Shown here piece after piece: positions 1 through 64,000 of a DNA stretch of 64,000 nucleotides. Made by a program: the position numbers and the translations under genes. The DNA lies in assembly GCA_027490225.1 (NCBI GenBank), contig JAIXYK010000004.1, positions 1 through 64,000 on the forward strand, written 5' to 3'. Source of the stretch: Bacteroidota bacterium. Its GTDB lineage: Bacteria; Bacteroidota; Bacteroidia; M30B66. The notes below the pieces were generated by a model, which did not search any database, was not told the origin of the DNA, and saw nothing but the letters and a program-made list of their open reading frames with translations. Position 1 is the stretch's first letter; each line of letters opens with the position of its first letter.

Positions 1-606
1 AGATTCTGTGTTGAAAGATGCTGATTGGTAACAAGCAGTTGCTGGTTGAGCTGGCATTGTTCCAGTTACTTCCCATTCGCAAGATTCAGTGTTGAAAGAT
101 GCTGATTGGTAACAAGCTGTTGCTGGTTGTGCTGGCATTGTTCCAGTTACTTCCCATTCGCAAGATTCAGTGTTGAAAGATGCTGATTGGTAACAAGCAG
201 TTGTTGGTTGTGCTGGCATTGTTCCAGTTACATCCCACTCGCAAGACTCAGTGTTGAAAGATGCTAATTGATAGCAAGCTGTTGCTGGTTGTGCTGGCAT
301 TGTTCCAGTTACATCCCACTCACAAGACTCTGTGTTGAAAGATGCTGATTGGTAACAAGCAGTTGTTGGCTGTACTGGCATTGTTCCAGTTACATCCCAT
401 TCGCAAGACTCAGTGTTGAAAGATGCTGATTGATAGCAAGCTGTTGCAGGTTGTACTGGCATTGTTCCAGTTACTTCCCATTCGCAAGATGCTGTGTTGA
501 AAGATGCTGATTGGTAACAAGCTAGACCTGTTGGAGCAACTGGCATATCACCAGAAACACTCCAAGAACAAGTTTGCTGATTAAATGTCGCTACTTGGTA
601 ACAAGC
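1..606 (-). repeat. 81-bp coding tandem repeat, eight copies
   Basis: The unit is 81 bp (27 codons) and encodes ACYQSASFNTESCEW, then (D/E)VTGTMP, then a short Q/P/A/T linker. Unit starts on the minus strand are near 606, 522, 441, 360, 279, 198, 117 and 36. The first unit is degenerate and 84 bp long; the others differ at only a few bases. Each unit carries two cysteines. The array continues beyond base 1. Near-identity at DNA level implies recent duplication and likely copy-number variation. Confidence 0.97.
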
Positions 607-2289
607 AGTTGTTGGTTGCGATGGCACTTGTGTTACAGTCAAATTCAGTGTGGCAATAGAATCGCAGCCTGCTGCATTTGTTGTGTTGAAAGTGTAAGCT
701 CCAGATTCAGAATAGTTTACTCCATTCCAAGAGTAAGATCCACAAGCAGTAACATTTGTTGAAGAATTTGTTGCAGATTTTAAAGTGAAGTCAATTGTTA
801 AAATAGAATCGCAACCAACAGAGCTCACAAGTTGTTGATTATACAACCCTGTTGATGAGTAAACTACATCATTAACAGTGATTGGTAAACATTCTGAAAT
901 GGTTAAAGTTTCGGTAGCAAATCCTGAAACCACAGACGCATTATCACTCACTTCATTGGCGTTGTCGGCACTTGCAGTGGCAATGTTATTAAAATTACCT
1001 GGAGGCAAATCAACAGTGGCTGAAACAGTCACAGAAACTGAGGCATTGGCCGCTAATGAAGCTAAATTGTAGGTAAGTGTGTTTCCAGAGATTGAAGCTC
1101 CTGCTGGAGCAGCGCCTACGAAAGCAATATTTGAAAATCCGTTAGGAAATATGTCCTCAATTTGCACATTGAATGCGGTGAAGTTGTAATCGCCTCCAGT
1201 ATTTGTAACTTGAATTGTGAATTGAACTGTTTCGCCAGAACAAACGCCTGTTGCAGATGCTGTTTTGTTGATGGTTAATTCGGTACCACAAATGCTGTTT
1301 GCTGCAGCAGCTAAATTTGCTGCAAGCGATTCGAAACCACCAACAGTGTAATCGGCAGTAAAGATACTTCCTGTTGTTGCGAAGTTGTCTGAACCTGAAA
1401 TATCTATACAGTTGTCAAGATTTAAATCAGAACCAACTGCAGCAACAAACATGTGTTTGCCTTGGCCTTTAATTACGTTTGCTTCTGCAATTGCACGATC
1501 TAATGCTACAGTTGCATTGTAACTGCTGTTTGTTCCAACTGTTACTGTTCCATTGGCACATCCGTTGGCTCTTGCAACGTTGTAGGCTGTAGGGTTCCCA
1601 TCAGTGAAAAATATTACTAAGTCACCATTCAAGGTTTGAACATCATCAAGCGCATCTTCCCAATTGGTCCATCCAACACAAGTTCCACTTGAAACTGGAC
1701 GATAACTCGCACCAGAAGAAGCATTTAAGTAATTTGAAAAAGAAGTAAGAAATGAGGAATTAACTAGAGGAGAGCCTAAATTTATAATTGAAGATGTAGT
1801 ATTGAATTCAACTACTCTCAATTCTGCACCAGAATTATTCAAAGCATTTGCAAGCGATAAAGCACCTTGTCGAACAAGGTTTGCTTCTGCAGAACTAATT
1901 GAACCAGATTCGTCTAAAACAAAAATCACTTTCAAGTCGGCACAAAGTAAACTTGCTGGGATGTCTGGATTTGAAGATACGTTAGCGCTCAAAGTGCTAA
2001 AGCCAGAACTCGAAGTTCGGGCACTCCTATAAATACTTTCAAGCACGTTTGTCTTAGTCATACCCGCAGGAACAATCAACTGATCAGGCGCAGAATATAA
2101 TGGCATGAACTTTTTAATGGGTTCATTTTTGAGTTGTCGCTGTTTGATTTCGGTATTAGGCTCAACTTGAGCAATTGAATATTGGAAAAATGAAGAAAAA
2201 ATTAGCACTGTCAGTACAGTAAGCCAATTCTTAAGTTCCCCAATTGATTCTGAAATCCAACGAGATTTCAAAAAAGGACAAATTTTCAT
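1..2289 (-). CDS. Giant secreted surface protein with vWA domain and 27-residue repeats (3' end outside window)
   Basis: An open frame of 763 codons runs from an ATG at 2289 to base 1 with no stop, so the C-terminus lies outside the window. The N-terminus has a long n-region, then a hydrophobic stretch ending in SIAQ, which fits a signal peptide cut near residue 40. A von Willebrand A domain begins near residue 120 with VIFVLDESGS; DESGS at 126-130 is the metal-binding MIDAS motif DxSxS, and a TDG motif follows. Next come a DUF11-like beta-sandwich (VQFTIQVTNTG) and modules with the CDSI/CGSYSWNG pattern of Bacteroidota adhesins. From about residue 562 there are eight ACYQ...CEW...TGTMP repeats. 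Established knowledge: such proteins are usually surface-anchored adhesins exported by type 9 secretion, with a sorting domain at the C-terminus. That domain would lie off the window, so this route is inferred. Confidence 0.85.
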   Translation of the reverse strand, partial: MKICPFLKSRWISESIGELKNWLTVLTVLIFSSFFQYSIAQVEPNTEIKQRQLKNEPIKKFMPLYSAPDQLIVPAGMTKTNVLESIYRSARTSSSGFSTLSANVSSNPDIPASLLCADLKVIFVLDESGSISSAEANLVRQGALSLANALNNSGAELRVVEFNTTSSIINLGSPLVNSSFLTSFSNYLNASSGASYRPVSSGTCVGWTNWEDALDDVQTLNGDLVIFFTDGNPTAYNVARANGCANGTVTVGTNSSYNATVALDRAIAEANVIKGQGKHMFVAAVGSDLNLDNCIDISGSDNFATTGSIFTADYTVGGFESLAANLAAAANSICGTELTINKTASATGVCSGETVQFTIQVTNTGGDYNFTAFNVQIEDIFPNGFSNIAFVGAAPAGASISGNTLTYNLASLAANASVSVTVSATVDLPPGNFNNIATASADNANEVSDNASVVSGFATETLTISECLPITVNDVVYSSTGLYNQQLVSSVGCDSILTIDFTLKSATNSSTNVTACGSYSWNGVNYSESGAYTFNTTNAAGCDSIATLNLTVTQVPSQPTTACYQVATFNQQTCSWSVSGDMPVAPTGLACYQSASFNTASCEWEVTGTMPVQPATACYQSASFNTESCEWDVTGTMPVQPTTACYQSASFNTESCEWDVTGTMPAQPATACYQLASFNTESCEWDVTGTMPAQPTTACYQSASFNTESCEWEVTGTMPAQPATACYQSASFNTESCEWEVTGTMPAQPATACYQSASFNTES

Positions 2290-2756
2290 AGACTTTTAAT
2301 TTATAGGTTAGTGAATTTTTATACTGAACCGATGTAAGATTTGTTTCATTTTATGAAATATTTTTAAATAAATAAAAACAACTACCTATTCATACATATT
2401 TACAAAACTGATTTATTGATACTTACAAGATTAAATCTATCAAATCGCCCTAAGAGAATCTCAAAAAAGCTATGTAGGTTTTATAGCATTTAGGAATCAT
2501 TACTTCATTTCATTATTGGACATACGATTTCAATATCGCCAAAAGCAAACTTCAAAATCTTACTAAAATTAAACACTCACTTTTCGTCTTCGCAACCGAA
2601 AGCAAAAAAATCTATTATAAAAACCCATAAAGTGTTTAAGAAGTAAACTATAAAGGTCATAAAATGAATTTTCACTTATGGGCCTTCATTTCATAATGAT
2701 AAAAATAAGCAATGAAGAAATTAACTAATTAAAAAAATTTCTTTAAAGTAAAAATC
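2290..2756. other. 467-bp AT-rich intergenic gap
   Basis: This gap lies between two minus-strand genes. I see no credible ORF and no exact TAnnTTTG in the part just upstream of the vWA gene. An imperfect inverted repeat is present: CCCATAAAGTG at 2624-2634 pairs with CACTTATGGG at 2673-2682 with one bulged base and a 38-base spacer. It could be part of the 3' region of the 2757-3833 transcript, but nothing proves that. Confidence 0.5.
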
Positions 2757-3833
2757 CTACCTCAATACTTCCGCATACAAAAACGAATTTTGTGAAGACT
2801 CAAATGGCCTATATAAATAGTACGCAACTCCATTTTTAACCTTCACTTTGCTTACGTATTTATAAAACAAAACGTAAGATATCTCTAAATCTCCGTTTTC
2901 GGTATTTACTCTAGAAAGCGTGGTTTTTCCGTTTTTAAGAAAAAGTGCAAATAGGGATTCATCAAAATAATCCTGCAGCAATGTTTGTTTGTATTCTTTT
3001 TTTTGATGAAAATTAAATTCCTGACTTTTAATGGGTGCATTGCTACAAGTATATTTTTGAATTTGGTGTTGATAATGGTCAAAAACCAATGCAGTATCTT
3101 TCTTTATAAACAAAGGCGAATACAAAGGTTTCCACCAGAATGAATGCGTGAATCCTGTAAACTTTACTGCCAAATCATACTTATCTTCTCCAGTTGAACG
3201 AGCGCGCCGGTTTATCTCACAACGGTCTTTAAAAGAAAGGAATTTGTATTCCGAATAGTATTGATCGTACAAATATTGATTTCGAATGCTTCCAATAGTA
3301 TCAATCTTTTTGGTATTTCTATCAATACGCAAATAACTAAATTCAGGTGTATTGGGACTCCAGTTATTCAAATAATAAGCACAAGCATTTATTCCTTTAA
3401 GAGGCCTTACCATGCTATAAAACAATTCTTCATTAAAAGGAATCAATTCAATAGTGTTTCCGATACATGAAACTTCCAAAACTTCATTTTTCGTTTCTAA
3501 AAAAATGCTTTTTTGCGCGGCTTCATAAAACGCCAAAGGCTCTTTAATTTCATTGCTGACTACTTCCAATTCATTGTTATCTCTCAATAACTGCAAAGCA
3601 CATTTCTTTTCATTTTTTGTGTAGGTAAGCAATAAAATTCCTTTTTCACAAAATGCAAAATCAAAAATCATCCATTGTTTCGAACCAGAAACTGTATCGG
3701 GACGTGGATTGGGAGTTATGGAAACTTCTTTTAAAGTTTGGAACCAGGTAATGTTCTTTTCTGTAGTTTGTGCAGAACATAAATTAATAGCCAAAATAAC
3801 ACCGAGGATTACTAGATAGGGTCTTTTCATCAT
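2757..3833 (-). CDS. Secreted hypothetical protein
   Basis: This is a 358-residue protein with a clear signal peptide (MMKRPYLVILGVILAINLCSAQ). I do not recognise the family. The mature part alternates short beta-prone segments with aromatic residues (WMIFDFAF, FSYLRID, ALVFDHYQ, YYLYRPF), which would suit a beta-propeller-like fold, but no diagnostic motif is visible. It has only scattered cysteines and no lipobox. It is transcribed divergently from the GH92 gene with a 192-bp spacer. ATG codons at 3833 and 3830 are adjacent and either could be the start. Confidence 0.8.
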   Translation of the reverse strand: MMKRPYLVILGVILAINLCSAQTTEKNITWFQTLKEVSITPNPRPDTVSGSKQWMIFDFAFCEKGILLLTYTKNEKKCALQLLRDNNELEVVSNEIKEPLAFYEAAQKSIFLETKNEVLEVSCIGNTIELIPFNEELFYSMVRPLKGINACAYYLNNWSPNTPEFSYLRIDRNTKKIDTIGSIRNQYLYDQYYSEYKFLSFKDRCEINRRARSTGEDKYDLAVKFTGFTHSFWWKPLYSPLFIKKDTALVFDHYQHQIQKYTCSNAPIKSQEFNFHQKKEYKQTLLQDYFDESLFALFLKNGKTTLSRVNTENGDLEISYVLFYKYVSKVKVKNGVAYYLYRPFESSQNSFLYAEVLR

Positions 3834-4025
3834 TCAAGCATTTTAAAATATGAAATTACAACACACTTAATAGTTAATCAAATACACAATATGCGATTTA
3901 TCGCCTGTGCACTTATAAATACCTTATAAAAAACTTCAATTATTGAGAAACTTTAGAAGACAATAAATATTGTTTCATATTTGAGAACTAAAAACTTGAA
4001 CTTTAATCATACTTCATAATTAAGC

Positions 4026-6995
4026 ATGCGCATTATATTTTTACTATTATTTCCCTTGCTCTGTTCGGCTCAGAAAAACGTTGCAAACCTTGTAAACCCA
4101 TTCATAGGAACTGGCGGCCACGGCCATACTTTTCCAGGCGCCACTTTGCCATTCGGAATGGTCCAATTGAGTCCAGATACGAGAATTGATGGCTCTTGGG
4201 ATGGCTGTAGCGGTTACCATTACAGCGATTCCGTTATTTACGGTTTTTCGCATACACACCTCAGCGGAACTGGTGTATCAGATTATGGTGATGTTATGCT
4301 CATGCCAATGACAGTAGAAAAGGCTTCTACTAAACCAAAAGATTACGCATCAAAATTCTCGCATGCAAACGAAAAAGCAGGAGCTGGGTGGTATGAAGTA
4401 TTTCTAAATAAACATCAAATTAAAGTGGAACTCACAGCAAGCCAACGTGTAGGTTTTCACAAATACACCTTTCCAAAAAAATCTGGAGCCATAGTAATTG
4501 ACTTGGAGCACCGCGACCAACTTATCAAAGGCTATATTGAGAAAGTAGACGATAAACACATCCGAGGTTACCGCATTAGTTCGGCTTGGGCAAAAGAACA
4601 ACATGTGTATTTTGATATTGAATTTTCTGCACCGTTTACAAGCATAACCAATCACGACAGCCTGGCTCAGTGGACGCGAAATACCTTGATAAAATTTGAT
4701 AAACTACCTACAAATATGCTCGAAGTAAAAGTTGGATTATCTTTTACTTCTATGGATGGCGCCGAAAGGAATAGAAAAGCTGAAACGCAAAATAAGAATT
4801 TCGATTTTGCAAAAAAAGGGGCCATTGAAATCTGGAACCGAGAATTGAATGCCATTCAAACTAAAGGAGGAACTGCTGACCAACAAACCATTTTTTATTC
4901 TGCATTATACCATACTATGATACAACCCAACATGGTGAATGATGTGGATGGTCAATACCGTGGAATGGATAAAAAAATTCACCACGCCGAACATCCTGTG
5001 TATTCCGTTTTTTCCCTTTGGGACACTTTCAGGGCTGCGCATCCTTTGTATGCCATTTTATTTCCGCAACGCCAGGCAGATTTTATAAAAACATTTCTGC
5101 TGATGTACCAACAAAGCGGCCGCTTGCCAGTTTGGGAACTCGCTGCCAACGAAACCGATTGTATGATTGGCTACCATAGCGTTTCTGTAATTGCCGATTC
5201 ATGGGCAAAAGGCATTCACGATTTCGATTCCACATTGGCTTTAGAAGCCATGCAGAAAAGTGCAACTTGGAAGCATCTAGGTTTGCCCGCTTATATGCAA
5301 AAAGGGCATCTCGCCATCGACGATGAGCCTGAGAGTGTATCAAAAACCCTCGAGTATGCCTACGACGACTGGTGCATTGCACGTTTTGCTGAAGCATTAG
5401 GCGATACAGCAGTTTCATCAAATTATTACCTGCGTTCTCAGGGATGGAAACACCTATTCGACGAGACTTCGGGATTGAACATGGGCTTTATGCGTCCCAA
5501 AAAGAACGGAGCATGGTTCGAGCCTTTTGACCCTTTTGAAGTAAACAACAATTATACTGAAGCCAATTGCTGGCAGTACAGCTTTTTTGTTCCGCATGAC
5601 CTTGAAGGCCTATCGCGGGTTTACGATCGCAATAGCATGCGCCTTGCGAATAAACTGAATCTGGCATTCAATTCCGACTCCAAAACTACGGGGCGCGAAC
5701 AGGCCGACATTACAGGTTTAATTGGTCAATACGCCCACGGCAACGAGCCTTCGCACCACATGGCATGGATGTTTACCGAATTGGGGCAGCCTCAGCTCGG
5801 GCAACAATACGTTCGAAAAATCCTTAATGAGCTTTATCACAATGCTCCCGATGGCCTTTCGGGCAACGAAGACTGCGGACAAATGAGCGCCTGGTATGTG
5901 TTTTCAGCCATGGGTCTTTACCCGTTTTGTCCAGGAAGGTCCGAATACACCGTGGGAAGCCCCTTGTTCAACGAAATCCAAATCACTCCTCACGGAGGCC
6001 GCACCTTTACCATCAAAACCACTGGAAATGGCCCCTGGGCAAAATCTGTAAATGGAAGTTCCCGTTTTGTTCTCGACCACGGCGATATTGTTGCAGGAAA
6101 AACCCTCAACATCGAGCGTTCTGAAAAGGCGGTAATGCCTGTGGAGCCGAATTTTCATTCCCTTCCGGGCAAAGAAATCCTTGCTGCACCTACCTTGCAC
6201 CGAGCTCCAATGACATTTCGCGACAGTTTTCTTGTGGAACTCTCCAACCAAAGCCGTTTGGAAGTGGTTCGTTATACTTCAGATAGACGAACACCAAACG
6301 AGAAAGATCCTATTTTCCCTCGATCGGGCTTAAAGAATTCTTATGGAACTATCGCCATTAATGGATTAACCGGCCCCGAAGGTATTATGATTCGGAATTC
6401 TTGCACCTTGAATTTTGCTTCCTTTGATGGAAATAGCGGCGAATTCGTGAGTCCAGTTTCAACCGCACGATTCTCTAAGATACCACACAATTATACCATC
6501 TCCATCCAATCGAAATACAACCCGCAATACACAGCCGGAGGAGAAAGTGGAATAATTGATGGATTATATGGAGATTTAGACTGGCGCAAAGGCGGCTGGC
6601 AAGGCTACCAAGGGCAAGATTTCGAATGTGAAATAGATTTAAAAGAAGTAAAAATGGTAAATGGTATTTCCGCTTCCTTTTTACAAGACACCCGCAGTTG
6701 GATTGTTTTTCCCAAAGAAGTAACTATTGAATATTCAACAGATAAAATAAATTACATTTTATACGAAACGGTTGAAAACACTGTACCCGCCGATGATTAT
6801 ACGATACAAGTTAGACCTTTCGGCGCTGAAAAAGTCATCATGCACAATCAATTAACTGAGCCTTTGCCTCAAATATTAGAAACGCCCATGCGTTACATTC
6901 GCATCAAAGCAAAGAACTACGGCACCTTACCCAAATGGCACCAAGGCGCTGGCGGTGAAGCGTTTATTTTTATAGATGAAATAAGCGTGCATTAG
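4026..6995 (+). CDS. GH92 family alpha-mannosidase, exported
   Basis: This 989-residue protein has an N-terminal signal peptide (RIIFLLLFPLLCSAQ). The beta-sandwich start is typical of glycoside hydrolase family 92: VNPFIGTGGHGHTFPGATLPFGM, then GFSHTHLSGTG. The (alpha/alpha)6 catalytic part carries HGNEPSHH at 571-578 and GNEDCGQMSAWY from 613, both hallmarks of this family. Known members are calcium-dependent inverting exo-mannosidases that trim alpha-1,2 or related linkages from N-glycans or mannans, and acidic residues in these two motifs are the expected catalytic ones. The last 130 or so residues resemble an F5/8-type (discoidin-like) carbohydrate-binding domain. It probably acts in the periplasm or at the surface. 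No SusCD pair or other glycosidase is nearby, so it is not in a classical PUL here. The central third is far richer in GC than both ends. Confidence 0.95.
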   Translation: MRIIFLLLFPLLCSAQKNVANLVNPFIGTGGHGHTFPGATLPFGMVQLSPDTRIDGSWDGCSGYHYSDSVIYGFSHTHLSGTGVSDYGDVMLMPMTVEKASTKPKDYASKFSHANEKAGAGWYEVFLNKHQIKVELTASQRVGFHKYTFPKKSGAIVIDLEHRDQLIKGYIEKVDDKHIRGYRISSAWAKEQHVYFDIEFSAPFTSITNHDSLAQWTRNTLIKFDKLPTNMLEVKVGLSFTSMDGAERNRKAETQNKNFDFAKKGAIEIWNRELNAIQTKGGTADQQTIFYSALYHTMIQPNMVNDVDGQYRGMDKKIHHAEHPVYSVFSLWDTFRAAHPLYAILFPQRQADFIKTFLLMYQQSGRLPVWELAANETDCMIGYHSVSVIADSWAKGIHDFDSTLALEAMQKSATWKHLGLPAYMQKGHLAIDDEPESVSKTLEYAYDDWCIARFAEALGDTAVSSNYYLRSQGWKHLFDETSGLNMGFMRPKKNGAWFEPFDPFEVNNNYTEANCWQYSFFVPHDLEGLSRVYDRNSMRLANKLNLAFNSDSKTTGREQADITGLIGQYAHGNEPSHHMAWMFTELGQPQLGQQYVRKILNELYHNAPDGLSGNEDCGQMSAWYVFSAMGLYPFCPGRSEYTVGSPLFNEIQITPHGGRTFTIKTTGNGPWAKSVNGSSRFVLDHGDIVAGKTLNIERSEKAVMPVEPNFHSLPGKEILAAPTLHRAPMTFRDSFLVELSNQSRLEVVRYTSDRRTPNEKDPIFPRSGLKNSYGTIAINGLTGPEGIMIRNSCTLNFASFDGNSGEFVSPVSTARFSKIPHNYTISIQSKYNPQYTAGGESGIIDGLYGDLDWRKGGWQGYQGQDFECEIDLKEVKMVNGISASFLQDTRSWIVFPKEVTIEYSTDKINYILYETVENTVPADDYTIQVRPFGAEKVIMHNQLTEPLPQILETPMRYIRIKAKNYGTLPKWHQGAGGEAFIFIDEISVH

Positions 6996-7415
6996 ATTTA
7001 ATGTAACTAACCTGTTTTTGCCCTTGTTATCTTACAAATCAGATGTTGAATATTCGTCGAAAAGGCATAATTTATTGGAATAATGACAGATTAAGTAAAG
7101 TTGAAGATTTTTGGTGTTAATCGGTTCCCCGAATAGAGGAATACTTTACAAATAAGAGAACAGAAGTTGGCAAATCGTGGAAAGCGATTGTTTGATTGAG
7201 CGATTTCGCTTGAAGCATCTCGCTAAAAATATCAGATGCTCAAACAGCACTTTATAGAACCAGTAAATCCCAAGTTTTCGGCACGCTGATTGCGTAAAGG
7301 CGGCGGATTTTTAAAAATCACAATTTGCAATGTCGATACTATGCTTTAAGAAATGAAAATATACATTTCGAAATAATATCATGTGGCTGCATGCAAACAT
7401 TATAAAGGCTAAGAA
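6996..7415 (+). other. 420-bp gap without a recognisable gene
   Basis: No ORF here has codon structure that I would trust. The stretch 7190-7320 is richer in GC than its surroundings and has a short inverted repeat (GCATCT/AGATGC flanking CGCTAAAAATATC, about 7216-7240), which may be debris of a lost gene or element. I see no clear promoter for the following gene. Confidence 0.4.
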
Positions 7416-7796
7416 ATGAAGAATAAAAAAACACTCTCAATCCTAATCTTGTTGTTTTTGATTATTAACAGTAAAAATCTAAACGCCCAAAAACTCACAA
7501 TTGAAGTTTTTAATAAAACCGGAATGGATCTCGATTCGGTTCAACTTGACAAGCGGTATATTGGATTCTTGCCGAAAGATTCTTCGGTAGTTCTTAAAAA
7601 TTGCAAGGCGTTTAAGGCTTCCGGAAGTTGGCCACTCATGAAGATTCGCGCAATTGACGATAAGGGAAACAAATCGCGCAATATGTCTGAATGCGGCACA
7701 AAAGCCATTGTAATTAAAGAAGGCAGGCATAGAATTGATATCAAAGTAGCAAATCCTGAATTTGGTAACATTTTCACCTTAATGCTTCGCGACTAA
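7416..7796 (+). CDS. Small secreted hypothetical protein
   Basis: This 126-residue protein has a signal peptide (KKTLSILILLFLIINSKNLNAQ) and a mature part of about 100 residues. The mature part looks like one small beta-sandwich (LTIEVFNKTGMDLDSVQL, then RHRIDIKVAN). I do not recognise a family. The wording N-K-T-G followed by D-S-V is common in Bacteroidota periplasmic proteins that bind or decorate the envelope, but that is only an impression. It is separated from the next gene by a GC-rich dispersed element. Confidence 0.75.
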   Translation: MKNKKTLSILILLFLIINSKNLNAQKLTIEVFNKTGMDLDSVQLDKRYIGFLPKDSSVVLKNCKAFKASGSWPLMKIRAIDDKGNKSRNMSECGTKAIVIKEGRHRIDIKVANPEFGNIFTLMLRD

Positions 7797-7873
7797 AAAT
7801 TTCGCTTGTTTAAAATACCTGCCACATGCGTCGATTTAGCTATTTCTAGCGACAATGCCAATAGCTTCGGAAA

Positions 7874-7946
7874 CCGGGCAGGGATAGAAGCCGGCAGCCC
7901 GCGGAGCTTGCGGAGCGGCTACAGGCGAATAGCCCGGCTGCCCGCC
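7874..7946 (-). repeat. GC-rich dispersed intergenic element, copy 1
   Basis: About 73 bp at well over 60% GC inside AT-rich DNA. Read on the minus strand it begins GGCGGGCAGCCGGGCTAT and ends GCTTCTATCCCTGCCC. It shares the pattern GGGC..GGGCTAT..GTAG..CGCT..GGCTTCTAT with copies at 23736, 35321, 38614 and 52395. It lies just upstream of the YwqK-like gene. Confidence 0.75.
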
Positions 7947-8015
7947 AAAAAAAGTTTTGTAAATTGCCACGATTATCAACACGCTGCGCTGCTTTTCGAT
8001 TATCTTTATTTTAAG

Positions 8016-9623
8016 ATGAAGTATTTCAAATCTTTCTTCACACGACTTGCAATTGCTTGTTTTAGTGCACCTTCGGCACCGGCGCAAACCAACCATTGGT
8101 TTAAAAAACCAGGCAACGATTCGCTGCTACAAATCGCCTATTACGTTGATCACTACGAGCGCGACGAGGGCTTTAATGGCACCTATTGGACCGAGGGCAG
8201 TCGCGTGCGGTTCGACTTTCCTCACGGAACAAACAAGTTTAAAACAGGCTTGGTGAAGGGTTGGCGAACGCATCGGGAACTACTTTTCCCTGATGAAAAA
8301 GGCAATCCGAAAATCGATAGCGTACTTTGGGCCGAAGGACAAATGGTTGATTTTATGCGCGTTGGTACCTGGCGAAAGTATCACCTCAACGGGAAGGTGG
8401 CTTTGGAAGTGAATTATTGCAACGGTAAGATTTGCGGAGTGGTGTCGTTGTATCATGAAACCGGAGCGGTGAAAACTACAGGTAATGTTGATGAAAAGGG
8501 TTACCCGCATGGCTTGTGGCGGGGTGAATTTCCTTCTGGGAAGCCCAAATTTGAGGTTACTTATGAACACAGCGTGAACATTGGCTGGTCGAAACATTAT
8601 ACCGAGGAGGGCCTCTTGAGTGAAGTTCATTTTATAGACAACCAATGGTCGAGCTATTACAATAAAATGAATTTGTACTATCCTGAAACGGGGCGATTGA
8701 AGGCCCGAATTGAGCGCGCAAACCAATTGGATAAAATTGTAGAAGCTTGGGATGAAGACGGAAAGCAGACGGTGTTTAACAGCAGTGGTTCAGTTGCTGG
8801 AAACTTCCCGATGCTCGACCAAGGGTATGTAGAATTGAGCATGCGCGATGGGCGTGTGATGGGCGAAGAAACTCGGTATCACGACAAAGACAAAAAAGAA
8901 ATCCGGTCGCGCACCGTGCGCAATGCCAAAGATACGATGCGTTACCACCGCAGCACATTTTTCCGCGGTGGTATGCTGGAAACGGAGTTCAGCTTCATTT
9001 GGGTTATGAAAGACGATCGGCTGGAATTGGAGTTCGACGGACCATACAGAATCTATCATAGCAATGGGAAAAAGGCCAGTGCAGCAGTTTTCAAAAACGG
9101 TTTTTTAATTGATACCTATCGACATTGGAATGCAGCTGGCGCGTTGGTTCAAGAGCTTTCGTTCGCTTCAGAAAACAGCTCCAAAACGCTGGAACTTCTA
9201 AATATTGATGACGAATCGATGTCGGGCGCTGGTGTGCCTCACGGCATTTGTCGGTACTGGAATGATGCGAATATTTTGATCCGTGAAGAATCTTATGTGA
9301 TGGGCCAGCGAGATGGGGTTTGGAAAACCTGGCATCCTAACGGTGTGCAGGCATCAGAGCGGACTTACAAAAACGATCAATCGACCGGTAAGGATCGTTT
9401 TTACGACGAGCAAGGCAAGCGCATTAAATCGCCCACAGATGATTGTCCGAAACAAAACTGGGGAAGGCAATTCATATGCTCGAAACATCAACACGAATCG
9501 GTAACCGACGATATTGGCTCCTGCAAGAACTGTGGAGAAGGCACCAGCAGTGGCATGTATTCGTTGTGCGCGAAGTGTGCGTGTAGATTAAAGCAATGCC
9601 AGCGCTGCGGCAAGGATCTATAA
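8016..9623 (+). CDS. YwqK/MORN-variant repeat protein with C-terminal zinc-ribbon-like tail
   Basis: This is a 535-residue protein from the ATG at 8016. A frame extends upstream to a TTG at 7806, but that part runs through the GC-rich repeat and has no protein-like character, while the 8016 start gives a signal-like N-terminus (KYFKSFFTRLAIACFSAPSAPAQ). The body consists of many MORN-variant/YwqK units of the type W.kYh.NGkv..E..Y.nGk (for example YHLNGKVALEVNYCNGK and WHPNGVQASERTYKN). In the last 60 residues cysteines cluster: FICSKHQHE, SCKNCGEGTSSG, LCAKCACRLKQCQRCG. This looks like one or two zinc knuckles. YwqK repeats are often labelled antitoxin, but no toxin is adjacent. Codon use is GC-rich (about 50% in samples) compared with flanks, suggesting recent acquisition. 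Confidence 0.82.
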   Translation: MKYFKSFFTRLAIACFSAPSAPAQTNHWFKKPGNDSLLQIAYYVDHYERDEGFNGTYWTEGSRVRFDFPHGTNKFKTGLVKGWRTHRELLFPDEKGNPKIDSVLWAEGQMVDFMRVGTWRKYHLNGKVALEVNYCNGKICGVVSLYHETGAVKTTGNVDEKGYPHGLWRGEFPSGKPKFEVTYEHSVNIGWSKHYTEEGLLSEVHFIDNQWSSYYNKMNLYYPETGRLKARIERANQLDKIVEAWDEDGKQTVFNSSGSVAGNFPMLDQGYVELSMRDGRVMGEETRYHDKDKKEIRSRTVRNAKDTMRYHRSTFFRGGMLETEFSFIWVMKDDRLELEFDGPYRIYHSNGKKASAAVFKNGFLIDTYRHWNAAGALVQELSFASENSSKTLELLNIDDESMSGAGVPHGICRYWNDANILIREESYVMGQRDGVWKTWHPNGVQASERTYKNDQSTGKDRFYDEQGKRIKSPTDDCPKQNWGRQFICSKHQHESVTDDIGSCKNCGEGTSSGMYSLCAKCACRLKQCQRCGKDL

Positions 9624-9738
9624 GATAGGATATTGTTAAGATTTAAAACTACTACTTTCTATTTGATATCGTTCTAGATAAATAAGTTTTTAAATACCCT
9701 TAAATTAAATATAAAAATTAAACATTATTCATTATTCA

Positions 9739-10305
9739 TTAAATATTCGTAATCCCTCCTGAAACAATAAATTTCATTATTTCATCACTTGCGCCATTAA
9801 TAGGTTGAATTAATTCATTTTTAACAATAATTAAATTACCCGAAAAATTATAACTATGCGGCAAATATACAGCCGACATACCTTCTTCAATACCTAAATT
9901 AGTTAAATCTTTTTGGGTAATAAATCCTAATTTATAAATTTCTGCATCCTTACTTAATCGCACTAAAACCGGCTTTGAGAAACGTTTTTCTTTCCCTACA
10001 AATGCTGATAATAAATCTCTTATTGAAGTATAAATAACCTTAATTAAAGGTATTTTCTCTAAAGTCTTATCAAAGAAATTTAAAATAGTTGCCTGTAAAA
10101 ATGTAGAACCAATAAATCCTAAAAAAGCCAATCCAACTAAAATAATTAATATATTAAGTCCAGGAAATGTAGTAGGTAATAATCCATCTAAGAAAATAAA
10201 TACATTAATTACTACCCAAACTGTTACGGCTACGGGAACTGTTAAAATTAAGCCCCTTAAAAAATAATTAGTGAATTTTCTAAAAATCCATTTTATATAT
10301 TTCAT
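9739..10305 (-). CDS. DUF502 family membrane protein
   Basis: This 188-residue protein has two N-terminal transmembrane segments (FLRGLILTVPVAVTVWVVINVFIFL and LNILIILVGLAFLGFIGSTFL). A conserved soluble part follows with IPLIKVIYTSIRDLL, the FSKPVLVRL strand and YLPHSYNFSGNLIIV. This order and spacing is characteristic of DUF502, a family of unknown function in bacteria and plants. It is the last gene of a tight five-gene minus-strand run starting at 13556, and its ATG sits one base after the stop of the YjbR gene. Function unknown; location inner membrane. Confidence 0.85.
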   Translation of the reverse strand: MKYIKWIFRKFTNYFLRGLILTVPVAVTVWVVINVFIFLDGLLPTTFPGLNILIILVGLAFLGFIGSTFLQATILNFFDKTLEKIPLIKVIYTSIRDLLSAFVGKEKRFSKPVLVRLSKDAEIYKLGFITQKDLTNLGIEEGMSAVYLPHSYNFSGNLIIVKNELIQPINGASDEIMKFIVSGGITNI

Positions 10306-10306
10306 T

Positions 10307-10654
10307 TTAAATACCGAGTTCCTTTCTTTTATTTTTTGTAATACTGTTTAATATTAATTCGTAAGAATGTTGAATTAATTCTTTTAGCAATTTAACTGGA
10401 ATCTGGTTAAAATAAACAGTATTCCAAAGTGCTTTATTCATATGATATCCTGGAATTATTCCCGAATATTCTTCTCTTAATTCAATGGCTTTTTCTGGGT
10501 CGCACTTTAAATTTAGAGTTTCTGCTTTTTCTAAATCTATCAAAGAAAAAATCTTCCCTCCCACTCTAACTGCTAAAACGCCTTCACCAAATGGCATATC
10601 TTCAGTTGCATGCGGCATACTTAGGCAAATTTCCCTTACTTCTTCTACGTTCAT
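10307..10654 (-). CDS. MmcQ/YjbR family protein
   Basis: This 115-residue protein matches the compact YjbR/MmcQ family (CyaY-like fold, DNA binding suggested). It has the N-terminal VREICLSMPHATEDMPFGEG, the central KIFSLIDLEKAETLNLKCDPE and the PGYHMNKALWNTVYFN segment. Length is as usual. It overlaps the end of the Lrp-type regulator by 4 bp (ATGA), so translation is likely coupled. Physiological role unknown. Confidence 0.9.
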   Translation of the reverse strand: MNVEEVREICLSMPHATEDMPFGEGVLAVRVGGKIFSLIDLEKAETLNLKCDPEKAIELREEYSGIIPGYHMNKALWNTVYFNQIPVKLLKELIQHSYELILNSITKNKRKELGI

Positions 10655-11136
10655 TTTCCGTATTTTAAAGGTAATACTTTAGAATTTTTTACTTCCGAAA
10701 TTATCAACATGGTTTGCAAATGACCAATTTCTTCCATTTTACTAAATGTATTTGCAATCAATTTCTCAAAAGCAGGAATGTCTTGTACCATCACTTTTAA
10801 CAAATAATCTGCATTTCCTGTTATTTGGTAGCATTCCATTATTTCAGGAATTTGGTTCACCTTGTCTTTGAATTTATTTATAACATTTTCTACCTGTCTG
10901 CTCAATGTAACTTGAATAAAAACACTCACACCCAATTTTAATTTTGCTTTATTGAGCTTCGCGTGATAACTCTCAATAATTTTTAATTTCTCCAGTTTCT
11001 TTACCCTTTCGAGCGTTGGAGCGGGCGACAAACCTACCTGATTACTCAATTCAAGATTTGTAATTCTACCAGATTCCTGAATCAATTTCAAGATTTTATA
11101 ATCAATCTCGTCTAATTTTTCTGTGGCTGCACTCAT
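10651..11136 (-). CDS. Lrp/AsnC family transcriptional regulator
   Basis: This 161-residue protein has an N-terminal winged helix-turn-helix (DEIDYKILKLIQESGRITNLELSNQVGLSPAPTLERV split over the first 45 residues). The C-terminal RAM/effector-binding half has GVSVFIQVTL and the ITGNADYLLKVMVQD motif. Family members form octamers or dimers that sense amino acids and regulate their transport or catabolism. Here it sits between hemW and the YjbR gene in an operon, so its own target cannot be read from context. Confidence in the family is high, in the effector none. Confidence 0.93.
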   Translation of the reverse strand: MSAATEKLDEIDYKILKLIQESGRITNLELSNQVGLSPAPTLERVKKLEKLKIIESYHAKLNKAKLKLGVSVFIQVTLSRQVENVINKFKDKVNQIPEIMECYQITGNADYLLKVMVQDIPAFEKLIANTFSKMEEIGHLQTMLIISEVKNSKVLPLKYGK

Positions 11137-11148
11137 GTGGTAAATGTA

Positions 11149-12261
11149 TCAAATGAATAACTTTCCTGCAATGCCATCTGCATTTAACCAGGCATTTGCA
11201 GGAAGAATAAATGCACTATCCGTTTCTATCATCTTTTCTATTTCTTTAAATACAAGCGATTTTTGTTGGAAATGCTGTACATATTTTTTTCCTAATTTAA
11301 TCAGTTCAACTTTCTGAACGCCCCATTTGGTGCGCAATCCAGTTAAAACAATCTCATTAAATCTAATGTCTGTATTTATTTCTTCCAATTCCATTTCAGG
11401 TTTGTTCGCTTCAATACCACGTATGTATTTGGTATTGTTCGGAATATTTACACTTCTTGAAATACCATTAAATGAATGCGCCGAAGGACCAATTCCCAAG
11501 TAATGCGCTCCTTTCCAATAAGCTGAATTATGTTGTGCAACGCCACCTTCTTTTGCCAAATTAGAAATTTCGTAATGTTCAAATCCATTTTCTAACGCCC
11601 AGCTTTGTAAAAACTCAAACTGGTCGGCACTTTGGTCATCGCTAATGTCTTCCATTTTTCCATTCTCAATTGCTTTTGCCAAAGGGGTTTTCGGTTCCAC
11701 GGTAAGACTATAACATGATAAATGGTCAATCGGTAATTTCTTAGTTGTGTTAAGTTGCTCGACCCAATCTTGATTTGTTAATCCTTGAATTCCATAAATT
11801 AAATCGATGCTTACATGAGAAAAACCGGCATTTTCTGCAAAGCTCAAACAATCGAATGCTTGTTTTACCGAATGTGCACGGTTCATAGATTTTAAATCTT
11901 GCTCCCTGAAACTCTGAATTCCTATGCTCAATCTATTTACACCGAGACTTTTCAAGCCTTTTAAGTATTCCAAAGTAAGGTCATCTGGATTGGCTTCAAA
12001 AGTTACTTCAATACCTTTATTTACATTAAAGTTGTTGTAAATGGAATTGAAAATCACTTCTACCTCATCTAATGTTAATTGAGAAGGTGTTCCTCCTCCA
12101 AAATAAATAGAAGTAATGGGTGTATTTAAATACTGTTTTCTAATGGAAAGCTCTTTCACAATCGCTTTTACTAATTGTGACTTGTAGGTGGTAGAAGTAC
12201 TAAAATGAAAATCGCAGTAATTACAAGCTTGTTTGCAAAATGGAATATGTAAGTAAAGCAA
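11149..12261 (-). CDS. hemW: Radical SAM heme chaperone HemW
   Basis: This 370-residue protein begins LYLHIPFCKQACNYCDFHF, the CxxxCxxC radical SAM motif with the typical preceding HIPFC. It continues with FGGGTPSQL and the IQSFREQDLKSMNRAHS segment of the HemW (formerly HemN-like) family, and lacks the extra N-terminal part of true HemN. HemW binds heme and delivers it to respiratory enzymes. The start is unusual: no in-frame ATG exists between the upstream TAG at 12286-12288 and the motif. Candidates are TTG at 12261 or ATT at 12276; the latter would add IKNNA and match the usual short leader before LYLHIPFC. It lies just downstream of the 12294 gene, probably in one operon. Confidence 0.93.
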   Translation of the reverse strand: MLYLHIPFCKQACNYCDFHFSTSTTYKSQLVKAIVKELSIRKQYLNTPITSIYFGGGTPSQLTLDEVEVIFNSIYNNFNVNKGIEVTFEANPDDLTLEYLKGLKSLGVNRLSIGIQSFREQDLKSMNRAHSVKQAFDCLSFAENAGFSHVSIDLIYGIQGLTNQDWVEQLNTTKKLPIDHLSCYSLTVEPKTPLAKAIENGKMEDISDDQSADQFEFLQSWALENGFEHYEISNLAKEGGVAQHNSAYWKGAHYLGIGPSAHSFNGISRSVNIPNNTKYIRGIEANKPEMELEEINTDIRFNEIVLTGLRTKWGVQKVELIKLGKKYVQHFQQKSLVFKEIEKMIETDSAFILPANAWLNADGIAGKLFI

Positions 12262-12293
12262 TGCGTTATTTTTAATGCAAAGGTGCTATAAAA

Positions 12294-13556
12294 TTAGGTC
12301 TTTTGCTTTTTCTTTTTTGCAGCAGGAAATAGAATGTTGTTTAAGATAAGTCTATAACCAGGAGAATTTGGATGCAATGCTAAATCAGTTGGAGGATCTC
12401 CTACTTTATGCTCGTAATCTTCGGGGTCGTGACCTCCATAAAACGTCCAGGTGCCTTTACCAAATTCACCATGGATGTAACGTGCCTCATTGGCTGCCTT
12501 ATTTTCGCCCATTATCAGCACATTCGATTTAATATATGGTTTCATAAAAGCGGTAGTTTGCCCCATAAAACCTTTGATAATGCGCTCATGGTTTTGACAC
12601 AACATCGTTGGCACCGGATCCCATTTTGCAGAAAATTCAAACAATCCAAAATAGTCTTCTTTTTCAGGAATGCGCCTAGATTGGGTAGCATCGATATTAG
12701 AAAACTCGTACTCCATAGGATTAGCGCTCAATGTAAAATTTTCGAAGGCGAAACAATTATTGAAATTCACCTTGCTTTGCATAGCAGGATCAGCTGGGTC
12801 ACCATCAAACATCGATTCACAAATATCTACTCCATCAGCTCCTAAGGCAATGTCATAACTATCTGTTGCAGAACACATGGCAAAAGTAAATCCTCCACCA
12901 GCAGTAAAATCTCTGATCTTTTTTGAAACTGCCAATTTCAATTCAGAAACCTTATTAAATCCTAATTTACTTGCTAGCGCCTCTGCGCTTTTTTGATTAT
13001 CGATGTACCATTTTACATTTTTGTAAGCTGCCCAGAATCGACCATATTGACCAGTAAAATCCTCGTGGTGCAAATGCAACCAATCGTACAATGGTAATTT
13101 GTCTGACATGATTTCTTCGTCGTAAACCACATCGTATGGAATTTCCGCATATGTAAGCGCAAGCGTAACAGCATCGTCCCAAGGTTGTTTGTCTTTAGGA
13201 GAATATACAGCCACCTTTGGCGCTTTCTCTAACTTCACTGCATCCATATTTACTTCCGGACTAGCAACTTCAGCCAAAATTGCATTCGCTTGTGCGTCAG
13301 CAATTACATTATAAGAAACACCTCTTATCACACACTCGCTTTCTAGCGATTTGGTATGAGCGCTCATAAAACTTCCACCTCGGTAATTGACCAACCAATA
13401 CAAATCAACTTCCTGTTTCAATAGCCAATAAGCAACACCATAGGCTTTTAAATGATTCTTTTGCCCTTCATCCATATTGATTAATATGGAAGCAGCATCC
13501 GTCTTTTGTATAAAAATGGAAAATAAACAAACTGCAACTAAAAAGATTTTTTTCAT
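12294..13556 (-). CDS. Conserved exported protein of the Bacteroidota 'asparagine synthetase B' group
   Basis: This 420-residue protein has a signal peptide (MKKIFLVAVCLFSIFIQKTDA). The mature part starts with ILINMDEGQKNHLKAYGVAYW and contains WLHLHHEDFTGQYGRFW and GGGFTFAMCSATDSYDIAL. I recall close relatives across Bacteroidota labelled asparagine synthetase B, but no PPi-synthetase P-loop or Ntn glutaminase Cys2 is visible, so that label looks wrong. The Gly-rich stretch plus AMCSATDS, with a histidine in YGGHDPEDY, could suit a class I glutamine-amidotransferase-like or ThuA-like fold. That is inference. It heads a run that continues with hemW, the Lrp gene, yjbR and DUF502. Confidence 0.75.
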   Translation of the reverse strand: MKKIFLVAVCLFSIFIQKTDAASILINMDEGQKNHLKAYGVAYWLLKQEVDLYWLVNYRGGSFMSAHTKSLESECVIRGVSYNVIADAQANAILAEVASPEVNMDAVKLEKAPKVAVYSPKDKQPWDDAVTLALTYAEIPYDVVYDEEIMSDKLPLYDWLHLHHEDFTGQYGRFWAAYKNVKWYIDNQKSAEALASKLGFNKVSELKLAVSKKIRDFTAGGGFTFAMCSATDSYDIALGADGVDICESMFDGDPADPAMQSKVNFNNCFAFENFTLSANPMEYEFSNIDATQSRRIPEKEDYFGLFEFSAKWDPVPTMLCQNHERIIKGFMGQTTAFMKPYIKSNVLIMGENKAANEARYIHGEFGKGTWTFYGGHDPEDYEHKVGDPPTDLALHPNSPGYRLILNNILFPAAKKKKQKT

Positions 13557-13615
13557 AACACTGCCTCTTTTAACGAAAACAATTTGAATTAGTTGTGTTA
13601 TTCATAGGTAAACAT

Positions 13616-15172
13616 TTAAAATGGTGCATCTTCATCATTCTTAGGAAATCCGCTAAAACCGTCGTTCATTTTAGAACCTACAGTCATTGTTGAAGAATTT
13701 TCATCAAAAGAAGTATTTGGCTTTAAGCCTGCTCCTGCAGAATAAGCTGGAGTTTCTTCTAAATCGCCAAATTTAGCGAGGTTATTAATATACTTTAACG
13801 GCACAACGCCTAAAGCACCATTTCTGTGCTTTGCAATATGAACCTCAGCATAATTGGCAGTGCTTTGACCATCTTCTGTTTCAGTAAGATTGTAATATTC
13901 AGGACGGTAAATAAACATTACCATATCTGCATCTTGCTCAATAGCACCAGATTCGCGTAAATCTGAAAGTTGAGGAATTTTTGGTCCTCCGCGTTGTTCA
14001 ACATTTCTACTTAATTGAGATAGTGCAATTACAGGAATCTCCAATTCTTTGGCAATGCCTTTTAAAGCTCTTGATATTTGAGAAATTTCTTGTTCACGGT
14101 TCCCTCCTTTACTGCCATCTACTCCGGCAGTCATCAATTGAAGGTAATCTATGATAATCATTTCAATTCCATGATTTGCTTTTAATCTTCTTGCTTTTGC
14201 ACGCAATTCGAAAATATTCAAACCTGGTGTATCATCAATAAAAATAGGAGCTTCGGTTAATTCTCGAATTTTGGTATCCAATTGATGCCATTCGTGATTT
14301 TCTAAATTCCCTTTCCTAAGTTTATCGCTATTTAGCTCGGTTTCTCCTGAAATTAAACGCATAACTAATTGCACGCTCGACATCTCCAGTGAAAATACAG
14401 CCACTGGTTTTTTAAAGTCAACTGCTGCATTTCTGGCAAGCGACAAAACGAAGGCTGTTTTACCCATACCTGGCCTGGCAGCTAATATCACCAAATCTGA
14501 TTTTTGCCAGCCAGCAGTGATTCTATCTAAACGCATAAATCCGGAAGGAACACCGCTTAATCCGTCTTGCTGTTGACCAGCTTTTTCAATTTGTTTTTTC
14601 GCTTCCATGATGAGCTCACTCATCTTGGAAAAATTTTTCTTGATGTTTCCTTCAGCAACAGCAAAAAGGTTTTTTTCTGCCTTGTCTAGTAATTCTAATG
14701 CATCAGTACTCTCTTCGTAAGCATCTTTTATTATTTCAGTAGAAACTTTAATAAGTTCTCTTTGAATTTGCTTCTGGTTGAGGATACGCGCATGAAATTC
14801 AATGTTTGCAGTAGATGCGACTCTATTTGTTAATGATGTTACATAAGATACACCTCCAACAAGGTCAAGCTCTCCGCGTTTTTTAAGTTCCTGAACTACG
14901 GTTAAAATATCTACAGGCTTTGAGTCTCTAAATAATTGGAATATAGCTCCAAATATCTTTTGATGTTCTAATCTGTAAAAAGTATCTTCTTTTAACGAAT
15001 CAATCACATTGGCCAAAGAATCTCTATCGAGCATTAAAGCTCCTAAAACAGCTTCTTCAATTTCAATGGCTTGAGGAGGTAATTTTCCAATTGCAGCATC
15101 GTAAACATTAGTATTTACGCCAATTGTAGTTCTTCTTTTATTCTGGGTGGAGGGATTATAATTATTTTCCAT
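13616..15172 (-). CDS. dnaB: Replicative DNA helicase DnaB
   Basis: This 518-residue protein has the N-terminal helical domain (PPQAIEIEEAVLGALMLD) and a RecA-like C-terminal domain with Walker A GMGKT at 235-239, Walker B IIIDYLQLM and the H4 region SQLSRNVEQR. It is the hexameric fork helicase that loads primase. Length is slightly above the E. coli protein because of a 30-residue N-terminal extension and a disordered C-terminal tail rich in S/G/N ending DEDAPF. The C-terminus has the usual acidic-hydrophobic end. It has its own promoter with an extremely short leader (see 15183-15190). Confidence 0.97.
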   Translation of the reverse strand: MENNYNPSTQNKRRTTIGVNTNVYDAAIGKLPPQAIEIEEAVLGALMLDRDSLANVIDSLKEDTFYRLEHQKIFGAIFQLFRDSKPVDILTVVQELKKRGELDLVGGVSYVTSLTNRVASTANIEFHARILNQKQIQRELIKVSTEIIKDAYEESTDALELLDKAEKNLFAVAEGNIKKNFSKMSELIMEAKKQIEKAGQQQDGLSGVPSGFMRLDRITAGWQKSDLVILAARPGMGKTAFVLSLARNAAVDFKKPVAVFSLEMSSVQLVMRLISGETELNSDKLRKGNLENHEWHQLDTKIRELTEAPIFIDDTPGLNIFELRAKARRLKANHGIEMIIIDYLQLMTAGVDGSKGGNREQEISQISRALKGIAKELEIPVIALSQLSRNVEQRGGPKIPQLSDLRESGAIEQDADMVMFIYRPEYYNLTETEDGQSTANYAEVHIAKHRNGALGVVPLKYINNLAKFGDLEETPAYSAGAGLKPNTSFDENSSTMTVGSKMNDGFSGFPKNDEDAPF

Positions 15173-15182
15173 AAGGGGGCTA

Positions 15183-15190
15183 CAAATATA
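15183..15190 (-). promoter_or_regulatory. -7 element TATATTTG for dnaB
   Basis: TATATTTG on the minus strand ends 10 bases before the dnaB ATG (15172). With transcription expected about 5-7 bases downstream of the element, the leader would be only a few bases. I see no clear -33 TTTG. Confidence 0.65.
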
Positions 15191-15284
15191 AATGAGAGTA
15201 ACGCCTTACCTTCTTTTTAACCCAAAAACTATGTACTTAAACCTGTGCTATTTAAAAAATTGACCTCAAAAACTTATGAACAGA

Positions 15285-15860
15285 TTACCAATCATCCTTC
15301 TTTTTTACGGGATCAGTTTCGATTGCCTTTTCTAAACTTTTAATCAAATCTTTAATAAAATCATCCGTTTGTTTCAGGTATAACGCAAAGTTAGGGTCAT
15401 AACTTGTTGCTTTATTGTCCATCCAGCGTTCTAATGGATAATAGGAGTTTTGTTGCCAGCTAAAATTTGTAATTTCATACTTAAACTTTCCGTCTTTACT
15501 GAATATCTTATACTTGTAGTTTACCAATCCTGCATCTACCATTGGAACAGGTTGCTTCTTAGAATTTGGTTCTGGTCTACTAATCTTAAAACGATATCCA
15601 CCTTCTATAACACGCGCTTCAGCATCTGCTTTTTTAACAGCATCTATTGGGTTTTTAAAAAATACTTTTGTCCATCTTAAGGCTCTGTTATACAAAGTGT
15701 CTTTATTCATTCCCGGCTCTTCAACCACATCAGTATAGGTAATTAAATTTGTTACCTCGTCTATTGGCATTTTTGGAGTTTGCACTGCTGCTTGCTGCGC
15801 ATTTATTGTAGCAGTTCCAATAAGAAAAAAGAAGATTATGTTTAAAATCGTTGCTTTCAT
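15285..15860 (-). CDS. DUF4468 domain-containing exported protein
   Basis: This 191-residue protein has a signal peptide (KATILNIIFFFLIGTATINAQ). The mature part has the features of DUF4468 (TBP-like fold, Bacteroidota-specific): ITYTDVVEEPGMNKDTLYNRALRW near the N-terminus, a KYEITNF strand and a helix with DDFIKDLIKSLEKAI near the C-terminus. Function unknown; expected in the periplasm or outer membrane. It ends in a charged tail. It stands alone between dnaB and glgC. Confidence 0.85.
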   Translation of the reverse strand: MKATILNIIFFFLIGTATINAQQAAVQTPKMPIDEVTNLITYTDVVEEPGMNKDTLYNRALRWTKVFFKNPIDAVKKADAEARVIEGGYRFKISRPEPNSKKQPVPMVDAGLVNYKYKIFSKDGKFKYEITNFSWQQNSYYPLERWMDNKATSYDPNFALYLKQTDDFIKDLIKSLEKAIETDPVKKKDDW

Positions 15861-15977
15861 TATAAATTTTAGTAAAATGTAAAAATACGCAGCTATAAAC
15901 GGCAGCTTTACAAGTTAATTAAATTTTATTCAGCGAGTTTTTAACAATCTTAATTTTCCTTTCAAATTGATTCTATA

Positions 15978-17267
15978 CTATTTTACAACTTTACCAATAA
16001 CGCTTCCGCTTGGTATAAGAGCACCTTTTTTCACTACAACAATACCTTCAACTATGCAATATGTTTCGGTTTCTAAGTTTGCTAATTGCGCATCACCTTT
16101 TATAGTTACATTGTCTCCTATTCTGCAATCTTTGTCTAAAATTGCTTGTTCAATATGGCAGCCCTTACCAACTCCCATTGCAACATCATTTTTATGTAAA
16201 ATAATTTCTTCGAGTGTTTGGTAAAAGTCATTTCCCATTAAAATAGAATTCTTTATAACTGTCTTTGCTCCAATTCTTGACCTTACCCCAATAACCGATT
16301 TATCAATACTTTTAGCATGTATAATGCAACCTTCAGCAACAATAGATTGACTCAATTTTGTTCCAAAAAACTTTGATGGCGCCAAAGCTCTGGCTCTTGA
16401 ATAAACCCGGTTTTGGTTGTCGAACAAATTGAATCTTGGTAAATTATCGCACAGCTCAAGATTTGCTTCATAGAAGGAGCGAATATTTCCAATATCTGTC
16501 CAGTAATCGTCGAACTGATAAGAAGCTACACTATATCCACCTTTAATTGCAGCAGGAATGATGCCTTTACCAAAGTCAGTAGCATCAGGATTATCAGCAA
16601 ACAATTTCTTTAAGGCTTCTTTCTTGAAAATGTAAATTCCCATTGAAGCTAAATATTCTTTACCTTTTTTCTTTAAAGCTGCGGGAACAGGTGAAGTCCA
16701 TTGCGACAATATTTCTTTTGCGGGTTTTTCAATGAAAGATTCGATGTATGACTTCTTATTCACCTTCATAATACCAAACTCCGGTGCATCACGGTCATCA
16801 ACAGGAATGGTAGCAATGGTTAAATCTGCTTTTTGGTCAATATGGAAATCTGCCATTAACTTAAAATCCATTTGATACAATTGATCTCCACTTAACACTA
16901 ACACATAATCAAAATCATGTGGTGCCAAATGGTGCATGCTTTGGCGAACAGCATCTGCCGTTCCCTGGAACCACTTGTCGCTATTGGGCGTTTGCTCAGC
17001 TGCAAGTATATCCACAAATCCACTTCCAAAATTATCGAAGCTGTAAGTGTTTTTAATATGTCTGTTTAGTGATGCTGAATTAAACTGTGTCAAAACAAAC
17101 ATCCGTTTCACGCCAGAATTAATACAATTAGAAATTGGAATATCAATTAAACGATATTTTCCTCCAATCGGAACTGCTGGCTTAGACCTGCTTAAAGTTA
17201 ATGGATATAGTCTACTCCCTTGCCCTCCGCCCAAAATCAAACAAACCATTTTAATCATTGCTGCCAT
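15978..17267 (-). CDS. glgC: Glucose-1-phosphate adenylyltransferase
   Basis: This 429-residue enzyme makes ADP-glucose from ATP and glucose 1-phosphate, the committed step of bacterial glycogen synthesis. The nucleotidyltransferase domain starts with LILGGGQGSRLYPLT, then KPAVPIGGKYRLIDIPISN. VLSGDQLYQMD holds the metal/nucleotide site, and GIYIFKK and FGKGIIP follow. The C-terminal third is a left-handed beta-helix with hexapeptide-like repeats. It lies 5 bp after the stop of glgA, so the two are co-transcribed. ATG codons also occur 3 and 6 codons downstream of the chosen start. Confidence 0.96.
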   Translation of the reverse strand: MAAMIKMVCLILGGGQGSRLYPLTLSRSKPAVPIGGKYRLIDIPISNCINSGVKRMFVLTQFNSASLNRHIKNTYSFDNFGSGFVDILAAEQTPNSDKWFQGTADAVRQSMHHLAPHDFDYVLVLSGDQLYQMDFKLMADFHIDQKADLTIATIPVDDRDAPEFGIMKVNKKSYIESFIEKPAKEILSQWTSPVPAALKKKGKEYLASMGIYIFKKEALKKLFADNPDATDFGKGIIPAAIKGGYSVASYQFDDYWTDIGNIRSFYEANLELCDNLPRFNLFDNQNRVYSRARALAPSKFFGTKLSQSIVAEGCIIHAKSIDKSVIGVRSRIGAKTVIKNSILMGNDFYQTLEEIILHKNDVAMGVGKGCHIEQAILDKDCRIGDNVTIKGDAQLANLETETYCIVEGIVVVKKGALIPSGSVIGKVVK

Positions 17268-17272
17268 AATTC

Positions 17273-18712
17273 TTAGTTTTTCAAGGTTATTTTATTGTAA
17301 ATATCAACATATTTCTGAGCAGATTTGGCCCAGCTGTAATCTAAATGAATTATTTTTTCTCTTAGTTCCCACAGCAACTCTTTTCGTTCGTACAATAATG
17401 CAGCTCTTTTAAAACCACCAACCAAAGCATCCATAGAAAAATCATCGAACCTTAATCCTGTTCCATTACCAGAACTAACATCAATTACGGTATCTGCAAG
17501 ACCTCCAGTAGTTCTAACAATAGGAATTGTACCATACCTGAACGCATACAATTGATTTAAACCACAAGGTTCCACGCGAGAAGGCATCATTAAATAATCG
17601 CTTCCGGCATAGAGTTGATGAGACAATGCTTCATTGTATTCTATGGAGGTATCAAAAAACGAAACGAATTGATCTTTCATCTTCAAAAAAGTATTTTTCA
17701 AAGCTGGATCGCCAGTACCTAAAACAACAAAAGAAGCTCTGCCTCCATCGTACAAAAATTTTGCAATTGCATCTGGAATTAAATCTGCTCCTTTTTCATT
17801 TACCAATCTTCCAATAAAAGTAATCAATGGTAAATCTTGTCGCACATTAAAACGTTGCATCAAAATATACTTATTCGCTCTTTTAAACTCATTAATGTCT
17901 TCATTCATTCGGAATGAAATTAAAGGATCAGATTCCGGATTCCAAACATCGGTATCAATTCCATTTATAATTCCAGTTGCCTTTCCCATTTCATTGCGAA
18001 TCAACCACTCCAATCCATTTGCCGATTGCAATAATTCCATTAAGTAACCAGGGGAAACCGTGGTAAGTTGCCAACAGCATTTTATTCCGCAAGCCAATGG
18101 ATTTATTGTATTTCCCCACTCCAGCAATCCACTTGTATTGGCATCATACCATGGCAATAAATAAGCTTTTGACCATGAAAAAGCTCCATGATACATGCCA
18201 TTGTGAATCGTAAAAACTGTTGGAATGTGTGCTAAATTTCTATATTCGGGACAGTGCTTCACCATAAAAGGAATTAAGCCTGTATGGTGATCATGGCAAT
18301 GCAAAACATCAACAAATCCGGGTAATTGTTGCACAAATTGCAATACAGCTTGCTGAAAAACGAGGTATCTTTCTATTTCATCAGCATAACCATAACTGGT
18401 TTGAGCATCCACATAAATTCCTTCACGGTCAAACAAACCTGGAACATCTACAGATAGTAACTCAAAACCTAAATCTTCACCTATATTTCTATGGATGTAA
18501 AAGGGCACCTGAACTCCGGCCATGCGCACCATTCCGCTGTAAACATGTTCCCAGGGTTGTTGCAATATCCATTTCTGGCGATACTTGGGCATTATCACTG
18601 CGGTATCTATTCCTGCCTGATTAAGGTATTTTGGCAATGCGCCTGCCACATCTCCAAGCCCTCCTGCTTTAGCTGCCGGATAGCACTCTGCACTTACATG
18701 TAGAACTTTCAT
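17273..18712 (-). CDS. glgA: Glycogen synthase (GT5)
   Basis: This 479-residue protein is a typical GT-B glycosyltransferase of family GT5. It has N-terminal VSAECYPAAKAGGLGDVAGALPKYL (ADP-glucose-binding KxGGLGDV-type motif), central HCHDHHTGLIPF and VFTIHNGMYHG, and C-terminal FIGRLVNEKGADLI, then MMPSRVEPCGLNQLYA and the GGLADTV loop. It extends alpha-1,4-glucan from ADP-glucose supplied by the adjacent glgC product. No branching enzyme or phosphorylase gene is in the window. Confidence 0.96.
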   Translation of the reverse strand: MKVLHVSAECYPAAKAGGLGDVAGALPKYLNQAGIDTAVIMPKYRQKWILQQPWEHVYSGMVRMAGVQVPFYIHRNIGEDLGFELLSVDVPGLFDREGIYVDAQTSYGYADEIERYLVFQQAVLQFVQQLPGFVDVLHCHDHHTGLIPFMVKHCPEYRNLAHIPTVFTIHNGMYHGAFSWSKAYLLPWYDANTSGLLEWGNTINPLACGIKCCWQLTTVSPGYLMELLQSANGLEWLIRNEMGKATGIINGIDTDVWNPESDPLISFRMNEDINEFKRANKYILMQRFNVRQDLPLITFIGRLVNEKGADLIPDAIAKFLYDGGRASFVVLGTGDPALKNTFLKMKDQFVSFFDTSIEYNEALSHQLYAGSDYLMMPSRVEPCGLNQLYAFRYGTIPIVRTTGGLADTVIDVSSGNGTGLRFDDFSMDALVGGFKRAALLYERKELLWELREKIIHLDYSWAKSAQKYVDIYNKITLKN

Positions 18713-18771
18713 TAATAAAATCTAAGTCCGTAAATCTAAAAACAATTTCAAAACAATAACAAACGAGCTTG

Positions 18772-18783
18772 CACTTATAAGTG
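18772..18783. promoter_or_regulatory. Perfect palindrome upstream of glgA
   Basis: CACTTATAAGTG is a perfect 12-bp palindrome about 60 bases upstream of the glgA start, in the spacer between the glg operon and the LamG gene. It could be an operator for a dimeric regulator or chance in AT-rich DNA. Confidence 0.25.
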
Positions 18784-18835
18784 ATTTTAGCAAACCTTTA
18801 AAAATTAACTCTTTTCAAAAAATATTCTTAGGGCA

Positions 18836-19870
18836 TCAAAACTTTACTGCTTTATAATATCTAGCACCTACTTTAACAAAATAAATCCCATTTGGATATG
18901 CAGATAAATTGAAGCTTAATTGAGGAGTATTGACTATTTGCTTAAAAATTAAATTTCCAGCACATCCATAGATTTCGATTTCTCCCAAATTCTTATCGGC
19001 CGAAATTTGTAATATCTCTCTTGCCGGATTTGGGAATAATTTTACTACTTCTGCTGATTTAATTTCATTTACGCCGGTTGAAGCATTAACTGTATCCAAA
19101 GTAAGAATTTCACCTAAGGTTATTGACCTGTTGTACAAATAAATATCATCAATTTTCCCTTTAAATCCCTGATTTAAGAAATTTGAACTTCCAATTTCAA
19201 ATTTTTCTAAGGTAACGTTATAATTTAAATTGGTTGTAAGGTAAGTGCCAACATTACTTGCCTTTGCGATTCCATTGACAAACAAACCAATTACTGGTTC
19301 CCCAAAATTTCCATCGTATGAAAGTGTAAATGTGTTCCAATCTGCTGCGCCTGCATTCCAATCAGGAAGATTTCCGTTTGCAGTATTTCTTAAAATAACG
19401 CTTGTTTCTAAAAACCCATTTGTACCTGAATTAGCATTATTATTGAAGACTCCACTTTTTAAAACTAACACATTATTTAAATTTCCCTTTGAAATACGTA
19501 AATAGTTCTTACCATTATTTACCAAATTAATATCTGTATTTAATGCCAAATTATTTAACCATGCGGAATCTAATTGAACCCTACAAGAAAGAGTTATTTG
19601 AGCGTTTTCAGCCCCGGCAAGTAAACTGGCATTATTAATAAATTCAAAATTTATTTTCTGATTTTCATTGAACGTTGCAGCATTATTTTCTATGCCATTT
19701 CTATCTGTAGATAAACTCGCAGTATTTTCTGAAATCACAGCTTGGGTTGCAGAAATATCGTTAAAATTACCTCCGAACTGCAAACCCAAAACTAAATCTG
19801 AAAAAGGTATTTGTGCAATAGAGTGGAAACTAAAAGCAAAACTTAACAATACAAAGCTTAATTTTTTCAT
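18836..19870 (-). CDS. LamG-like secreted protein with type 9 secretion sorting domain
   Basis: This 344-residue protein starts at the ATG at 19870, which gives a clean signal peptide (MKKLSFVLLSFAFSFHSIAQ). A longer frame begins at 19930, but the promoter at 19893-19900 lies inside it. The middle (about 50-260) has the pattern of a concanavalin/LamG-3 domain: FTLSYDGNFGEPVIGLFVNG and FKGKIDDIYLYNRSI. The last 70 residues form a Por-type sorting domain: KLFPNPAREILQI, EIYGCAGNLIF and the final YPNGIYFVKV. It is therefore predicted to cross the outer membrane by T9SS and stay at the surface or be released. Ligand unknown. Confidence 0.88.
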   Translation of the reverse strand: MKKLSFVLLSFAFSFHSIAQIPFSDLVLGLQFGGNFNDISATQAVISENTASLSTDRNGIENNAATFNENQKINFEFINNASLLAGAENAQITLSCRVQLDSAWLNNLALNTDINLVNNGKNYLRISKGNLNNVLVLKSGVFNNNANSGTNGFLETSVILRNTANGNLPDWNAGAADWNTFTLSYDGNFGEPVIGLFVNGIAKASNVGTYLTTNLNYNVTLEKFEIGSSNFLNQGFKGKIDDIYLYNRSITLGEILTLDTVNASTGVNEIKSAEVVKLFPNPAREILQISADKNLGEIEIYGCAGNLIFKQIVNTPQLSFNLSAYPNGIYFVKVGARYYKAVKF

Positions 19871-19892
19871 AATACTATTTATCTTTATCCAG

Positions 19893-19900
19893 CAAATGTA
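19893..19900 (-). promoter_or_regulatory. -7 element TACATTTG for the LamG protein gene
   Basis: TACATTTG on the minus strand, 22 bases upstream of the ATG at 19870. It fixes the start by excluding upstream ATG codons. Confidence 0.6.
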
Positions 19901-20005
19901 AATAATACAAAGCATTATAAATGGCTTCAAAATTTACAAATTAAATCTCAAAAATATGTTTCACTAAAAATGAAAAGAATCACATTTCTATTGAACTATG
20001 TTTGT

Positions 20006-20013
20006 TACTTTTG
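20006..20013 (+). promoter_or_regulatory. -7 element TACTTTTG for the Cys-rich/MbnP operon
   Basis: TACTTTTG is followed after only 6 bases (CAAAGG) by the ATG at 20020. Transcription probably starts at or next to the ATG, so the mRNA is likely leaderless. Confidence 0.65.
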
Positions 20014-20019
20014 CAAAGG

Positions 20020-20394
20020 ATGAAAATCACTTTCGCTTTTCTTTTAAGTCTAATATTACTTTTCCCAACCATAACAAAGGCTTGGCTGTTAGCCGACTTT
20101 ATGGTTCATCAAAAAGAAATAGCTGAAAAATTATGCGAAAATAAGGACAAACCGAAGTTGCAATGCAATGGTAAATGCCAAATGATGAAATCGCTCAAAA
20201 AAGCAGAAGAACCGCAACCTTGGAAATACCAGCATGGCTTTAATGCAATAAAAGAGGTAAAACATATGATGTTTACCAACTTTTCTTTTGAAGCAATTTT
20301 GCCAATCGAATCTCCTTCAAAATTGAATCATTTTTATTTTGCAGTTTATCCCAAGACCTTAATAAAACCGGCCATTAAACCACCTTGTGCTTAA
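20020..20394 (+). CDS. Small exported protein with C-x9-C-x3-C motif
   Basis: This 124-residue protein from ATG 20020 has a signal peptide (MKITFAFLLSLILLFPTITKA). It has four cysteines: 39, 49 and 53 in the pattern C-x9-C-x3-C (KLCENKDKPKLQCNGKCQM) and one near the C-terminus (PPCA). I recall similar CNGKC proteins in Bacteroidota genomes beside metal-handling genes, but no named family. It is first in a three-gene operon with an MbnP-like lipoprotein and a CDVC barrel, so a role in periplasmic copper or other soft-metal binding is inferred. The methionines next to the cysteines (CQMM) would suit that. Confidence 0.75.
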   Translation: MKITFAFLLSLILLFPTITKAWLLADFMVHQKEIAEKLCENKDKPKLQCNGKCQMMKSLKKAEEPQPWKYQHGFNAIKEVKHMMFTNFSFEAILPIESPSKLNHFYFAVYPKTLIKPAIKPPCA

Positions 20395-20465
20395 TTTGAA
20401 ATCTTAGTCTCTATTAACGGTCATTTTCTTGACCACCATTTCAAATTTAATTTTTAAGCACAATT

Positions 20466-21266
20466 ATGAAAAATTTTCAATTCCTTTTGACCTTAACATT
20501 AGGTCTTTCTTTAACCATTATTACATCTTGTAAAAAAGATGATCCAATTGTTGATCCTCCTACTGTAATAACTCCTCCTACAATTGGAACTGTAGAATTA
20601 CGCGTTGAACATGTTTTCGGAGCCGATAGCATTCCGTTCGCTTTAAATACTTCCAATTTTTTTGTTACTGCATTGGGAGACAGTGTCAAATTCAATACTT
20701 TTAAATATTATATCAGCAATATTGAACTATTAAAAGCAGATGGTTCTTCTTTCAAACAACCAGAAAGTTACTTTCTTGTAGATGCATCTAATGAAGCAAG
20801 TAATAAACTGCAGATTCCTAATGTTCCACCTGCAGACTACACAGGAATAAGATTTTTACTTGGTGTAGATAGCACACGCAACGTTTCTGGTGCACAAGAA
20901 GGAGCTTTAAGTCAAGCTAATGGAATGTTCTGGACTTGGAATTCAGGCTATATTTTTAGCAAAGCAGAAGGCACTTCACCTCAAGTTACTGCATCTGGCA
21001 ATAATTTTACCTTACATGTTGGAGGTTTCAGCGGAACAAACAAAGCAATTCAAACAAAAACAATCACCTTTAATGGTGAAAAACTAACTGTAAATGGTAC
21101 ACGCGAAGCAGAAATTCATTTATCAGTTGATGTAAAAGAATATTTCTCAGCTGCAAATCCAATAAACCTTGGAACCACCAATTTTCTAATGTCTCCAGGG
21201 GCAACAGCCAGACAAATCTCTGAGAATTTTAAAGAGATGTTTTCTTTTGAGCATTTACATAACTAA
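20466..21266 (+). CDS. MbnP-like lipoprotein
   Basis: This 266-residue protein has a signal sequence ending in IITSC, so it is a predicted lipoprotein acylated at Cys22, followed by a Pro/Thr-rich linker. The rest matches the MbnP family: GTVELRVEHVFG, GDSVKFNTFKYYISNIEL, YTGIRFLLGVD, GMFWTWNSGYIF and LHVGGFSG. In methanotrophs MbnP and the related CorA bind copper through a site that includes kynurenine, formed from tryptophan by the diheme enzyme MbnH. Here tryptophans 156 and 158 lie in the conserved FWTWNSGY motif. No mbnH-like gene is present. It is followed after 6 bp by the barrel gene. Confidence 0.85.
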   Translation: MKNFQFLLTLTLGLSLTIITSCKKDDPIVDPPTVITPPTIGTVELRVEHVFGADSIPFALNTSNFFVTALGDSVKFNTFKYYISNIELLKADGSSFKQPESYFLVDASNEASNKLQIPNVPPADYTGIRFLLGVDSTRNVSGAQEGALSQANGMFWTWNSGYIFSKAEGTSPQVTASGNNFTLHVGGFSGTNKAIQTKTITFNGEKLTVNGTREAEIHLSVDVKEYFSAANPINLGTTNFLMSPGATARQISENFKEMFSFEHLHN

Positions 21267-21272
21267 TGTAAA

Positions 21273-22169
21273 ATGTTTTTTAAATATTTAAGAACAGTTG
21301 TGCTGATAGCATTTATCAGCACAACTGTTCCTTCTTTACGCGCCTGCGATGTTTGCAGCGGTGGAGGAGCTGTTAATTTTATGGGCATTTTACCTCAATT
21401 TCAAAAGAATTTTGCAGGTTTGCGCGTACAACACAAGGCATTTAAAAATTCCCAACTCAATAGCACAGACTATTTCAATAGCATAGACCTTTGGGCACGA
21501 TATAATCCAAATAAGAACTGGCAACTATTTGCATTTTTACCATATCAAATAAACCAGCGCAAAATCAATCATGTTAATACTCCTGTGCAAGGCGTAGGTG
21601 ATGCAACTTTCATGGCTGGTTACTTTGTTTTCAATAATAGCGATAGCATAAACAATAAATTGAAATGCACCTGGATGCTTGGTGCCGGAACTCAATTGCC
21701 AATTGGCAGCACTAAAGCAACCACTTGGCTTGGTCTCCCCGCCGATGCTGTATTACAACCCGGAACTGGCGCTATTGGAGCAAATGTATTTTCAACATTT
21801 ACATTTCGTGTTAAAAAGTTTGGTTTTGCTGCAGACGCACAATTTAGAACCATGAGCACAAATAACGCAGGTTATCATTTTGGAAACAGAATTAACACCT
21901 CCTTGCGAATTTTCAGAACATTCGCTTATAGAAATGCTAACTTCATTCCTCAGTTTATTGGCACTTTCGAAACCAGTAAAAAGGATATGAGTCGTGGTGT
22001 TCAGGTGAACGAAAGTGGCGGAAACTCAGCATTTATTGGCGCAGGTTGCGATTTTTTTAACCGCAATATAGCCATTGGTTGTAGCGTATTGCAAAGTCTT
22101 GAACTACAGAAAAACATTGTATCTGCAACCGGTCTACGTGTAATGTTTTCGTTAACTAAGACGTTTTAA
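21273..22169 (+). CDS. Outer-membrane barrel protein with N-terminal CDVC motif
   Basis: This 298-residue protein has a signal peptide followed by CDVCSGGG (Cys25, Cys28) at or next to the predicted mature N-terminus. The rest is a run of amphipathic beta-strands ending in aromatic residues (WQLFAFLPYQINQ, FGFAADAQFRT, FRTFAYRNANFIPQFIG) and a C-terminal strand ending in F, as in outer-membrane barrels. I recall Bacteroidota relatives labelled transporter family protein. The CxxC at the mouth of a barrel, in an operon with MbnP, suggests metal uptake or export across the outer membrane. Substrate unproven. Confidence 0.78.
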   Translation: MFFKYLRTVVLIAFISTTVPSLRACDVCSGGGAVNFMGILPQFQKNFAGLRVQHKAFKNSQLNSTDYFNSIDLWARYNPNKNWQLFAFLPYQINQRKINHVNTPVQGVGDATFMAGYFVFNNSDSINNKLKCTWMLGAGTQLPIGSTKATTWLGLPADAVLQPGTGAIGANVFSTFTFRVKKFGFAADAQFRTMSTNNAGYHFGNRINTSLRIFRTFAYRNANFIPQFIGTFETSKKDMSRGVQVNESGGNSAFIGAGCDFFNRNIAIGCSVLQSLELQKNIVSATGLRVMFSLTKTF

Positions 22170-22186
22170 AATTTGTAAAATATTTC

Positions 22187-23713
22187 TTAGACTTCGTTTT
22201 GTGCACCCGAAATCATTTTCCATGCTGCAGGTAAGTTATTTATAATATCACCTGCATTCATTGCTATTTTGCCCATTTCAGCAGCTGCAAAATCACCAGC
22301 CAAACCGTGCACAAAAACACCCAATCTCGCTGCATTTAAAGCAGAAAGTCCTTGTGCTAACAATGCTGTAATGATGCCACTCAACACATCACCACTTCCG
22401 CCCTTGGCCATGCCATTATTACCAGTGCTATTAAAATAAACTGCTCCCGATGGACTGCAAACTGCTGTAAATGCTCCTTTCAGCACTATAACAGCACCTG
22501 TTTTCAAACTCAATTTCCGAGCATTTTCCAGTCTTTCAAAACCAGAGTTGGCCTTACCGCATAATCGGTCTAATTCTCTAGGATGCGGAGTTAACACTGT
22601 GTTGCTAGGTAGAAATGAAAGCCAGGTTTGGTTTTCAGCCAAAATATTCAATCCATCCGCATCAATCAACAAATTTCCATTTACTGTTTGTATCAGGTAT
22701 TTCAGCAATTTGCCTGTTTCTTCATGCTTTCCCGCACCTGGTCCAAAACCTATGGCCGAAAAATGTTCAGCATTAAAACTACCACTCAAATAATCTGCTG
22801 CTTCTGAATCAAAAACCATCGCTTCCGGAACTGCTGTTTGTAAAATGGCATTTCCTCCTGCAGGAATATATAAACTACATAAGCCAGTTCCGCTGCGTAA
22901 ACAAGCCTTGGCAGCCAATACCATTGCGCCCATTTTCCCTTTCATTCCGCCAACTAATAGCGCATGTCCTTTGCTGCCTTTATGCGCAAATACTGGTTTG
23001 TGAGGTAAAACTCCTTGTAAATCGCTTTGCAATGTATACATATATGTACCAATGCCAGCAGTTTTGTTTGCAGTCAACTCATTCACCTTCAAACCAATAT
23101 CTATTACAAGCCACTCACCTACCCATTTCTCACTTTCTGCAAAAAAATACATCAATCTTGGTGCATGAAAACACAATGTTACTGCAGCTTCCAGCGCCGT
23201 CGCTTTATCGGGCATTGGCGCATCTGCAAAAAATCCACTCGGCGTATCTATTGCAACTTTAAAATTCGGAAACTTATTGATTGCTTCAATAAATCCAGCA
23301 ATCTCTCTTTCCAAAGGCCTGCTTAGCCCTGTTCCAAATAAAGCATCTACAAGTATATCTTTTCTCGAAATTGCGATTAAACTTTCTTCATTCAAAGTTT
23401 CAAATTCAGCCCCTGTAGCCAAAAACTCGTTCCGTTTCAATGCATTATCGGCACTTAATTGCTCAGCTGCTAAGGCAAAAACGGCGACATCTTTTCCCGT
23501 TTCTTTTAACAAACGCGCAATCACCCAACCATCACCACCATTATTTCCGTTGCCACATAAAACTGCAAAAGTCTTATTAGCAGGCAAATGTAGTTGTATC
23601 CATTCAAAACATTTCTTCGCAGCACGTTCCATCAACACACTCGATGTAATTTTCTCTTTCTCTATCGTAAATTCGTCTGCAGCGCGCAGCTCTTGGGCAG
23701 TTAAAATTTGCAT
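22187..23713 (-). CDS. nnr: Bifunctional NAD(P)H-hydrate epimerase / ADP-dependent dehydratase
   Basis: This 508-residue metabolite-repair enzyme has an N-terminal YjeF_N epimerase half (CGNGNNGGDGWVIARLL, DALFGTGLSRPL, DTPSG). Its C-terminal ribokinase-like dehydratase half has GGMKGKMGAMVLAA, FGPGAGK, LIDADGLNIL, LTPHPRELDRL and NNGMAKGGSGDVLSG. It converts hydrated NADH or NADPH, both R and S epimers, back to the active cofactor. Length and domain order are standard. It is convergent with the MbnP operon and divergent from the channel gene. Its promoter TACTTTTG ends 4 bases before the ATG. Confidence 0.96.
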   Translation of the reverse strand: MQILTAQELRAADEFTIEKEKITSSVLMERAAKKCFEWIQLHLPANKTFAVLCGNGNNGGDGWVIARLLKETGKDVAVFALAAEQLSADNALKRNEFLATGAEFETLNEESLIAISRKDILVDALFGTGLSRPLEREIAGFIEAINKFPNFKVAIDTPSGFFADAPMPDKATALEAAVTLCFHAPRLMYFFAESEKWVGEWLVIDIGLKVNELTANKTAGIGTYMYTLQSDLQGVLPHKPVFAHKGSKGHALLVGGMKGKMGAMVLAAKACLRSGTGLCSLYIPAGGNAILQTAVPEAMVFDSEAADYLSGSFNAEHFSAIGFGPGAGKHEETGKLLKYLIQTVNGNLLIDADGLNILAENQTWLSFLPSNTVLTPHPRELDRLCGKANSGFERLENARKLSLKTGAVIVLKGAFTAVCSPSGAVYFNSTGNNGMAKGGSGDVLSGIITALLAQGLSALNAARLGVFVHGLAGDFAAAEMGKIAMNAGDIINNLPAAWKMISGAQNEV

Positions 23714-23717
23714 ACCA

Positions 23718-23725
23718 CAAAAGTA
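23718..23725 (-). promoter_or_regulatory. -7 element TACTTTTG for nnr
   Basis: TACTTTTG on the minus strand is separated from the ATG (23713) by only TGGT. Transcription should begin at or within the start codon region, which suggests a leaderless mRNA. Confidence 0.6.
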
Positions 23726-23735
23726 GTGTAAATTT

Positions 23736-23812
23736 GGGCGCTGCCTTCGGCCCGTGCTATCAGCAGTAGTCCCTTCGGGCGCTACTTACTTCTATCACTA
23801 GCGCGGCTGCAG
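23736..23812 (+). repeat. GC-rich dispersed intergenic element, copy 2
   Basis: It begins GGGCGCTGCCTTCGGCCCG and ends GCGCGGCTGCAG. It shares both ends with the minus-strand copy at 52395-52474, and the internal GCTAT..GTAG..TTCTATC pattern with the other copies. It lies in the divergent spacer between nnr and the channel gene. Confidence 0.75.
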
Positions 23813-23853
23813 TAATAAGTCGAAGCATTGCTTTTTTCATGTAACCTTGTAGG

Positions 23854-23861
23854 TATATTTG
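23854..23861 (+). promoter_or_regulatory. -7 element TATATTTG for the channel gene
   Basis: TATATTTG 17 bases before the ATG at 23879. Because it lies downstream of the first possible start at 23828, it supports the 23879 start. Confidence 0.6.
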
Positions 23862-23878
23862 TGCAGCTTATTAATCTT

Positions 23879-24589
23879 ATGAAACTTATCATTAAAAAAC
23901 TTTTTCTTGGGAAACCAAATGCGGCTGCCAATTTGGAAGTTGGTGCTATCCAAAAACGCATTCAAAATATCAAAGCCATTTGGAACAACGACCACCAAGA
24001 TGATGTAGGCATAGAAAAAGTATTTCGCTTGTTCTTGGCAGCTTCCCAATTTCTTTTTCCGGGCATATACATCAAACATTTCGCAGGGAAACAGGGAAGT
24101 CAAATACAAGACCTTATCATGGATTTTTACATTTCCTTAAAAGTAATTTTTCCAGTCTTTCTTCTTTATTCACATAACAACCAAAATTCTATTCTCATAG
24201 GACTTATAATTTGGTTTCTCATAGAAACAATTTTATACGTTCCCACGCTCATTTTCGCATCCGATATCATAGCCCGCCCAAGCTCATACCGGCGTTCTAT
24301 GCTGTTGCTGCTGTTTAATTATTTCGAAATTGCTTTTTCATTTGGTGTGCTTTACACGCAAGGAAATTACCTCAACCAAGCATTCGAAAACTGGTACGAT
24401 TCCATTTACTTTAGCTTTATTACTTTCGGTTCCATTGGCTTTGGCGACTATTATCCAGTTACAGGTACAGGTAAATTATTGGTTAGTTTGCAATCTGTTA
24501 TTTTCTTAGCTTTTGTGGTATTATTCTTAAATTTCTTCTCCAACAAAGTTGAAAGCAGAGGGTATTTTGATGAGAATAACCATAAATAA
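23879..24589 (+). CDS. Two-TM potassium channel-like protein
   Basis: This 236-residue protein from ATG 23879 has a charged cytoplasmic N-terminus. It then has membrane segments near 83-99, 104-127 and 142-160, a re-entrant pore helix (YDSIYFSFITFGSIGFGDYYPVTGTGK) and a last transmembrane helix (SLQSVIFLAFVVLFLNFFS). The selectivity filter SIGFGD at 185-190 is a variant of the TVGYGD consensus. This is the Ion_trans_2 (KcsA-like pore) superfamily. Phe in place of the usual Tyr still occurs in K+ channels. No RCK/TrkA domain follows, so gating is not obvious. Confidence 0.87.
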   Translation: MKLIIKKLFLGKPNAAANLEVGAIQKRIQNIKAIWNNDHQDDVGIEKVFRLFLAASQFLFPGIYIKHFAGKQGSQIQDLIMDFYISLKVIFPVFLLYSHNNQNSILIGLIIWFLIETILYVPTLIFASDIIARPSSYRRSMLLLLFNYFEIAFSFGVLYTQGNYLNQAFENWYDSIYFSFITFGSIGFGDYYPVTGTGKLLVSLQSVIFLAFVVLFLNFFSNKVESRGYFDENNHK

Positions 24590-24609
24590 TCTAACTGAAT
24601 AATATCATA

Positions 24610-24770
24610 TTCATTGGGTTGATATTTTAAATTGTAAAACAAAACATCATATTATCATCGAGTGAAATAATTTCATTGTTTAACCCAAATTCATTGGGTA
24701 ATATTTTGGGTTAAAATCCAATTGGCATTAAAGTAAATTTTATAATTCCATGGGTTTTAACCCATGGCAA
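24610..24770. repeat. REP-like cluster of GGGTT/AACCC inverted repeats
   Basis: The 274-bp gap 24590-24863 holds several variants of one short motif. ACCCAA-N5-TTGGGT lies at 24683-24699, a degenerate TTGGGTTAAAATCCAATTGGCA follows, and the almost perfect hairpin CCATGGGTT-TT-AACCCATGG lies at 24748-24767. Flanks AATT..CAATT extend this last stem with one bulged C. The pattern resembles REP sequences mobilised by RAYT transposases in Bacteroidota; no RAYT gene is in the window. Confidence 0.65.
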
Positions 24771-24836
24771 TTGAAACAACTAAATTATTCATTCTTCATT
24801 ATTAATTATTCATTACATTCTTCCCTCCAAAATCCC

Positions 24837-24844
24837 TACATTTG
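24837..24844 (+). promoter_or_regulatory. -7 element TACATTTG
   Basis: TACATTTG 19 bases before the ATG at 24864; likely drives the 24864-27573 gene pair. Confidence 0.6.
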
Positions 24845-24863
24845 CCGTATTGCATGAATATTT

Positions 24864-26282
24864 ATGGATGAAACGCGTCGCCTGGCTACCAAAGAAAAGG
24901 CGCTTAAAATAAACCTCCACCCTGCTTTTTATGGCTCCTTTGCTGAAATTGGAGCGGGACAAGAAACGGCCGCTCAATTTTTTAAATCTGGCGGAGCTTC
25001 AGGCACAGTAGCTAAAACAATGTCAGCATACGACATGAGTTTTTCTGACGCTATTTATGGAGAATCAGACCGATATGTGAGTGAAGAACGCCTAACCAGA
25101 ATGCTTGAAAAAGAATATGGTCTCTTAGGTAAACGCTTAGCCTCGCGTGAACAAATAACCAATTTTTTTGCGTTTGCCAACACAGTAGAAACCACCAATT
25201 TCCGCAAAACCAATGAAGGCCATGGCTGGTTAGGTGTGAAGTTTCAGCTTACACCATTATCAGAACCTAATGAATGCATTATTCATGTGGTATTGCATGA
25301 CCAGGAAAGTAACTGGCAACAACGTGCCATAGGAATTATAGGAGTAAATCTTTTATACGGCTGCTTCTTCTTAAGCAATCAACCTGATTTATTTGTTTCC
25401 TCTTTACTGGATGGAATTGTACCTGGCACCATTGAAATAGATTTATTCAGAATAACAGGACCAGATTATGTAAAGGTTGACAATAGATTAATGAGCTTAA
25501 AACTGGTAAAAAATGGACTTACCAAAACTGCCATGTTCGGTCCTGATAGCGCTGTTTTGCAGCCCTCAGAAGCTTTGTATAAGAAAAATGCATTGGTAAT
25601 GTCAGGGCGCTTCCGCCCATTTACCAAAGTGCACGAAGATATGCTGGCTACTGCCACTAAAGATTTTACCGAAGAGCTGCAGGGCGACACCAGTAAAATG
25701 ATTATTATCAGCGAATTGTCATTAAATTCTTTGATCGACACCAATGGAAATATTCACGACGAAGATTTTATAGACCGCGTAAACATTCTCAGTTCTTTAG
25801 GACATACCGTGATGATTACTAACTTTCTCGATTACTGGTATCTAGTACCTTATTTGAGCAAAGCAACACGTAATCAATTGGTTGGTTTTGTGCTGAGTGT
25901 CAGAAACATTGAACGTATTTTCAGACCAGAAGAGTATAAGAATTTACGCGGTGGTTTGTTAGAAGCATTTAGTTTGCTATTTGGCACCAATGTGAAGGCA
26001 TATGCTTATCCAGCATATAGAAATAATAGTGAAGAATTGATTACAAGCGCTAATTTAAATTTCGATCCTGCTTACAAAGGTTTATTGCAATTTCTATTAG
26101 ATAACGATATTTTAGAAGACATCAGAGACGCTAACCTCGACTTATTGCACATTAACGCTGACGAGGTACTAACTGACATAAAAAATGGAACCAATAATTG
26201 GGAAGATAAGGTTCCGAAAAAAGTTGCAACTTTAATTAAAGAGAATTGTTTATTTGAATACCCTTGCGCTCCCAACAACTAA
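24864..26282 (+). CDS. Conserved cytosolic protein of unknown function (not a TonB receptor)
   Basis: This 472-residue protein has no signal peptide and no membrane segment. The N-terminal HPAFYGSFAEIGAGQETAAQFFKSGGASGTVAKTMSAYDM and the later NALVMSGRFRPFTKVH are strongly conserved in a family that I recall in Bacteroidota and some Proteobacteria. Relatives there carry clashing labels such as TonB-dependent receptor or nicotinate-nucleotide adenylyltransferase. Neither fits: there is no barrel or plug, and no (H/T)xGH nucleotidyltransferase motif is visible. The acidic-hydrophobic composition and even length suggest an enzyme or scaffold. It is followed after 22 bp by a DEAD-box helicase in the same direction. 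Confidence 0.8.
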   Translation: MDETRRLATKEKALKINLHPAFYGSFAEIGAGQETAAQFFKSGGASGTVAKTMSAYDMSFSDAIYGESDRYVSEERLTRMLEKEYGLLGKRLASREQITNFFAFANTVETTNFRKTNEGHGWLGVKFQLTPLSEPNECIIHVVLHDQESNWQQRAIGIIGVNLLYGCFFLSNQPDLFVSSLLDGIVPGTIEIDLFRITGPDYVKVDNRLMSLKLVKNGLTKTAMFGPDSAVLQPSEALYKKNALVMSGRFRPFTKVHEDMLATATKDFTEELQGDTSKMIIISELSLNSLIDTNGNIHDEDFIDRVNILSSLGHTVMITNFLDYWYLVPYLSKATRNQLVGFVLSVRNIERIFRPEEYKNLRGGLLEAFSLLFGTNVKAYAYPAYRNNSEELITSANLNFDPAYKGLLQFLLDNDILEDIRDANLDLLHINADEVLTDIKNGTNNWEDKVPKKVATLIKENCLFEYPCAPNN

Positions 26283-26304
26283 CCATCAATAATTACAAAA
26301 ATAA

Positions 26305-27573
26305 ATGAGTTTTGACCAATTTGGATTTTCTCCGCAACTTTTAGAAGGGCTTGACGCCATGAATTTTAAGGCGCCAACACCAATTCAAGAGCAGGCAATA
26401 CCAGAAATACTGGCCGGAAGAGACCTTATTGCAAGTGCTCAAACTGGCACTGGAAAAACTGCAGCTTTTTTATTACCGATTTTAGAAAAGACTTTAAGAG
26501 ACAAACCTTCGCACATTGATACATTAATCATTGTTCCTACAAGAGAATTAGGCCAGCAAATTGACCAACAACTGGGAGGTTTTTCTTATTTTATTGATAT
26601 TAGTTCAATGGCTGTTTATGGCGGAGGAGATGGAATTGGTTTCGAGCAACAGAAAAAAGCGTTGACACAAGGTGTAGAAATACTTATTGCTACACCAGGT
26701 AAACTACTTTCTCATTTAAACATGGGTTATGTTGATATGAAACACATGCGCCATTTGGTGCTCGACGAAGTTGACCGTATGCTCGATATGGGCTTTATTG
26801 ACGATATACAGCGTATTTTAAATTATTTGCCAGCCACTAAACAAACTTTATTTTTTTCAGCAACCATGCCACCCAAAATCAGGCAACTGGCTGTAAAGTT
26901 GTTGAAAAACCCTGTGCAGATTAATATTTCTATTTCTAAACCAGCCGAGGGAATTAACCAAAGCGCTTATTTGGTTTATGATACCCAAAAGTTAAACCTA
27001 TTGCGTCATATTTTTAGCGATGTAAATCTGAAAAGCGCGATTCTCTTCGCTGGAACCAAACAAAAGGTAAAGGAAATAGAAAAAGAACTAAAACGACTAG
27101 GGTTGAATGTTGGAGCCATACATTCTGATTTAGAACAAAACCAAAGAGATGAAGTTCTTCTTTCTTTTAGAAATAAAAATTTAACCATTTTAGTAGCTAC
27201 TGATGTGGTTTCAAGAGGAATAGATGTTGCAGGTATTGAATTGGTTGTAAATTATGATGTGCCAGCCGACCCAGAAGATTATGTGCACAGAATTGGAAGA
27301 ACTGCCCGTGCTGAAACATTAGGCTTGGCAATTACATTGATTAATGATTTGGATCAGCGTAAATTTTGGCGCATCGAACAAATGATTGACAAAGAAGTGA
27401 CTAAAAATCCTTTGCCAGATGGTTTCGAAAAAGGTCCTGATTATGTTCCTGAAAAAAGAATTGTAGGTGGAAACTTTAAAAAGAAAGGAAAACAACATTC
27501 AAATGCTCACAAACCAAAGCACGTTAATTCACCTCCAGTAGAAGTAAAAAGACCTTTTAAGCATAAAAGTTAG
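26305..27573 (+). CDS. DEAD-box RNA helicase (RhlE-like)
   Basis: This 422-residue protein has the full motif set: Q motif (FKAPTPIQEQAIP), motif I AQTGTGKT near 45-52, PTRELGQQ, TPGKLL, motif II DEVD at 154-157, SAT, and in the second domain VATDVVSRGIDV and HRIGRTAR. It ends in a basic Lys/His/Pro-rich tail typical of RhlE-like helicases. The usual DEAD is DEVD here; the catalytic D, E and last D are kept. Such enzymes act in ribosome assembly or RNA turnover, often in the cold. Probably co-transcribed with the upstream gene. Confidence 0.95.
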   Translation: MSFDQFGFSPQLLEGLDAMNFKAPTPIQEQAIPEILAGRDLIASAQTGTGKTAAFLLPILEKTLRDKPSHIDTLIIVPTRELGQQIDQQLGGFSYFIDISSMAVYGGGDGIGFEQQKKALTQGVEILIATPGKLLSHLNMGYVDMKHMRHLVLDEVDRMLDMGFIDDIQRILNYLPATKQTLFFSATMPPKIRQLAVKLLKNPVQINISISKPAEGINQSAYLVYDTQKLNLLRHIFSDVNLKSAILFAGTKQKVKEIEKELKRLGLNVGAIHSDLEQNQRDEVLLSFRNKNLTILVATDVVSRGIDVAGIELVVNYDVPADPEDYVHRIGRTARAETLGLAITLINDLDQRKFWRIEQMIDKEVTKNPLPDGFEKGPDYVPEKRIVGGNFKKKGKQHSNAHKPKHVNSPPVEVKRPFKHKS

Positions 27574-27670
27574 TTAGTTAAACAGCATTAAGTTGTAAAA
27601 TTTCAAATATTATCATTGATTTTCAAATTATTTTAATATACTTTTAATAGTTTTTTAAAATAATTGCATC

Positions 27671-27961
27671 ATGACAAAAGCAATTTGGAATGGTATGGTA
27701 ATCGCTGAAAGTGAGCGAATCATTAAAGTGGAAGGCAAACAATATTTTCCACATACTTCTGTAAAACCAAATTATTTTATTGAAAGTGAGCGACATTCAG
27801 ATTGCCCTAAACGTGGCAAAGCTAATTACTACCATGTTGAAGTAAATGGAAAAGTACATCCAAATGCAGCATTTTATTTTCCAAATCCTAATCCACACGC
27901 AAAGAACATTCAAAACTACATAAGTTTTTGCGAAGACATTGAGATTAGTGAGGACTTGTAA
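27671..27961 (+). CDS. DUF427 domain protein
   Basis: This 96-residue protein consists of one DUF427 domain: KAIWNGMVIAESERIIKVEG, then YFPHTSVKP, then SDCPKRGKANYYHVEVNG and the C-terminal AAFYFPNP. The family is widespread, small and cytosolic, with no firmly known role. It stands alone, 97 bp after the helicase and convergent with murI. Confidence 0.9.
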   Translation: MTKAIWNGMVIAESERIIKVEGKQYFPHTSVKPNYFIESERHSDCPKRGKANYYHVEVNGKVHPNAAFYFPNPNPHAKNIQNYISFCEDIEISEDL

Positions 27962-27989
27962 ATAAGTCTAACCTTTACATGCACATAAA

Positions 27990-28799
27990 TCATTTATTTT
28001 CCCAAAGTGCCAATCTATCCAAATGAATCTTAGTTGGAAAAAAATAATGTGCACTTTTTTCAAAAGTATCGGTATAATCGGTAACATAGAATTCCAGTTT
28101 TGATTCGATTTGGGTATTCAGCAAGTTGGCTGTATCTAGTTTTTCTTTGACATCTTGCGCAACCATTTCAGCAGAATCAAAAACAACTATGCTCCCTTTG
28201 TAGAATTCATCAATTTCTTTCCTTATTAAGGGATAATGAGTACAAGCTAAAATAATTGCATCAATACCTTTTAATGATTTTTTATCTAGGTATGAATTAA
28301 TTACGGTCTTAGAAATTTTGTTGTTAAAAAAACCCTCTTCAATCATTGGTGCCAATAATGGTGTTGCCAATGAAGTTACTTCAATATCGGCATTTAACTT
28401 TTTTATCTTTCTTGGATAAATTCCAGAATTTATGGTTCCTCTGGTTCCAATTACGCCCACTTTCTTATTGTTAAAAGCTTTTGATATGGCCTTTGCAGCG
28501 GGGTCAATAACATTTGCTACTGGCACTTTACCATTAACATATTGTTTTATGGGTTTATAAGCATGCGCAGATGCTGTATTACAAGCAATAACTATTATTT
28601 TACATCCCCTCTCCAACAAGTAATCTGTTATACCTTTTGAATATTGCTCAATTAATTCGGGCGATTTATCACCATAAGGCAAGTGAGCTGTGTCGCCAAC
28701 ATAAATTATTGACTCATTGGGCAGCAGTTTGTGAATTGCAGCTGCAACAGTTAATCCACCGATACCAGAATCGAAAATTCCAATTGGGCTATTGTTCAT
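27990..28799 (-). CDS. murI: Glutamate racemase
   Basis: This 269-residue enzyme makes D-glutamate for peptidoglycan. The N-terminal IGIFDSGIGGLTV, the first catalytic cysteine in IACNTASAHA (Cys73) and the second in LACTHYPLI are all present. The start at 28799 is preferred over an upstream ATG at 28826, because a terminator hairpin of the preceding ompH gene occupies 28811-28840 and the nine extra residues do not resemble the family. It is the last gene of the envelope cluster; expression must come from read-through or an unseen promoter. Confidence 0.95.
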   Translation of the reverse strand: MNNSPIGIFDSGIGGLTVAAAIHKLLPNESIIYVGDTAHLPYGDKSPELIEQYSKGITDYLLERGCKIIVIACNTASAHAYKPIKQYVNGKVPVANVIDPAAKAISKAFNNKKVGVIGTRGTINSGIYPRKIKKLNADIEVTSLATPLLAPMIEEGFFNNKISKTVINSYLDKKSLKGIDAIILACTHYPLIRKEIDEFYKGSIVVFDSAEMVAQDVKEKLDTANLLNTQIESKLEFYVTDYTDTFEKSAHYFFPTKIHLDRLALWENK

Positions 28800-28810
28800 G
28801 ATACAAGAAT

Positions 28811-28840
28811 AAAAAAAAGCACCCAAATCTGAGTGCTTTC
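28811..28840 (-). terminator. Rho-independent terminator after ompH
   Basis: On the minus strand AAAGCACTC pairs with GGGTGCTTT (one mismatch) around the loop AGATTT and is followed by a run of eight T. It lies 26 bases after the stop of the second ompH gene and directly in front of murI. Confidence 0.85.
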
Positions 28841-28865
28841 CTTTAAAATTTTATTAATCTATTAT

Positions 28866-29378
28866 TTATTGTAAAGCCAATTTCTTCTTCACTAATGCAA
28901 TAATGTTATCACTTTCTTCCCAAAAAAGTAAAGATCCTGAAGAAGTATCAAAAACATAAGTATAACCGTTTTCTTTAGCTACTTGCTCTATTGCTTTTTT
29001 TGCTTTTGTAACAATTGGCTCGGTGAATTCTTGTTCTTTTTGCTCCAGAGTAGTTTGAGCTTGTTGCTGAAAATTTTGAATTCTTTGACCTAGACCTGCT
29101 AACTCATCTTCTTTATCTTTTAAAACAAGCGCTGAAAAGGTATTTCGCCCTTTTTCTAAACCATCTTGTTTTGAACGATATTCTGCCATCATATCCTCCA
29201 TTTGTTTCTGAATTTCTTTGGTCATTGTATCCATTTTGGCTGCTGCGACCTTTCTTTCTGGCATTAAACTAAGTAGTTCAGCAGAGTTGATATGACCAAA
29301 TTTGTTGTTTTTCTGTGAAAATGCCGGTGTTACGGTAAGGGCGGCGCTGATTAGCAATAAAGCTGCAATTCTCTTCAT
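28866..29378 (-). CDS. OmpH/Skp family periplasmic chaperone (distal copy)
   Basis: This 170-residue protein has a signal peptide (RIAALLLISAALTVTPAFSQ), then KFGHINSAELLSLMPE, the conserved N-terminal strand of OmpH/Skp. A long charged coiled-coil follows (about 45-120; rich in K, E, Q), and a C-terminal strand GYTYVFDTSSG. Skp trimers hold unfolded outer-membrane proteins on their way to BamA. It lies 19 bp after a second, related copy and downstream of bamA. A terminator follows. Confidence 0.94.
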   Translation of the reverse strand: MKRIAALLLISAALTVTPAFSQKNNKFGHINSAELLSLMPERKVAAAKMDTMTKEIQKQMEDMMAEYRSKQDGLEKGRNTFSALVLKDKEDELAGLGQRIQNFQQQAQTTLEQKEQEFTEPIVTKAKKAIEQVAKENGYTYVFDTSSGSLLFWEESDNIIALVKKKLALQ

Positions 29379-29397
29379 TCTTTAAATTTATAGTTAA

Positions 29398-29976
29398 TTA
29401 TTTTTTATTTGGAGTTGGTGATGTTCCAGAGTCTCCTCCAGAATCATCAGTACTTTTGCTTGCTGGCGTAAATCCTAAGTTCTCTAAAATCTGGTCGCTA
29501 ATATCGTATTTAGCATTTGTATACAGCATAGTTAAATCGCTAGATTTATCGAATACTGCTCCTAAATTTTTTGTTTGAGCAATTTCTTTAATTGCATTAT
29601 AGATTTTATCTTGCAGAGGTTTGATAAGTTCTTGGCGTTTTTTTAATAAATCTCCACCTTTTCCAAAACGTTGTTTCTGTAATTCTTTGGCTGTTTTTTC
29701 TCTGTCAATTATTTCCTCTTCCCTCTTCTTCTTCATGTCATCGGTCAGGAGAATAGATTCTGCTTGAAAATCTTTGTACATTTTATCAATCTCTGCAAAC
29801 TTGACTTCAATTTCTTTTTGCCATTGCAAAGAAATTCTATCTAATTGTGATTGGGCCGACTTATATTCTGGCATATTCTCCAAAATATATTGCGTATCTA
29901 CATATGCAAATTTCTGTGCTGAAGCTACGCTTATTACTGCAAAGGCGAGTAAAATAGAACAAACAAATTTCTTCAT
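29398..29976 (-). CDS. OmpH/Skp family periplasmic chaperone (proximal copy)
   Basis: This 192-residue protein starts at the ATG at 29976, which gives a normal signal peptide (MKKFVCSILLAFAVISVASAQ). An upstream ATG at 30009 would add 11 residues that do not fit. The mature part starts KFAYVDTQYILENMPEYKSAQ, then a Lys/Glu-rich coiled coil, then LGAVFDKSSDLTMLY. The C-terminal tail is disordered and rich in S/T/G/D (STDDSGGDSGTSPTP), which the distal copy lacks. Paralogue of the 28866 gene, probably with divided client sets. Confidence 0.94.
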   Translation of the reverse strand: MKKFVCSILLAFAVISVASAQKFAYVDTQYILENMPEYKSAQSQLDRISLQWQKEIEVKFAEIDKMYKDFQAESILLTDDMKKKREEEIIDREKTAKELQKQRFGKGGDLLKKRQELIKPLQDKIYNAIKEIAQTKNLGAVFDKSSDLTMLYTNAKYDISDQILENLGFTPASKSTDDSGGDSGTSPTPNKK

Positions 29977-30105
29977 GGCTGGCTTTTTGAGCGGTGCAAA
30001 ACTAAACATTTCTTTTAGGATTATTTAATTTGCCCTTGACAAACATCATGCAAATTATTTTTTTTTGAAATTTATATTTTAAAGTATCTAATTAACAACC
30101 TTTTA

Positions 30106-32634
30106 CTAATTAAAATTTTGCCCAATAATAAAGTGAAACTGGCCTTTAGGCATTGTTGGATAGCCTGGAACTTCGTCAAATCTGAAACCGTAATCTAAAC
30201 CAAGAAGACCAAACATTGGTAAAAACACACGAACACCAACACCCGCGCTTCTTTTAATATTAAAAGGATCAAACTCCTTAAAGTTAGACCATGCATTTCC
30301 GCCTTCTAAAAAAGCAAGTCCAAAAACTGTTGCAGATGGATTTAAAGAAATTGGCACCCTTAACTCCATTGTAAATCGGTTGTAAATTGGTGCGTCACCG
30401 GCAATCATTCCGGCTTGTTTAGAAATAACTCCATCGTTGTAACCTCGTAAACCAACAATTTCTGCTCCCAAAAATTGTGCTCCCCAGGTTAATCCATTTA
30501 ACCCTGTTCCACCATAACGGAATCGCTCAAAAGGTGCAAGGCCTTTATTAGCATTGTAATATCCTAAGAAACCAAAGTTAGCTCTGGTCATTAAAACCAA
30601 AGGACTTTTCCCCTTTGTAAGTGGTGTGAACCATTGGGCATCAAATTTCCATTTGTGAAACTCAACCCACTTATATCTTTGCTCATTTGTAACTAATTCA
30701 TTAGCTGGTTTTCCACTTATAATTGAATATGGAGGAGTTAACTGAACACTGAAACTAATGCTAGAACCAGATTTAGGAAAAATTGGCCCATCAATAGAAT
30801 TTCTTGATAATGTAGTAGTTACACTAAAGTTATTTGCAAAACCATTTTTTAGCTCAAAAGCAGTTGAATTTTGTAATTCATAATACTGAAAACTTGCAGT
30901 GTGTTGCAATGAGAAAAAGTCATCTGGCCATTTCAATCTTCTACCGTACCCTAAAATTAAACCAGTATTTTTAGTGATGCTTCTATTCGGGTCTCCTTTT
31001 GCAGCGCCATTTCCAAATACTGAATGATAAGCTGTAATGGTTAAAGAATTTGGTTTTTTACCACCCAACCAAGGTTCAGTAAACGACAAATTATAGCTTT
31101 GAAATGCCCTTCCAGTTGAAGATGCGTTGATAGAAAAACGCTGCCCATCGCCTGAGGGAAGTGGTCTCCATGCACTTTTTTTGAAAAATCTCTTTGCACT
31201 GAAATTATTGAATGATAAGCCCAAATTTCCAATAAGTCTTCCTGCTCCCCAACCACCAGATAACTGCAATTGGTCTGAAGGCTTTTCTTCAACTTTGTAT
31301 TCTATATCTACAGTTCCATCGGCGGGATTAGAAACAGGATTTACACCCATTTTCTCTGGGTCGAAGTATCCCAACTGAGAAAGTTCTCTTTGAGTTCTAA
31401 TGATATCGCTTCTGCGAAACAATTGACCCGGCCTTGACCTGATTTCACGCATAATAACGTGATCGTTTGTTTTGTCGTTTCCTACAATTGTAACACTATT
31501 AATAGTTGCTTGCTTACCTTCATAGATTCGTATTTCGATATCTACTGAATCTCCATCCACAAAAGTTTCTACTGGCGTAGCCTGAAAAAACAAATGCCCA
31601 TCATTCATGTAAAGAGAAGTAATATCAGCTTCATTGGCATTCATGAAAAGATTTTGCTCCAGATTTGCCTGGTTATAAATTTCTCCCTTTTTAATTCCAA
31701 GCACATCAGTAAGTTGCTTACTTGTATATTTTGTATTTCCTACCCAGTTAATATTTCTAAAGAAGTATTGTTTCCCTTCTGAAACTCTTATATCAACATT
31801 AATTCTTTTACGGTCGTATTTGTAAACAGTGTCGAAACTTATGAGTGCATCTTTGTAGCCTTTATCATTATAAAGAGCAATTAACTTATTCTTATCTTCT
31901 TCATAATTATCACGCATAAATTTTGAAGTAGTAAAAAGGCTATACCAAGGATTTTCTTTGGTATTTTTCATTTTACGTTTCAGCTTAGAAGTTTTTATAC
32001 TATTGTTTCCAGAAATATTAATGGCGTGTATTTTAACCCTACCATTTTTATTGACCAAAACATTTAACATTTCGCCACCACCTGGTATTGTATCTTTATT
32101 TGTATTAACTTTTACATCAACATTCATAAAGCCTTTATCTACATAGTAGTCAATTACTTTATTTCTCGTTGTAACTAATAAATTTTCGTTTACTGGTTTG
32201 CCTCTGATTAATTTAACTTGTTCACGTAAATCGTCGGCTTCATTTTTTTTGACACCTACAAATCTAAATCTAGAGAGTCTTGCTCGCTCTTCCAACTGAA
32301 CAACTAACCAAATTTTTTCGCCTTCAATTTTAGATGCTTTTACTTCAATACCTGTAAACAATCCTTGTTTCCAAAGAGCTTCGATTGCGCTGCTAATTTG
32401 ATCGCCGGGCACTTGAATTTTTTGCCCTACTTCAAAACCTGTTAGGAGTTTTAAAATAGATTGATCGAGGTTGCTATTGTCTTTTGTTTGAAAAGTAACC
32501 GCGGCAATTTCATATTCCTTTGGACTGTTGTAATTAATATCTGAAAGATCTTGACCAAGCGAAATTTGCGCAACAATTGATGAAGAAAGAATCGATAATA
32601 AAATAGAAAAAAAGAAAAATAGTTGTTTCTTCAT
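30106..32634 (-). CDS. bamA: Outer membrane protein assembly factor BamA
   Basis: This 842-residue protein from ATG 32634 starts 4 bp after the stop of uppS; a longer reading would overlap uppS. It has a signal peptide (KKQLFFFFSILLSILSSSIVAQ) and about five POTRA domains (residues 40-450; LWKQGLFTGIEV, KVIDYYVDKGFMNVDV, GKQYFFRNINWVGN, ATINSVTIVGNDKT). A C-terminal 16-strand barrel carries the L6 loop motif VGLRGYNDG. It is the core of the BAM complex that inserts outer-membrane proteins. Its neighbours, two Skp genes downstream and uppS upstream, form the usual Bacteroidota arrangement. Confidence 0.97.
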   Translation of the reverse strand: MKKQLFFFFSILLSILSSSIVAQISLGQDLSDINYNSPKEYEIAAVTFQTKDNSNLDQSILKLLTGFEVGQKIQVPGDQISSAIEALWKQGLFTGIEVKASKIEGEKIWLVVQLEERARLSRFRFVGVKKNEADDLREQVKLIRGKPVNENLLVTTRNKVIDYYVDKGFMNVDVKVNTNKDTIPGGGEMLNVLVNKNGRVKIHAINISGNNSIKTSKLKRKMKNTKENPWYSLFTTSKFMRDNYEEDKNKLIALYNDKGYKDALISFDTVYKYDRKRINVDIRVSEGKQYFFRNINWVGNTKYTSKQLTDVLGIKKGEIYNQANLEQNLFMNANEADITSLYMNDGHLFFQATPVETFVDGDSVDIEIRIYEGKQATINSVTIVGNDKTNDHVIMREIRSRPGQLFRRSDIIRTQRELSQLGYFDPEKMGVNPVSNPADGTVDIEYKVEEKPSDQLQLSGGWGAGRLIGNLGLSFNNFSAKRFFKKSAWRPLPSGDGQRFSINASSTGRAFQSYNLSFTEPWLGGKKPNSLTITAYHSVFGNGAAKGDPNRSITKNTGLILGYGRRLKWPDDFFSLQHTASFQYYELQNSTAFELKNGFANNFSVTTTLSRNSIDGPIFPKSGSSISFSVQLTPPYSIISGKPANELVTNEQRYKWVEFHKWKFDAQWFTPLTKGKSPLVLMTRANFGFLGYYNANKGLAPFERFRYGGTGLNGLTWGAQFLGAEIVGLRGYNDGVISKQAGMIAGDAPIYNRFTMELRVPISLNPSATVFGLAFLEGGNAWSNFKEFDPFNIKRSAGVGVRVFLPMFGLLGLDYGFRFDEVPGYPTMPKGQFHFIIGQNFN

Positions 32635-32638
32635 TGAG

Positions 32639-33382
32639 TTAAGCAGAAATTTGTTCACTGGTTTTACCAAAGCGGCGTTCGCGTTGTTGGAAGCTAACTA
32701 TGGCTTCATAAAGGTCTTCTCGTCTGAAATCTGGCCAGAGCTTTTCAGTGAAATATAATTCTGAATATGCAATTTGCCAAAGTAAAAAATTGCTTATTCT
32801 ATGCTCACCTGAGGTTCTTATGAGCAATTCTGGATCAGGAATACCAGCAGTTGCTAAGTATTGATTAATAGTATCTTCAGTAATTTGTTCTGTGGCAAGC
32901 TGGCCTTTTTTAACTTGCTCAGCAATTTTAGTAATGGCTTGCGTAATTTCCCATTTTGAGCTATAGCTCAATGCGAGAACTAAAGTCATTCTTGAATTAT
33001 TCTTAGTTTTTTCTATTGCTTCTAAAAGTTCTTTTTTGCACTTAGAAGGTAGAGAATCTGTATCTCCGATGGTTGCAAGCCTTATGTTGTTATCCATCAA
33101 AGTTTTTGTTTCTTTATTGATAGTGCTTACCAATAAAGTCATTAGTGCATTGATTTCAAATTTTGGTCTGTTCCAGTTTTCGGTAGAGAATGCATACAAT
33201 GTTAAGTATTCAACACCAATTTCTGCGCAAGCCTCAACAGTATCGCGAACTGCTTTTACTCCATTCTCGTGTCCAAATATGCGTAATTTACCTTGTTTTT
33301 TCGCCCAACGACCGTTGCCATCCATAATTACGGCAATGTGTTTGGGAATATTTTCAATAACTAAGTCAGTTTTTTGCGCCAT
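32639..33382 (-). CDS. uppS: Undecaprenyl diphosphate synthase
   Basis: This 247-residue cis-prenyltransferase has VIMDGNGRWAKKQG near the N-terminus (catalytic Asp21), then GHENGVKAVRD, YAFSTENWNRP, LSYSSKWEI and the C-terminal RTSGEHRISNFLLWQIAYSELYF. It makes the C55 lipid carrier for peptidoglycan and surface glycans. It has its own promoter at 33423-33430 and is tightly linked to bamA. Confidence 0.97.
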   Translation of the reverse strand: MAQKTDLVIENIPKHIAVIMDGNGRWAKKQGKLRIFGHENGVKAVRDTVEACAEIGVEYLTLYAFSTENWNRPKFEINALMTLLVSTINKETKTLMDNNIRLATIGDTDSLPSKCKKELLEAIEKTKNNSRMTLVLALSYSSKWEITQAITKIAEQVKKGQLATEQITEDTINQYLATAGIPDPELLIRTSGEHRISNFLLWQIAYSELYFTEKLWPDFRREDLYEAIVSFQQRERRFGKTSEQISA

Positions 33383-33393
33383 TACAATTAAAA

Positions 33394-33430
33394 TCGCTTA
33401 CAAATTTTTTAAGCGAAACGCGCAAAGATA
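33394..33430 (-). promoter_or_regulatory. uppS promoter (TATCTTTG) and leader hairpin
   Basis: TATCTTTG lies at 33430-33423 on the minus strand, right after the stop of the PorG-like gene. The transcribed leader contains CGCTTA and TAAGCG flanking an AT-rich loop (about 33394-33414), a short hairpin before the start codon. Confidence 0.55.
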
Positions 33431-33434
33431 GCAG

Positions 33435-34268
33435 TTAATTGTATGCAGCGCAATCTGCTTTTCGAGGAACTAACTTATAAGTAATTGTTAATCCTGCAAA
33501 CGAATACCAGTCGCGGGTTTCAGGGTTTCCTCTTTGTCGGCCAGCATTGGCTTTTCCAGGATTTACCAATGAACGGTCTGCCAATTGTGTTCCTACGGGA
33601 CCATTTGCTGCAAAAACTACATCAGGGTCGGCGTAAGTTTTACTTACATCGTCAATATAATCTGAGAAGGAACGGCGCATTCCCCATTCTGCTGAAAGAG
33701 ACAAGCGACCAAATGCATGTGCTTTGAAACCAAACCCAAACGGGAAAGAACCTGTAATAAGTGAATATGGTTTTCGGTCTCCATATACTGTGGAGCCCTG
33801 ACCTTCGGTGCCAACTGGTTGAAGTGCAATCCACTGCCCATCTAATTCAGCTTTAGGGTTGTACCTAAACATGGCAATACCGCCAAAAATATATGGTGTT
33901 GCAGGTGTTGTTGGGTTTCCAACTTCGTAGTTAAAAAAGTTGAATTCGAGTATTCCGGCTGCTTCAATAATTTGAGAACGAAAAGATAGATTTCTTGATA
34001 TTTGGTAAGCATTATCGCTTCTGGCATCATCTGCTTGTATGCTTCCAATTAAGCCATGTATTCGCCAGGTAAAACGACGATTGGGACTATATCTAAAAAT
34101 TATTCCGCCAGAAAGTCGAGGCATAAAAAACTGACGACTTGGATTTAAATCTCCTACGTAATAAGAAACGCCACCCATCAACCCTATTTCAGAGTATTTT
34201 GTGAAGTTTTGTGAAGAAAGCGAATGAACGCTAACAACAAAACAAAATAAGAAAATGGTTCTCAACAT
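33435..34268 (-). CDS. PorG-like (DUF6089) outer-membrane protein, copy 2
   Basis: This 277-residue protein has a signal peptide (LRTIFLFCFVVSVHSLSSQ). The barrel pattern matches DUF6089/PorG: EIGLMGGVSYYVGDLNPS at the start, YIFGGIAMFRYNPKA, WIALQPVGTEGQG, then SFPFGFGFKAH and the near C-terminal DWYSFAGLTITYKL. PorG in Porphyromonas gingivalis binds the PorK/PorN ring of the type 9 secretion system. Two tandem genes of this family are here, and whether either is the T9SS PorG orthologue is open. Confidence 0.86.
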   Translation of the reverse strand: MLRTIFLFCFVVSVHSLSSQNFTKYSEIGLMGGVSYYVGDLNPSRQFFMPRLSGGIIFRYSPNRRFTWRIHGLIGSIQADDARSDNAYQISRNLSFRSQIIEAAGILEFNFFNYEVGNPTTPATPYIFGGIAMFRYNPKAELDGQWIALQPVGTEGQGSTVYGDRKPYSLITGSFPFGFGFKAHAFGRLSLSAEWGMRRSFSDYIDDVSKTYADPDVVFAANGPVGTQLADRSLVNPGKANAGRQRGNPETRDWYSFAGLTITYKLVPRKADCAAYN

Positions 34269-34301
34269 TTGAAGTTTTATACCCTCGATAACGTAAAAAT
34301 G

Positions 34302-35228
34302 TTACCTAAATTTTGGTAATACTGATTTACCTGATTTTAACCTGTATGTTAACGTGATTAAACCAAACATATATGCGTCTCTGTCTGTTGCATCGCCACG
34401 TTGTTGGCCAGTTACGGCTGAACCTTTGATGAAAGCATCGCTGGCAGGATCTGCACGGTTAGATAACAACGCAGCTACTTCTCCATATTTCTGAGCAATT
34501 AATGTTGGAGAAAAATAAGTTGTACTTACATCATCGATGTAATCTGTAGTGGTGATGCGCATGCCATATTCAAAACCGATGGTCCAGTTTCTATCTGATA
34601 AAGGAACACGAAAACCAACACCAAAAGGAAAACAAGCCTGGAATCTTTTATATGGGGTTCTTGAAGCAGCAATTCCTTGCCCTTCGGTACCAATTGGTTG
34701 TAAATCCCACCAACGACCTCCAAGTAAACCTTTTGGGTTGTAATAAAAGCCTCCAATACCACCGAACAAATAAATATTGATATCAATACCGCTTTTACCT
34801 CGCACTCCAGAAAGTTTATAGCGGCTTTTTGTTGATTTTAACTGTAAAATAGAAAGCTCTGCCTGAAGAGATGTTTCAAAAATGGGAGAACGAAAACTCA
34901 AATTACGGTTTCTTCTAAATGGCTCACGTGTTAATGAATCGCGGCCAGCAACCCTACCATAGTTTAAGTTTAATTTGAAAGAAAGAACAGGGTTTTTTCT
35001 ATATCGGAAACCTAAGTGTACTGCTGGTCTTGTTAGAATCATTTCTAAATCTCGAATACCATTGGTACCAATTTGGTCGCGACCTCCAAGGTCTCCAAGG
35101 AAGTTAGTGAAACCGATGCCATATGTTGATTCGCAGCGGTCTAAGAAACGTCCTTTACCTTTCCTTTGCGCGAATGCATTGGAGTACACTGTGAGTAAAA
35201 TTGTGAGGATGAGTATGAGTTTCCTCAT
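34302..35228 (-). CDS. PorG-like (DUF6089) outer-membrane protein, copy 1
   Basis: This 308-residue protein from ATG 35228 has a signal peptide (MRKLILILTILLTVYSNAFAQ). An upstream start at 35255 is excluded by the promoter at 35253-35260. The same landmarks as in the downstream copy are present: YGIGFTNFLGDLGGRD, LFGGIGGFYYNPKGLLGG, WWDLQPIGTEGQG, FPFGVGFRVP, and DYIDDVSTTYF, which is shared almost exactly (DYIDDVSKTYA). The mature N-terminus is basic (RKGKGRFLDRC). It is 33 bp upstream of the second copy and probably co-transcribed with it. Confidence 0.86.
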   Translation of the reverse strand: MRKLILILTILLTVYSNAFAQRKGKGRFLDRCESTYGIGFTNFLGDLGGRDQIGTNGIRDLEMILTRPAVHLGFRYRKNPVLSFKLNLNYGRVAGRDSLTREPFRRNRNLSFRSPIFETSLQAELSILQLKSTKSRYKLSGVRGKSGIDINIYLFGGIGGFYYNPKGLLGGRWWDLQPIGTEGQGIAASRTPYKRFQACFPFGVGFRVPLSDRNWTIGFEYGMRITTTDYIDDVSTTYFSPTLIAQKYGEVAALLSNRADPASDAFIKGSAVTGQQRGDATDRDAYMFGLITLTYRLKSGKSVLPKFR

Positions 35229-35252
35229 GGTTGTGTATTTTTTGTTGAGTGG

Positions 35253-35260
35253 CAAATATA
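35253..35260 (-). promoter_or_regulatory. -7 element TATATTTG for the PorG-like pair
   Basis: TATATTTG on the minus strand, 24 bases upstream of the ATG at 35228. Confidence 0.6.
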
Positions 35261-35320
35261 AAGATTTATTTTACGAAATGATACATAATTTATTTGGCAG
35301 AAATATGGACAAATGATTGG

Positions 35321-35388
35321 GCCACCGGGCGCCGCAAATAGCCTCCCGACCGAAGGAAGGTAGCTATGGCGAAGCACGGGATGCCGCC
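35321..35388 (-). repeat. GC-rich dispersed intergenic element, copy 3
   Basis: On the minus strand it reads GGCGGCATCCCGTGCTTCGCC and ends GGCGCCCGGTGG. It shares CCGTGCT, the internal TAGCTACC..TTCGG and the GGGCGCC end with other copies. A further GC-rich remnant (GCGGCAGGCCCC) lies at 35421-35432. It sits between nadK and the PorG-like pair. Confidence 0.7.
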
Positions 35389-35441
35389 ATCGAAATGCAT
35401 TTTTGAATTTGGATGAAAACGCGGCAGGCCCCCAGAATATT

Positions 35442-36320
35442 TTAATTGCGTTTGTCTTGTCCCCACATGAGTTTTTCTCTGAGTGTTTGGAGAAAAGACT
35501 GCTCTGGTTTACGACCTAGAGAAATGGTAAAAGGTGCTTTTTTGATAGCTATTTGCTCTTGAGCGGGCAAAGCTGCCGAACGAGAATCGAGTGAGACTAG
35601 AAAATTTCGCCCTCTAATTTCAGCCGTAATGCTTAGGTTATTGTTATCTGCAATTACCAGTGGGCGCACGTTAAGGTTATGCGGTGCAATAGGCGTTAAC
35701 ACAAACGAATCGGACTCGGGCATAATGATTGGCCCGCCACAACTAAGGGAATAACCCGTGGAACCTGTTGGTGTAGAAATAATTAATCCATCGGCCCAAT
35801 AAGAATTTAACCGCATTCCATTGATAGAAACGTGCAGAATAATCATGGAAGAACTATCTTTTTTGTGAAAAGTAACTTCGTTGAGCGCAAAAGGTGTTTC
35901 CCCGAAATAGGATTGATTGGTTTCGATTTGCAGCAAAGTGCGTTTTTCGATGGTGAAATTTAAATTTACGGCCATGTTTACCGCAAGGTCAATTTCTTCT
36001 TTCGAAAAACCAGAAAGAAAGCCCAAACGACCAGTGTTGATGCCCAATACGGGAAGATTGGAGTTTCGAATATAAGTAATGGCTTCGAGTAAAGTTCCAT
36101 CGCCACCAATAGTAAGCATGCAAGATGCATTTTGAATTAATTCCTGGTGCGTATTAAAAATTTGCACCCTGCTTTCAGCGGGCAGCAGCTCTTTGGTGAT
36201 TTTATAAAATGGCTCGAAAATGAGCATGTTGGCATTGTGTGCCGACAAACTTTTATAAAGCGACTTAATATGTTCGGTGCGGCCATCGTTGATGGTGCGG
36301 CCAAAAACTGCTATTTGCAT
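35442..36320 (-). CDS. nadK: NAD kinase
   Basis: This 292-residue protein from ATG 36320 phosphorylates NAD to NADP. It has the start QIAVFGRTI, the GGDGT motif (72-76), NEVTFHK and the SCGGPIIMPES region. The upstream TTG at 36326 would add two residues and is less likely. It sits 6-12 bp after the CBS gene, an arrangement I know from other Bacteroidota. Confidence 0.96.
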   Translation of the reverse strand: MQIAVFGRTINDGRTEHIKSLYKSLSAHNANMLIFEPFYKITKELLPAESRVQIFNTHQELIQNASCMLTIGGDGTLLEAITYIRNSNLPVLGINTGRLGFLSGFSKEEIDLAVNMAVNLNFTIEKRTLLQIETNQSYFGETPFALNEVTFHKKDSSSMIILHVSINGMRLNSYWADGLIISTPTGSTGYSLSCGGPIIMPESDSFVLTPIAPHNLNVRPLVIADNNNLSITAEIRGRNFLVSLDSRSAALPAQEQIAIKKAPFTISLGRKPEQSFLQTLREKLMWGQDKRN

Positions 36321-36331
36321 ATGCAATTGTA

Positions 36332-36994
36332 CTACATATTGATGTAATTCATAAATAAATCGAATCGATTGCGCAGGTCTTCGGAAAATTCAGATTGCTG
36401 AAAAGTAGCCTTAACTGTGATGTTGTAGCGTACAAATGAGGCAATAATGGCCCGAATATCTTCTCGGTTTACTTTTAAAGTGAGCTCAATTTTGGTAGAA
36501 TCAGGGTCTGAATTGATGAATAAACTCAGGATTTTGGTATCGTTTTCTTCGACAATACGCGCTATTTGAGCCAGGGAATAATCGTTTTGATTGAGTTCCA
36601 AAATAATGATTCCTCCAGGATTCTGAACGGAAGTAGTTTGGGCAAAATGTTCTACAAGTCCACGCAGACTGATGTTTCCGAGGTAATGATTCTCTGCATT
36701 TAAAACAGGAATAAGTGTTAAATGCATGCGTGCCACCATTTTGAGCACTTCGTAAATATGCTCTGTTTCGTAAACAAATGGACGGATAAGCGAAATAGGA
36801 TGATTTCCTAAAGGCTCTTCGGGCGCATTTAAATCTAAAATGTCGGTATCTGAAATGAGTCCAAGAAATTCTTGGTTGTTTACAATTGGCAGGTGAGATA
36901 CACGAAATTCATCCATCCAATTGAGTGCTTTTAAGCCTGTATCGGAGGTTTTGAGCGGTGGAATGTTATCGGAAATGAGTTCTTCTGCGAGCAT
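36332..36994 (-). CDS. Twin-CBS domain protein with ACT-like C-terminus
   Basis: This 220-residue protein has two CBS motifs at about 1-65 (ISDNIPPLKTSDTGLKALNWM, LPIVNNQEFLGLISDTDIL) and 75-125 (LTLIPVLNAENHYLGNISLRGL). An ACT-like half follows (GGIIILELNQNDYSLAQIARIVEENDTKILS). CBS pairs bind adenine nucleotides. It has AcuB-like architecture and lies directly upstream of nadK, so sensing adenylate or NAD status is an attractive but unproven idea. Confidence 0.9.
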   Translation of the reverse strand: MLAEELISDNIPPLKTSDTGLKALNWMDEFRVSHLPIVNNQEFLGLISDTDILDLNAPEEPLGNHPISLIRPFVYETEHIYEVLKMVARMHLTLIPVLNAENHYLGNISLRGLVEHFAQTTSVQNPGGIIILELNQNDYSLAQIARIVEENDTKILSLFINSDPDSTKIELTLKVNREDIRAIIASFVRYNITVKATFQQSEFSEDLRNRFDLFMNYINM

Positions 36995-37052
36995 ATTACA
37001 AGATGGTTTGTAAGGAAACGCTTACAAGTATGTTATTGTTTCATTGACCGAA

Positions 37053-37060
37053 CAAACCTA
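37053..37060 (-). promoter_or_regulatory. -7 element TAGGTTTG for the CBS-nadK operon
   Basis: TAGGTTTG on the minus strand, 58 bases upstream of the CBS start; leader about 50 nt. Confidence 0.5.
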
Positions 37061-37090
37061 TACAAATATTCATTTCCAACGATGGTTTTA

Positions 37091-37098
37091 TAACTTTG
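37091..37098 (+). promoter_or_regulatory. -7 element TAACTTTG for pdxJ
   Basis: TAACTTTG 16 bases before the pdxJ ATG at 37115. Together with the minus-strand element at 37053 it makes a compact divergent promoter region. Confidence 0.65.
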
Positions 37099-37114
37099 CG
37101 CAAAAATATTTAAG

Positions 37115-37828
37115 ATGGTTCATTTAAGTGTGAATTTGAACAAGGTGGCTCTAATAAGAAATGCCAGAGGTGGAAATGTTCCTGACTTGATGCAAGTAGC
37201 AAAAGATTGTGAGCGATTTGGAGCGCAGGGAATTACTGTACATCCAAGACCAGACGCTAGACACATAACTTTTGATGATGTGCGGCAATTAAAAGAAATA
37301 GTAAAAACGGAGCTGAATGTAGAAGGAAATCCTACTGAAGATTTTATGCAATTGGTGCTGGAAGTAAGGCCACATCAGGTAACATTGGTGCCCGACGCAC
37401 CGGAAGCTTTGACCAGCAATGCAGGCTGGAATACGGATGAACATGAGGCATTTTTGACAAGCATTATTGGAAGATTAAAAGCTGCAGGAATCAGAGCATC
37501 CATTTTTATGGATACAAATACAGCACTTTATGCCTCGGCGAAAAGAACCGGGGCAGATAGAATTGAATTGTATACAGAAGCATACGCTGCTGGTTACGAA
37601 AAAAACAAAGAGGCAGTGTTACGACCTTATGTAAATGCAGCAAAATTCGGGGCGGATTTAGGATTTGGCATCAACGCAGGACACGATTTAAATACCGAGA
37701 ACCTTAGGTATTTTGCTCAAAATATTCCTGAACTTTTAGAAGTTTCAATTGGGCATGCATTGATTTCGGAAGCTTTGTATCTTGGGCTCGAAAATACGAT
37801 ACAACGTTATTTATACCAGTTAAGATGA
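37115..37828 (+). CDS. pdxJ: Pyridoxine 5'-phosphate synthase
   Basis: This 237-residue TIM-barrel enzyme condenses 1-deoxyxylulose 5-phosphate with 3-amino-2-oxopropyl phosphate to PNP (vitamin B6). It has the typical [16 protein letters not shown] start, then [35 protein letters not shown]-like IELYTEAYA and GINAGHDLN. Length as usual. It overlaps the next gene by 4 bp. Confidence 0.97.
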
Positions 37829-38595
37829 ATTTGTTTTACAGGCAATATGGAGCTGGTGAACCAATTGTAATTCTGCATGGTTTGTTCGGGCAATGCGACA
37901 ATTGGGCGAGTATAGCCAAGGCTTTGGGCGAAAACTACACCGTATATTGTATGGATTTGCCCAACCATGGCCAATCTCCGCATACCGAGGAGTTTAATTA
38001 CCCTGCAATGGTAGAAGATGTGCGCATGACAGTTGAAAATTTAGGACTTACAAAATTTCATTTATTAGGCCATAGCATGGGCGGAAAAGTGGCGATGTTT
38101 TTTGCACAGACTTTTCCTGAAATGCTGATTTCCTTGATGGTAATAGATATTGGAACTAAATATTACCGACCGCATCACCAGGAAATAATTGCTGGTTTAC
38201 AAGCGGTGAATCTGGCTTTGCTTACTTCCAGAAACGAAGCAGAAAAAGTGATGTTGCCTTTTATTGAAGATTTTGGTACCCGACAGTTTTTATTGAAAAA
38301 TTTGGTTCGCAAAGAAGAAAATGGTTTTGAATGGAGGTTTAATCTGCCATTGATTGCAGAAAAAATAGAAGAAATTGGAGCTGCGTTACCCGATGGGAAA
38401 GTGCTTACAAAAACTTTATTTTACCGAGGCGGTAACAGCAGATATATAAAAGATGAGGATATTGCAGCCATACTATTGCAATTTCCCAATGCCACATTCG
38501 AAACTATGGATGGAGCCGGACATTGGCTGCATGCCGAGAAACCTGGGGATTTTGTGGAGGTTGTAAAAGCGTTTTTAAGTAAAGGTATCTTTTAG
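37825..38595 (+). CDS. Alpha/beta-fold hydrolase
   Basis: This 256-residue protein has the alpha/beta hydrolase order: [10 protein letters not shown] (oxyanion loop), [11 protein letters not shown], the nucleophile elbow GHSMGG, and a catalytic His in [11 protein letters not shown]. It resembles YbfF-type thioesterases/esterases. The start overlaps the end of pdxJ (ATGA), so the two are translationally coupled. A role in B6 metabolism is possible but unproven; no signal peptide. Confidence 0.92.
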
Positions 38596-38613
38596 TAAAA
38601 AAAGTTAAAATAT

Positions 38614-38681
38614 TGGGGCGCCCGGGCGGGTGCTACGCGCTACATGGTAGCTTGCTTCGCCCCCTGGTGCGGGCTTCATAG
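38614..38681 (+). repeat. GC-rich dispersed intergenic element, copy 4
   Basis: It begins GGGGCGCCCGGGCGGGTGCTA and ends GGTGCGGGCTTCATAG, with TAGCTTGCTTCGCCC inside. It has the same architecture as the other four copies and lies 19 bp after the hydrolase stop. Confidence 0.72.
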
Positions 38682-38871
38682 TTTTTGGGAAGTTTTTAGA
38701 TTTATACTGGCAAAATTTATTTTAATAATAATCTTTGTTGTATAGTTTTGGCTTCTCCTGCCTCCGGTGGCATCATTTTCTTTTCAGGGGAAAAAGAAAT
38801 GAATGAAAGGGTTTTGTTTTTGAATTTCCTGGTTCAAATGTTTATAAGATTAATTGTAAATAATCTTAATT

Positions 38872-38947
38872 CGACCCCGCTGGGGTCGTATATTTCGCTA
38901 ATTCATGAAATTTCTATTAACATTAAATCACTCCGGGATTGTGATTT
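38872..38947. repeat. Two REP-like hairpins
   Basis: Stem CGACCCC/GGGGTCG with a 3-base loop (38872-38888) and stem AAATCAC/GTGATTT (38925-38947), separated by about 36 AT-rich bases. They are in a gene-free gap and unlike standard terminators, since no T-run follows the first. Confidence 0.6.
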
Positions 38948-39096
38948 TTCAAAATACTAAATACCAATTTCTCGCTTTATTGCATATAATGGGTCCCGAT
39001 GATATTCAATAGGCGGAATGCAGCTTCTTTGGGGGAAGGAAGTTGAATAAACCTAATTAACAGTTTTCAAAATACAAAATGGCGTATCTCAATAAA

Positions 39097-40200
39097 TTAC
39101 GGACTCACCAAATTGATTCCGACCATGCAATAAAAGGTATTTCCTAAGGTATTTTGCATGGCGTAGGCTTGGTCGCCGAAAAAGCCGCGGAAGAATTCTT
39201 TGCCATTGGGAAGTCGGTCGGCATCGAAACTATAATTGTAACGGAAGCCTGCTTGGGCAGAAAGCCACAAGAAACTGGAAATAGAACGTTCGTAAACGGC
39301 ACGAATGCGCAATTCTCCGCGTCTTAGTTCGAGGTCTTGAAGCGCTGCAGAAGTATTACGGCTGCCTAGTCGATACGATTGCCCTTCGAGTTCGTAACCA
39401 AATAATGCCAATGACCTTGCAGAAAAAGTACGTCGGTAATGCGCACGTGCTGGGAAAAGAATTTCACAACCGTTTTTGCGATTGGGAGCTGTGTAATTGA
39501 GTAACAAAACGGGAATATAGTTCATTTCACCCACTCGGTAAGTTCTCGAAAATCCAACACCAATCATTTTTCTATCACCTTTTTTCCAGCCCCAAATGGC
39601 TGCTGCGGAGGTTCTTAAGTATTTTAGATTGATGGAATTAAAGCCATAATCTCCATTTAAATCGGCAGAGGCTTGAAAAAGTAAAAAATGCTTCTCGTTG
39701 AAAGGCTTGAAAATGGTGGTATTGAGTCCTGTGGTGCGAAGGCCGTTATCTTTTAACGTGGTAATTAAGTCGTTAGGTGCAATTCCTTTTTTTAGATCGT
39801 TGATTTGATAACGTTGTTCAGCATAGTTCGCACCCAATTGCACGATGATGGCATTGTTAGAAATAACTGGTATGTTTAATGCCAAACGCAAGCCATGTGA
39901 AAACTGAATGTTACTAAAACCAGGTGCATTTTGGGTTTCGTATTGGTTTGAGTTGGAATTAAAAAGTGTATCGGTAGTTAAGTCATAACCACCTTGAAAG
40001 TCGTAACCAATGGAAATGAGTTTTGAAGGACTTAGGTCGAACACTTTGGAAGTGCAATACTTTTTTGCGGCTTTGTCTACTAAATTGTAGCTATCATATT
40101 GGCTAAAATCTTCTTCAGCGGGCTGATTGTTAGTTGAATCAATTTGAGCGAAGCCAATAACAGGAACTGCAAGAAAAAGGAAAAAGAATTTTCTAAGCAT
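39097..40200 (-). CDS. DUF6268-type outer-membrane barrel protein
   Basis: This 367-residue protein from ATG 40200 has a signal peptide (MLRKFFFLFLAVPVIGFAQ); an upstream frame overlaps the DUF2147 gene. After a Cys-containing linker it is a series of barrel strands (HGLRLALNIPVIS, IIVQLGANYAEQRY, HFLLFQASADLNGDYGF, YIPVLLLNY, YELEGQSYRLG) ending YCMVGINLVSP. This matches the DUF6268 barrel group as I remember it; substrate unknown. It follows the DUF2147 gene closely, and both may be in one operon with the lipoprotein at 40676. Confidence 0.72.
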   Translation of the reverse strand: MLRKFFFLFLAVPVIGFAQIDSTNNQPAEEDFSQYDSYNLVDKAAKKYCTSKVFDLSPSKLISIGYDFQGGYDLTTDTLFNSNSNQYETQNAPGFSNIQFSHGLRLALNIPVISNNAIIVQLGANYAEQRYQINDLKKGIAPNDLITTLKDNGLRTTGLNTTIFKPFNEKHFLLFQASADLNGDYGFNSINLKYLRTSAAAIWGWKKGDRKMIGVGFSRTYRVGEMNYIPVLLLNYTAPNRKNGCEILFPARAHYRRTFSARSLALFGYELEGQSYRLGSRNTSAALQDLELRRGELRIRAVYERSISSFLWLSAQAGFRYNYSFDADRLPNGKEFFRGFFGDQAYAMQNTLGNTFYCMVGINLVSP

Positions 40201-40205
40201 ACTTA

Positions 40206-40664
40206 TTATTGCTTCTTGATTTCTAATCGTTTCCAAACATCTGTTCGTCCGAATGCGGAAATTCCGATATAGCCGCGAATATCCAGTGTGTTTTTATTTT
40301 TCATTTTAATAGTACAACTATAAGTGCTGCCATTTTCGGGGTCGTAAATGGTTCCTTCGGTCCATTCGCCGGCGCTTTTAAAAGTGAAATCTTTCAATAA
40401 TCTAAACCCTTTCAAAGGTACATTTCTTAAAGCCTCATCGGGATTGTTCTTATCTACTTTGGGTTTGTTGGTAACTGAATCAATTGGAGCTTTGAGCCAG
40501 ACGATTCTTCCAAAATATTTTGTACCTATTTTTTCAATCTTCACGCGCACTTTTCCGTTACTTGGTTCCCAAACACCTACTAAATCGTCGGCTTGTTGGG
40601 CAAAAGTGATTGTTGATGTAAATAGTAAGGTAAATAACAAAAATAAGTTTATTGGGTTTTTCAT
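40206..40664 (-). CDS. DUF2147 domain exported protein
   Basis: This 152-residue protein has a signal peptide (KNPINLFLLFTLLFTSTITFAQ). A single DUF2147 domain follows: DDLVGVWEPSNGKVRVKIEKIGTKYFGRIVWLK, then GEWTEGTIYDPENGSTYSC and RGYIGISAFGRTDVWKR. The family is small, exported and beta-rich, with no known function. It is 12 bp downstream of the lipoprotein gene. Confidence 0.92.
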   Translation of the reverse strand: MKNPINLFLLFTLLFTSTITFAQQADDLVGVWEPSNGKVRVKIEKIGTKYFGRIVWLKAPIDSVTNKPKVDKNNPDEALRNVPLKGFRLLKDFTFKSAGEWTEGTIYDPENGSTYSCTIKMKNKNTLDIRGYIGISAFGRTDVWKRLEIKKQ

Positions 40665-40675
40665 AGTTTCTTTTT

Positions 40676-41188
40676 TTAGAATTCAAGTTCAAATTCGAGG
40701 TTGGCAGATAGTTTTAAGGATGATTCTTTATCGTTTTTTAAATCTACATCGAGCACAATATACATCATGGCTTGATTAAAAAACTCAGCAATTTCAGCTT
40801 CGGAAGAGCCTTTTAAAATCACTTCTTTTTTACCTGCTTCTAATGGATTAGCAACTGCCACTTGGGCCATATCTACTTTATCGCCTGCAAGACTTAAAAC
40901 GATTGAATTTGCTAAATCTGTTGATGCAGAATCTTGAAAATAAATAACAGCTTTTATAAGTTTTGCTGATTTTACTTCGGATGCGTCAGTACCTAATTCT
41001 TTTTTGATTGCAGATAAATCTAATTTATGTTCCGCCTGCGTTGAATTGGCTCCACTGAATAAAGGAGCTTCAAGATTAAAGCTTGCTTTTTCTATTTTAT
41101 AAGTTGCTTTTTTGCCTGAACCTCCGCAAGAACTAAGAACAATTGCAATTAAAAAGAAAGAGATTGATAATAAGGTGGAAATTTTCAT
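40676..41188 (-). CDS. Putative lipoprotein
   Basis: This 170-residue protein has an N-terminal lipoprotein signal (LLSISFFLIAIVLSSCGGSG, acylation at about Cys21). The mature domain is Lys/Ala/Ser-rich with EVKSAKLIKAVIYFQDS and SAEAEIAEFF-like helices and ends in alternating strand residues (LKLSANLEFELEF). I do not recognise the family. It is first of a three-gene minus-strand run with DUF2147 and the DUF6268 barrel. Confidence 0.78.
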   Translation of the reverse strand: MKISTLLSISFFLIAIVLSSCGGSGKKATYKIEKASFNLEAPLFSGANSTQAEHKLDLSAIKKELGTDASEVKSAKLIKAVIYFQDSASTDLANSIVLSLAGDKVDMAQVAVANPLEAGKKEVILKGSSEAEIAEFFNQAMMYIVLDVDLKNDKESSLKLSANLEFELEF

Positions 41189-41493
41189 GTTTGCAAATTA
41201 AGTAGATTTATAGTGTAATTTAAAATGTAGGGCAAATTACCATAATTAGTAAATATGTTAAAATTTACAATACATTGCAAAAGAGACTAATTATATTTTA
41301 ACCATTAAGTTATTAAGTGTATTAAGCTTTTAAAAAGAACTATTCGTTTTTGACCTTTAAGCAGTTAAGTTTTTGAAGCTTTAAAGAAGACTATTTGTTT
41401 TTCACCTTTAAGGAATTAAGTTTATCAAACTTTTAAATAACTAAAAATGAAGAAATGATACACTTAAAAGTATCGTTTTAATTAATAAAAATA
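41189..41493. other. 305-bp AT-rich gap
   Basis: It contains the three-copy tandem repeat at 41301-41450 and otherwise only AT-rich sequence. It separates divergent genes (minus at 41188, plus at 41494). No exact TAnnTTTG is found near either start. Confidence 0.5.
41301..41450. repeat. AT-rich tandem repeat, three copies of about 51 bp
   Basis: Units start ACCATTAAG (41301), ACCTTTAAG (41353) and ACCTTTAAG (41404), giving periods of 52 and 51 bp. Each has TTAAGT, then AAGCTTT or AAACTTT, then AAAGAACTATT(C/T)GTTTTT; the last unit is cut short. Confidence 0.8.
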
Positions 41494-42576
41494 ATGAGGA
41501 AAAATGTTTCCATACTCCTTTGGGGAATCTTTTTTATTTCACACTTAAGCTTTGCCCAGCAAATAGAATTTGATCATTCTTATAAGGAATCTCATGGAGT
41601 AAAACCAGGATTTAACAATAGGTTTTATGGTTTTTATAAATCGGAAGTAAGCTTTGGAGACGCGGCATTTTACAAATCAAAAAAAGTAAAAAGCATAACA
41701 GTTTATGGGGAAAGAAAAAACAAGTTGTATACTTATGATTTAGATTCAAATGGTAAAGTACTCAAAACTGGTGTGCAGGAATATTACTTCAAAACAAGCG
41801 AAAACTATTATGATAAAGATAGTTTGTATTGTTCAGTAACATGCTACTGGCAAGGAGAAGTATTGGTAAGAACCGATACTAACAGGTTAAAGCAAATGGA
41901 ATGGAAGCGGAACGACACCTTGCTTTTTTGTTCAGAACGGGAATTAAAAACTTACAAAATTGGGTATTTATTGAATGAGCAAAACAGGTATTACAACGAG
42001 CAATATTTGAATAAAAAAATAAAATTAGAAAATCCACCAATTATGATTTACATGGAAGGTGAGGACTATACAAAACCCAGAATTTATTTAAAAAAGGCAT
42101 TCAAGACTGATTACGATTCGTTGAAAATGTATGCTACTTTCAGTTATAGATTCATAGACAATAAATATGGCAGTGCTCAAAATGGGAAACAAGAAATAGA
42201 CTTAAATGCTATAAACGATGGGTTTTATTGCAAAAACTGTGATGCTATATCTTCAATGGAATATTTTATTGAAGGGGAGAATTTTGATGAGCCTACAGAA
42301 TACATCGAACCTTACTATTGCGGAAGTCATTATTACAGAATAGCGCATTGGAATGATGGCATTTCTTATAAATTTGATTTAAATGAAAAGGGGTTACGAA
42401 CAAAACAATATCTTTTGTATTACATGGAAGATACCTCAATACCCGAACCTGCAAAGGAATCAAAAGCTTCAAATGAAGTTCAAATCATCGCGCATCTTCC
42501 AGAGAATACTGTAAGAAGGGTTTCAACACCTACAGTGCAGTTAATTAATACTATTGAATACACTTATTATGATTAA
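41494..42576 (+). CDS. Secreted hypothetical protein
   Basis: This 360-residue protein has a signal peptide (RKNVSILLWGIFFISHLSFAQ). It is rich in Tyr, Lys, Asp and Asn and in short beta-strand patterns (VKSITVYGERKNKLYTYDLDSNGKVLKTG), which recall the YD/RHS-like or wall-associated repeats of Bacteroidota exported proteins. A Cys pair occurs in FYCKNCDAISS. I do not recognise a named family. Its 3' end overlaps the next gene by 8 bp. Confidence 0.78.
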   Translation: MRKNVSILLWGIFFISHLSFAQQIEFDHSYKESHGVKPGFNNRFYGFYKSEVSFGDAAFYKSKKVKSITVYGERKNKLYTYDLDSNGKVLKTGVQEYYFKTSENYYDKDSLYCSVTCYWQGEVLVRTDTNRLKQMEWKRNDTLLFCSERELKTYKIGYLLNEQNRYYNEQYLNKKIKLENPPIMIYMEGEDYTKPRIYLKKAFKTDYDSLKMYATFSYRFIDNKYGSAQNGKQEIDLNAINDGFYCKNCDAISSMEYFIEGENFDEPTEYIEPYYCGSHYYRIAHWNDGISYKFDLNEKGLRTKQYLLYYMEDTSIPEPAKESKASNEVQIIAHLPENTVRRVSTPTVQLINTIEYTYYD

Positions 42577-42913
42577 GAGATTATTGTTTTTTGGGGCTTT
42601 ATTAAATTCAAATGTATTGCTTTCACAAGGTACAGAAAAAGCAATAGAAGCCGCATTGACGATGATAATTATGGCTGTTGCATTCTCAATAATTTCAATG
42701 ATTAGTCTTGTAATATTTATTAGAAAAAGGAAGTTAATTCCAAGAATTATTACTGGCGTCTTTGGATTTATAATGGCGCTTCTCTCATTATTTGGTGTTC
42801 TAAATGAGTCTCGTTCGGGAATGAATGATTTAGGAATATTATTCCTTATCATTGGAATATTACTTATCGTGTTAGCCTTTTTTCTTCCTGCTAAACAGAA
42901 ATTAGAAAACTAA
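42569..42913 (+). CDS. Small integral membrane protein
   Basis: This 114-residue protein starts at ATG 42569, overlapping the end of the previous gene. The N-terminus (MIKRLLFFGALLNSNVLLSQ) looks like a signal peptide or first helix. Two or three more hydrophobic helices follow (LTMIIMAVAFSIISMISLVIFI, IITGVFGFIMALLSLFGVL, LGILFLIIGILLIVLAFFL). The family is not recognised. It is tail-to-tail with the DUF4199 gene with no spacer. Confidence 0.7.
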   Translation: MIKRLLFFGALLNSNVLLSQGTEKAIEAALTMIIMAVAFSIISMISLVIFIRKRKLIPRIITGVFGFIMALLSLFGVLNESRSGMNDLGILFLIIGILLIVLAFFLPAKQKLEN

Positions 42914-43420
42914 TTAGGCTTTTATTGGATGCTTTTTTACCATCATTCTGGTAATGGCGAAGGCATAAAATAAGCCTAGCAGCATTAAACCAATAAAAGT
43001 AAAAAGCAGCCATGATGAAGAAAACGGAAATGTTTGAGCTGACTTAATCCAGGCTTCAATATTTTCTGGTGATGTTTGATCCTTTTTTAAATCTTCTACC
43101 CTATTGGCAATGTACCTGGCTTTAAATGCAATATCCAGGAAATTCAAATAGAAATACAGAAACAAAGTGTAAAGCAATGTAAACAAGGTTGCTATGCTGG
43201 CACCTGATTTAAAAATGGGTAGAAAAGATACGCCATTAGAAAAATCCAGTTTTCGGCGTTCTTCCATACCGCGAAACATGCCAATTAACAAAAAAGCAAA
43301 TACTGGAAGTAATGGAAAATTTCCAATTGCAGTATCCACAAGACCTGTCAATAGCAACAATGTTTTCCAAATAACAGAAAGTCCGAAAATGAAAAGGCTG
43401 TATTTAGTTTCTGGCTTCAA
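42914..43420 (-). CDS. DUF4199 family membrane protein
   Basis: This 168-residue protein has about four transmembrane helices (KYSLFIFGLSVIWKTLLLLTG, FPLLPVFAFLLIGMFRGM, GASIATLFTLLYTLFLYFYL, WLLFTFIGLMLLGLFYAFAI). That topology and the RRKLDFSNGV loop match DUF4199. The start is TTG at 43420, one base after the rho stop; no ATG is possible in frame. It is therefore almost certainly expressed from the rho transcript. Function unknown. Confidence 0.82.
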   Translation of the reverse strand: MKPETKYSLFIFGLSVIWKTLLLLTGLVDTAIGNFPLLPVFAFLLIGMFRGMEERRKLDFSNGVSFLPIFKSGASIATLFTLLYTLFLYFYLNFLDIAFKARYIANRVEDLKKDQTSPENIEAWIKSAQTFPFSSSWLLFTFIGLMLLGLFYAFAITRMMVKKHPIKA

Positions 43421-43421
43421 T

Positions 43422-45521
43422 TTACTTATTCATTGAGATTAAGAATTCCTCGTTACTGTGCGTTCCATTCATTTGGTTTCTAATGAATTCCATAGCTTCG
43501 ATGGTATTCATATCGCTTAAGTGGTTTCTCAAAATCCACATTCTTTGCATGGTTTCTTTGTCGACCAATAAATCGTCGCGGCGAGTAGAAGAAGAAACAA
43601 GGTCAATAGCTGGATAGATACGCTTGTTTGCTAATTTTCTATCAAGCTGCAATTCCATGTTACCTGTACCTTTAAACTCTTCGAAAATAACTTCATCCAT
43701 TTTAGAACCTGTATCAATTAGCGCAGTTGCCAAAATGGTTAGAGAACCACCTTTTTCAATTTTACGAGCGGCACCAAAGAATCTTTTTGGTTTGTGTAAT
43801 GCATTGGCATCAACACCACCAGATAATACTTTACCTGAGGCTGGTTGAACAGTATTGTAAGCTCTTGCAAGACGTGTTATAGAATCTAAAAGTATTACTA
43901 CATCATGCCCGCATTCTACCATTCGTTTTGCTTTTTCGAGCACGATATTGGCAATTTTTACGTGACGGTCAGCTGGTTCGTCGAAAGTTGAAGAAATAAC
44001 TTCAGCTTTTACGCTTCGTGCCATGTCTGTAACCTCTTCAGGGCGTTCATCAATTAATAAAATTATCAAGTAAACTTCTGGGTGATTTGCCGCAATTGCG
44101 TTGGCTACTTCTTTTAATAATACTGTTTTACCCGTTTTAGGTTGAGCTACGATTAATCCACGTTGACCTTTACCAATTGGTGTAAACAAGTCCATTACCC
44201 GTGTAGACATGGTAGCTTGTTTGTGGCCAGTTAGTTTTAATTTTTCGTCGGGAAACATTGGAACTAAAAAATCAAAAGGAACGCGGTCTCTCACGTAAGA
44301 AGGTTCGCGTCCATTAATTTTTTCAATCTTTACCAAAGGGAAATATTTTTCTCCTTCTTTTGGAGCGCGTACCAGACCATCAACTGTATCGCCCGTTTTT
44401 AGGCCATATAATTTTACTTGATTTACAGGCACATACACATCATCAGGTGAAGCAAGATAATTATAATCTGATGATCTTAAAAAACCATAACCTTCAGGCA
44501 TTATCTCAAGTACACCTTCATTTTGAACCAATAAGTCGATATTACTAAATGCTTCCTGAGAAGGATTTACAACTGCATTTTCTTGATTTGATGATTGATT
44601 CGGGTTGAAATTGGGATTCTGATTCGGGTTTTGATTTGGATTCTGGTTAGGATTTGGCTGTCTTTGCGGATGCTGTGGACGCGGAGGTTGTTGACGCTGC
44701 TGTTGTTGATTCGGGTTATTCTGCCAATTGTTACGTTGTTGTTGATTCGGATTAACTGGATTATTGGTAGCTTGTGAAGGATTATTTTGCACTTGAGCAG
44801 CTGGGGCTTGAACAACTGGTGTATCGGAAACAGGAGGCTGATAATTAGAAAGATCTCCTTCTCTTTTATCGAAATGTACTCTTTTGGGTTTTTCGTTTGG
44901 AATTACTCTTGGAGTAACATCAGTTTTTTCCGCTGCTGTATTAGTTTCATCTTTAGGAGCATTGGCATCTTTAGGTTGATAAGGACGTTTTACCAATTCT
45001 GGTTCAGCTTTTGGAATCGGCTTTTCAACAATCTCCGGATTTAAAAGAGGATCTGGAAGGGCAGCATATTTAGAAATTGGTTTAGAAACTGGTTTAGAAA
45101 CTTTGGCAGCAAGCGCTGTTCTGTTGCGTTTTGCTAATACTTTTTCTTCAGGTACAACATCTAATTTTTCAGTTGGAACAGTTTTTACAACTGGAACAGG
45201 CTTCTTGGTTTGGGTTGGCTCAACAGGAATAGGTGTTTCAACCATCTTTTCCCTTCCAAGGGCTTTTGAAGCCATTTTTCTAACTTCATCTGATTTCAAA
45301 GTAAGTGGTACGCTATCTACTTTTTTAGGCGCTTCTGGAGCTATGCTAGGAACACTTTCTTTTACTTTAGCTATTTTTTCAGGTTTTATAGCCTGTTCGT
45401 CGAGAATCTTATAGATAAGATCTTGCTTTTTAAGGGATTCAGATTTTGGAATATTTAATTTTTTGGCGATTTCACGTAATTCACCAACAAGTTTGGCATT
45501 TAGCTCAAGAATATCGTACAT
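43422..45521 (-). CDS. rho: Transcription termination factor Rho with N/Q-rich insertion
   Basis: This 699-residue protein starts at ATG 45521 ([20 protein letters not shown], the Rho N-terminal helix domain); a further ATG at 45533 adds four residues. After residue 60 comes a long low-complexity region rich in Pro, Lys, Val and Glu, then about 240-315 an Asn/Gln/Pro-rich stretch ([11 protein letters not shown], repeated NPNQ). The RNA-binding CSD-like domain follows ([14 protein letters not shown], about 330). The RecA-type ATPase has AQPKTGKT near 455-460, LIDERPEEV and the Q/R loops ([15 protein letters not shown]). E. coli Rho has 419 residues. Similar insertions in Bacteroides Rho are reported to drive condensate formation; that it does so here is inferred. 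Confidence 0.97.
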
Positions 45522-45646
45522 GCGAAAATTCAATAATTATTGTAATGAAGATTATTTTGGGGATTTTTTGAGTAGGAGACCATAAAATGTCTTGTAACTC
45601 AAAGGCAATGATTAAGTGATTCGAGGAATCGGGTGCAATAATACAA

Positions 45647-45654
45647 CAAAATTA
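45647..45654 (-). promoter_or_regulatory. -7 element TAATTTTG, candidate rho promoter
   Basis: TAATTTTG on the minus strand, 126 bases upstream of the rho ATG, implying a leader of about 120 nt. A long rho leader fits known rho autoregulation, but this is inference. Confidence 0.4.
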
Positions 45655-45695
45655 ATTGCAAATGCATTTAAGTAAATTTTTCTCCATTTAAAATC

Positions 45696-45703
45696 TAATT
45701 TTG
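45696..45703 (+). promoter_or_regulatory. -7 element TAATTTTG for the DUF4293 gene
   Basis: TAATTTTG 21 bases before the ATG at 45725; overlaps the alternative TTG at 45701 and so argues against it. Confidence 0.55.
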
Positions 45704-45724
45704 CCCTCCCAAAACAATTGGCAA

Positions 45725-46150
45725 ATGATTCAACGGATTCAATCTATTTACTTACTGTTAGCTGCAATTTGCATGCTTTTAATGTTTGCAGCCCCCATAG
45801 AAACTTTACAAGCTGTTCCTACAAGTTTAGAAGTTAAAGGATATAATTTGCAATGGTATATCCAAGCGCTGATTGTTTTCACAGCAGCTATTTTGGTTTT
45901 AACAATATTCCAGTTCAAAAACCGAAACCTTCAAAAACGTTTTTGCTTCGGGGCATTAATTTTAGTAGGAATTACTTTTTTAGCAGCATTTTTTGGAGCA
46001 GCTGCAAGCCCTGCAACTATAAAAGTAATTGCTGTTGTTTACAAATGGGGTTTGAGTTTACCATTGATAAGCATTGTATTTATTTTCCTAGCACTTTCGG
46101 GAATTAGTAAAGACGAGAAATTGATTCGCTCAGCCGATAGATTGAGATAA
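45725..46150 (+). CDS. DUF4293 family membrane protein
   Basis: This 141-residue protein begins MIQRIQSIYLLLAAICMLLMF, the hallmark of DUF4293. It has four transmembrane helices (residues about 8-24, 45-66, 74-96, 102-124). Function unknown; Bacteroidota-specific. It precedes the Wzx-like flippase gene by 14 bp in the same direction. Confidence 0.88.
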   Translation: MIQRIQSIYLLLAAICMLLMFAAPIETLQAVPTSLEVKGYNLQWYIQALIVFTAAILVLTIFQFKNRNLQKRFCFGALILVGITFLAAFFGAAASPATIKVIAVVYKWGLSLPLISIVFIFLALSGISKDEKLIRSADRLR

Positions 46151-46163
46151 TCCAAGAAATTGT

Positions 46164-47603
46164 ATGCAACAAGCCTTTATTAAAAATCTGATTTTACTTT
46201 TAGCGCTTAATCTGTTGATTAAGCCGTTTTGGGTTTTTGGTATTGAACGCGAAGTGCAGGCAGTTGTAGGAACAGCGAATTATGGATTGTATTTCGCCTT
46301 GTTCAACTTTTCATTTCTTTTGAATATTCTTTTAGATTTTGGGATTACCAATTTTAACAATAAAAATATAGCTCAAAATAATCATTTAATAAACAAGCAC
46401 TTTTCTAGCATTCTTGTTCTAAAGCTCTTGCTGGGCTTGTTGTTTATGATTTTTACCATCAGCATAGGTTTCATCCTTGGTTATTCATCTTGGCAGTTGA
46501 AATTGCTTTTTATGATGGGCATCAATCAGTTTCTCGCTTTCATGATTATGTATTTGAGGTCTAACCTTGCAGGCTTGCATTTATTTAAAACAGATAGCAT
46601 TATTTCTGTGCTCGACAGAACATTAATGATTTTATTTTGCAGTATTCTTTTATGGGGCGGATTAATAAAAGAGCCTTTAAAAATTGAATGGTTTGTTTAC
46701 ACCCAAACGTTTTCTTACTTAGTTACTGTAGTTATAACTCTAGGTATTGTTATAAAGAAAGCGAAGTTTAAAAAACTAAAATGGAACTGGCCCTTTTTTG
46801 TGTTGATTTTAAAAAAGAGTTTTCCTTTTGCCATTTTAGTGTTGCTGATGACATTTTATAACCGTGTTGATGCTGTAATGTTAGAAAGAATGTTGCCCAA
46901 CGGTGCAACTGAAAGTGGAATATATGCTTCTGCGTACAGGGTGCTCGATTCGGCTAATATGATTTCGTTTTTATTTTCTGGCTTATTATTGCCCATGTTT
47001 GCGAGAATGTTGCGCTATAAAGAATCTGTTGAGCAATTGGTAAAATTAGCTTTTACCATACTCATTACACCTGCAATTATTGTTGTAGTAGGTTGTTTAT
47101 TTTACAGTTTTGATATTATGGGAATGCTATACAAAGTGCATGTAGAAGAATCTGCCCAAGTATTTTCAATTTTGATGGGTTGTTTTGTTGCCGCATCACT
47201 ATCATATATTTTCGGTACTTTACTAACAGCTAATGGAAATTTGATGCAACTTAATATTATGGCAGCTTCGGGCATGGGCTTAAACCTGCTTTTAAATTTA
47301 ATATTAATACCACAATTTCATGCTGTTGGAGCAGCTGTATCGAGTGTAGTAACACAATTTATTGCATCTTTTTTACAAATTTATATCGCGCAACGCATTT
47401 TTAAATTTAAGGTGAATACAAGATTAATTACTCAACTCATTGTATTTATTCCATCAACATTTTTATTTGCGTACATTACTCATAACGTAATTCATAATTG
47501 GTTGGCTGGATTAATAATATTTGCTATTTCTAGCGCCGGATTTGCTTTTGCTATAGGGCTATTGCATATAAAATCGATGGTTCGCATTTTCAAATACGGA
47601 TAA
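46164..47603 (+). CDS. Oligosaccharide flippase (Wzx-like, MATE/MOP superfamily)
   Basis: This 479-residue protein has 12-14 hydrophobic helices in the MOP pattern. Recognisable parts are NYGLYFALFNFSFLLNILLDFGITNF, the FYNRVDAVMLERM segment in the central loop, and LLLNLILIPQFHAVGAAVSSVVTQF. It would flip undecaprenyl-linked glycan across the inner membrane. It forms a block with a Wzz-like and a Wzy-like gene, but no glycosyltransferase is present in the window. Confidence 0.9.
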   Translation: MQQAFIKNLILLLALNLLIKPFWVFGIEREVQAVVGTANYGLYFALFNFSFLLNILLDFGITNFNNKNIAQNNHLINKHFSSILVLKLLLGLLFMIFTISIGFILGYSSWQLKLLFMMGINQFLAFMIMYLRSNLAGLHLFKTDSIISVLDRTLMILFCSILLWGGLIKEPLKIEWFVYTQTFSYLVTVVITLGIVIKKAKFKKLKWNWPFFVLILKKSFPFAILVLLMTFYNRVDAVMLERMLPNGATESGIYASAYRVLDSANMISFLFSGLLLPMFARMLRYKESVEQLVKLAFTILITPAIIVVVGCLFYSFDIMGMLYKVHVEESAQVFSILMGCFVAASLSYIFGTLLTANGNLMQLNIMAASGMGLNLLLNLILIPQFHAVGAAVSSVVTQFIASFLQIYIAQRIFKFKVNTRLITQLIVFIPSTFLFAYITHNVIHNWLAGLIIFAISSAGFAFAIGLLHIKSMVRIFKYG

Positions 47604-47627
47604 TGCCATTTTTATGGCTGTAATTTG

Positions 47628-47635
47628 TACATTTG
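47628..47635 (+). promoter_or_regulatory. -7 element TACATTTG for the wzz-like gene
   Basis: TACATTTG 33 bases before the ATG at 47669. It overlaps the first possible start at 47633 and so excludes it. Confidence 0.6.
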
Positions 47636-47668
47636 CCGCCGAAATTAATAAAGCCTAAACCTACTTTT

Positions 47669-48706
47669 ATGACGGAAAAAGCCTCTAGTGGCAGTCTGTT
47701 CGATTCTACTAATTTAGTATTGTTTCTTTGGAAAAAAAGAAAACCAATTTTCATAGCTACGCTAATTGCATTGGTTGCATCAGTAATATTCTCATCAGAA
47801 TTGTTTATCAAGCCGAGATTTAAATCATCAGTTATCATGTTTCCAACTACCAACAGTTCGATTTCAAAATCGCTGTTGAGTGAAAATAGTTTCGAGAAAG
47901 AAAATATTTTACAATTCGGAGAAGAAGAGCAAGTGGAACAAATGCTACAGATTTTAAATTCAGATGAAATCAAAGAAAGGATTATTGCGAATTATGATTT
48001 GATGAAGCATTACAACATTGATCCAAATGGCAGATATCCAATGACAGAGTTGAGTAAAATGTTTGATGAAAATATCTCATTTAATCGCACAGAATATTTA
48101 TCTGTTAGAGTGGACGTAATGGATGAAGACCCTAAATTGGCTGCAGATATTGCCAATGAGATTTCTGCATTGCTTGATACTGTAAAAACAAGAATGCAAC
48201 ACGAAAGAGCAAAAAAAGCCCTTTACATCGTAGAAAAAGAATACAAGGATTTTGAAAGATATTTAGCAGCAAGAGAAGATACTTTAACTAAACTAAGACT
48301 TCTTGGAGTATTAAACTATGAAGCTCAGGTTGAGCGCCTTACAGAAACATTGGGTAAAGCACAAATTGCAAATAATCAAAATACTGTAAACGCAATTAAA
48401 GATCAAATGGCAGTGCTTGCGAAATATGGAGGCTTATATACTTCAATAACAGAAGATATGGAACATGATAGAGAGGCATTGAGTAGATTGAAAACAAAAT
48501 ACGAAGAAGCTAAAGTTGATGCTACTGAGAGATTACCTAATAAATTTGTGGTAAATGTGGCAAAAGCAGCAGAAAAAAAATCATATCCTGTTCGTTGGTT
48601 AATTGTTTTGGTTTCAACATTGTCTGTGTTTTTACTTTCAATAGTTGTAATGTTGATTTTAGAAAATGTAAGACGTGTAGGAGTTATTTCCAGTGAACGC
48701 GCTTAA
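47669..48706 (+). CDS. Wzz-like chain-length determinant protein
   Basis: This 345-residue protein from ATG 47669 has an N-terminal transmembrane helix (KPIFIATLIALVASVIFSS), a periplasmic domain with long coiled coils (about 150-290; rich in K, E, A, L), then a Pro-containing segment KKSYPVRWLIVLVSTLSVFLLSIVVMLIL. This is the two-TM Wzz/PCP architecture, with the Pro motif just before TM2. No tyrosine-kinase domain follows. It sets the length of polymer made by the overlapping downstream Wzy-like protein. Confidence 0.9.
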   Translation: MTEKASSGSLFDSTNLVLFLWKKRKPIFIATLIALVASVIFSSELFIKPRFKSSVIMFPTTNSSISKSLLSENSFEKENILQFGEEEQVEQMLQILNSDEIKERIIANYDLMKHYNIDPNGRYPMTELSKMFDENISFNRTEYLSVRVDVMDEDPKLAADIANEISALLDTVKTRMQHERAKKALYIVEKEYKDFERYLAAREDTLTKLRLLGVLNYEAQVERLTETLGKAQIANNQNTVNAIKDQMAVLAKYGGLYTSITEDMEHDREALSRLKTKYEEAKVDATERLPNKFVVNVAKAAEKKSYPVRWLIVLVSTLSVFLLSIVVMLILENVRRVGVISSERA

Positions 48707-50165
48707 GTTTTTGACGGATAAAAACAATTGGTCCGTAAGATGGTTTTACGGGCTTATCGCTGCTTTTATAGCAGTTAATTCCTATTTATTAACCCAGGAA
48801 TTTTATTTACTGCCTTTGTTGCCTTTGGTGGTATTGATTCTTTTTTCTGCGCTCGTTTCGTTAGATAAGCTTGTTTATTTTATTCTATTCTTTGTGCCGT
48901 TGTCTTTGACAGTGGAGTTTAACGAGTTTGCGGCACTTACTTTACCAACTGAGCCATTGTTATTTGGAGTGATGTTGGTATTTTTCTTCAAACTGATATT
49001 TGAAGGAGGATTCGACAAGAAAATAACAACGCATCCTGTGACTATATTTATAATTTGTCATTTAGTTTGGATGTGTATTACCTCGCTTACGAGCTCAATG
49101 CCTTTGGTTTCAATAAAATTTACAATTGCAAGACTTTGGTTTGTGGTTAGCTTTTATTTTGTTGCTAGTCAGATATTTAAAAAACAAAAAAACATTAGGT
49201 TTTGGATCTGGTTGTTTACCATTCCTTTAAGCATTGTAATTATTTACTCTGTAATTCAATTCTTTAACTTTAACATTGATAAAAATGCGCTTTACTGGGT
49301 AATGCAGCCATTTTTTAAAGACCATACAATTTATGGGGCAGTTATCGCAATGATGCTTCCTGTAATGTTTGTGTTTAGCTTTGATAAATCTTACCCTCCT
49401 TCTTATCGTTTATACTCTTTTGGGTTCTTTCTTGTTATTTTAATCGGAATAGTTGTTTCATACACACGAGCTGCTTGGTTAAGCGTTGCAGCCGCCTATT
49501 GTATTTATTTGATATATCTTTTTAAAGTTGATTGGAAACTAATAGTTGCTGGATTTTTTATAGTTGTAGCGACTTTGTTTTATTTTAAAGATGATATTTT
49601 ACTGAAAATTGAAAGGAACAAACAAAGTTCTTCAAAGGATTTAGGCGAGCATTTGCAATCGGTTTCTAACATTAAAAATGATGCATCTAACTTAGAAAGG
49701 ATAAACAGGTGGAGTTCTGCTTTAAGAATGTTTGAGAAAAAACCATTTCTTGGCTTTGGGCCAGGAACTTACAGGTTTAAATATGCCCCGTATCAGCGTT
49801 CTTATGAATTAACTTATGTAAGCACCAATGCAGGTAAACTGGGGAATGCACATAGCGAATATTTAGGTCCATTAGCTGAACAGGGAGTTCTAGGAACTTT
49901 ATTTATGTTAGGAATTATCATAAGCACTATAGTTACTGCTACCAGGTTATATTACTATTCAAAAAGTACAGAAGTTAAGTATTTATCTATTGGAATTTTG
50001 ATTGGCCTATTTACTTACTTCTTGCATGGTTTTTTAAACAATTTCCTAGATCAGGATAAGGCTTCTGCCCCATTCTGGTCTATGATTGCAATCATTGTTG
50101 CGCTAGATGTTTACCATAACAGTAATGAAAAACAGGAAGAACTAGAAGAACCTGCAAGTCAGTAA
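48693..50165 (+). CDS. O-antigen ligase/polymerase-like protein (Wzy_C)
   Basis: This 490-residue protein has about 11 transmembrane helices and a large periplasmic loop. The loop holds NIKNDASNLERINRWSSALRMFEKKPFLGFGPGTYRF and NAHSEYLGPLAEQGVLG, the typical Wzy_C/WaaL motif order including the R..W and H.....L elements. It joins repeat units or ligates polymer to lipid A. The start is GTG at 48693, 14 bp inside the end of the Wzz-like gene, which suggests coupled translation. Its 3' end overlaps the convergent SpoIIE phosphatase gene by 24 bp. Confidence 0.87.
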   Translation: MNALKFLTDKNNWSVRWFYGLIAAFIAVNSYLLTQEFYLLPLLPLVVLILFSALVSLDKLVYFILFFVPLSLTVEFNEFAALTLPTEPLLFGVMLVFFFKLIFEGGFDKKITTHPVTIFIICHLVWMCITSLTSSMPLVSIKFTIARLWFVVSFYFVASQIFKKQKNIRFWIWLFTIPLSIVIIYSVIQFFNFNIDKNALYWVMQPFFKDHTIYGAVIAMMLPVMFVFSFDKSYPPSYRLYSFGFFLVILIGIVVSYTRAAWLSVAAAYCIYLIYLFKVDWKLIVAGFFIVVATLFYFKDDILLKIERNKQSSSKDLGEHLQSVSNIKNDASNLERINRWSSALRMFEKKPFLGFGPGTYRFKYAPYQRSYELTYVSTNAGKLGNAHSEYLGPLAEQGVLGTLFMLGIIISTIVTATRLYYYSKSTEVKYLSIGILIGLFTYFLHGFLNNFLDQDKASAPFWSMIAIIVALDVYHNSNEKQEELEEPASQ

Positions 50166-51359
50166 GGCAATATCATCGATGTATGGTTGATTGCCTTTGT
50201 ATGTTATTAAGTAATCGAGTAAAATTCTATTAAATTCTTCAGAATTGCAGGCCTTGTTTTGATGCATGATTAACTCGAGCTGCTCAATTCCAAAATCTTT
50301 ACCTCCTTCATTTTCTTGTTCTACTAAACCATCGGTATAACAAAGCAAGCGCGAGTTTTTTGCTACTTCTACTTCGCCTTCTTCTAAGCGAAATAATTTC
50401 TCTAGCATTCCAAGTCCCGTTGTTCCTTCTTTTAAGAGTATCGAATCATTTTGAGAAGTTAAAATTGGAGGATTGTGCCCAGCATTTACATAATTTAATT
50501 TCCTACTTATTTTATTGTATCGGGCGATGAACATGGTAATAAATTTTTCGCCTTTTGCACTTTCTGCTACCCTACTATTAAGGTCATGTATGATCTTTTT
50601 GAGGTCGGTTGTAATTCCCACCAAAGCATGCAGATAAGCCTGAAAATTTGCCATTAATAATGCTGCCGCAACACCTTTTCCTGAAACATCGGCCACACAA
50701 AAAATTACTTCATCTTCATTTACACTGATAAAATCGTAGTAATCGCCACCGATGTGTCGCTGTGGTTGATAGAATGCAGCAAAATCGAAGTACTCATCAT
50801 TTGGTAAACTTGAAGGAATTAGCATGTTTTGAACCTCTTTTGCCATTTCCATTTCTCGTTTGTACATTTCTTGTTGCACATTGTCTTTGAACAGGCGCTT
50901 GTTTTCGATGGCAACAGAGATAATATTGCTAATTGTTTCAACAAATTCTAAATCGTGTATCCGGGCGTTTTCAAGCGACAACTCATCTAAATCGCCTATT
51001 AATAAAACAGAAAGAGGTCTTTTCTTATGATAAACTGGAATTGCAACATTGAAGTTTCTAAGATTTAGGGGAGAACTTTCATTAATAAATGTAAGTTCAT
51101 TAAATTCTACTAAGTCAATCTCAGGTTTAATTACTCTTGTTTCATTTGCGGCGCAATATATCACTTGCCAGCGCCAAATCTCGTCGTAACAGCAATAAGC
51201 AAATTTTGTATAACCAAGTTGTTGACTCAGAATATATTCGAAAATGCTGAATAAATCGGCTGCAGGAAAATTATTGTTGATGGCACGGGTAACCTGAAGC
51301 AAAGAATACAGTTGCTTCTTGTAATGCTGGTCTTTAGAAAATTTTACTGCCTCAATCAA
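50142..51359 (-). CDS. GAF-SpoIIE family protein phosphatase
   Basis: This 405-residue protein has a GAF-like sensor (about 30-165; FAYCCYDEIWRWQ, VAIPVYHKKRPLSVLLIG). A PP2C-type SpoIIE/RsbU phosphatase domain follows, with metal-binding motifs GGDYYD, CVADVSGKG and LLCYTDGLVE. Such proteins switch anti-sigma-factor antagonists. The gene follows lpxD in the same frame after its stop, with no ATG possible before the conserved helix; TTG at 51359 is the most likely start. No STAS or HPK partner is adjacent. Confidence 0.92.
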   Translation of the reverse strand: MIEAVKFSKDQHYKKQLYSLLQVTRAINNNFPAADLFSIFEYILSQQLGYTKFAYCCYDEIWRWQVIYCAANETRVIKPEIDLVEFNELTFINESSPLNLRNFNVAIPVYHKKRPLSVLLIGDLDELSLENARIHDLEFVETISNIISVAIENKRLFKDNVQQEMYKREMEMAKEVQNMLIPSSLPNDEYFDFAAFYQPQRHIGGDYYDFISVNEDEVIFCVADVSGKGVAAALLMANFQAYLHALVGITTDLKKIIHDLNSRVAESAKGEKFITMFIARYNKISRKLNYVNAGHNPPILTSQNDSILLKEGTTGLGMLEKLFRLEEGEVEVAKNSRLLCYTDGLVEQENEGGKDFGIEQLELIMHQNKACNSEEFNRILLDYLITYKGNQPYIDDIALLTCRFF

Positions 51360-51380
51360 TTTGATATTTTTACAATTTCG

Positions 51381-52331
51381 TTATTTTTCGTTTTCTGTTG
51401 TAATTTTCTTCTGCAAAATTAAATCAGGTAAATATTTTAAAGCTGCTAATTCCTTCATTTTTTGTCGTGCATCTTGTGTGGGACTTCCAAAATACGTTTT
51501 ATTTCCTTCTAAGGATTTTGGAACTCCACTTTGCGCTAAAACTATTGCACCTTCGCCAATGGTAAGGTCTTTAGAAACACCAACTTGCCCCCAAAGAATA
51601 ACGTTATTTTCGATGCTAGCAACACCTGCCACACCAACTTGCGCGGCGAAAAGACAATTTTCTCCCACAACTGTATCGTGTCCGATGTGTATTTGATTGT
51701 CGAATTTGGTTCCGTTTCCAATAACAGTATCGCCGGAAACGCCTTTGTCGATGGTGCAACTCGCGCCAATTTCAACGTCATTTCCAATAACTACACGGCC
51801 GCAGCTTTTCATTTTATCGTAGCCTTCGGGTCGGCGCTTAAAGTAAAATGCATCTGCACCAATTACAGAATTGGCGTGAATTACAACCCGATCGCCTAAA
51901 ACACAGTGGTCGTAAATGGTAACGTTTGGATGAATGATGCAATCTTCGCCAATGGTAACATTGTTTCCCACAAAAGCTCCGGGTTGAATAATGGTTCCTT
52001 TTCCAATTTTAGCAGAGGTATTTACCAATTGTTCTGCGGGTTGAAAGGGTCTAAAAAAGTCTACTAAAAAATTATAATCACGAAATGGGTCATCGCTGAT
52101 GATGAGTCCTTTGCCTTCAGGGCAAGGAACGTCTTTATTGATTAAAATAGTTGTTGCGGCAGAATTCAAGCATTTGTCGTAATATTTTGGATGGTCTACA
52201 AATGACAAATCGCCATTTTCGACCTTATGAATCTCGTTAATTCCACTCACTAAATGATTAGGATTGCCTTTGAATTCGGCGTTAATTAACTGACTTAGTT
52301 CTTTTAAGGAAATTGGAGGGTTTAACTTCAT
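51381..52331 (-). CDS. LpxD-like UDP-3-O-acylglucosamine N-acyltransferase
   Basis: This 316-residue protein has the LpxD N-terminal domain (ISLKELSQLINAEFKGNPN, IHKVENGDLSFVDHPKYYD). A left-handed beta-helix of hexapeptide repeats follows (TIIQPGAFVGNNVTIGEDCIIHPNVTIYDH) with the catalytic histidine in the DNQIHIGHDTVVGENC segment. LpxD adds the N-linked acyl chain in lipid A synthesis. No lpxC, fabZ or lpxA is adjacent, and many Bacteroidota carry two lpxD-type genes, so this may be the non-canonical paralogue. Confidence 0.88.
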   Translation of the reverse strand: MKLNPPISLKELSQLINAEFKGNPNHLVSGINEIHKVENGDLSFVDHPKYYDKCLNSAATTILINKDVPCPEGKGLIISDDPFRDYNFLVDFFRPFQPAEQLVNTSAKIGKGTIIQPGAFVGNNVTIGEDCIIHPNVTIYDHCVLGDRVVIHANSVIGADAFYFKRRPEGYDKMKSCGRVVIGNDVEIGASCTIDKGVSGDTVIGNGTKFDNQIHIGHDTVVGENCLFAAQVGVAGVASIENNVILWGQVGVSKDLTIGEGAIVLAQSGVPKSLEGNKTYFGSPTQDARQKMKELAALKYLPDLILQKKITTENEK

Positions 52332-52394
52332 GCTATAACTGAGAATGGCGAAAGGTAATAAAATACATTTGATGCGCTAAATGCTATTTTTATG

Positions 52395-52474
52395 ACTGCA
52401 GCCGCGCCCTTGATTGAGGCAAGTATACTGCGACTGAAAGAAGCAGATACTGCCGAAAGCGAGAAAAGGCGCCC
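52395..52474 (-). repeat. GC-rich dispersed intergenic element, copy 5
   Basis: On the minus strand it reads GGGCGCCTTTTCTCGC through CTTTCGGCAGTATCTGC to GGGCGCGGCTGCAG. Both ends match copy 2 almost exactly. It lies in the 299-bp divergent spacer between the lpxD-like and J-domain genes; the rest of that spacer shows nothing else of note except the promoter at 52593. Confidence 0.75.
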
Positions 52475-52592
52475 AAAAAAAATAAATCGGCATAAAACTA
52501 AATAAGCAATATTTGTGACAGTCCAGCGTAATTATATAGTTGTAATGAGGAAATTGACTGAATAAAAAAGAGAGAAATTCTTTTTCAAAAAT

Positions 52593-52600
52593 TATCTTTG
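52593..52600 (+). promoter_or_regulatory. -7 element TATCTTTG for the J-domain gene
   Basis: TATCTTTG 30 bases upstream of the ATG at 52631. Confidence 0.6.
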
Positions 52601-52630
52601 CAGGCTAAAGCGAGATTTGATTTCAACTAG

Positions 52631-53545
52631 ATGACCGTAAATGAAGCTCTTCAATTGTTAGAATTGAACTTACCTGTAAGTCATGAAGAAGTGCGGCTTG
52701 CTTTTAGGAAAATGGCCAAGCGGTTTCATCCTGATTTATTCATAGAAATTAAAGAGCAACAGGCGGCATCGTTGAAGTTTATTGAGGCAAAAAAGGCAAA
52801 TGACTTCTTGTTAAAATTACCGGTTGAGGCGATTAATGACATAAGAAAACGCCCAATTGCCAGCCAAAGAATAAAACGCGAAAGGGCAGCAGCTCCGCCA
52901 CCTCCAAAAGTTAATTCTCCTTTAATTAAAGAATTAGACAATATTGCGCGTTTGTTTCACCTCATAAATGAACAAGGAAAGGAATTAAAATGGTGGAGTA
53001 AACTGAGGAAATTTAACTTTAACCCTTTAGAAACTGTAGGGAAATGGTATGAATTTTTGATTGAGAAATCGTTTCCCGGTGAGAAAAAGTTAGGCGCTAT
53101 AGGTTTTGCATTTTACCGGTTTTTTAGATTGCTGTATGGCAGTATTGTTTTAATTATTGGAATGCTGATAATGTCAATCGGTGGTTTAATAGCTGCTGTA
53201 GTAATGTTGCCGTCTTTCGGGGTATTTTATTTTTGTTATTATTTTTATAATCAATATTTAGAAAGGATAAGTTTGGAATTAAATAAAATGATAATTCCAA
53301 ACAATTTTAATAGTTGGAGAAATGCTAAATCTATTTATTTAAAATATAGAATTATGCCCATGATTTTATTTATTTCTCTTGCTGCAACTCTTTTATTTTT
53401 AGCTCAGTACGGGAGTTTCTTTGTAAGTTCAATTGCGCTATTTTACTCAATTTTGGTGTTGTTGCTTTGCTTAAGTATTTTTTCTGAATTTCTTTTATTT
53501 AGAAAATCTGTGCGTAAAAGGAGCGCTGAATTTGCAGAAGCTTAA
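52631..53545 (+). CDS. J-domain membrane protein
   Basis: This 304-residue protein has an N-terminal J domain (residues 1-60) with the diagnostic HPD at 33-35 in FRKMAKRFHPDLF. A Pro-rich linker (RAAAPPPPKVN) and a segment that looks like an amphipathic helix follow. Four transmembrane helices lie in the second half (LLYGSIVLIIGMLIMSIGGLIAAVVML, FGVFYFCYYFY, MPMILFISLAATLLFLAQYG, SIALFYSILVLLLCLSIF). The J domain would recruit DnaK to the inner membrane. No DnaK or GrpE gene is nearby; clients unknown. Confidence 0.88.
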   Translation: MTVNEALQLLELNLPVSHEEVRLAFRKMAKRFHPDLFIEIKEQQAASLKFIEAKKANDFLLKLPVEAINDIRKRPIASQRIKRERAAAPPPPKVNSPLIKELDNIARLFHLINEQGKELKWWSKLRKFNFNPLETVGKWYEFLIEKSFPGEKKLGAIGFAFYRFFRLLYGSIVLIIGMLIMSIGGLIAAVVMLPSFGVFYFCYYFYNQYLERISLELNKMIIPNNFNSWRNAKSIYLKYRIMPMILFISLAATLLFLAQYGSFFVSSIALFYSILVLLLCLSIFSEFLLFRKSVRKRSAEFAEA

Positions 53546-53549
53546 ACAA

Positions 53550-56132
53550 TTACTGGTCTTGCAAATCGAACCATTGTCTGCGTCGGTTCAGTTTTAAATC
53601 TTGCAACATGGCCGATTTTACTTGAATTGTAAAACTGTAGCTTTTGCGGAATCCAAATGGAATCCAATTGAAACGCATTTCCCAGCAATGTAAATCTCGA
53701 ACAATATCAATGCTTGTAAATGTGAATTCCCTTTGTTTAAAATCATATCCTGAATTAAATCCTAATTTCCATTTTTGGGTGATGGAAACATCTCCATTAA
53801 AATTTAAAATTTGATTTCTTTTTAACTCGTTTCCGCTTGCTGTAATGCCATAAATATAGCTCAGGTTTAATCGCCAAGGAATATCGAAATCGTAATAATT
53901 AAAAGGATTTCTTGCAATGCCTGCGAGCTCTTCGGGCGTTCCTTTTTGGGTTGTTTTAGTAGTTTTCTTTTTACTCGTTAATGAAGTTGTTAAAGCTAAA
54001 CTGGAACTGAGCATGCGCAATAACTGGCCAGTTTCATTTAATTGAAATTTATTAACTCGTAAGTTATTTGTAGGATTAATGGCGTAAAAATCATAATTGC
54101 TGCTGTAAACTACATCTAATTTTTTAAACAATTTAGTACGAGCTGCAATATTTATTGGTGCCCAATTGAGAGAATCGGCGGCCAAATTATAAGAGGTTCC
54201 AAAATTCAAAGCATCTAAAATCACCACTTTTTTTAATCCTGTGCCAGTTGTATCGCGTTTAGATTTGAATTTGCCTTCAATATTATTATTGACATTAAAT
54301 CCAATTGTACCTTGCCTGCCAACTGTTGGTTGACCATACAAACCTTGTTCGAAAGGCGACCAAAGTTGGAGCACTGAATTAGTTGAAGGGTCGATGAGCT
54401 GTCTTTGTGTACCAAAATCGGGTTGTAACCTAAAACTCAATTGAGGATTCATTACGTTTCTAATGGTGTTTTTTCCCAGTTTCAGAAAACTGTATACTCT
54501 TGTAGAAACTGTTGTGCTTAGGTTATATTCAGCTAATGTTTTGAATTGTCTTAATGTGTCTATGAGAATGGAATTAGATGTAGTATCGAATTGTTTATCG
54601 ATAGAACTAAAGTAATTACGCATTAAAAAATTAACACTTGGTGTTACAGTAAAGTACTTCAACACTTGCATGGAAGTGGAAATAGGCAATGTATGTTGCA
54701 CACCGTTATTGAATTTGCTGAGCCAGCCTGGTCTTCCTATCAATGAATCTGCTATGGTAATGCTGTTTCTGCTTTGCATGGTATAGGTAACACCAATTTT
54801 TTCGTACCACCTTTCGGTTCCAACAACTTTTTTACGTTTTGCCGGAAAAAGTCTGTTGGTATTGAGTTGAAATTCGGGAGCTGATAATGTAATAATTTTA
54901 GTTGCCGTATTTTGACTATGACCAGCACTCACATTGATATTGATGGGTAGTTTTACAAAAGATTTATAATAGGAAATACTTGATTGGAAAGTGTTGGCAA
55001 CAATTGTAGCAGTATTTTGTGAATTCAGTGCATTGTAATTACTTGTTCCGGCTTGGACACTTGCAGAAAACCGTGAATTAGGTCTTGCCTTGGCATCCTG
55101 GTTATGTTTCCAGTTAACAAAGAAATCCTTACTGATTCTTGAACCGAGCAATTCTGGGTCACCTTGTAAAATATTAGAATATCTAAGGTCAAGGTTTCCA
55201 TTGTAATGATAGCGGTTGTTATATGAAATTCCAGATTTTACGCCCCAGCTTCCGCGTGAATATATATCACCACGAATAGAAGCATCAATATAATCGTTGA
55301 TACCAAAGTAATAACCACCATCGGTAAGAAAGAAACCAAGGGCAGGAGAATCACCATATTGCGGGAAAAGAATTCCAGACTTACGTGTTGTGCTGTTAGG
55401 AAACAATCCAAAAGGCACCACCAAAGGAGTTGGCACATCTTCAATCACCAAATTTGCAGGACCCGATACAATTTTATCATTTGGAATTACTTTTATTTTA
55501 CTGGCGTTGATAAAAAAGTGAGGATGGTCGGGCAAATCGCAGGTTGTGTATTTACCATTCTTGACATAAAACTCATCTTTTTCATTTTTCTTCACTTGTT
55601 CTCCATGCAGAAAACCATCTCCCTGCTTGGTAAAAACGCCAGAAATTTTGCCTTTTTTCGATTTGAAGTTATAATCAATTTTATCTGCGTTAAAGGTTTG
55701 TGAACCCTCATCGAAAACTGGTTCTCCTTTTATTTTTCCTGTGCTGTCGGGTCTTCCTTCGGCATGCACCACATTGTTTCCCCAGTTAATCTCAATGTAA
55801 TCGGCAGTTAAATGTATTTTATCATATTTAACATCAGCGTTTCCATATAAATAAATCTTTTTGCTCTTCATGTCGAAGCGCATAGAATCGCTGGCTTGGT
55901 AATCGACTTTGGAATCTAAAGCATCTGAAGAGGCAGGTAATTGGCCAACTTCTAGCTTTTTTACAGTCTTTGAGGTGTCTTTTTTAGCAGAATCTGGCGT
56001 TAATTGTGTTTCAACGGACAAGGTTTTTGACATCAATGCGTTATTCTCCAATACTTGCGCTGACACATTTGTGCCTCCAAATATTGTGAATAAAACTGTT
56101 GTTAAGTGTTGAAGCGCGTAAGCGAAACGCAA
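53550..56132 (-). CDS. LPS assembly outer-membrane protein LptD-like
   Basis: This 860-residue protein has a signal-like N-terminus ending NVSAQ and an N-terminal OstA/LptA-type beta-jellyroll (KIYLYGNADVKYDKIHLTADYIEINWGNNVVHAEG, then FNADKIDYNFKSKKGKISG). TTCDLPDHPHFFINASKIKVIPND follows, and a large C-terminal barrel with many aromatic strands. This is the Bacteroidota form of LptD, which inserts LPS at the surface. The start is not ATG: a stop at 56145-56147 leaves CTG 56138 or TTG 56132, and TTG is assumed. Its promoter lies face to face with that of the amidase gene. Confidence 0.92.
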   Translation of the reverse strand: MRFAYALQHLTTVLFTIFGGTNVSAQVLENNALMSKTLSVETQLTPDSAKKDTSKTVKKLEVGQLPASSDALDSKVDYQASDSMRFDMKSKKIYLYGNADVKYDKIHLTADYIEINWGNNVVHAEGRPDSTGKIKGEPVFDEGSQTFNADKIDYNFKSKKGKISGVFTKQGDGFLHGEQVKKNEKDEFYVKNGKYTTCDLPDHPHFFINASKIKVIPNDKIVSGPANLVIEDVPTPLVVPFGLFPNSTTRKSGILFPQYGDSPALGFFLTDGGYYFGINDYIDASIRGDIYSRGSWGVKSGISYNNRYHYNGNLDLRYSNILQGDPELLGSRISKDFFVNWKHNQDAKARPNSRFSASVQAGTSNYNALNSQNTATIVANTFQSSISYYKSFVKLPININVSAGHSQNTATKIITLSAPEFQLNTNRLFPAKRKKVVGTERWYEKIGVTYTMQSRNSITIADSLIGRPGWLSKFNNGVQHTLPISTSMQVLKYFTVTPSVNFLMRNYFSSIDKQFDTTSNSILIDTLRQFKTLAEYNLSTTVSTRVYSFLKLGKNTIRNVMNPQLSFRLQPDFGTQRQLIDPSTNSVLQLWSPFEQGLYGQPTVGRQGTIGFNVNNNIEGKFKSKRDTTGTGLKKVVILDALNFGTSYNLAADSLNWAPINIAARTKLFKKLDVVYSSNYDFYAINPTNNLRVNKFQLNETGQLLRMLSSSLALTTSLTSKKKTTKTTQKGTPEELAGIARNPFNYYDFDIPWRLNLSYIYGITASGNELKRNQILNFNGDVSITQKWKLGFNSGYDFKQREFTFTSIDIVRDLHCWEMRFNWIPFGFRKSYSFTIQVKSAMLQDLKLNRRRQWFDLQDQ

Positions 56133-56145
56133 TGTCAGATAAGAT

Positions 56146-56183
56146 TAGTTTTGTAAAATTCGATGTTAACGGCTGCAAAACTA
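56146..56183. promoter_or_regulatory. Face-to-face -7 elements in an inverted repeat
   Basis: ATTAGTTTTG ends at 56153 on the plus strand and CAAAACTAAT starts at 56176, a 10-bp inverted repeat with a 22-base spacer. Each arm contains TAGTTTTG, an exact TAnnTTTG, pointing towards the other. The plus copy would drive the amidase gene (56206) and the minus copy lptD (56132). Transcripts would overlap at their 5' ends. Confidence 0.55.
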
Positions 56184-56205
56184 ATTTATTTCAGTGCAAT
56201 CGAAG

Positions 56206-57423
56206 ATGATTACTACAAAACAGATGAAACATAGATTGTTAAAAAGCTTTTTAATTTTACTCTTCTTAATAGTATTGGCGGGTATTACAGTGTATTTTTC
56301 TACACCTTTACAAGCTGTTAAAAAAGATAAAAGAGCTTCCGTAATGAGGACAGTTGTGATTGATCCTGGACATGGCGGACATGATCCGGGATGCCATGGC
56401 TCTTCTGCAAATGAAAAAAATGTGGCTTTGGCTGTTTCTTTAAAGCTTGGGAAATTAATAGAACAGCATTTTCCTGATGTGAAGGTTATTTATACCAGAA
56501 AAACAGATGTATTTGTTGAATTATATAGAAGAGCGCAAATAGCAAATGAGAACAAAGCCGATTTGTTTATTTGTATTCATTGTAACAGCGGACCGAAAAC
56601 TGCCTATGGAGCAGAAACATTTGTAATGGGTTTGCACAAAACAGATGATAATTTAAATGTTGCGAAAAGAGAAAATGCTGTAATTCTTCAGGAAGATAAC
56701 TATGAAAGAAAATACGATGGATTCGACCCGAATAGTCCTGAAGCAAATATTATTTTCTCGCTTTATCAAAATGCTTTTTTAGACCAGAGCTTGTATTTTG
56801 CTGACAGGTTGCAGCATGAGTTTAAAACATATGCAAACAGACATAACAGGGGTGTGAAACAAGCTGGATTTCTTGTTCTGTATAAAACTACCATGCCTTC
56901 AGTTTTGATTGAAACGGGTTTTTTAACAAATGGGGAAGATGAAAAATTCTTAAAAAGTGAGTTAGGTCAACAAAAAATGGCAAATGCTATTTTAAAAGCT
57001 TTTAATACCTATAAGCATTGGGTAGACGGCACTTCAATAAAACAAATACCAATTGAAGAAATTACAGAAGTTGATAAGCCAAAAACAATCGTAGAACAAC
57101 CGCAAGAAACTAATTTTGAAAATACTATTGCAATTAAGGAGAAAGCAAAACCAGGCGAAGATGAAATCGTTTATCGCGTTCAGGTATATAATTCACCTGA
57201 AAGAGTATCATTAAAATCTTCGAGATTTAGAGGAAGAACAGATGTTTGGGAATATTATGTAAACAATTCTTGGAAATATACCGTAGGAAATTGCGAAAAA
57301 CAAGAAGAAGCCATAAAATTGCAAAGCGAAATGAAGAAACTGGGCTTTACTGATGCATTCGTGGTAGTATTTAAAAATAACAATCGCATCAGTTTACAAG
57401 AAGCGCAAACCATTACACCTTAA
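56206..57423 (+). CDS. N-acetylmuramoyl-L-alanine amidase (Amidase_3)
   Basis: This 405-residue protein from ATG 56206 has a membrane anchor or signal (LLKSFLILLFLIVLAGITVYFS). A zinc amidase_3 domain follows: VVIDPGHGGHDPGCHG (first His), then a Glu in the NEKNVAL segment, then FICIHCNSG, and VLIETGFLTNGEDE with the catalytic Glu. The C-terminal 80 residues are SPOR-like (YRVQVYNSPERVSLKSSRFRG, ending with a strand-helix repeat), expected to bind denuded septal glycan. It cleaves peptidoglycan side chains during division. GTG at 56194 is an alternative start. It is followed after 12 bp by an MCE gene. Confidence 0.93.
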   Translation: MITTKQMKHRLLKSFLILLFLIVLAGITVYFSTPLQAVKKDKRASVMRTVVIDPGHGGHDPGCHGSSANEKNVALAVSLKLGKLIEQHFPDVKVIYTRKTDVFVELYRRAQIANENKADLFICIHCNSGPKTAYGAETFVMGLHKTDDNLNVAKRENAVILQEDNYERKYDGFDPNSPEANIIFSLYQNAFLDQSLYFADRLQHEFKTYANRHNRGVKQAGFLVLYKTTMPSVLIETGFLTNGEDEKFLKSELGQQKMANAILKAFNTYKHWVDGTSIKQIPIEEITEVDKPKTIVEQPQETNFENTIAIKEKAKPGEDEIVYRVQVYNSPERVSLKSSRFRGRTDVWEYYVNNSWKYTVGNCEKQEEAIKLQSEMKKLGFTDAFVVVFKNNNRISLQEAQTITP

Positions 57424-57435
57424 AATAATGAATGA

Positions 57436-58416
57436 ATGAAAATAAAGTTAACAAAGGAAGCAAGAGTTGGTTTGGTAATGGTAGCCGCTATTTTGTTTTT
57501 CTATTTTGGATTTAATTATTTAAAAGGTAAAAATATCTTCTCTCCTTCGAGAACTTTTTATGCTGTTTTTGATGATGTAGACCAATTAATGCCATCAGCG
57601 AGAGTTCAGTTAAATGGAATGCAGGTCGGAATAGTAGATAATATTTATTTTGAATCAGATCAATCGTTTAGAATGATTGTTAAAATTCTTGTAACCAACA
57701 GAGATGTTACTATTCCTAAAGACAGTGAAGCACATATTGTGAGTGATTTATTAGGTACGCGCACTTTAGAGCTCTCCTTAGGTAAATCGAAAACATTTGC
57801 TGTAAAGGGCGACACTTTAATTTCAGTAAGAGATACTGGAATTACGGATGAAATAAAAAATGCCATACTTCCGCTTAAAAAACAAATTGAAAAACTTGCC
57901 AATTCGGTTGATACAGTGCTTGTTGGGTTAAATGCAGTTTTCAATACCAAAACTCAAAATGGACTGGTTAATAGCTTTGAAAGCATCAACACTTCCTTGT
58001 TAACCTTTGAACATACAGTTAAAGAATTCGATATTTTAGTTTCCAGCGAACGTAAAAAAATGGGCGATATATTTACAAATGTTCGCTCAATTACCGAAAA
58101 CTTAAAAAACAATAACGAAAAAATAAGTGGTGTTTTTAACAATTTGGATAGGATTACTGATGATGTTGCGAAAAGTAATGTGAAACAAACAATGACCGAT
58201 TTAAGCAGTGCTGTTAATAGTTTTAACAGCATTTTAAATAAAATTGAAAAAGGAGAAGGCAGCATTGGTCAGTTAACGAGCAATGATTCTCTTTATAAAA
58301 ATCTTGATGCTAGTTCAAGAAATTTAAGCTTATTGCTAGAGGATATGAAAGCAAATCCTAAACGGTATGTGCATTTCTCTCTCTTTGGAAAAAAAGAAAA
58401 AACGAACAAGCAGTAA
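57436..58416 (+). CDS. MlaD/MCE domain protein
   Basis: This 326-residue protein has one N-terminal transmembrane helix (ARVGLVMVAAILFFYFGFNYLKG). One MCE domain follows (about 38-120; TFYAVFDDVDQLMPSARVQLNGMQVGIVDNI, then GTRTLELSLG), then a long helical coiled-coil tail (NNEKISGVFNNLDRI). MlaD-type proteins move phospholipids between membranes with an MlaE permease and MlaF ATPase. Neither partner is adjacent, and the gene is fused in an operon with the amidase. Confidence 0.94.
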   Translation: MKIKLTKEARVGLVMVAAILFFYFGFNYLKGKNIFSPSRTFYAVFDDVDQLMPSARVQLNGMQVGIVDNIYFESDQSFRMIVKILVTNRDVTIPKDSEAHIVSDLLGTRTLELSLGKSKTFAVKGDTLISVRDTGITDEIKNAILPLKKQIEKLANSVDTVLVGLNAVFNTKTQNGLVNSFESINTSLLTFEHTVKEFDILVSSERKKMGDIFTNVRSITENLKNNNEKISGVFNNLDRITDDVAKSNVKQTMTDLSSAVNSFNSILNKIEKGEGSIGQLTSNDSLYKNLDASSRNLSLLLEDMKANPKRYVHFSLFGKKEKTNKQ

Positions 58417-58444
58417 CTTCTAAGGTTTATTAATTTGGGAAGTT

Positions 58445-58452
58445 TATATTTG
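58445..58452 (+). promoter_or_regulatory. -7 element TATATTTG for the Fe-S operon
   Basis: TATATTTG 19 bases before the ATG at 58472. Confidence 0.6.
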
Positions 58453-58471
58453 TTCAATTCAAAATATTTGT

Positions 58472-59779
58472 ATGGGTATTGAAAACGTTTTATTCACCAT
58501 TATTCTTGCTGCTGGTGCAGGACTATTTACATGGAATGTTAGAAAAATAATACGTAACATTCAACTAGGAAAAAAGCTAGATAGAACTGACCAACCGGCA
58601 GAACGCTGGAAAATAATGGCAAAAGTAGCTTTGGGACAAAGCAAAATGTTAGTGCGTCCAATTCCAGCAATTCTGCATTTGTTTGTTTATGTTGGTTTTG
58701 TAATAATCAATATTGAAGTCTTAGAAATCTTATTGGATGGAATATTTGGAACACACAGACTATTTTCATTCTTAGGAAGCTTTTATGATTTCTTGATTGC
58801 CAGTTTTGAAGTCTTGGCCTTATTAGTTTTGATAGGAGTTGTAGCATTTTTTATAAGAAGAAATGTTATTTATATAAAACGATTTAGACAAGGAGAATTA
58901 AATGGATGGCCGCGTTCGGATGCGAATATTATTTTAGGAATTGAAGTTTTACTGATGTCTGCATTTTTAATTATGAATGCAAGTGATGCTATATTAGCTT
59001 CCCGAAATTTTGGACATTACATTACTGCTGGTTCATTTCCTGTTAGTGGCTTTTTAGTTCCTTTGTTTGATTCACTTTCCAACAATTCTTTGGTGCTTTT
59101 GGAAAGATTTACCTGGTGGTTTCACATTTTAGGCATCTTAGCATTTCTGAATTACCTGCCCTACTCTAAGCATTTCCATATAATATTAGCATTTCCAAAT
59201 GTATATTATTCAAATCTGGAAGCGAAGGGACATTTCACCAATATGGATGCAGTTACCAATGAGGTAAAATTAATGCTCGACCCATCTGCAACACCTGTAG
59301 AGATTGAAGGTCCGATAAAATTCGGAGCAAAAGATGTTCAAGACCTTACCTGGAAAAACCTACTAGACGCATACACTTGTACCGAATGTGGAAGATGCAC
59401 TTCGGAATGCCCAGCAAACCAAACAGGGAAATTGTTAAGTCCAAGGGCCATTATGATGAAAACCCGCGACAGACTTGAAGAAGTAGGTAAAAACATCGAT
59501 AAAAATAAAGGAACGTTTGTAGACGATGGAAAATCGTTATTACATGATTATATAACACCTGAAGAACTTTGGGCTTGCACTACTTGCAATGCTTGTGTGG
59601 AAGCTTGTCCAGTAAACATTGACCCTTTGAATATAATTGTTGATTTGCGCAGACAATTGGTTATGGAAGAAAGTGCACCTCCAGCATCACTAAGCACCAT
59701 GTTCAATAACATGGAAAACAATGGAGCTCCATGGCAGTTCTCACCTGCAGATAGATTAAACTGGGCTACTGAATCTTAA
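58472..59779 (+). CDS. Membrane Fe-S oxidoreductase subunit (HdrC/EtfD N-half-like)
   Basis: This 435-residue protein has about five hydrophobic helices in the first 260 residues, related in pattern to NarI/HdrE-type heme-b or quinone-binding domains (HLFVYVGFVIINIEVLEILL, WFHILGILAFLNYLPYSKHFH). A ferredoxin-like domain with two [4Fe-4S] motifs follows: CTECGRCTSECP near 303 and CTTCNACVEACP near 369. The following gene supplies the HdrB-like CCG domains. Together they correspond to EtfD or GlpC/HdrCD-type proteins split in two. The electron donor, possibly ETF or another flavoprotein, is not encoded in the window. Confidence 0.85.
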   Translation: MGIENVLFTIILAAGAGLFTWNVRKIIRNIQLGKKLDRTDQPAERWKIMAKVALGQSKMLVRPIPAILHLFVYVGFVIINIEVLEILLDGIFGTHRLFSFLGSFYDFLIASFEVLALLVLIGVVAFFIRRNVIYIKRFRQGELNGWPRSDANIILGIEVLLMSAFLIMNASDAILASRNFGHYITAGSFPVSGFLVPLFDSLSNNSLVLLERFTWWFHILGILAFLNYLPYSKHFHIILAFPNVYYSNLEAKGHFTNMDAVTNEVKLMLDPSATPVEIEGPIKFGAKDVQDLTWKNLLDAYTCTECGRCTSECPANQTGKLLSPRAIMMKTRDRLEEVGKNIDKNKGTFVDDGKSLLHDYITPEELWACTTCNACVEACPVNIDPLNIIVDLRRQLVMEESAPPASLSTMFNNMENNGAPWQFSPADRLNWATES

Positions 59780-59793
59780 AAATCCATAGAAGA

Positions 59794-60573
59794 ATGAAAA
59801 TTAAAACCGTTGCAGAATACATTGCAGAAGGAGACAGTCCTGAAATTCTTTTTTGGGTTGGTTGTGCGGGCAGTTTCGACGACAGAGCGAAGAAAGTAAC
59901 AAAAGCTGTTGCAAAAATCTTAGATGCAGCACAAGTGAAATTTGCAGTTTTAGGTACAGAAGAATCTTGTACGGGCGATCCTGCAAAAAGGGCAGGAAAC
60001 GAATTTTTATTTCAAATGCAAGCCATGCAAAATATTGCAGTTTTAAACGGATATGAAATAAAAAAAATTGTTACAGCTTGTCCGCATTGCTTTAATACCC
60101 TAAAAAATGAATACCCCGATTTAGGAGGAAATTACGATGTTGTTCACCATAGTCAGCTCATAGAGCAGCTGTTGAATGATGGTAAAATAAAAGTGGAAGG
60201 AGGAGAATTTAAAGGAAAGAAAATTACTTTTCACGACCCTTGTTATTTAGGTAGAGCAAATGGAGAATATGAGGCGCCAAGGTCTGTTCTTGCTAAATTA
60301 GATGCAGAATTAGTTGAAATGAAAAGATGCAAAGCCAAAGGTCTTTGCTGCGGAGCTGGTGGAGCACAAATGTTTAAAGAAGCAGAAAAAGGCGACAAGG
60401 AAGTGAATGTAGAACGCTCCGAAGAAGCATTAGCGTTACAACCAAATATTATAGCGGTTGGATGTCCTTTTTGCAGCACAATGATGACAGATGGAGTAAA
60501 ACACGCTGAAAAAGAGGGAACTGTTAGTGTTCTTGATATTGCGGAATTAATTGCGCAAGCTGCCGACTTATAG
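59794..60573 (+). CDS. CCG-domain Fe-S protein (HdrB/LutA-like)
   Basis: This 259-residue soluble protein has two cysteine-rich CCG domains: first VGCAGSF, SCTGDPAKR and TACPHCFNT; second HDPCYLGR, GLCCGAGG and GCPFCSTMM. These patterns bind the non-cubane [4Fe-4S] clusters or heme/disulfide sites of HdrB. It starts 15 bp after the membrane Fe-S gene, so the two form one complex that would pass electrons to or from the quinone pool. The substrate is unknown; lactate (Lut), glycerol 3-phosphate (Glp) and ETF are candidates. Confidence 0.9.
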   Translation: MKIKTVAEYIAEGDSPEILFWVGCAGSFDDRAKKVTKAVAKILDAAQVKFAVLGTEESCTGDPAKRAGNEFLFQMQAMQNIAVLNGYEIKKIVTACPHCFNTLKNEYPDLGGNYDVVHHSQLIEQLLNDGKIKVEGGEFKGKKITFHDPCYLGRANGEYEAPRSVLAKLDAELVEMKRCKAKGLCCGAGGAQMFKEAEKGDKEVNVERSEEALALQPNIIAVGCPFCSTMMTDGVKHAEKEGTVSVLDIAELIAQAADL

Positions 60574-60623
60574 TTTGTTTGATATTATTTTTTATTACTT
60601 TCGAAGTAACTAAAAACTTTATC

Positions 60624-61127
60624 ATGGAAACAGCTTTTCAACACATTGAAGATTCAGATAGAATTTGGGTTTACCAAGCCAAAAGGGTTCTTTCGAATGA
60701 AGAAATTGCAGCACTTATAGATTCTGGAAAAATGTTTGTAGCGAATTGGGCTGCACATGGTCAACCTTTGAGAGCAGAAATTATGGTTTTAGATAATCTG
60801 TTTGTTGTAGTAATGCTCGATGAGCGTCAGGCAATGGCTACAGGTTGTTCTATTGATAAATCAATTGGTTGGATTACAGCAATGGGCTTAAAGCTTGGAA
60901 TTGATTTTATGGACCGAACACAAGTGGTTTGGTATGATGACAACGAGCAACTTCAGATTTCAAGTTTAGATGAATTTGAGACTTTAGCAGAGCAGGGACA
61001 AATAAGTTCAGACACAATGGTTTATAACAACCTGGTTTTCTCTGGAAAGGAATTAAAAAACAATTGGAAAATTCCAGCAAAAGAAAGCTGGCATAGTAGG
61101 TACTTTAAAGAGAAATTTCAGGACTAA
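60624..61127 (+). CDS. Conserved small protein often labelled ABC transporter ATPase
   Basis: This 167-residue protein from ATG 60624 (an upstream frame from 60579 has no character) starts METAFQHIEDSDRIWVYQAKRVL. It contains LFVVVMLDERQAMATGCSIDKSIGWITAMG and ends SWHSRYFKEKF. I recall this family from many Bacteroidota under the name ABC transporter ATPase. No Walker A, Walker B or signature motif is present, so that label is wrong. The conserved AHGQPL, ATGCSID and W..P..ESWH..Y motifs suggest a small enzyme or chaperone. It follows the Fe-S genes by 50 bp. Confidence 0.78.
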   Translation: METAFQHIEDSDRIWVYQAKRVLSNEEIAALIDSGKMFVANWAAHGQPLRAEIMVLDNLFVVVMLDERQAMATGCSIDKSIGWITAMGLKLGIDFMDRTQVVWYDDNEQLQISSLDEFETLAEQGQISSDTMVYNNLVFSGKELKNNWKIPAKESWHSRYFKEKFQD

Positions 61128-61138
61128 TAAAAGCTGAA

Positions 61139-61837
61139 TTACCATTCAATTGTAGTAAAAATTAGGTAAGCTCCGAAAACAATAATTACGACACCAGATA
61201 ATTTCTGAATTAAACTAAGCGCTTTGGGATTTAGAAACCTTTTTAAACCCACAGCAAGGTATATTTTTGCTAAGTCAATCCCAAAGTAGGTAATTAAAGT
61301 GGCTAAGAAATAGGATATTACCAAAGATTGCTTGTTTTCAAAAGTAGCAAAAGCTCCAGCAGCTGCTGTAAACCATATTATTAATACAGAAGGATTTAGA
61401 AAATTTACAAAAAACCCTTTTGAAATGAGGCCTAAGCTGCGTAAACCTCCGGTAGCCTTGATTCCGCTTGCTTTTAATGGTTTGTCAATGTTATCAAGTA
61501 CATCATCAATATTATGTACAATTTCCGGCTCTTTTGGTTCTTCCGACACGCTTCCTTTTTTAAAATTAAAAAATGGAATTATCCCGAAAATAATTAAAAT
61601 TCCTCCTCCAATTAATGCTATTAAATCTTTATACATTTCATTATTTAGTACAATGGAGGCCCCAAAAAATGCAATAATGATGTAGAATATATCGCTCAGA
61701 AATACTCCAGTGTCAAATAATAAAGCTTCTTTAATTCCTTTCTTGATACTGGTAGAAAGTAACATAAAAAACACTGGACCAAACGACATACTTAACCAAA
61801 GTCCTGTCAGAAAACCTGTCCAAAGTGCTCCCTTCAT
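61139..61837 (-). CDS. LysE family exporter
   Basis: This 232-residue protein has six transmembrane helices of the LysE/RhtB type. The family start is GALWTGFLTGLWLSMSFGPVFFMLLSTSIKKG, and the FFVNFLNPSVLIIWFTAAAGAF motif is present. A cytoplasmic loop (residues about 95-135) is unusually long and acidic. Such proteins export amino acids or related amines. Its ATG overlaps the stop of the GH3 gene (ATGA), so both proteins are made from one transcript. Confidence 0.93.
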   Translation of the reverse strand: MKGALWTGFLTGLWLSMSFGPVFFMLLSTSIKKGIKEALLFDTGVFLSDIFYIIIAFFGASIVLNNEMYKDLIALIGGGILIIFGIIPFFNFKKGSVSEEPKEPEIVHNIDDVLDNIDKPLKASGIKATGGLRSLGLISKGFFVNFLNPSVLIIWFTAAAGAFATFENKQSLVISYFLATLITYFGIDLAKIYLAVGLKRFLNPKALSLIQKLSGVVIIVFGAYLIFTTIEW

Positions 61838-63381
61838 TCAATATTATTATTAGAATTTTGCGCAATATAAGCTTCCCAATCTGCTAATTGCTCTTTTTTC
61901 AAAACTCGGGGAAATTTATTCTGCCCACCTTCTTTTCCTTTACTTCTCATCCAATCGTAAAACATCGAAACTGGTAAAACTTGTAATTCCATTTCTTTGA
62001 GTGCCGATCTTCGTTCAACTTTATAATCGTCGTTTACAGACTTAATATACTCATCTAATTTCAATCTAAAATCTTCAGCAACTACTTTATCGTCTGTTCC
62101 AATAAACCATTTATGCTTAAATATTTTATCATCAATTTCTCCTGCCACACAAAATTCAGGAACTTCAACTTTCAAATCGTTTGCAGCGCTTAATATTCCA
62201 TGATTCATATTATCTACACTCATGTGTTCACCACAAATACTTAAATAATGTTTAGTCCTGCCGGTTATTGTTATTTCACTATTAGATTTATTCAAAAACC
62301 TAATTGTATCACCAATCATATATCTCCAAGCGCCAGCGCATGTGGAAAGTATAATTGCATAATCAACACCTTCTTTTACTTCATTTATTGAAAGTACTTC
62401 AGGACTTTTTACTAATGATCCATCAAAATTAAAATTTGACTCATTAAAAGGAATAAACTCCAGAAAAATACCATTGTTAAGCACCAATTCCATTCCCTGC
62501 ATTTCTTTTTTGCTTTGTAAAGCAATAAATCCTTCTGATGCAAGATAGGTTTCAATGTAATCTATTGGTTTAGATAATAGCTTTTCAAAACCTTTCTTGT
62601 AAGGTTCAAAGAATACTCCTCCATGCACATAAATACTTAAATTTGGCCAGATATCATGAATGGTGTTTAGTTTGTAATGATTAATCACCCTTTCCATCAC
62701 AATTTGCACCCAAGCAGGTACACCTACAATAATTCCAATGTCCCAATCTTTGGCTGAACGGACAATCTCTTCTAATTTCGCTTCCCAATCTCGTTCACGC
62801 GCAATTTTTTTACCCGGTTTATAATGCGCTTGGAACCAAAAAGGTACCTGAGCAGCGTTAATTCCACTTAAATCTCCTTCGTAATAACTACTTTTTTTCT
62901 GAAGATCAGTTGAACCACCAATCATTAAGATTCCTTTTTCAAAAACCTCTGGCTCAAGATTATAATCGGCCAAAGATAGAATCTGCCTTACACTGGTTCT
63001 CCTGATACTTCTTATCATAGACAGTGTAACAGGAATCTTTTTACTTGGTGCTCCAGAGGTTCCCGAACTAAGTGCAAAATATTTTACTTTTCCCGGCCAT
63101 GCAACATCTTCTTCTCCTTGCAAGGAGCGATGCCACCACTGGTCATGTATGGAATCATAATCGAAAATAGGCACACGTTTTTTGAACTCTTTCTGAGGAT
63201 CACTTGAATTTAAAATTTCTTCAAATCCATAATGAATTCCAAATGCAGTATCTTGAGCTTTCTTGAGTAATTTTAATAACGTTTTTAATTGCTTCTTTTC
63301 TGGTTTTTGGCTTCTCCTAACAATTTTTAATCGTGTTTGAATGTCCAAAGCCTTCTTAATTGCTTTTCCAATTAAAGTCAT
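61834..63381 (-). CDS. GH3 (auxin-responsive promoter) family acyl-amide synthetase
   Basis: This 515-residue protein has all three ATP/AMP-binding motifs of the GH3 family: YFALSSGTSGAPSKK (SSGTSG at 105-110), YLASEGFIALQ, and YMIGDTIRFL with the following GRTKHYLSICGEHM. A C-terminal alpha/beta cap is present. Plant GH3 enzymes adenylate acyl acids (jasmonate, IAA, benzoates) and join them to amino acids. Bacterial members are little studied. Here the gene is translationally coupled to a LysE-type amino-acid exporter. Confidence 0.93.
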   Translation of the reverse strand: MTLIGKAIKKALDIQTRLKIVRRSQKPEKKQLKTLLKLLKKAQDTAFGIHYGFEEILNSSDPQKEFKKRVPIFDYDSIHDQWWHRSLQGEEDVAWPGKVKYFALSSGTSGAPSKKIPVTLSMIRSIRRTSVRQILSLADYNLEPEVFEKGILMIGGSTDLQKKSSYYEGDLSGINAAQVPFWFQAHYKPGKKIARERDWEAKLEEIVRSAKDWDIGIIVGVPAWVQIVMERVINHYKLNTIHDIWPNLSIYVHGGVFFEPYKKGFEKLLSKPIDYIETYLASEGFIALQSKKEMQGMELVLNNGIFLEFIPFNESNFNFDGSLVKSPEVLSINEVKEGVDYAIILSTCAGAWRYMIGDTIRFLNKSNSEITITGRTKHYLSICGEHMSVDNMNHGILSAANDLKVEVPEFCVAGEIDDKIFKHKWFIGTDDKVVAEDFRLKLDEYIKSVNDDYKVERRSALKEMELQVLPVSMFYDWMRSKGKEGGQNKFPRVLKKEQLADWEAYIAQNSNNNIE

Positions 63382-63394
63382 TTTATAAAAATTC

Positions 63395-64000
63395 TTATGC
63401 CATGCGTAAATTGATAATCTCTTTTTCTGTTAATAATCGGTAATTTCCTCTTGGCAGATCTTTTTTTGTTAATCCTGCAAAGAAGGTACGATCTAATTTC
63501 ACCACTTCATACCCTAGGTGTTCGAAGATTCTTCTAACAATTCTATTTTTCCCCGAATGAAGCGCAATTCCAATTTCAGTTTTATCTGCACCTTCACCCA
63601 CATAAGCAATCTCATCTACTTCTGTTAAACCATCTTCAAGCGTAATACCTTCAGTAATTTTCTTTAAATCAACTGCTTTTAAATTTTTATCGAGCGAAAC
63701 ATGATAAATCTTCTTTACCTGATGACTTGGATGGGTTAACTTTTTTGCCAATTCCCCATCATTTGTCATTAGCAATAATCCTGTAGTTGCCCTATCTAAC
63801 CTTCCAACTGGATACAATCTTTCTTTACAAGCATTTTTAACCAATTCCATCACTGTTTTTCTGCCTTCAGGATCATTACTTGTTGTGATATAATCTTTTG
63901 GCTTATTCAATAAAACGTAGCGTTTAACTTCTTTGCTTAAAGTTTCACCTCCATATTGAATTTTATCCATTGGACTAATTCGGAAACCCAATTCAGAAAC
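63395..64000 (-). CDS. 23S rRNA pseudouridine synthase, RluB/RluE-type (5' end outside window)
   Basis: The open frame continues upstream of 64000, so the N-terminus is missing; VSELGF precedes RISPMDKIQYGG, which is the end of an S4 domain. The catalytic domain has LLNKPKDYITT, the GRLDRATTGLLLMTND motif with the catalytic Asp, and GKNRIVRRIFEHLG. RluB/RluF-type enzymes isomerise a uridine in 23S rRNA. It ends 14 bp upstream of the GH3 gene start in the same direction. Bacteroidota members usually carry a long basic N-terminal extension, which cannot be seen here. Confidence 0.93.
   Translation of the reverse strand, partial: VSELGFRISPMDKIQYGGETLSKEVKRYVLLNKPKDYITTSNDPEGRKTVMELVKNACKERLYPVGRLDRATTGLLLMTNDGELAKKLTHPSHQVKKIYHVSLDKNLKAVDLKKITEGITLEDGLTEVDEIAYVGEGADKTEIGIALHSGKNRIVRRIFEHLGYEVVKLDRTFFAGLTKKDLPRGNYRLLTEKEIINLRMA

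Follow-up and report, generated by a model that had tools for sequence, protein, structure and literature searches.

An envelope operon of Bacteroidia with an MbnP-family lipoprotein, seen in a form that lacks an adjacent MbnH gene

The locus lies in a 64,000-nucleotide stretch of Bacteroidota DNA, the whole of which we refer to as the window. Three genes follow one another on one strand with short gaps, encoding a small cysteine protein with a CNGKC motif (the CNGKC protein), an MbnP lipoprotein and an outer-membrane barrel, in that order. A first-pass annotation of this DNA had described three consecutive genes with the motifs C-x9-C-x3-C (CNGKC), FWTWNSGY and CDVC, and each of these is present in the trio's proteins. 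Its placement of the trio also holds, except for the start of the first gene, which it put at TTG 20002; that codon just precedes a promoter box, so ATG 20020 is the most likely start. The features are as follows.

20006..20013, forward strand: TAnnTTTG promoter -7 box (TACTTTTG), assigned by sequence, 6 nt upstream of the first-gene ATG
20020..20394, forward strand: CNGKC protein, first gene of the operon, with an N-terminal hydrophobic segment and C-x9-C-x3-C
20466..21266, forward strand: MbnP-family lipoprotein, by Pfam PF20243 and the fold of 7L6G
20529..20531, forward strand: codon of the MbnP lipobox Cys22, a Cys in 58/59 aligned MbnPs
20931..20939, forward strand: WxW motif W156-T-W158, candidate kynurenine site, placed against the 7L6G WxW through alignment with a Deinococcus MbnP
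21015..21017, forward strand: MbnP His184, conserved, putative metal ligand
21249..21263, forward strand: C-terminal EHLHN tail of MbnP, typical of operon-type MbnPs
21273..22169, forward strand: CDxC-headed outer-membrane barrel with a FapF/COG4313 fold
21345..21356, forward strand: CDVC head of the barrel (Cys25, Cys28); C25, D26 and C28 are nearly invariant in 40 relatives

The CNGKC protein matched no Pfam or NCBIfam family. An alignment of 33 relatives gives the consensus LCxNKxKPxxxCxGKC and a C-terminal PP. The TAnnTTTG box, which we take to be the Bacteroidota -7 consensus, is followed within 12 nt by an in-frame start in 90 of 144 CNGKC genes versus 50 of 604 other genes, counts that include some loci that are near-copies of one another. 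At the same distance it precedes none of 142 barrels and none of 134 MbnPs. This enrichment supports the CNGKC gene as the head of the operon, and the spacing suggests that its transcript is leaderless or nearly so. The start codon a few nucleotides after the box is seen in the CNGKC genes of loci L046-L235 and at 20006-20020 in the window.

The second gene had been annotated as an MbnP-like lipoprotein with a conserved Trp motif, and both parts of that description are borne out. Its product matches Pfam PF20243 with E=1e-54 and 185.8 bits (gathering cut-off 27), while its score against the MbnP_like_WxW equivalog TIGR04052 is 51 bits, under the cut-off of 140. Searching solved structures by sequence, with the protein and its profiles, gave nothing useful, and a fold search was required. 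The predicted model (pLDDT 90.6) matched Methylosinus MbnP (7L6G) with a Z-score of 17.2 over 210 residues and an rmsd of 2.9, the next entry having a Z-score of 4.9. CorA and MopE are absent from the fold-search entries, which does not count against kinship. In the EHLHN tail, H263 is present in 33/59 and H265 in 30/59 aligned MbnPs; the tail is missing from the two paralogues on contigs C23 and C19 of the same genome.

The barrel was modeled with a pLDDT of 87, and its fold matches the FapF channel 5o67 (E=3.8e-10) and the COG4313 channel 4rl8 (E=1.4e-8). By sequence it matched no family, including Pfam PF13557 (Phenol_MetA_deg); a relative, L094, matches PF13557 with E=5e-9.

To place the trio in context, we compared 326 sampled Bacteroidia genomes, in which the barrel occurs in 105, MbnP in 250, CCP/MauG in 272 and CNGKC in 178. 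A CNGKC gene shares a gene run with 74 of the 82 barrel homologues in Bacteroidia, which argues against a chance arrangement and agrees with the earlier proposal of a conserved multi-gene envelope system including both cysteine proteins. MbnP is present in 53 of these 82 loci, 40 of them with MbnH and 13 without. Common arrangements are CNGKC-barrel (20/82), CNGKC-MbnP-MbnH-barrel (19/82), CNGKC-barrel-MbnP-MbnH (13/82) and CNGKC-MbnP-barrel (7/82), the window being one of the last seven. The same operon was seen in 80 labelled loci, and SCO1 follows it in most Pedobacter; the neighbourhood that the first-pass annotation had proposed to look for in other Bacteroidota genomes is conserved. Within the same taxonomic order, the trio is found in three genomes; in two, MbnH adjoins the barrel, and in one of these two MbnP lies directly upstream. 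Upstream of CNGKC the gene content mostly differs between loci, and no export pump was found in the operon. The window trio is one state of a larger Bacteroidia operon. The suggestion that it forms a complete pathway without MbnH is unsupported, because most MbnP-bearing homologous operons include MbnH. Operons lacking MbnH are dispersed over the MbnP tree, on which 9 changes are counted, no fewer than 4 of them forced.

Several variants were observed alongside these arrangements. At 24 loci (L086 and 23 others) there is a gene for a His-rich lipoprotein of roughly 130 aa that matches no Pfam family. It lies nearly always downstream of the barrel, and it often stands beside CNGKC-barrel where MbnP and MbnH are missing. 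At L055 (G061:C1:123400-125200) MbnP is in two pieces and MbnH in three, through assembly error or decay. Horizontal transfer to Glaciecola was considered for L174 (CP034120.1, labelled Glaciecola amylolytica) and rejected; the flanking genes look Bacteroidota-like, so the label is doubtful.

We then asked where the genome encodes enzymes of the MbnH type. It contains four MbnP genes and three MauG/CCP genes, the latter on contigs C23, C19 and C14. Because these sit only on other contigs, no MbnH adjoins the window MbnP, in line with the initial statement that no cytochrome or peroxidase gene is adjacent. For all three enzymes the best family is TIGR04039 (MbnH), with scores under its cut-off. 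An MbnH-family gene adjoins the MbnPs on C23 and on C19, the enzyme on C14 is an orphan, and the fourth MbnP is interrupted by a contig end. An HMA protein is encoded next to the C23 pair. Among the other genomes with an operon lacking MbnH, MbnH-family genes were found elsewhere in 15 of 16 distinct genomes, from two sets (7/7 and 10/11) that have G005 and G080 in common. More broadly, a CCP/MauG gene is present in 246 of 250 genomes with MbnP versus 26 of 76 without, counts that ignore shared ancestry. One genome whose operon lacks MbnH, G200, carries an MbnH that falls in the operon clade but is an orphan, no MbnP lying near it (G200:C34:50813-51826, L126).

In a survey of 191 distinct MbnPs, the 138 with an adjacent MbnH have His184 in all 138 and WxW in 131. 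The 12 MbnPs that are instead paired with a small CX4CH monoheme lipoprotein, PSCyt1-like with a score just under the cut-off, have neither residue set (WxW 0/12, His184 0/12). Since all 12 form one clade (support 99), this loss counts as one event, not twelve. Of the 39 with neither neighbour, WxW is kept in 35 and the His in 35. The monoheme arrangement, MbnP followed by a CX4CH lipoprotein of about 125 aa with WxW and the conserved His lost, is seen at L257, L258, L261, L265, L267 and L268, and at L258 the MbnH-type and monoheme-paired kinds of MbnP share one operon.

The window MbnP retains W156, W158 and H184, suggesting that the WxW/His184 site is still under selection. As it keeps both WxW and His, action of an MbnH in trans is the best reading of these sequences. 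Of the two options offered by the first-pass annotation, the modification being supplied from elsewhere is the one that fits best, with MbnH-family genes in the genome and both elements of the site kept. The other was an MbnP class that binds metal without kynurenine. Under such a scheme the Trp pair would be structural and the Cys proteins would supply or replace the missing ligand, and it draws on the lack of MbnH in the operon of the window and 12 other MbnP-bearing operons, and on the equal conservation of CNGKC and the barrel with and without MbnH across the 82 barrel loci. It also draws on G144 and G339, where no MbnH was found even though WxW and His are kept, which means that MbnH is not strictly required for retention. 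Against this stand the loss of WxW and His184 once the monoheme protein replaces MbnH, and the L203 MbnP, sister to an MbnH-linked MbnP, from which the adjacent MbnH and the site are both gone. The window protein, by contrast, keeps the site in a genome that encodes MbnH-family enzymes. A WxW-less class is indeed found, in a separate clade paired with a small cytochrome; that clade may be kynurenine-free, whereas a kynurenine-free MbnP at the window locus is unlikely. Points against the reading with MbnH in trans are that both MbnP-adjacent MbnHs of this genome have partners of their own, and that the scores for TIGR04052 and TIGR04039 stay below the cut-offs.

Copper is the metal to which analogy points. 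The hints are the 7L6G fold of MbnP, SCO1 in relatives and the HMA protein at the C23 pair; CopC/CopD adjoin the MbnP-MbnH pair of Deinococcus, and sister CNGKC operons carry TonB-copper-like receptors. The kynurenine copper protein CorA is produced under low copper (PMC3912023), and together with the TonB receptor operons this leads us to infer uptake rather than export. A role instead in metal export or detoxification, or in peptide secretion by way of the FapF-like barrel, is quite improbable: the nearest barrel fold, FapF, is indeed a polypeptide secretion channel, and sequence cannot reveal transport direction, but the operon has neither an export pump nor a conserved upstream gene, the receptors of the sister operons are importers, and CorA is made when copper is scarce. 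A decaying remnant of a four-gene operon would account for the missing MbnH and for a barrel just 24-28% identical to relatives of the same order. This is very improbable, given three intact genes with a promoter box and the key residues retained, and an intact trio in three genomes of the same family (L011, L012, L015).

The sister operons recur at L263, L264, L266, L270 and L271, where CNGKC is accompanied by a YtkA-like lipoprotein and a TonB receptor; in the three receptors scanned the best family is TonB-copper, under the family cut-off. Weak matches to MbnP at L263, L264 and L271 were rejected: Pfam places the L263 protein as YtkA-like, and those of L264 and L271 align with it. At L269, L273, L274 and L275 a TonB receptor directly follows CNGKC, two of these being of the siderophore type with an adjacent PepSY-type protein. 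Because CNGKC also heads siderophore-receptor operons, its metal is not only copper, and the protein may serve more than one.

Taken together, we interpret the locus as a variant, lacking MbnH, of an envelope operon found across Bacteroidia, whose most likely role is to bind copper at the outer membrane and take it up. The MbnP Trp is probably converted to kynurenine by a distant MbnH; we give this reading a probability of roughly 0.58. The conservation of the operon, the folds, the retention of the site, the MbnH-family genes in the genome and the repeated absence of MbnH from the operon are direct observations. In the proposed mechanism, the Cys-headed, FapF-type barrel would let copper pass or retain it, the lipid-anchored MbnP would bind it at the WxW/His184 site, and the small CNGKC thiol protein would hand it on within the periplasm. 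The WxW Trp would probably still become kynurenine through a diheme enzyme of the MbnH family whose gene lies at another site in the genome. The metal, the direction, the modification in trans and these handover steps are what we infer.

More tentatively, and at somewhat less than even odds, the operon could be viewed as an undescribed envelope metal module of Bacteroidia in which the leaderless CNGKC gene and the FapF-type CDxC barrel are fixed and the metal lipoprotein and its maturase are exchangeable. The exchangeable states would then be MbnP with MbnH, MbnP with an MbnH in trans (the window), a site-less MbnP with the CX4CH monoheme protein, and the His-rich lipoprotein.

MbnP and MbnH are best known from the copper biology of methanotrophs, and we found nothing on MbnP in Bacteroidota in the literature searched. 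Here MbnP occurs in 250 of the 326 sampled Bacteroidia genomes, and its gene often belongs to a recurring operon alongside two protein families left unnamed by the libraries. The operons without MbnH make the action of a diheme maturase on substrates encoded elsewhere testable, and the monoheme-paired MbnPs, which have lost WxW/His, can serve as a naturally occurring negative control for the kynurenine site.

In relation to known systems, the protein family is known and the operon variant is new. The trio shares with the MbnP/MbnH pair (PF20243/TIGR04039, Methylosinus 7L6G) the MbnP family, its fold, the lipoprotein character, WxW and MbnH-family genes in the genome, but its operon has CNGKC and a CDxC barrel instead of MbnH, and its MbnP falls below the TIGR04052 cut-off. 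The idea of a surface copper protein with kynurenine and a diheme partner is common to CorA/CorB and MopE/SACCP of methanotrophs (PMC3912023), whereas the window MbnP belongs to a different sequence family and has no methanotroph context. FapF/COG4313 channels share the barrel fold, and lack the CDxC head and the metal-operon context. Operons of the TonB-dependent copper receptor (TIGR01778) have, in some Bacteroidia, CNGKC followed by a YtkA-like lipoprotein and the receptor, in contrast to the non-TonB barrel of the window operon.
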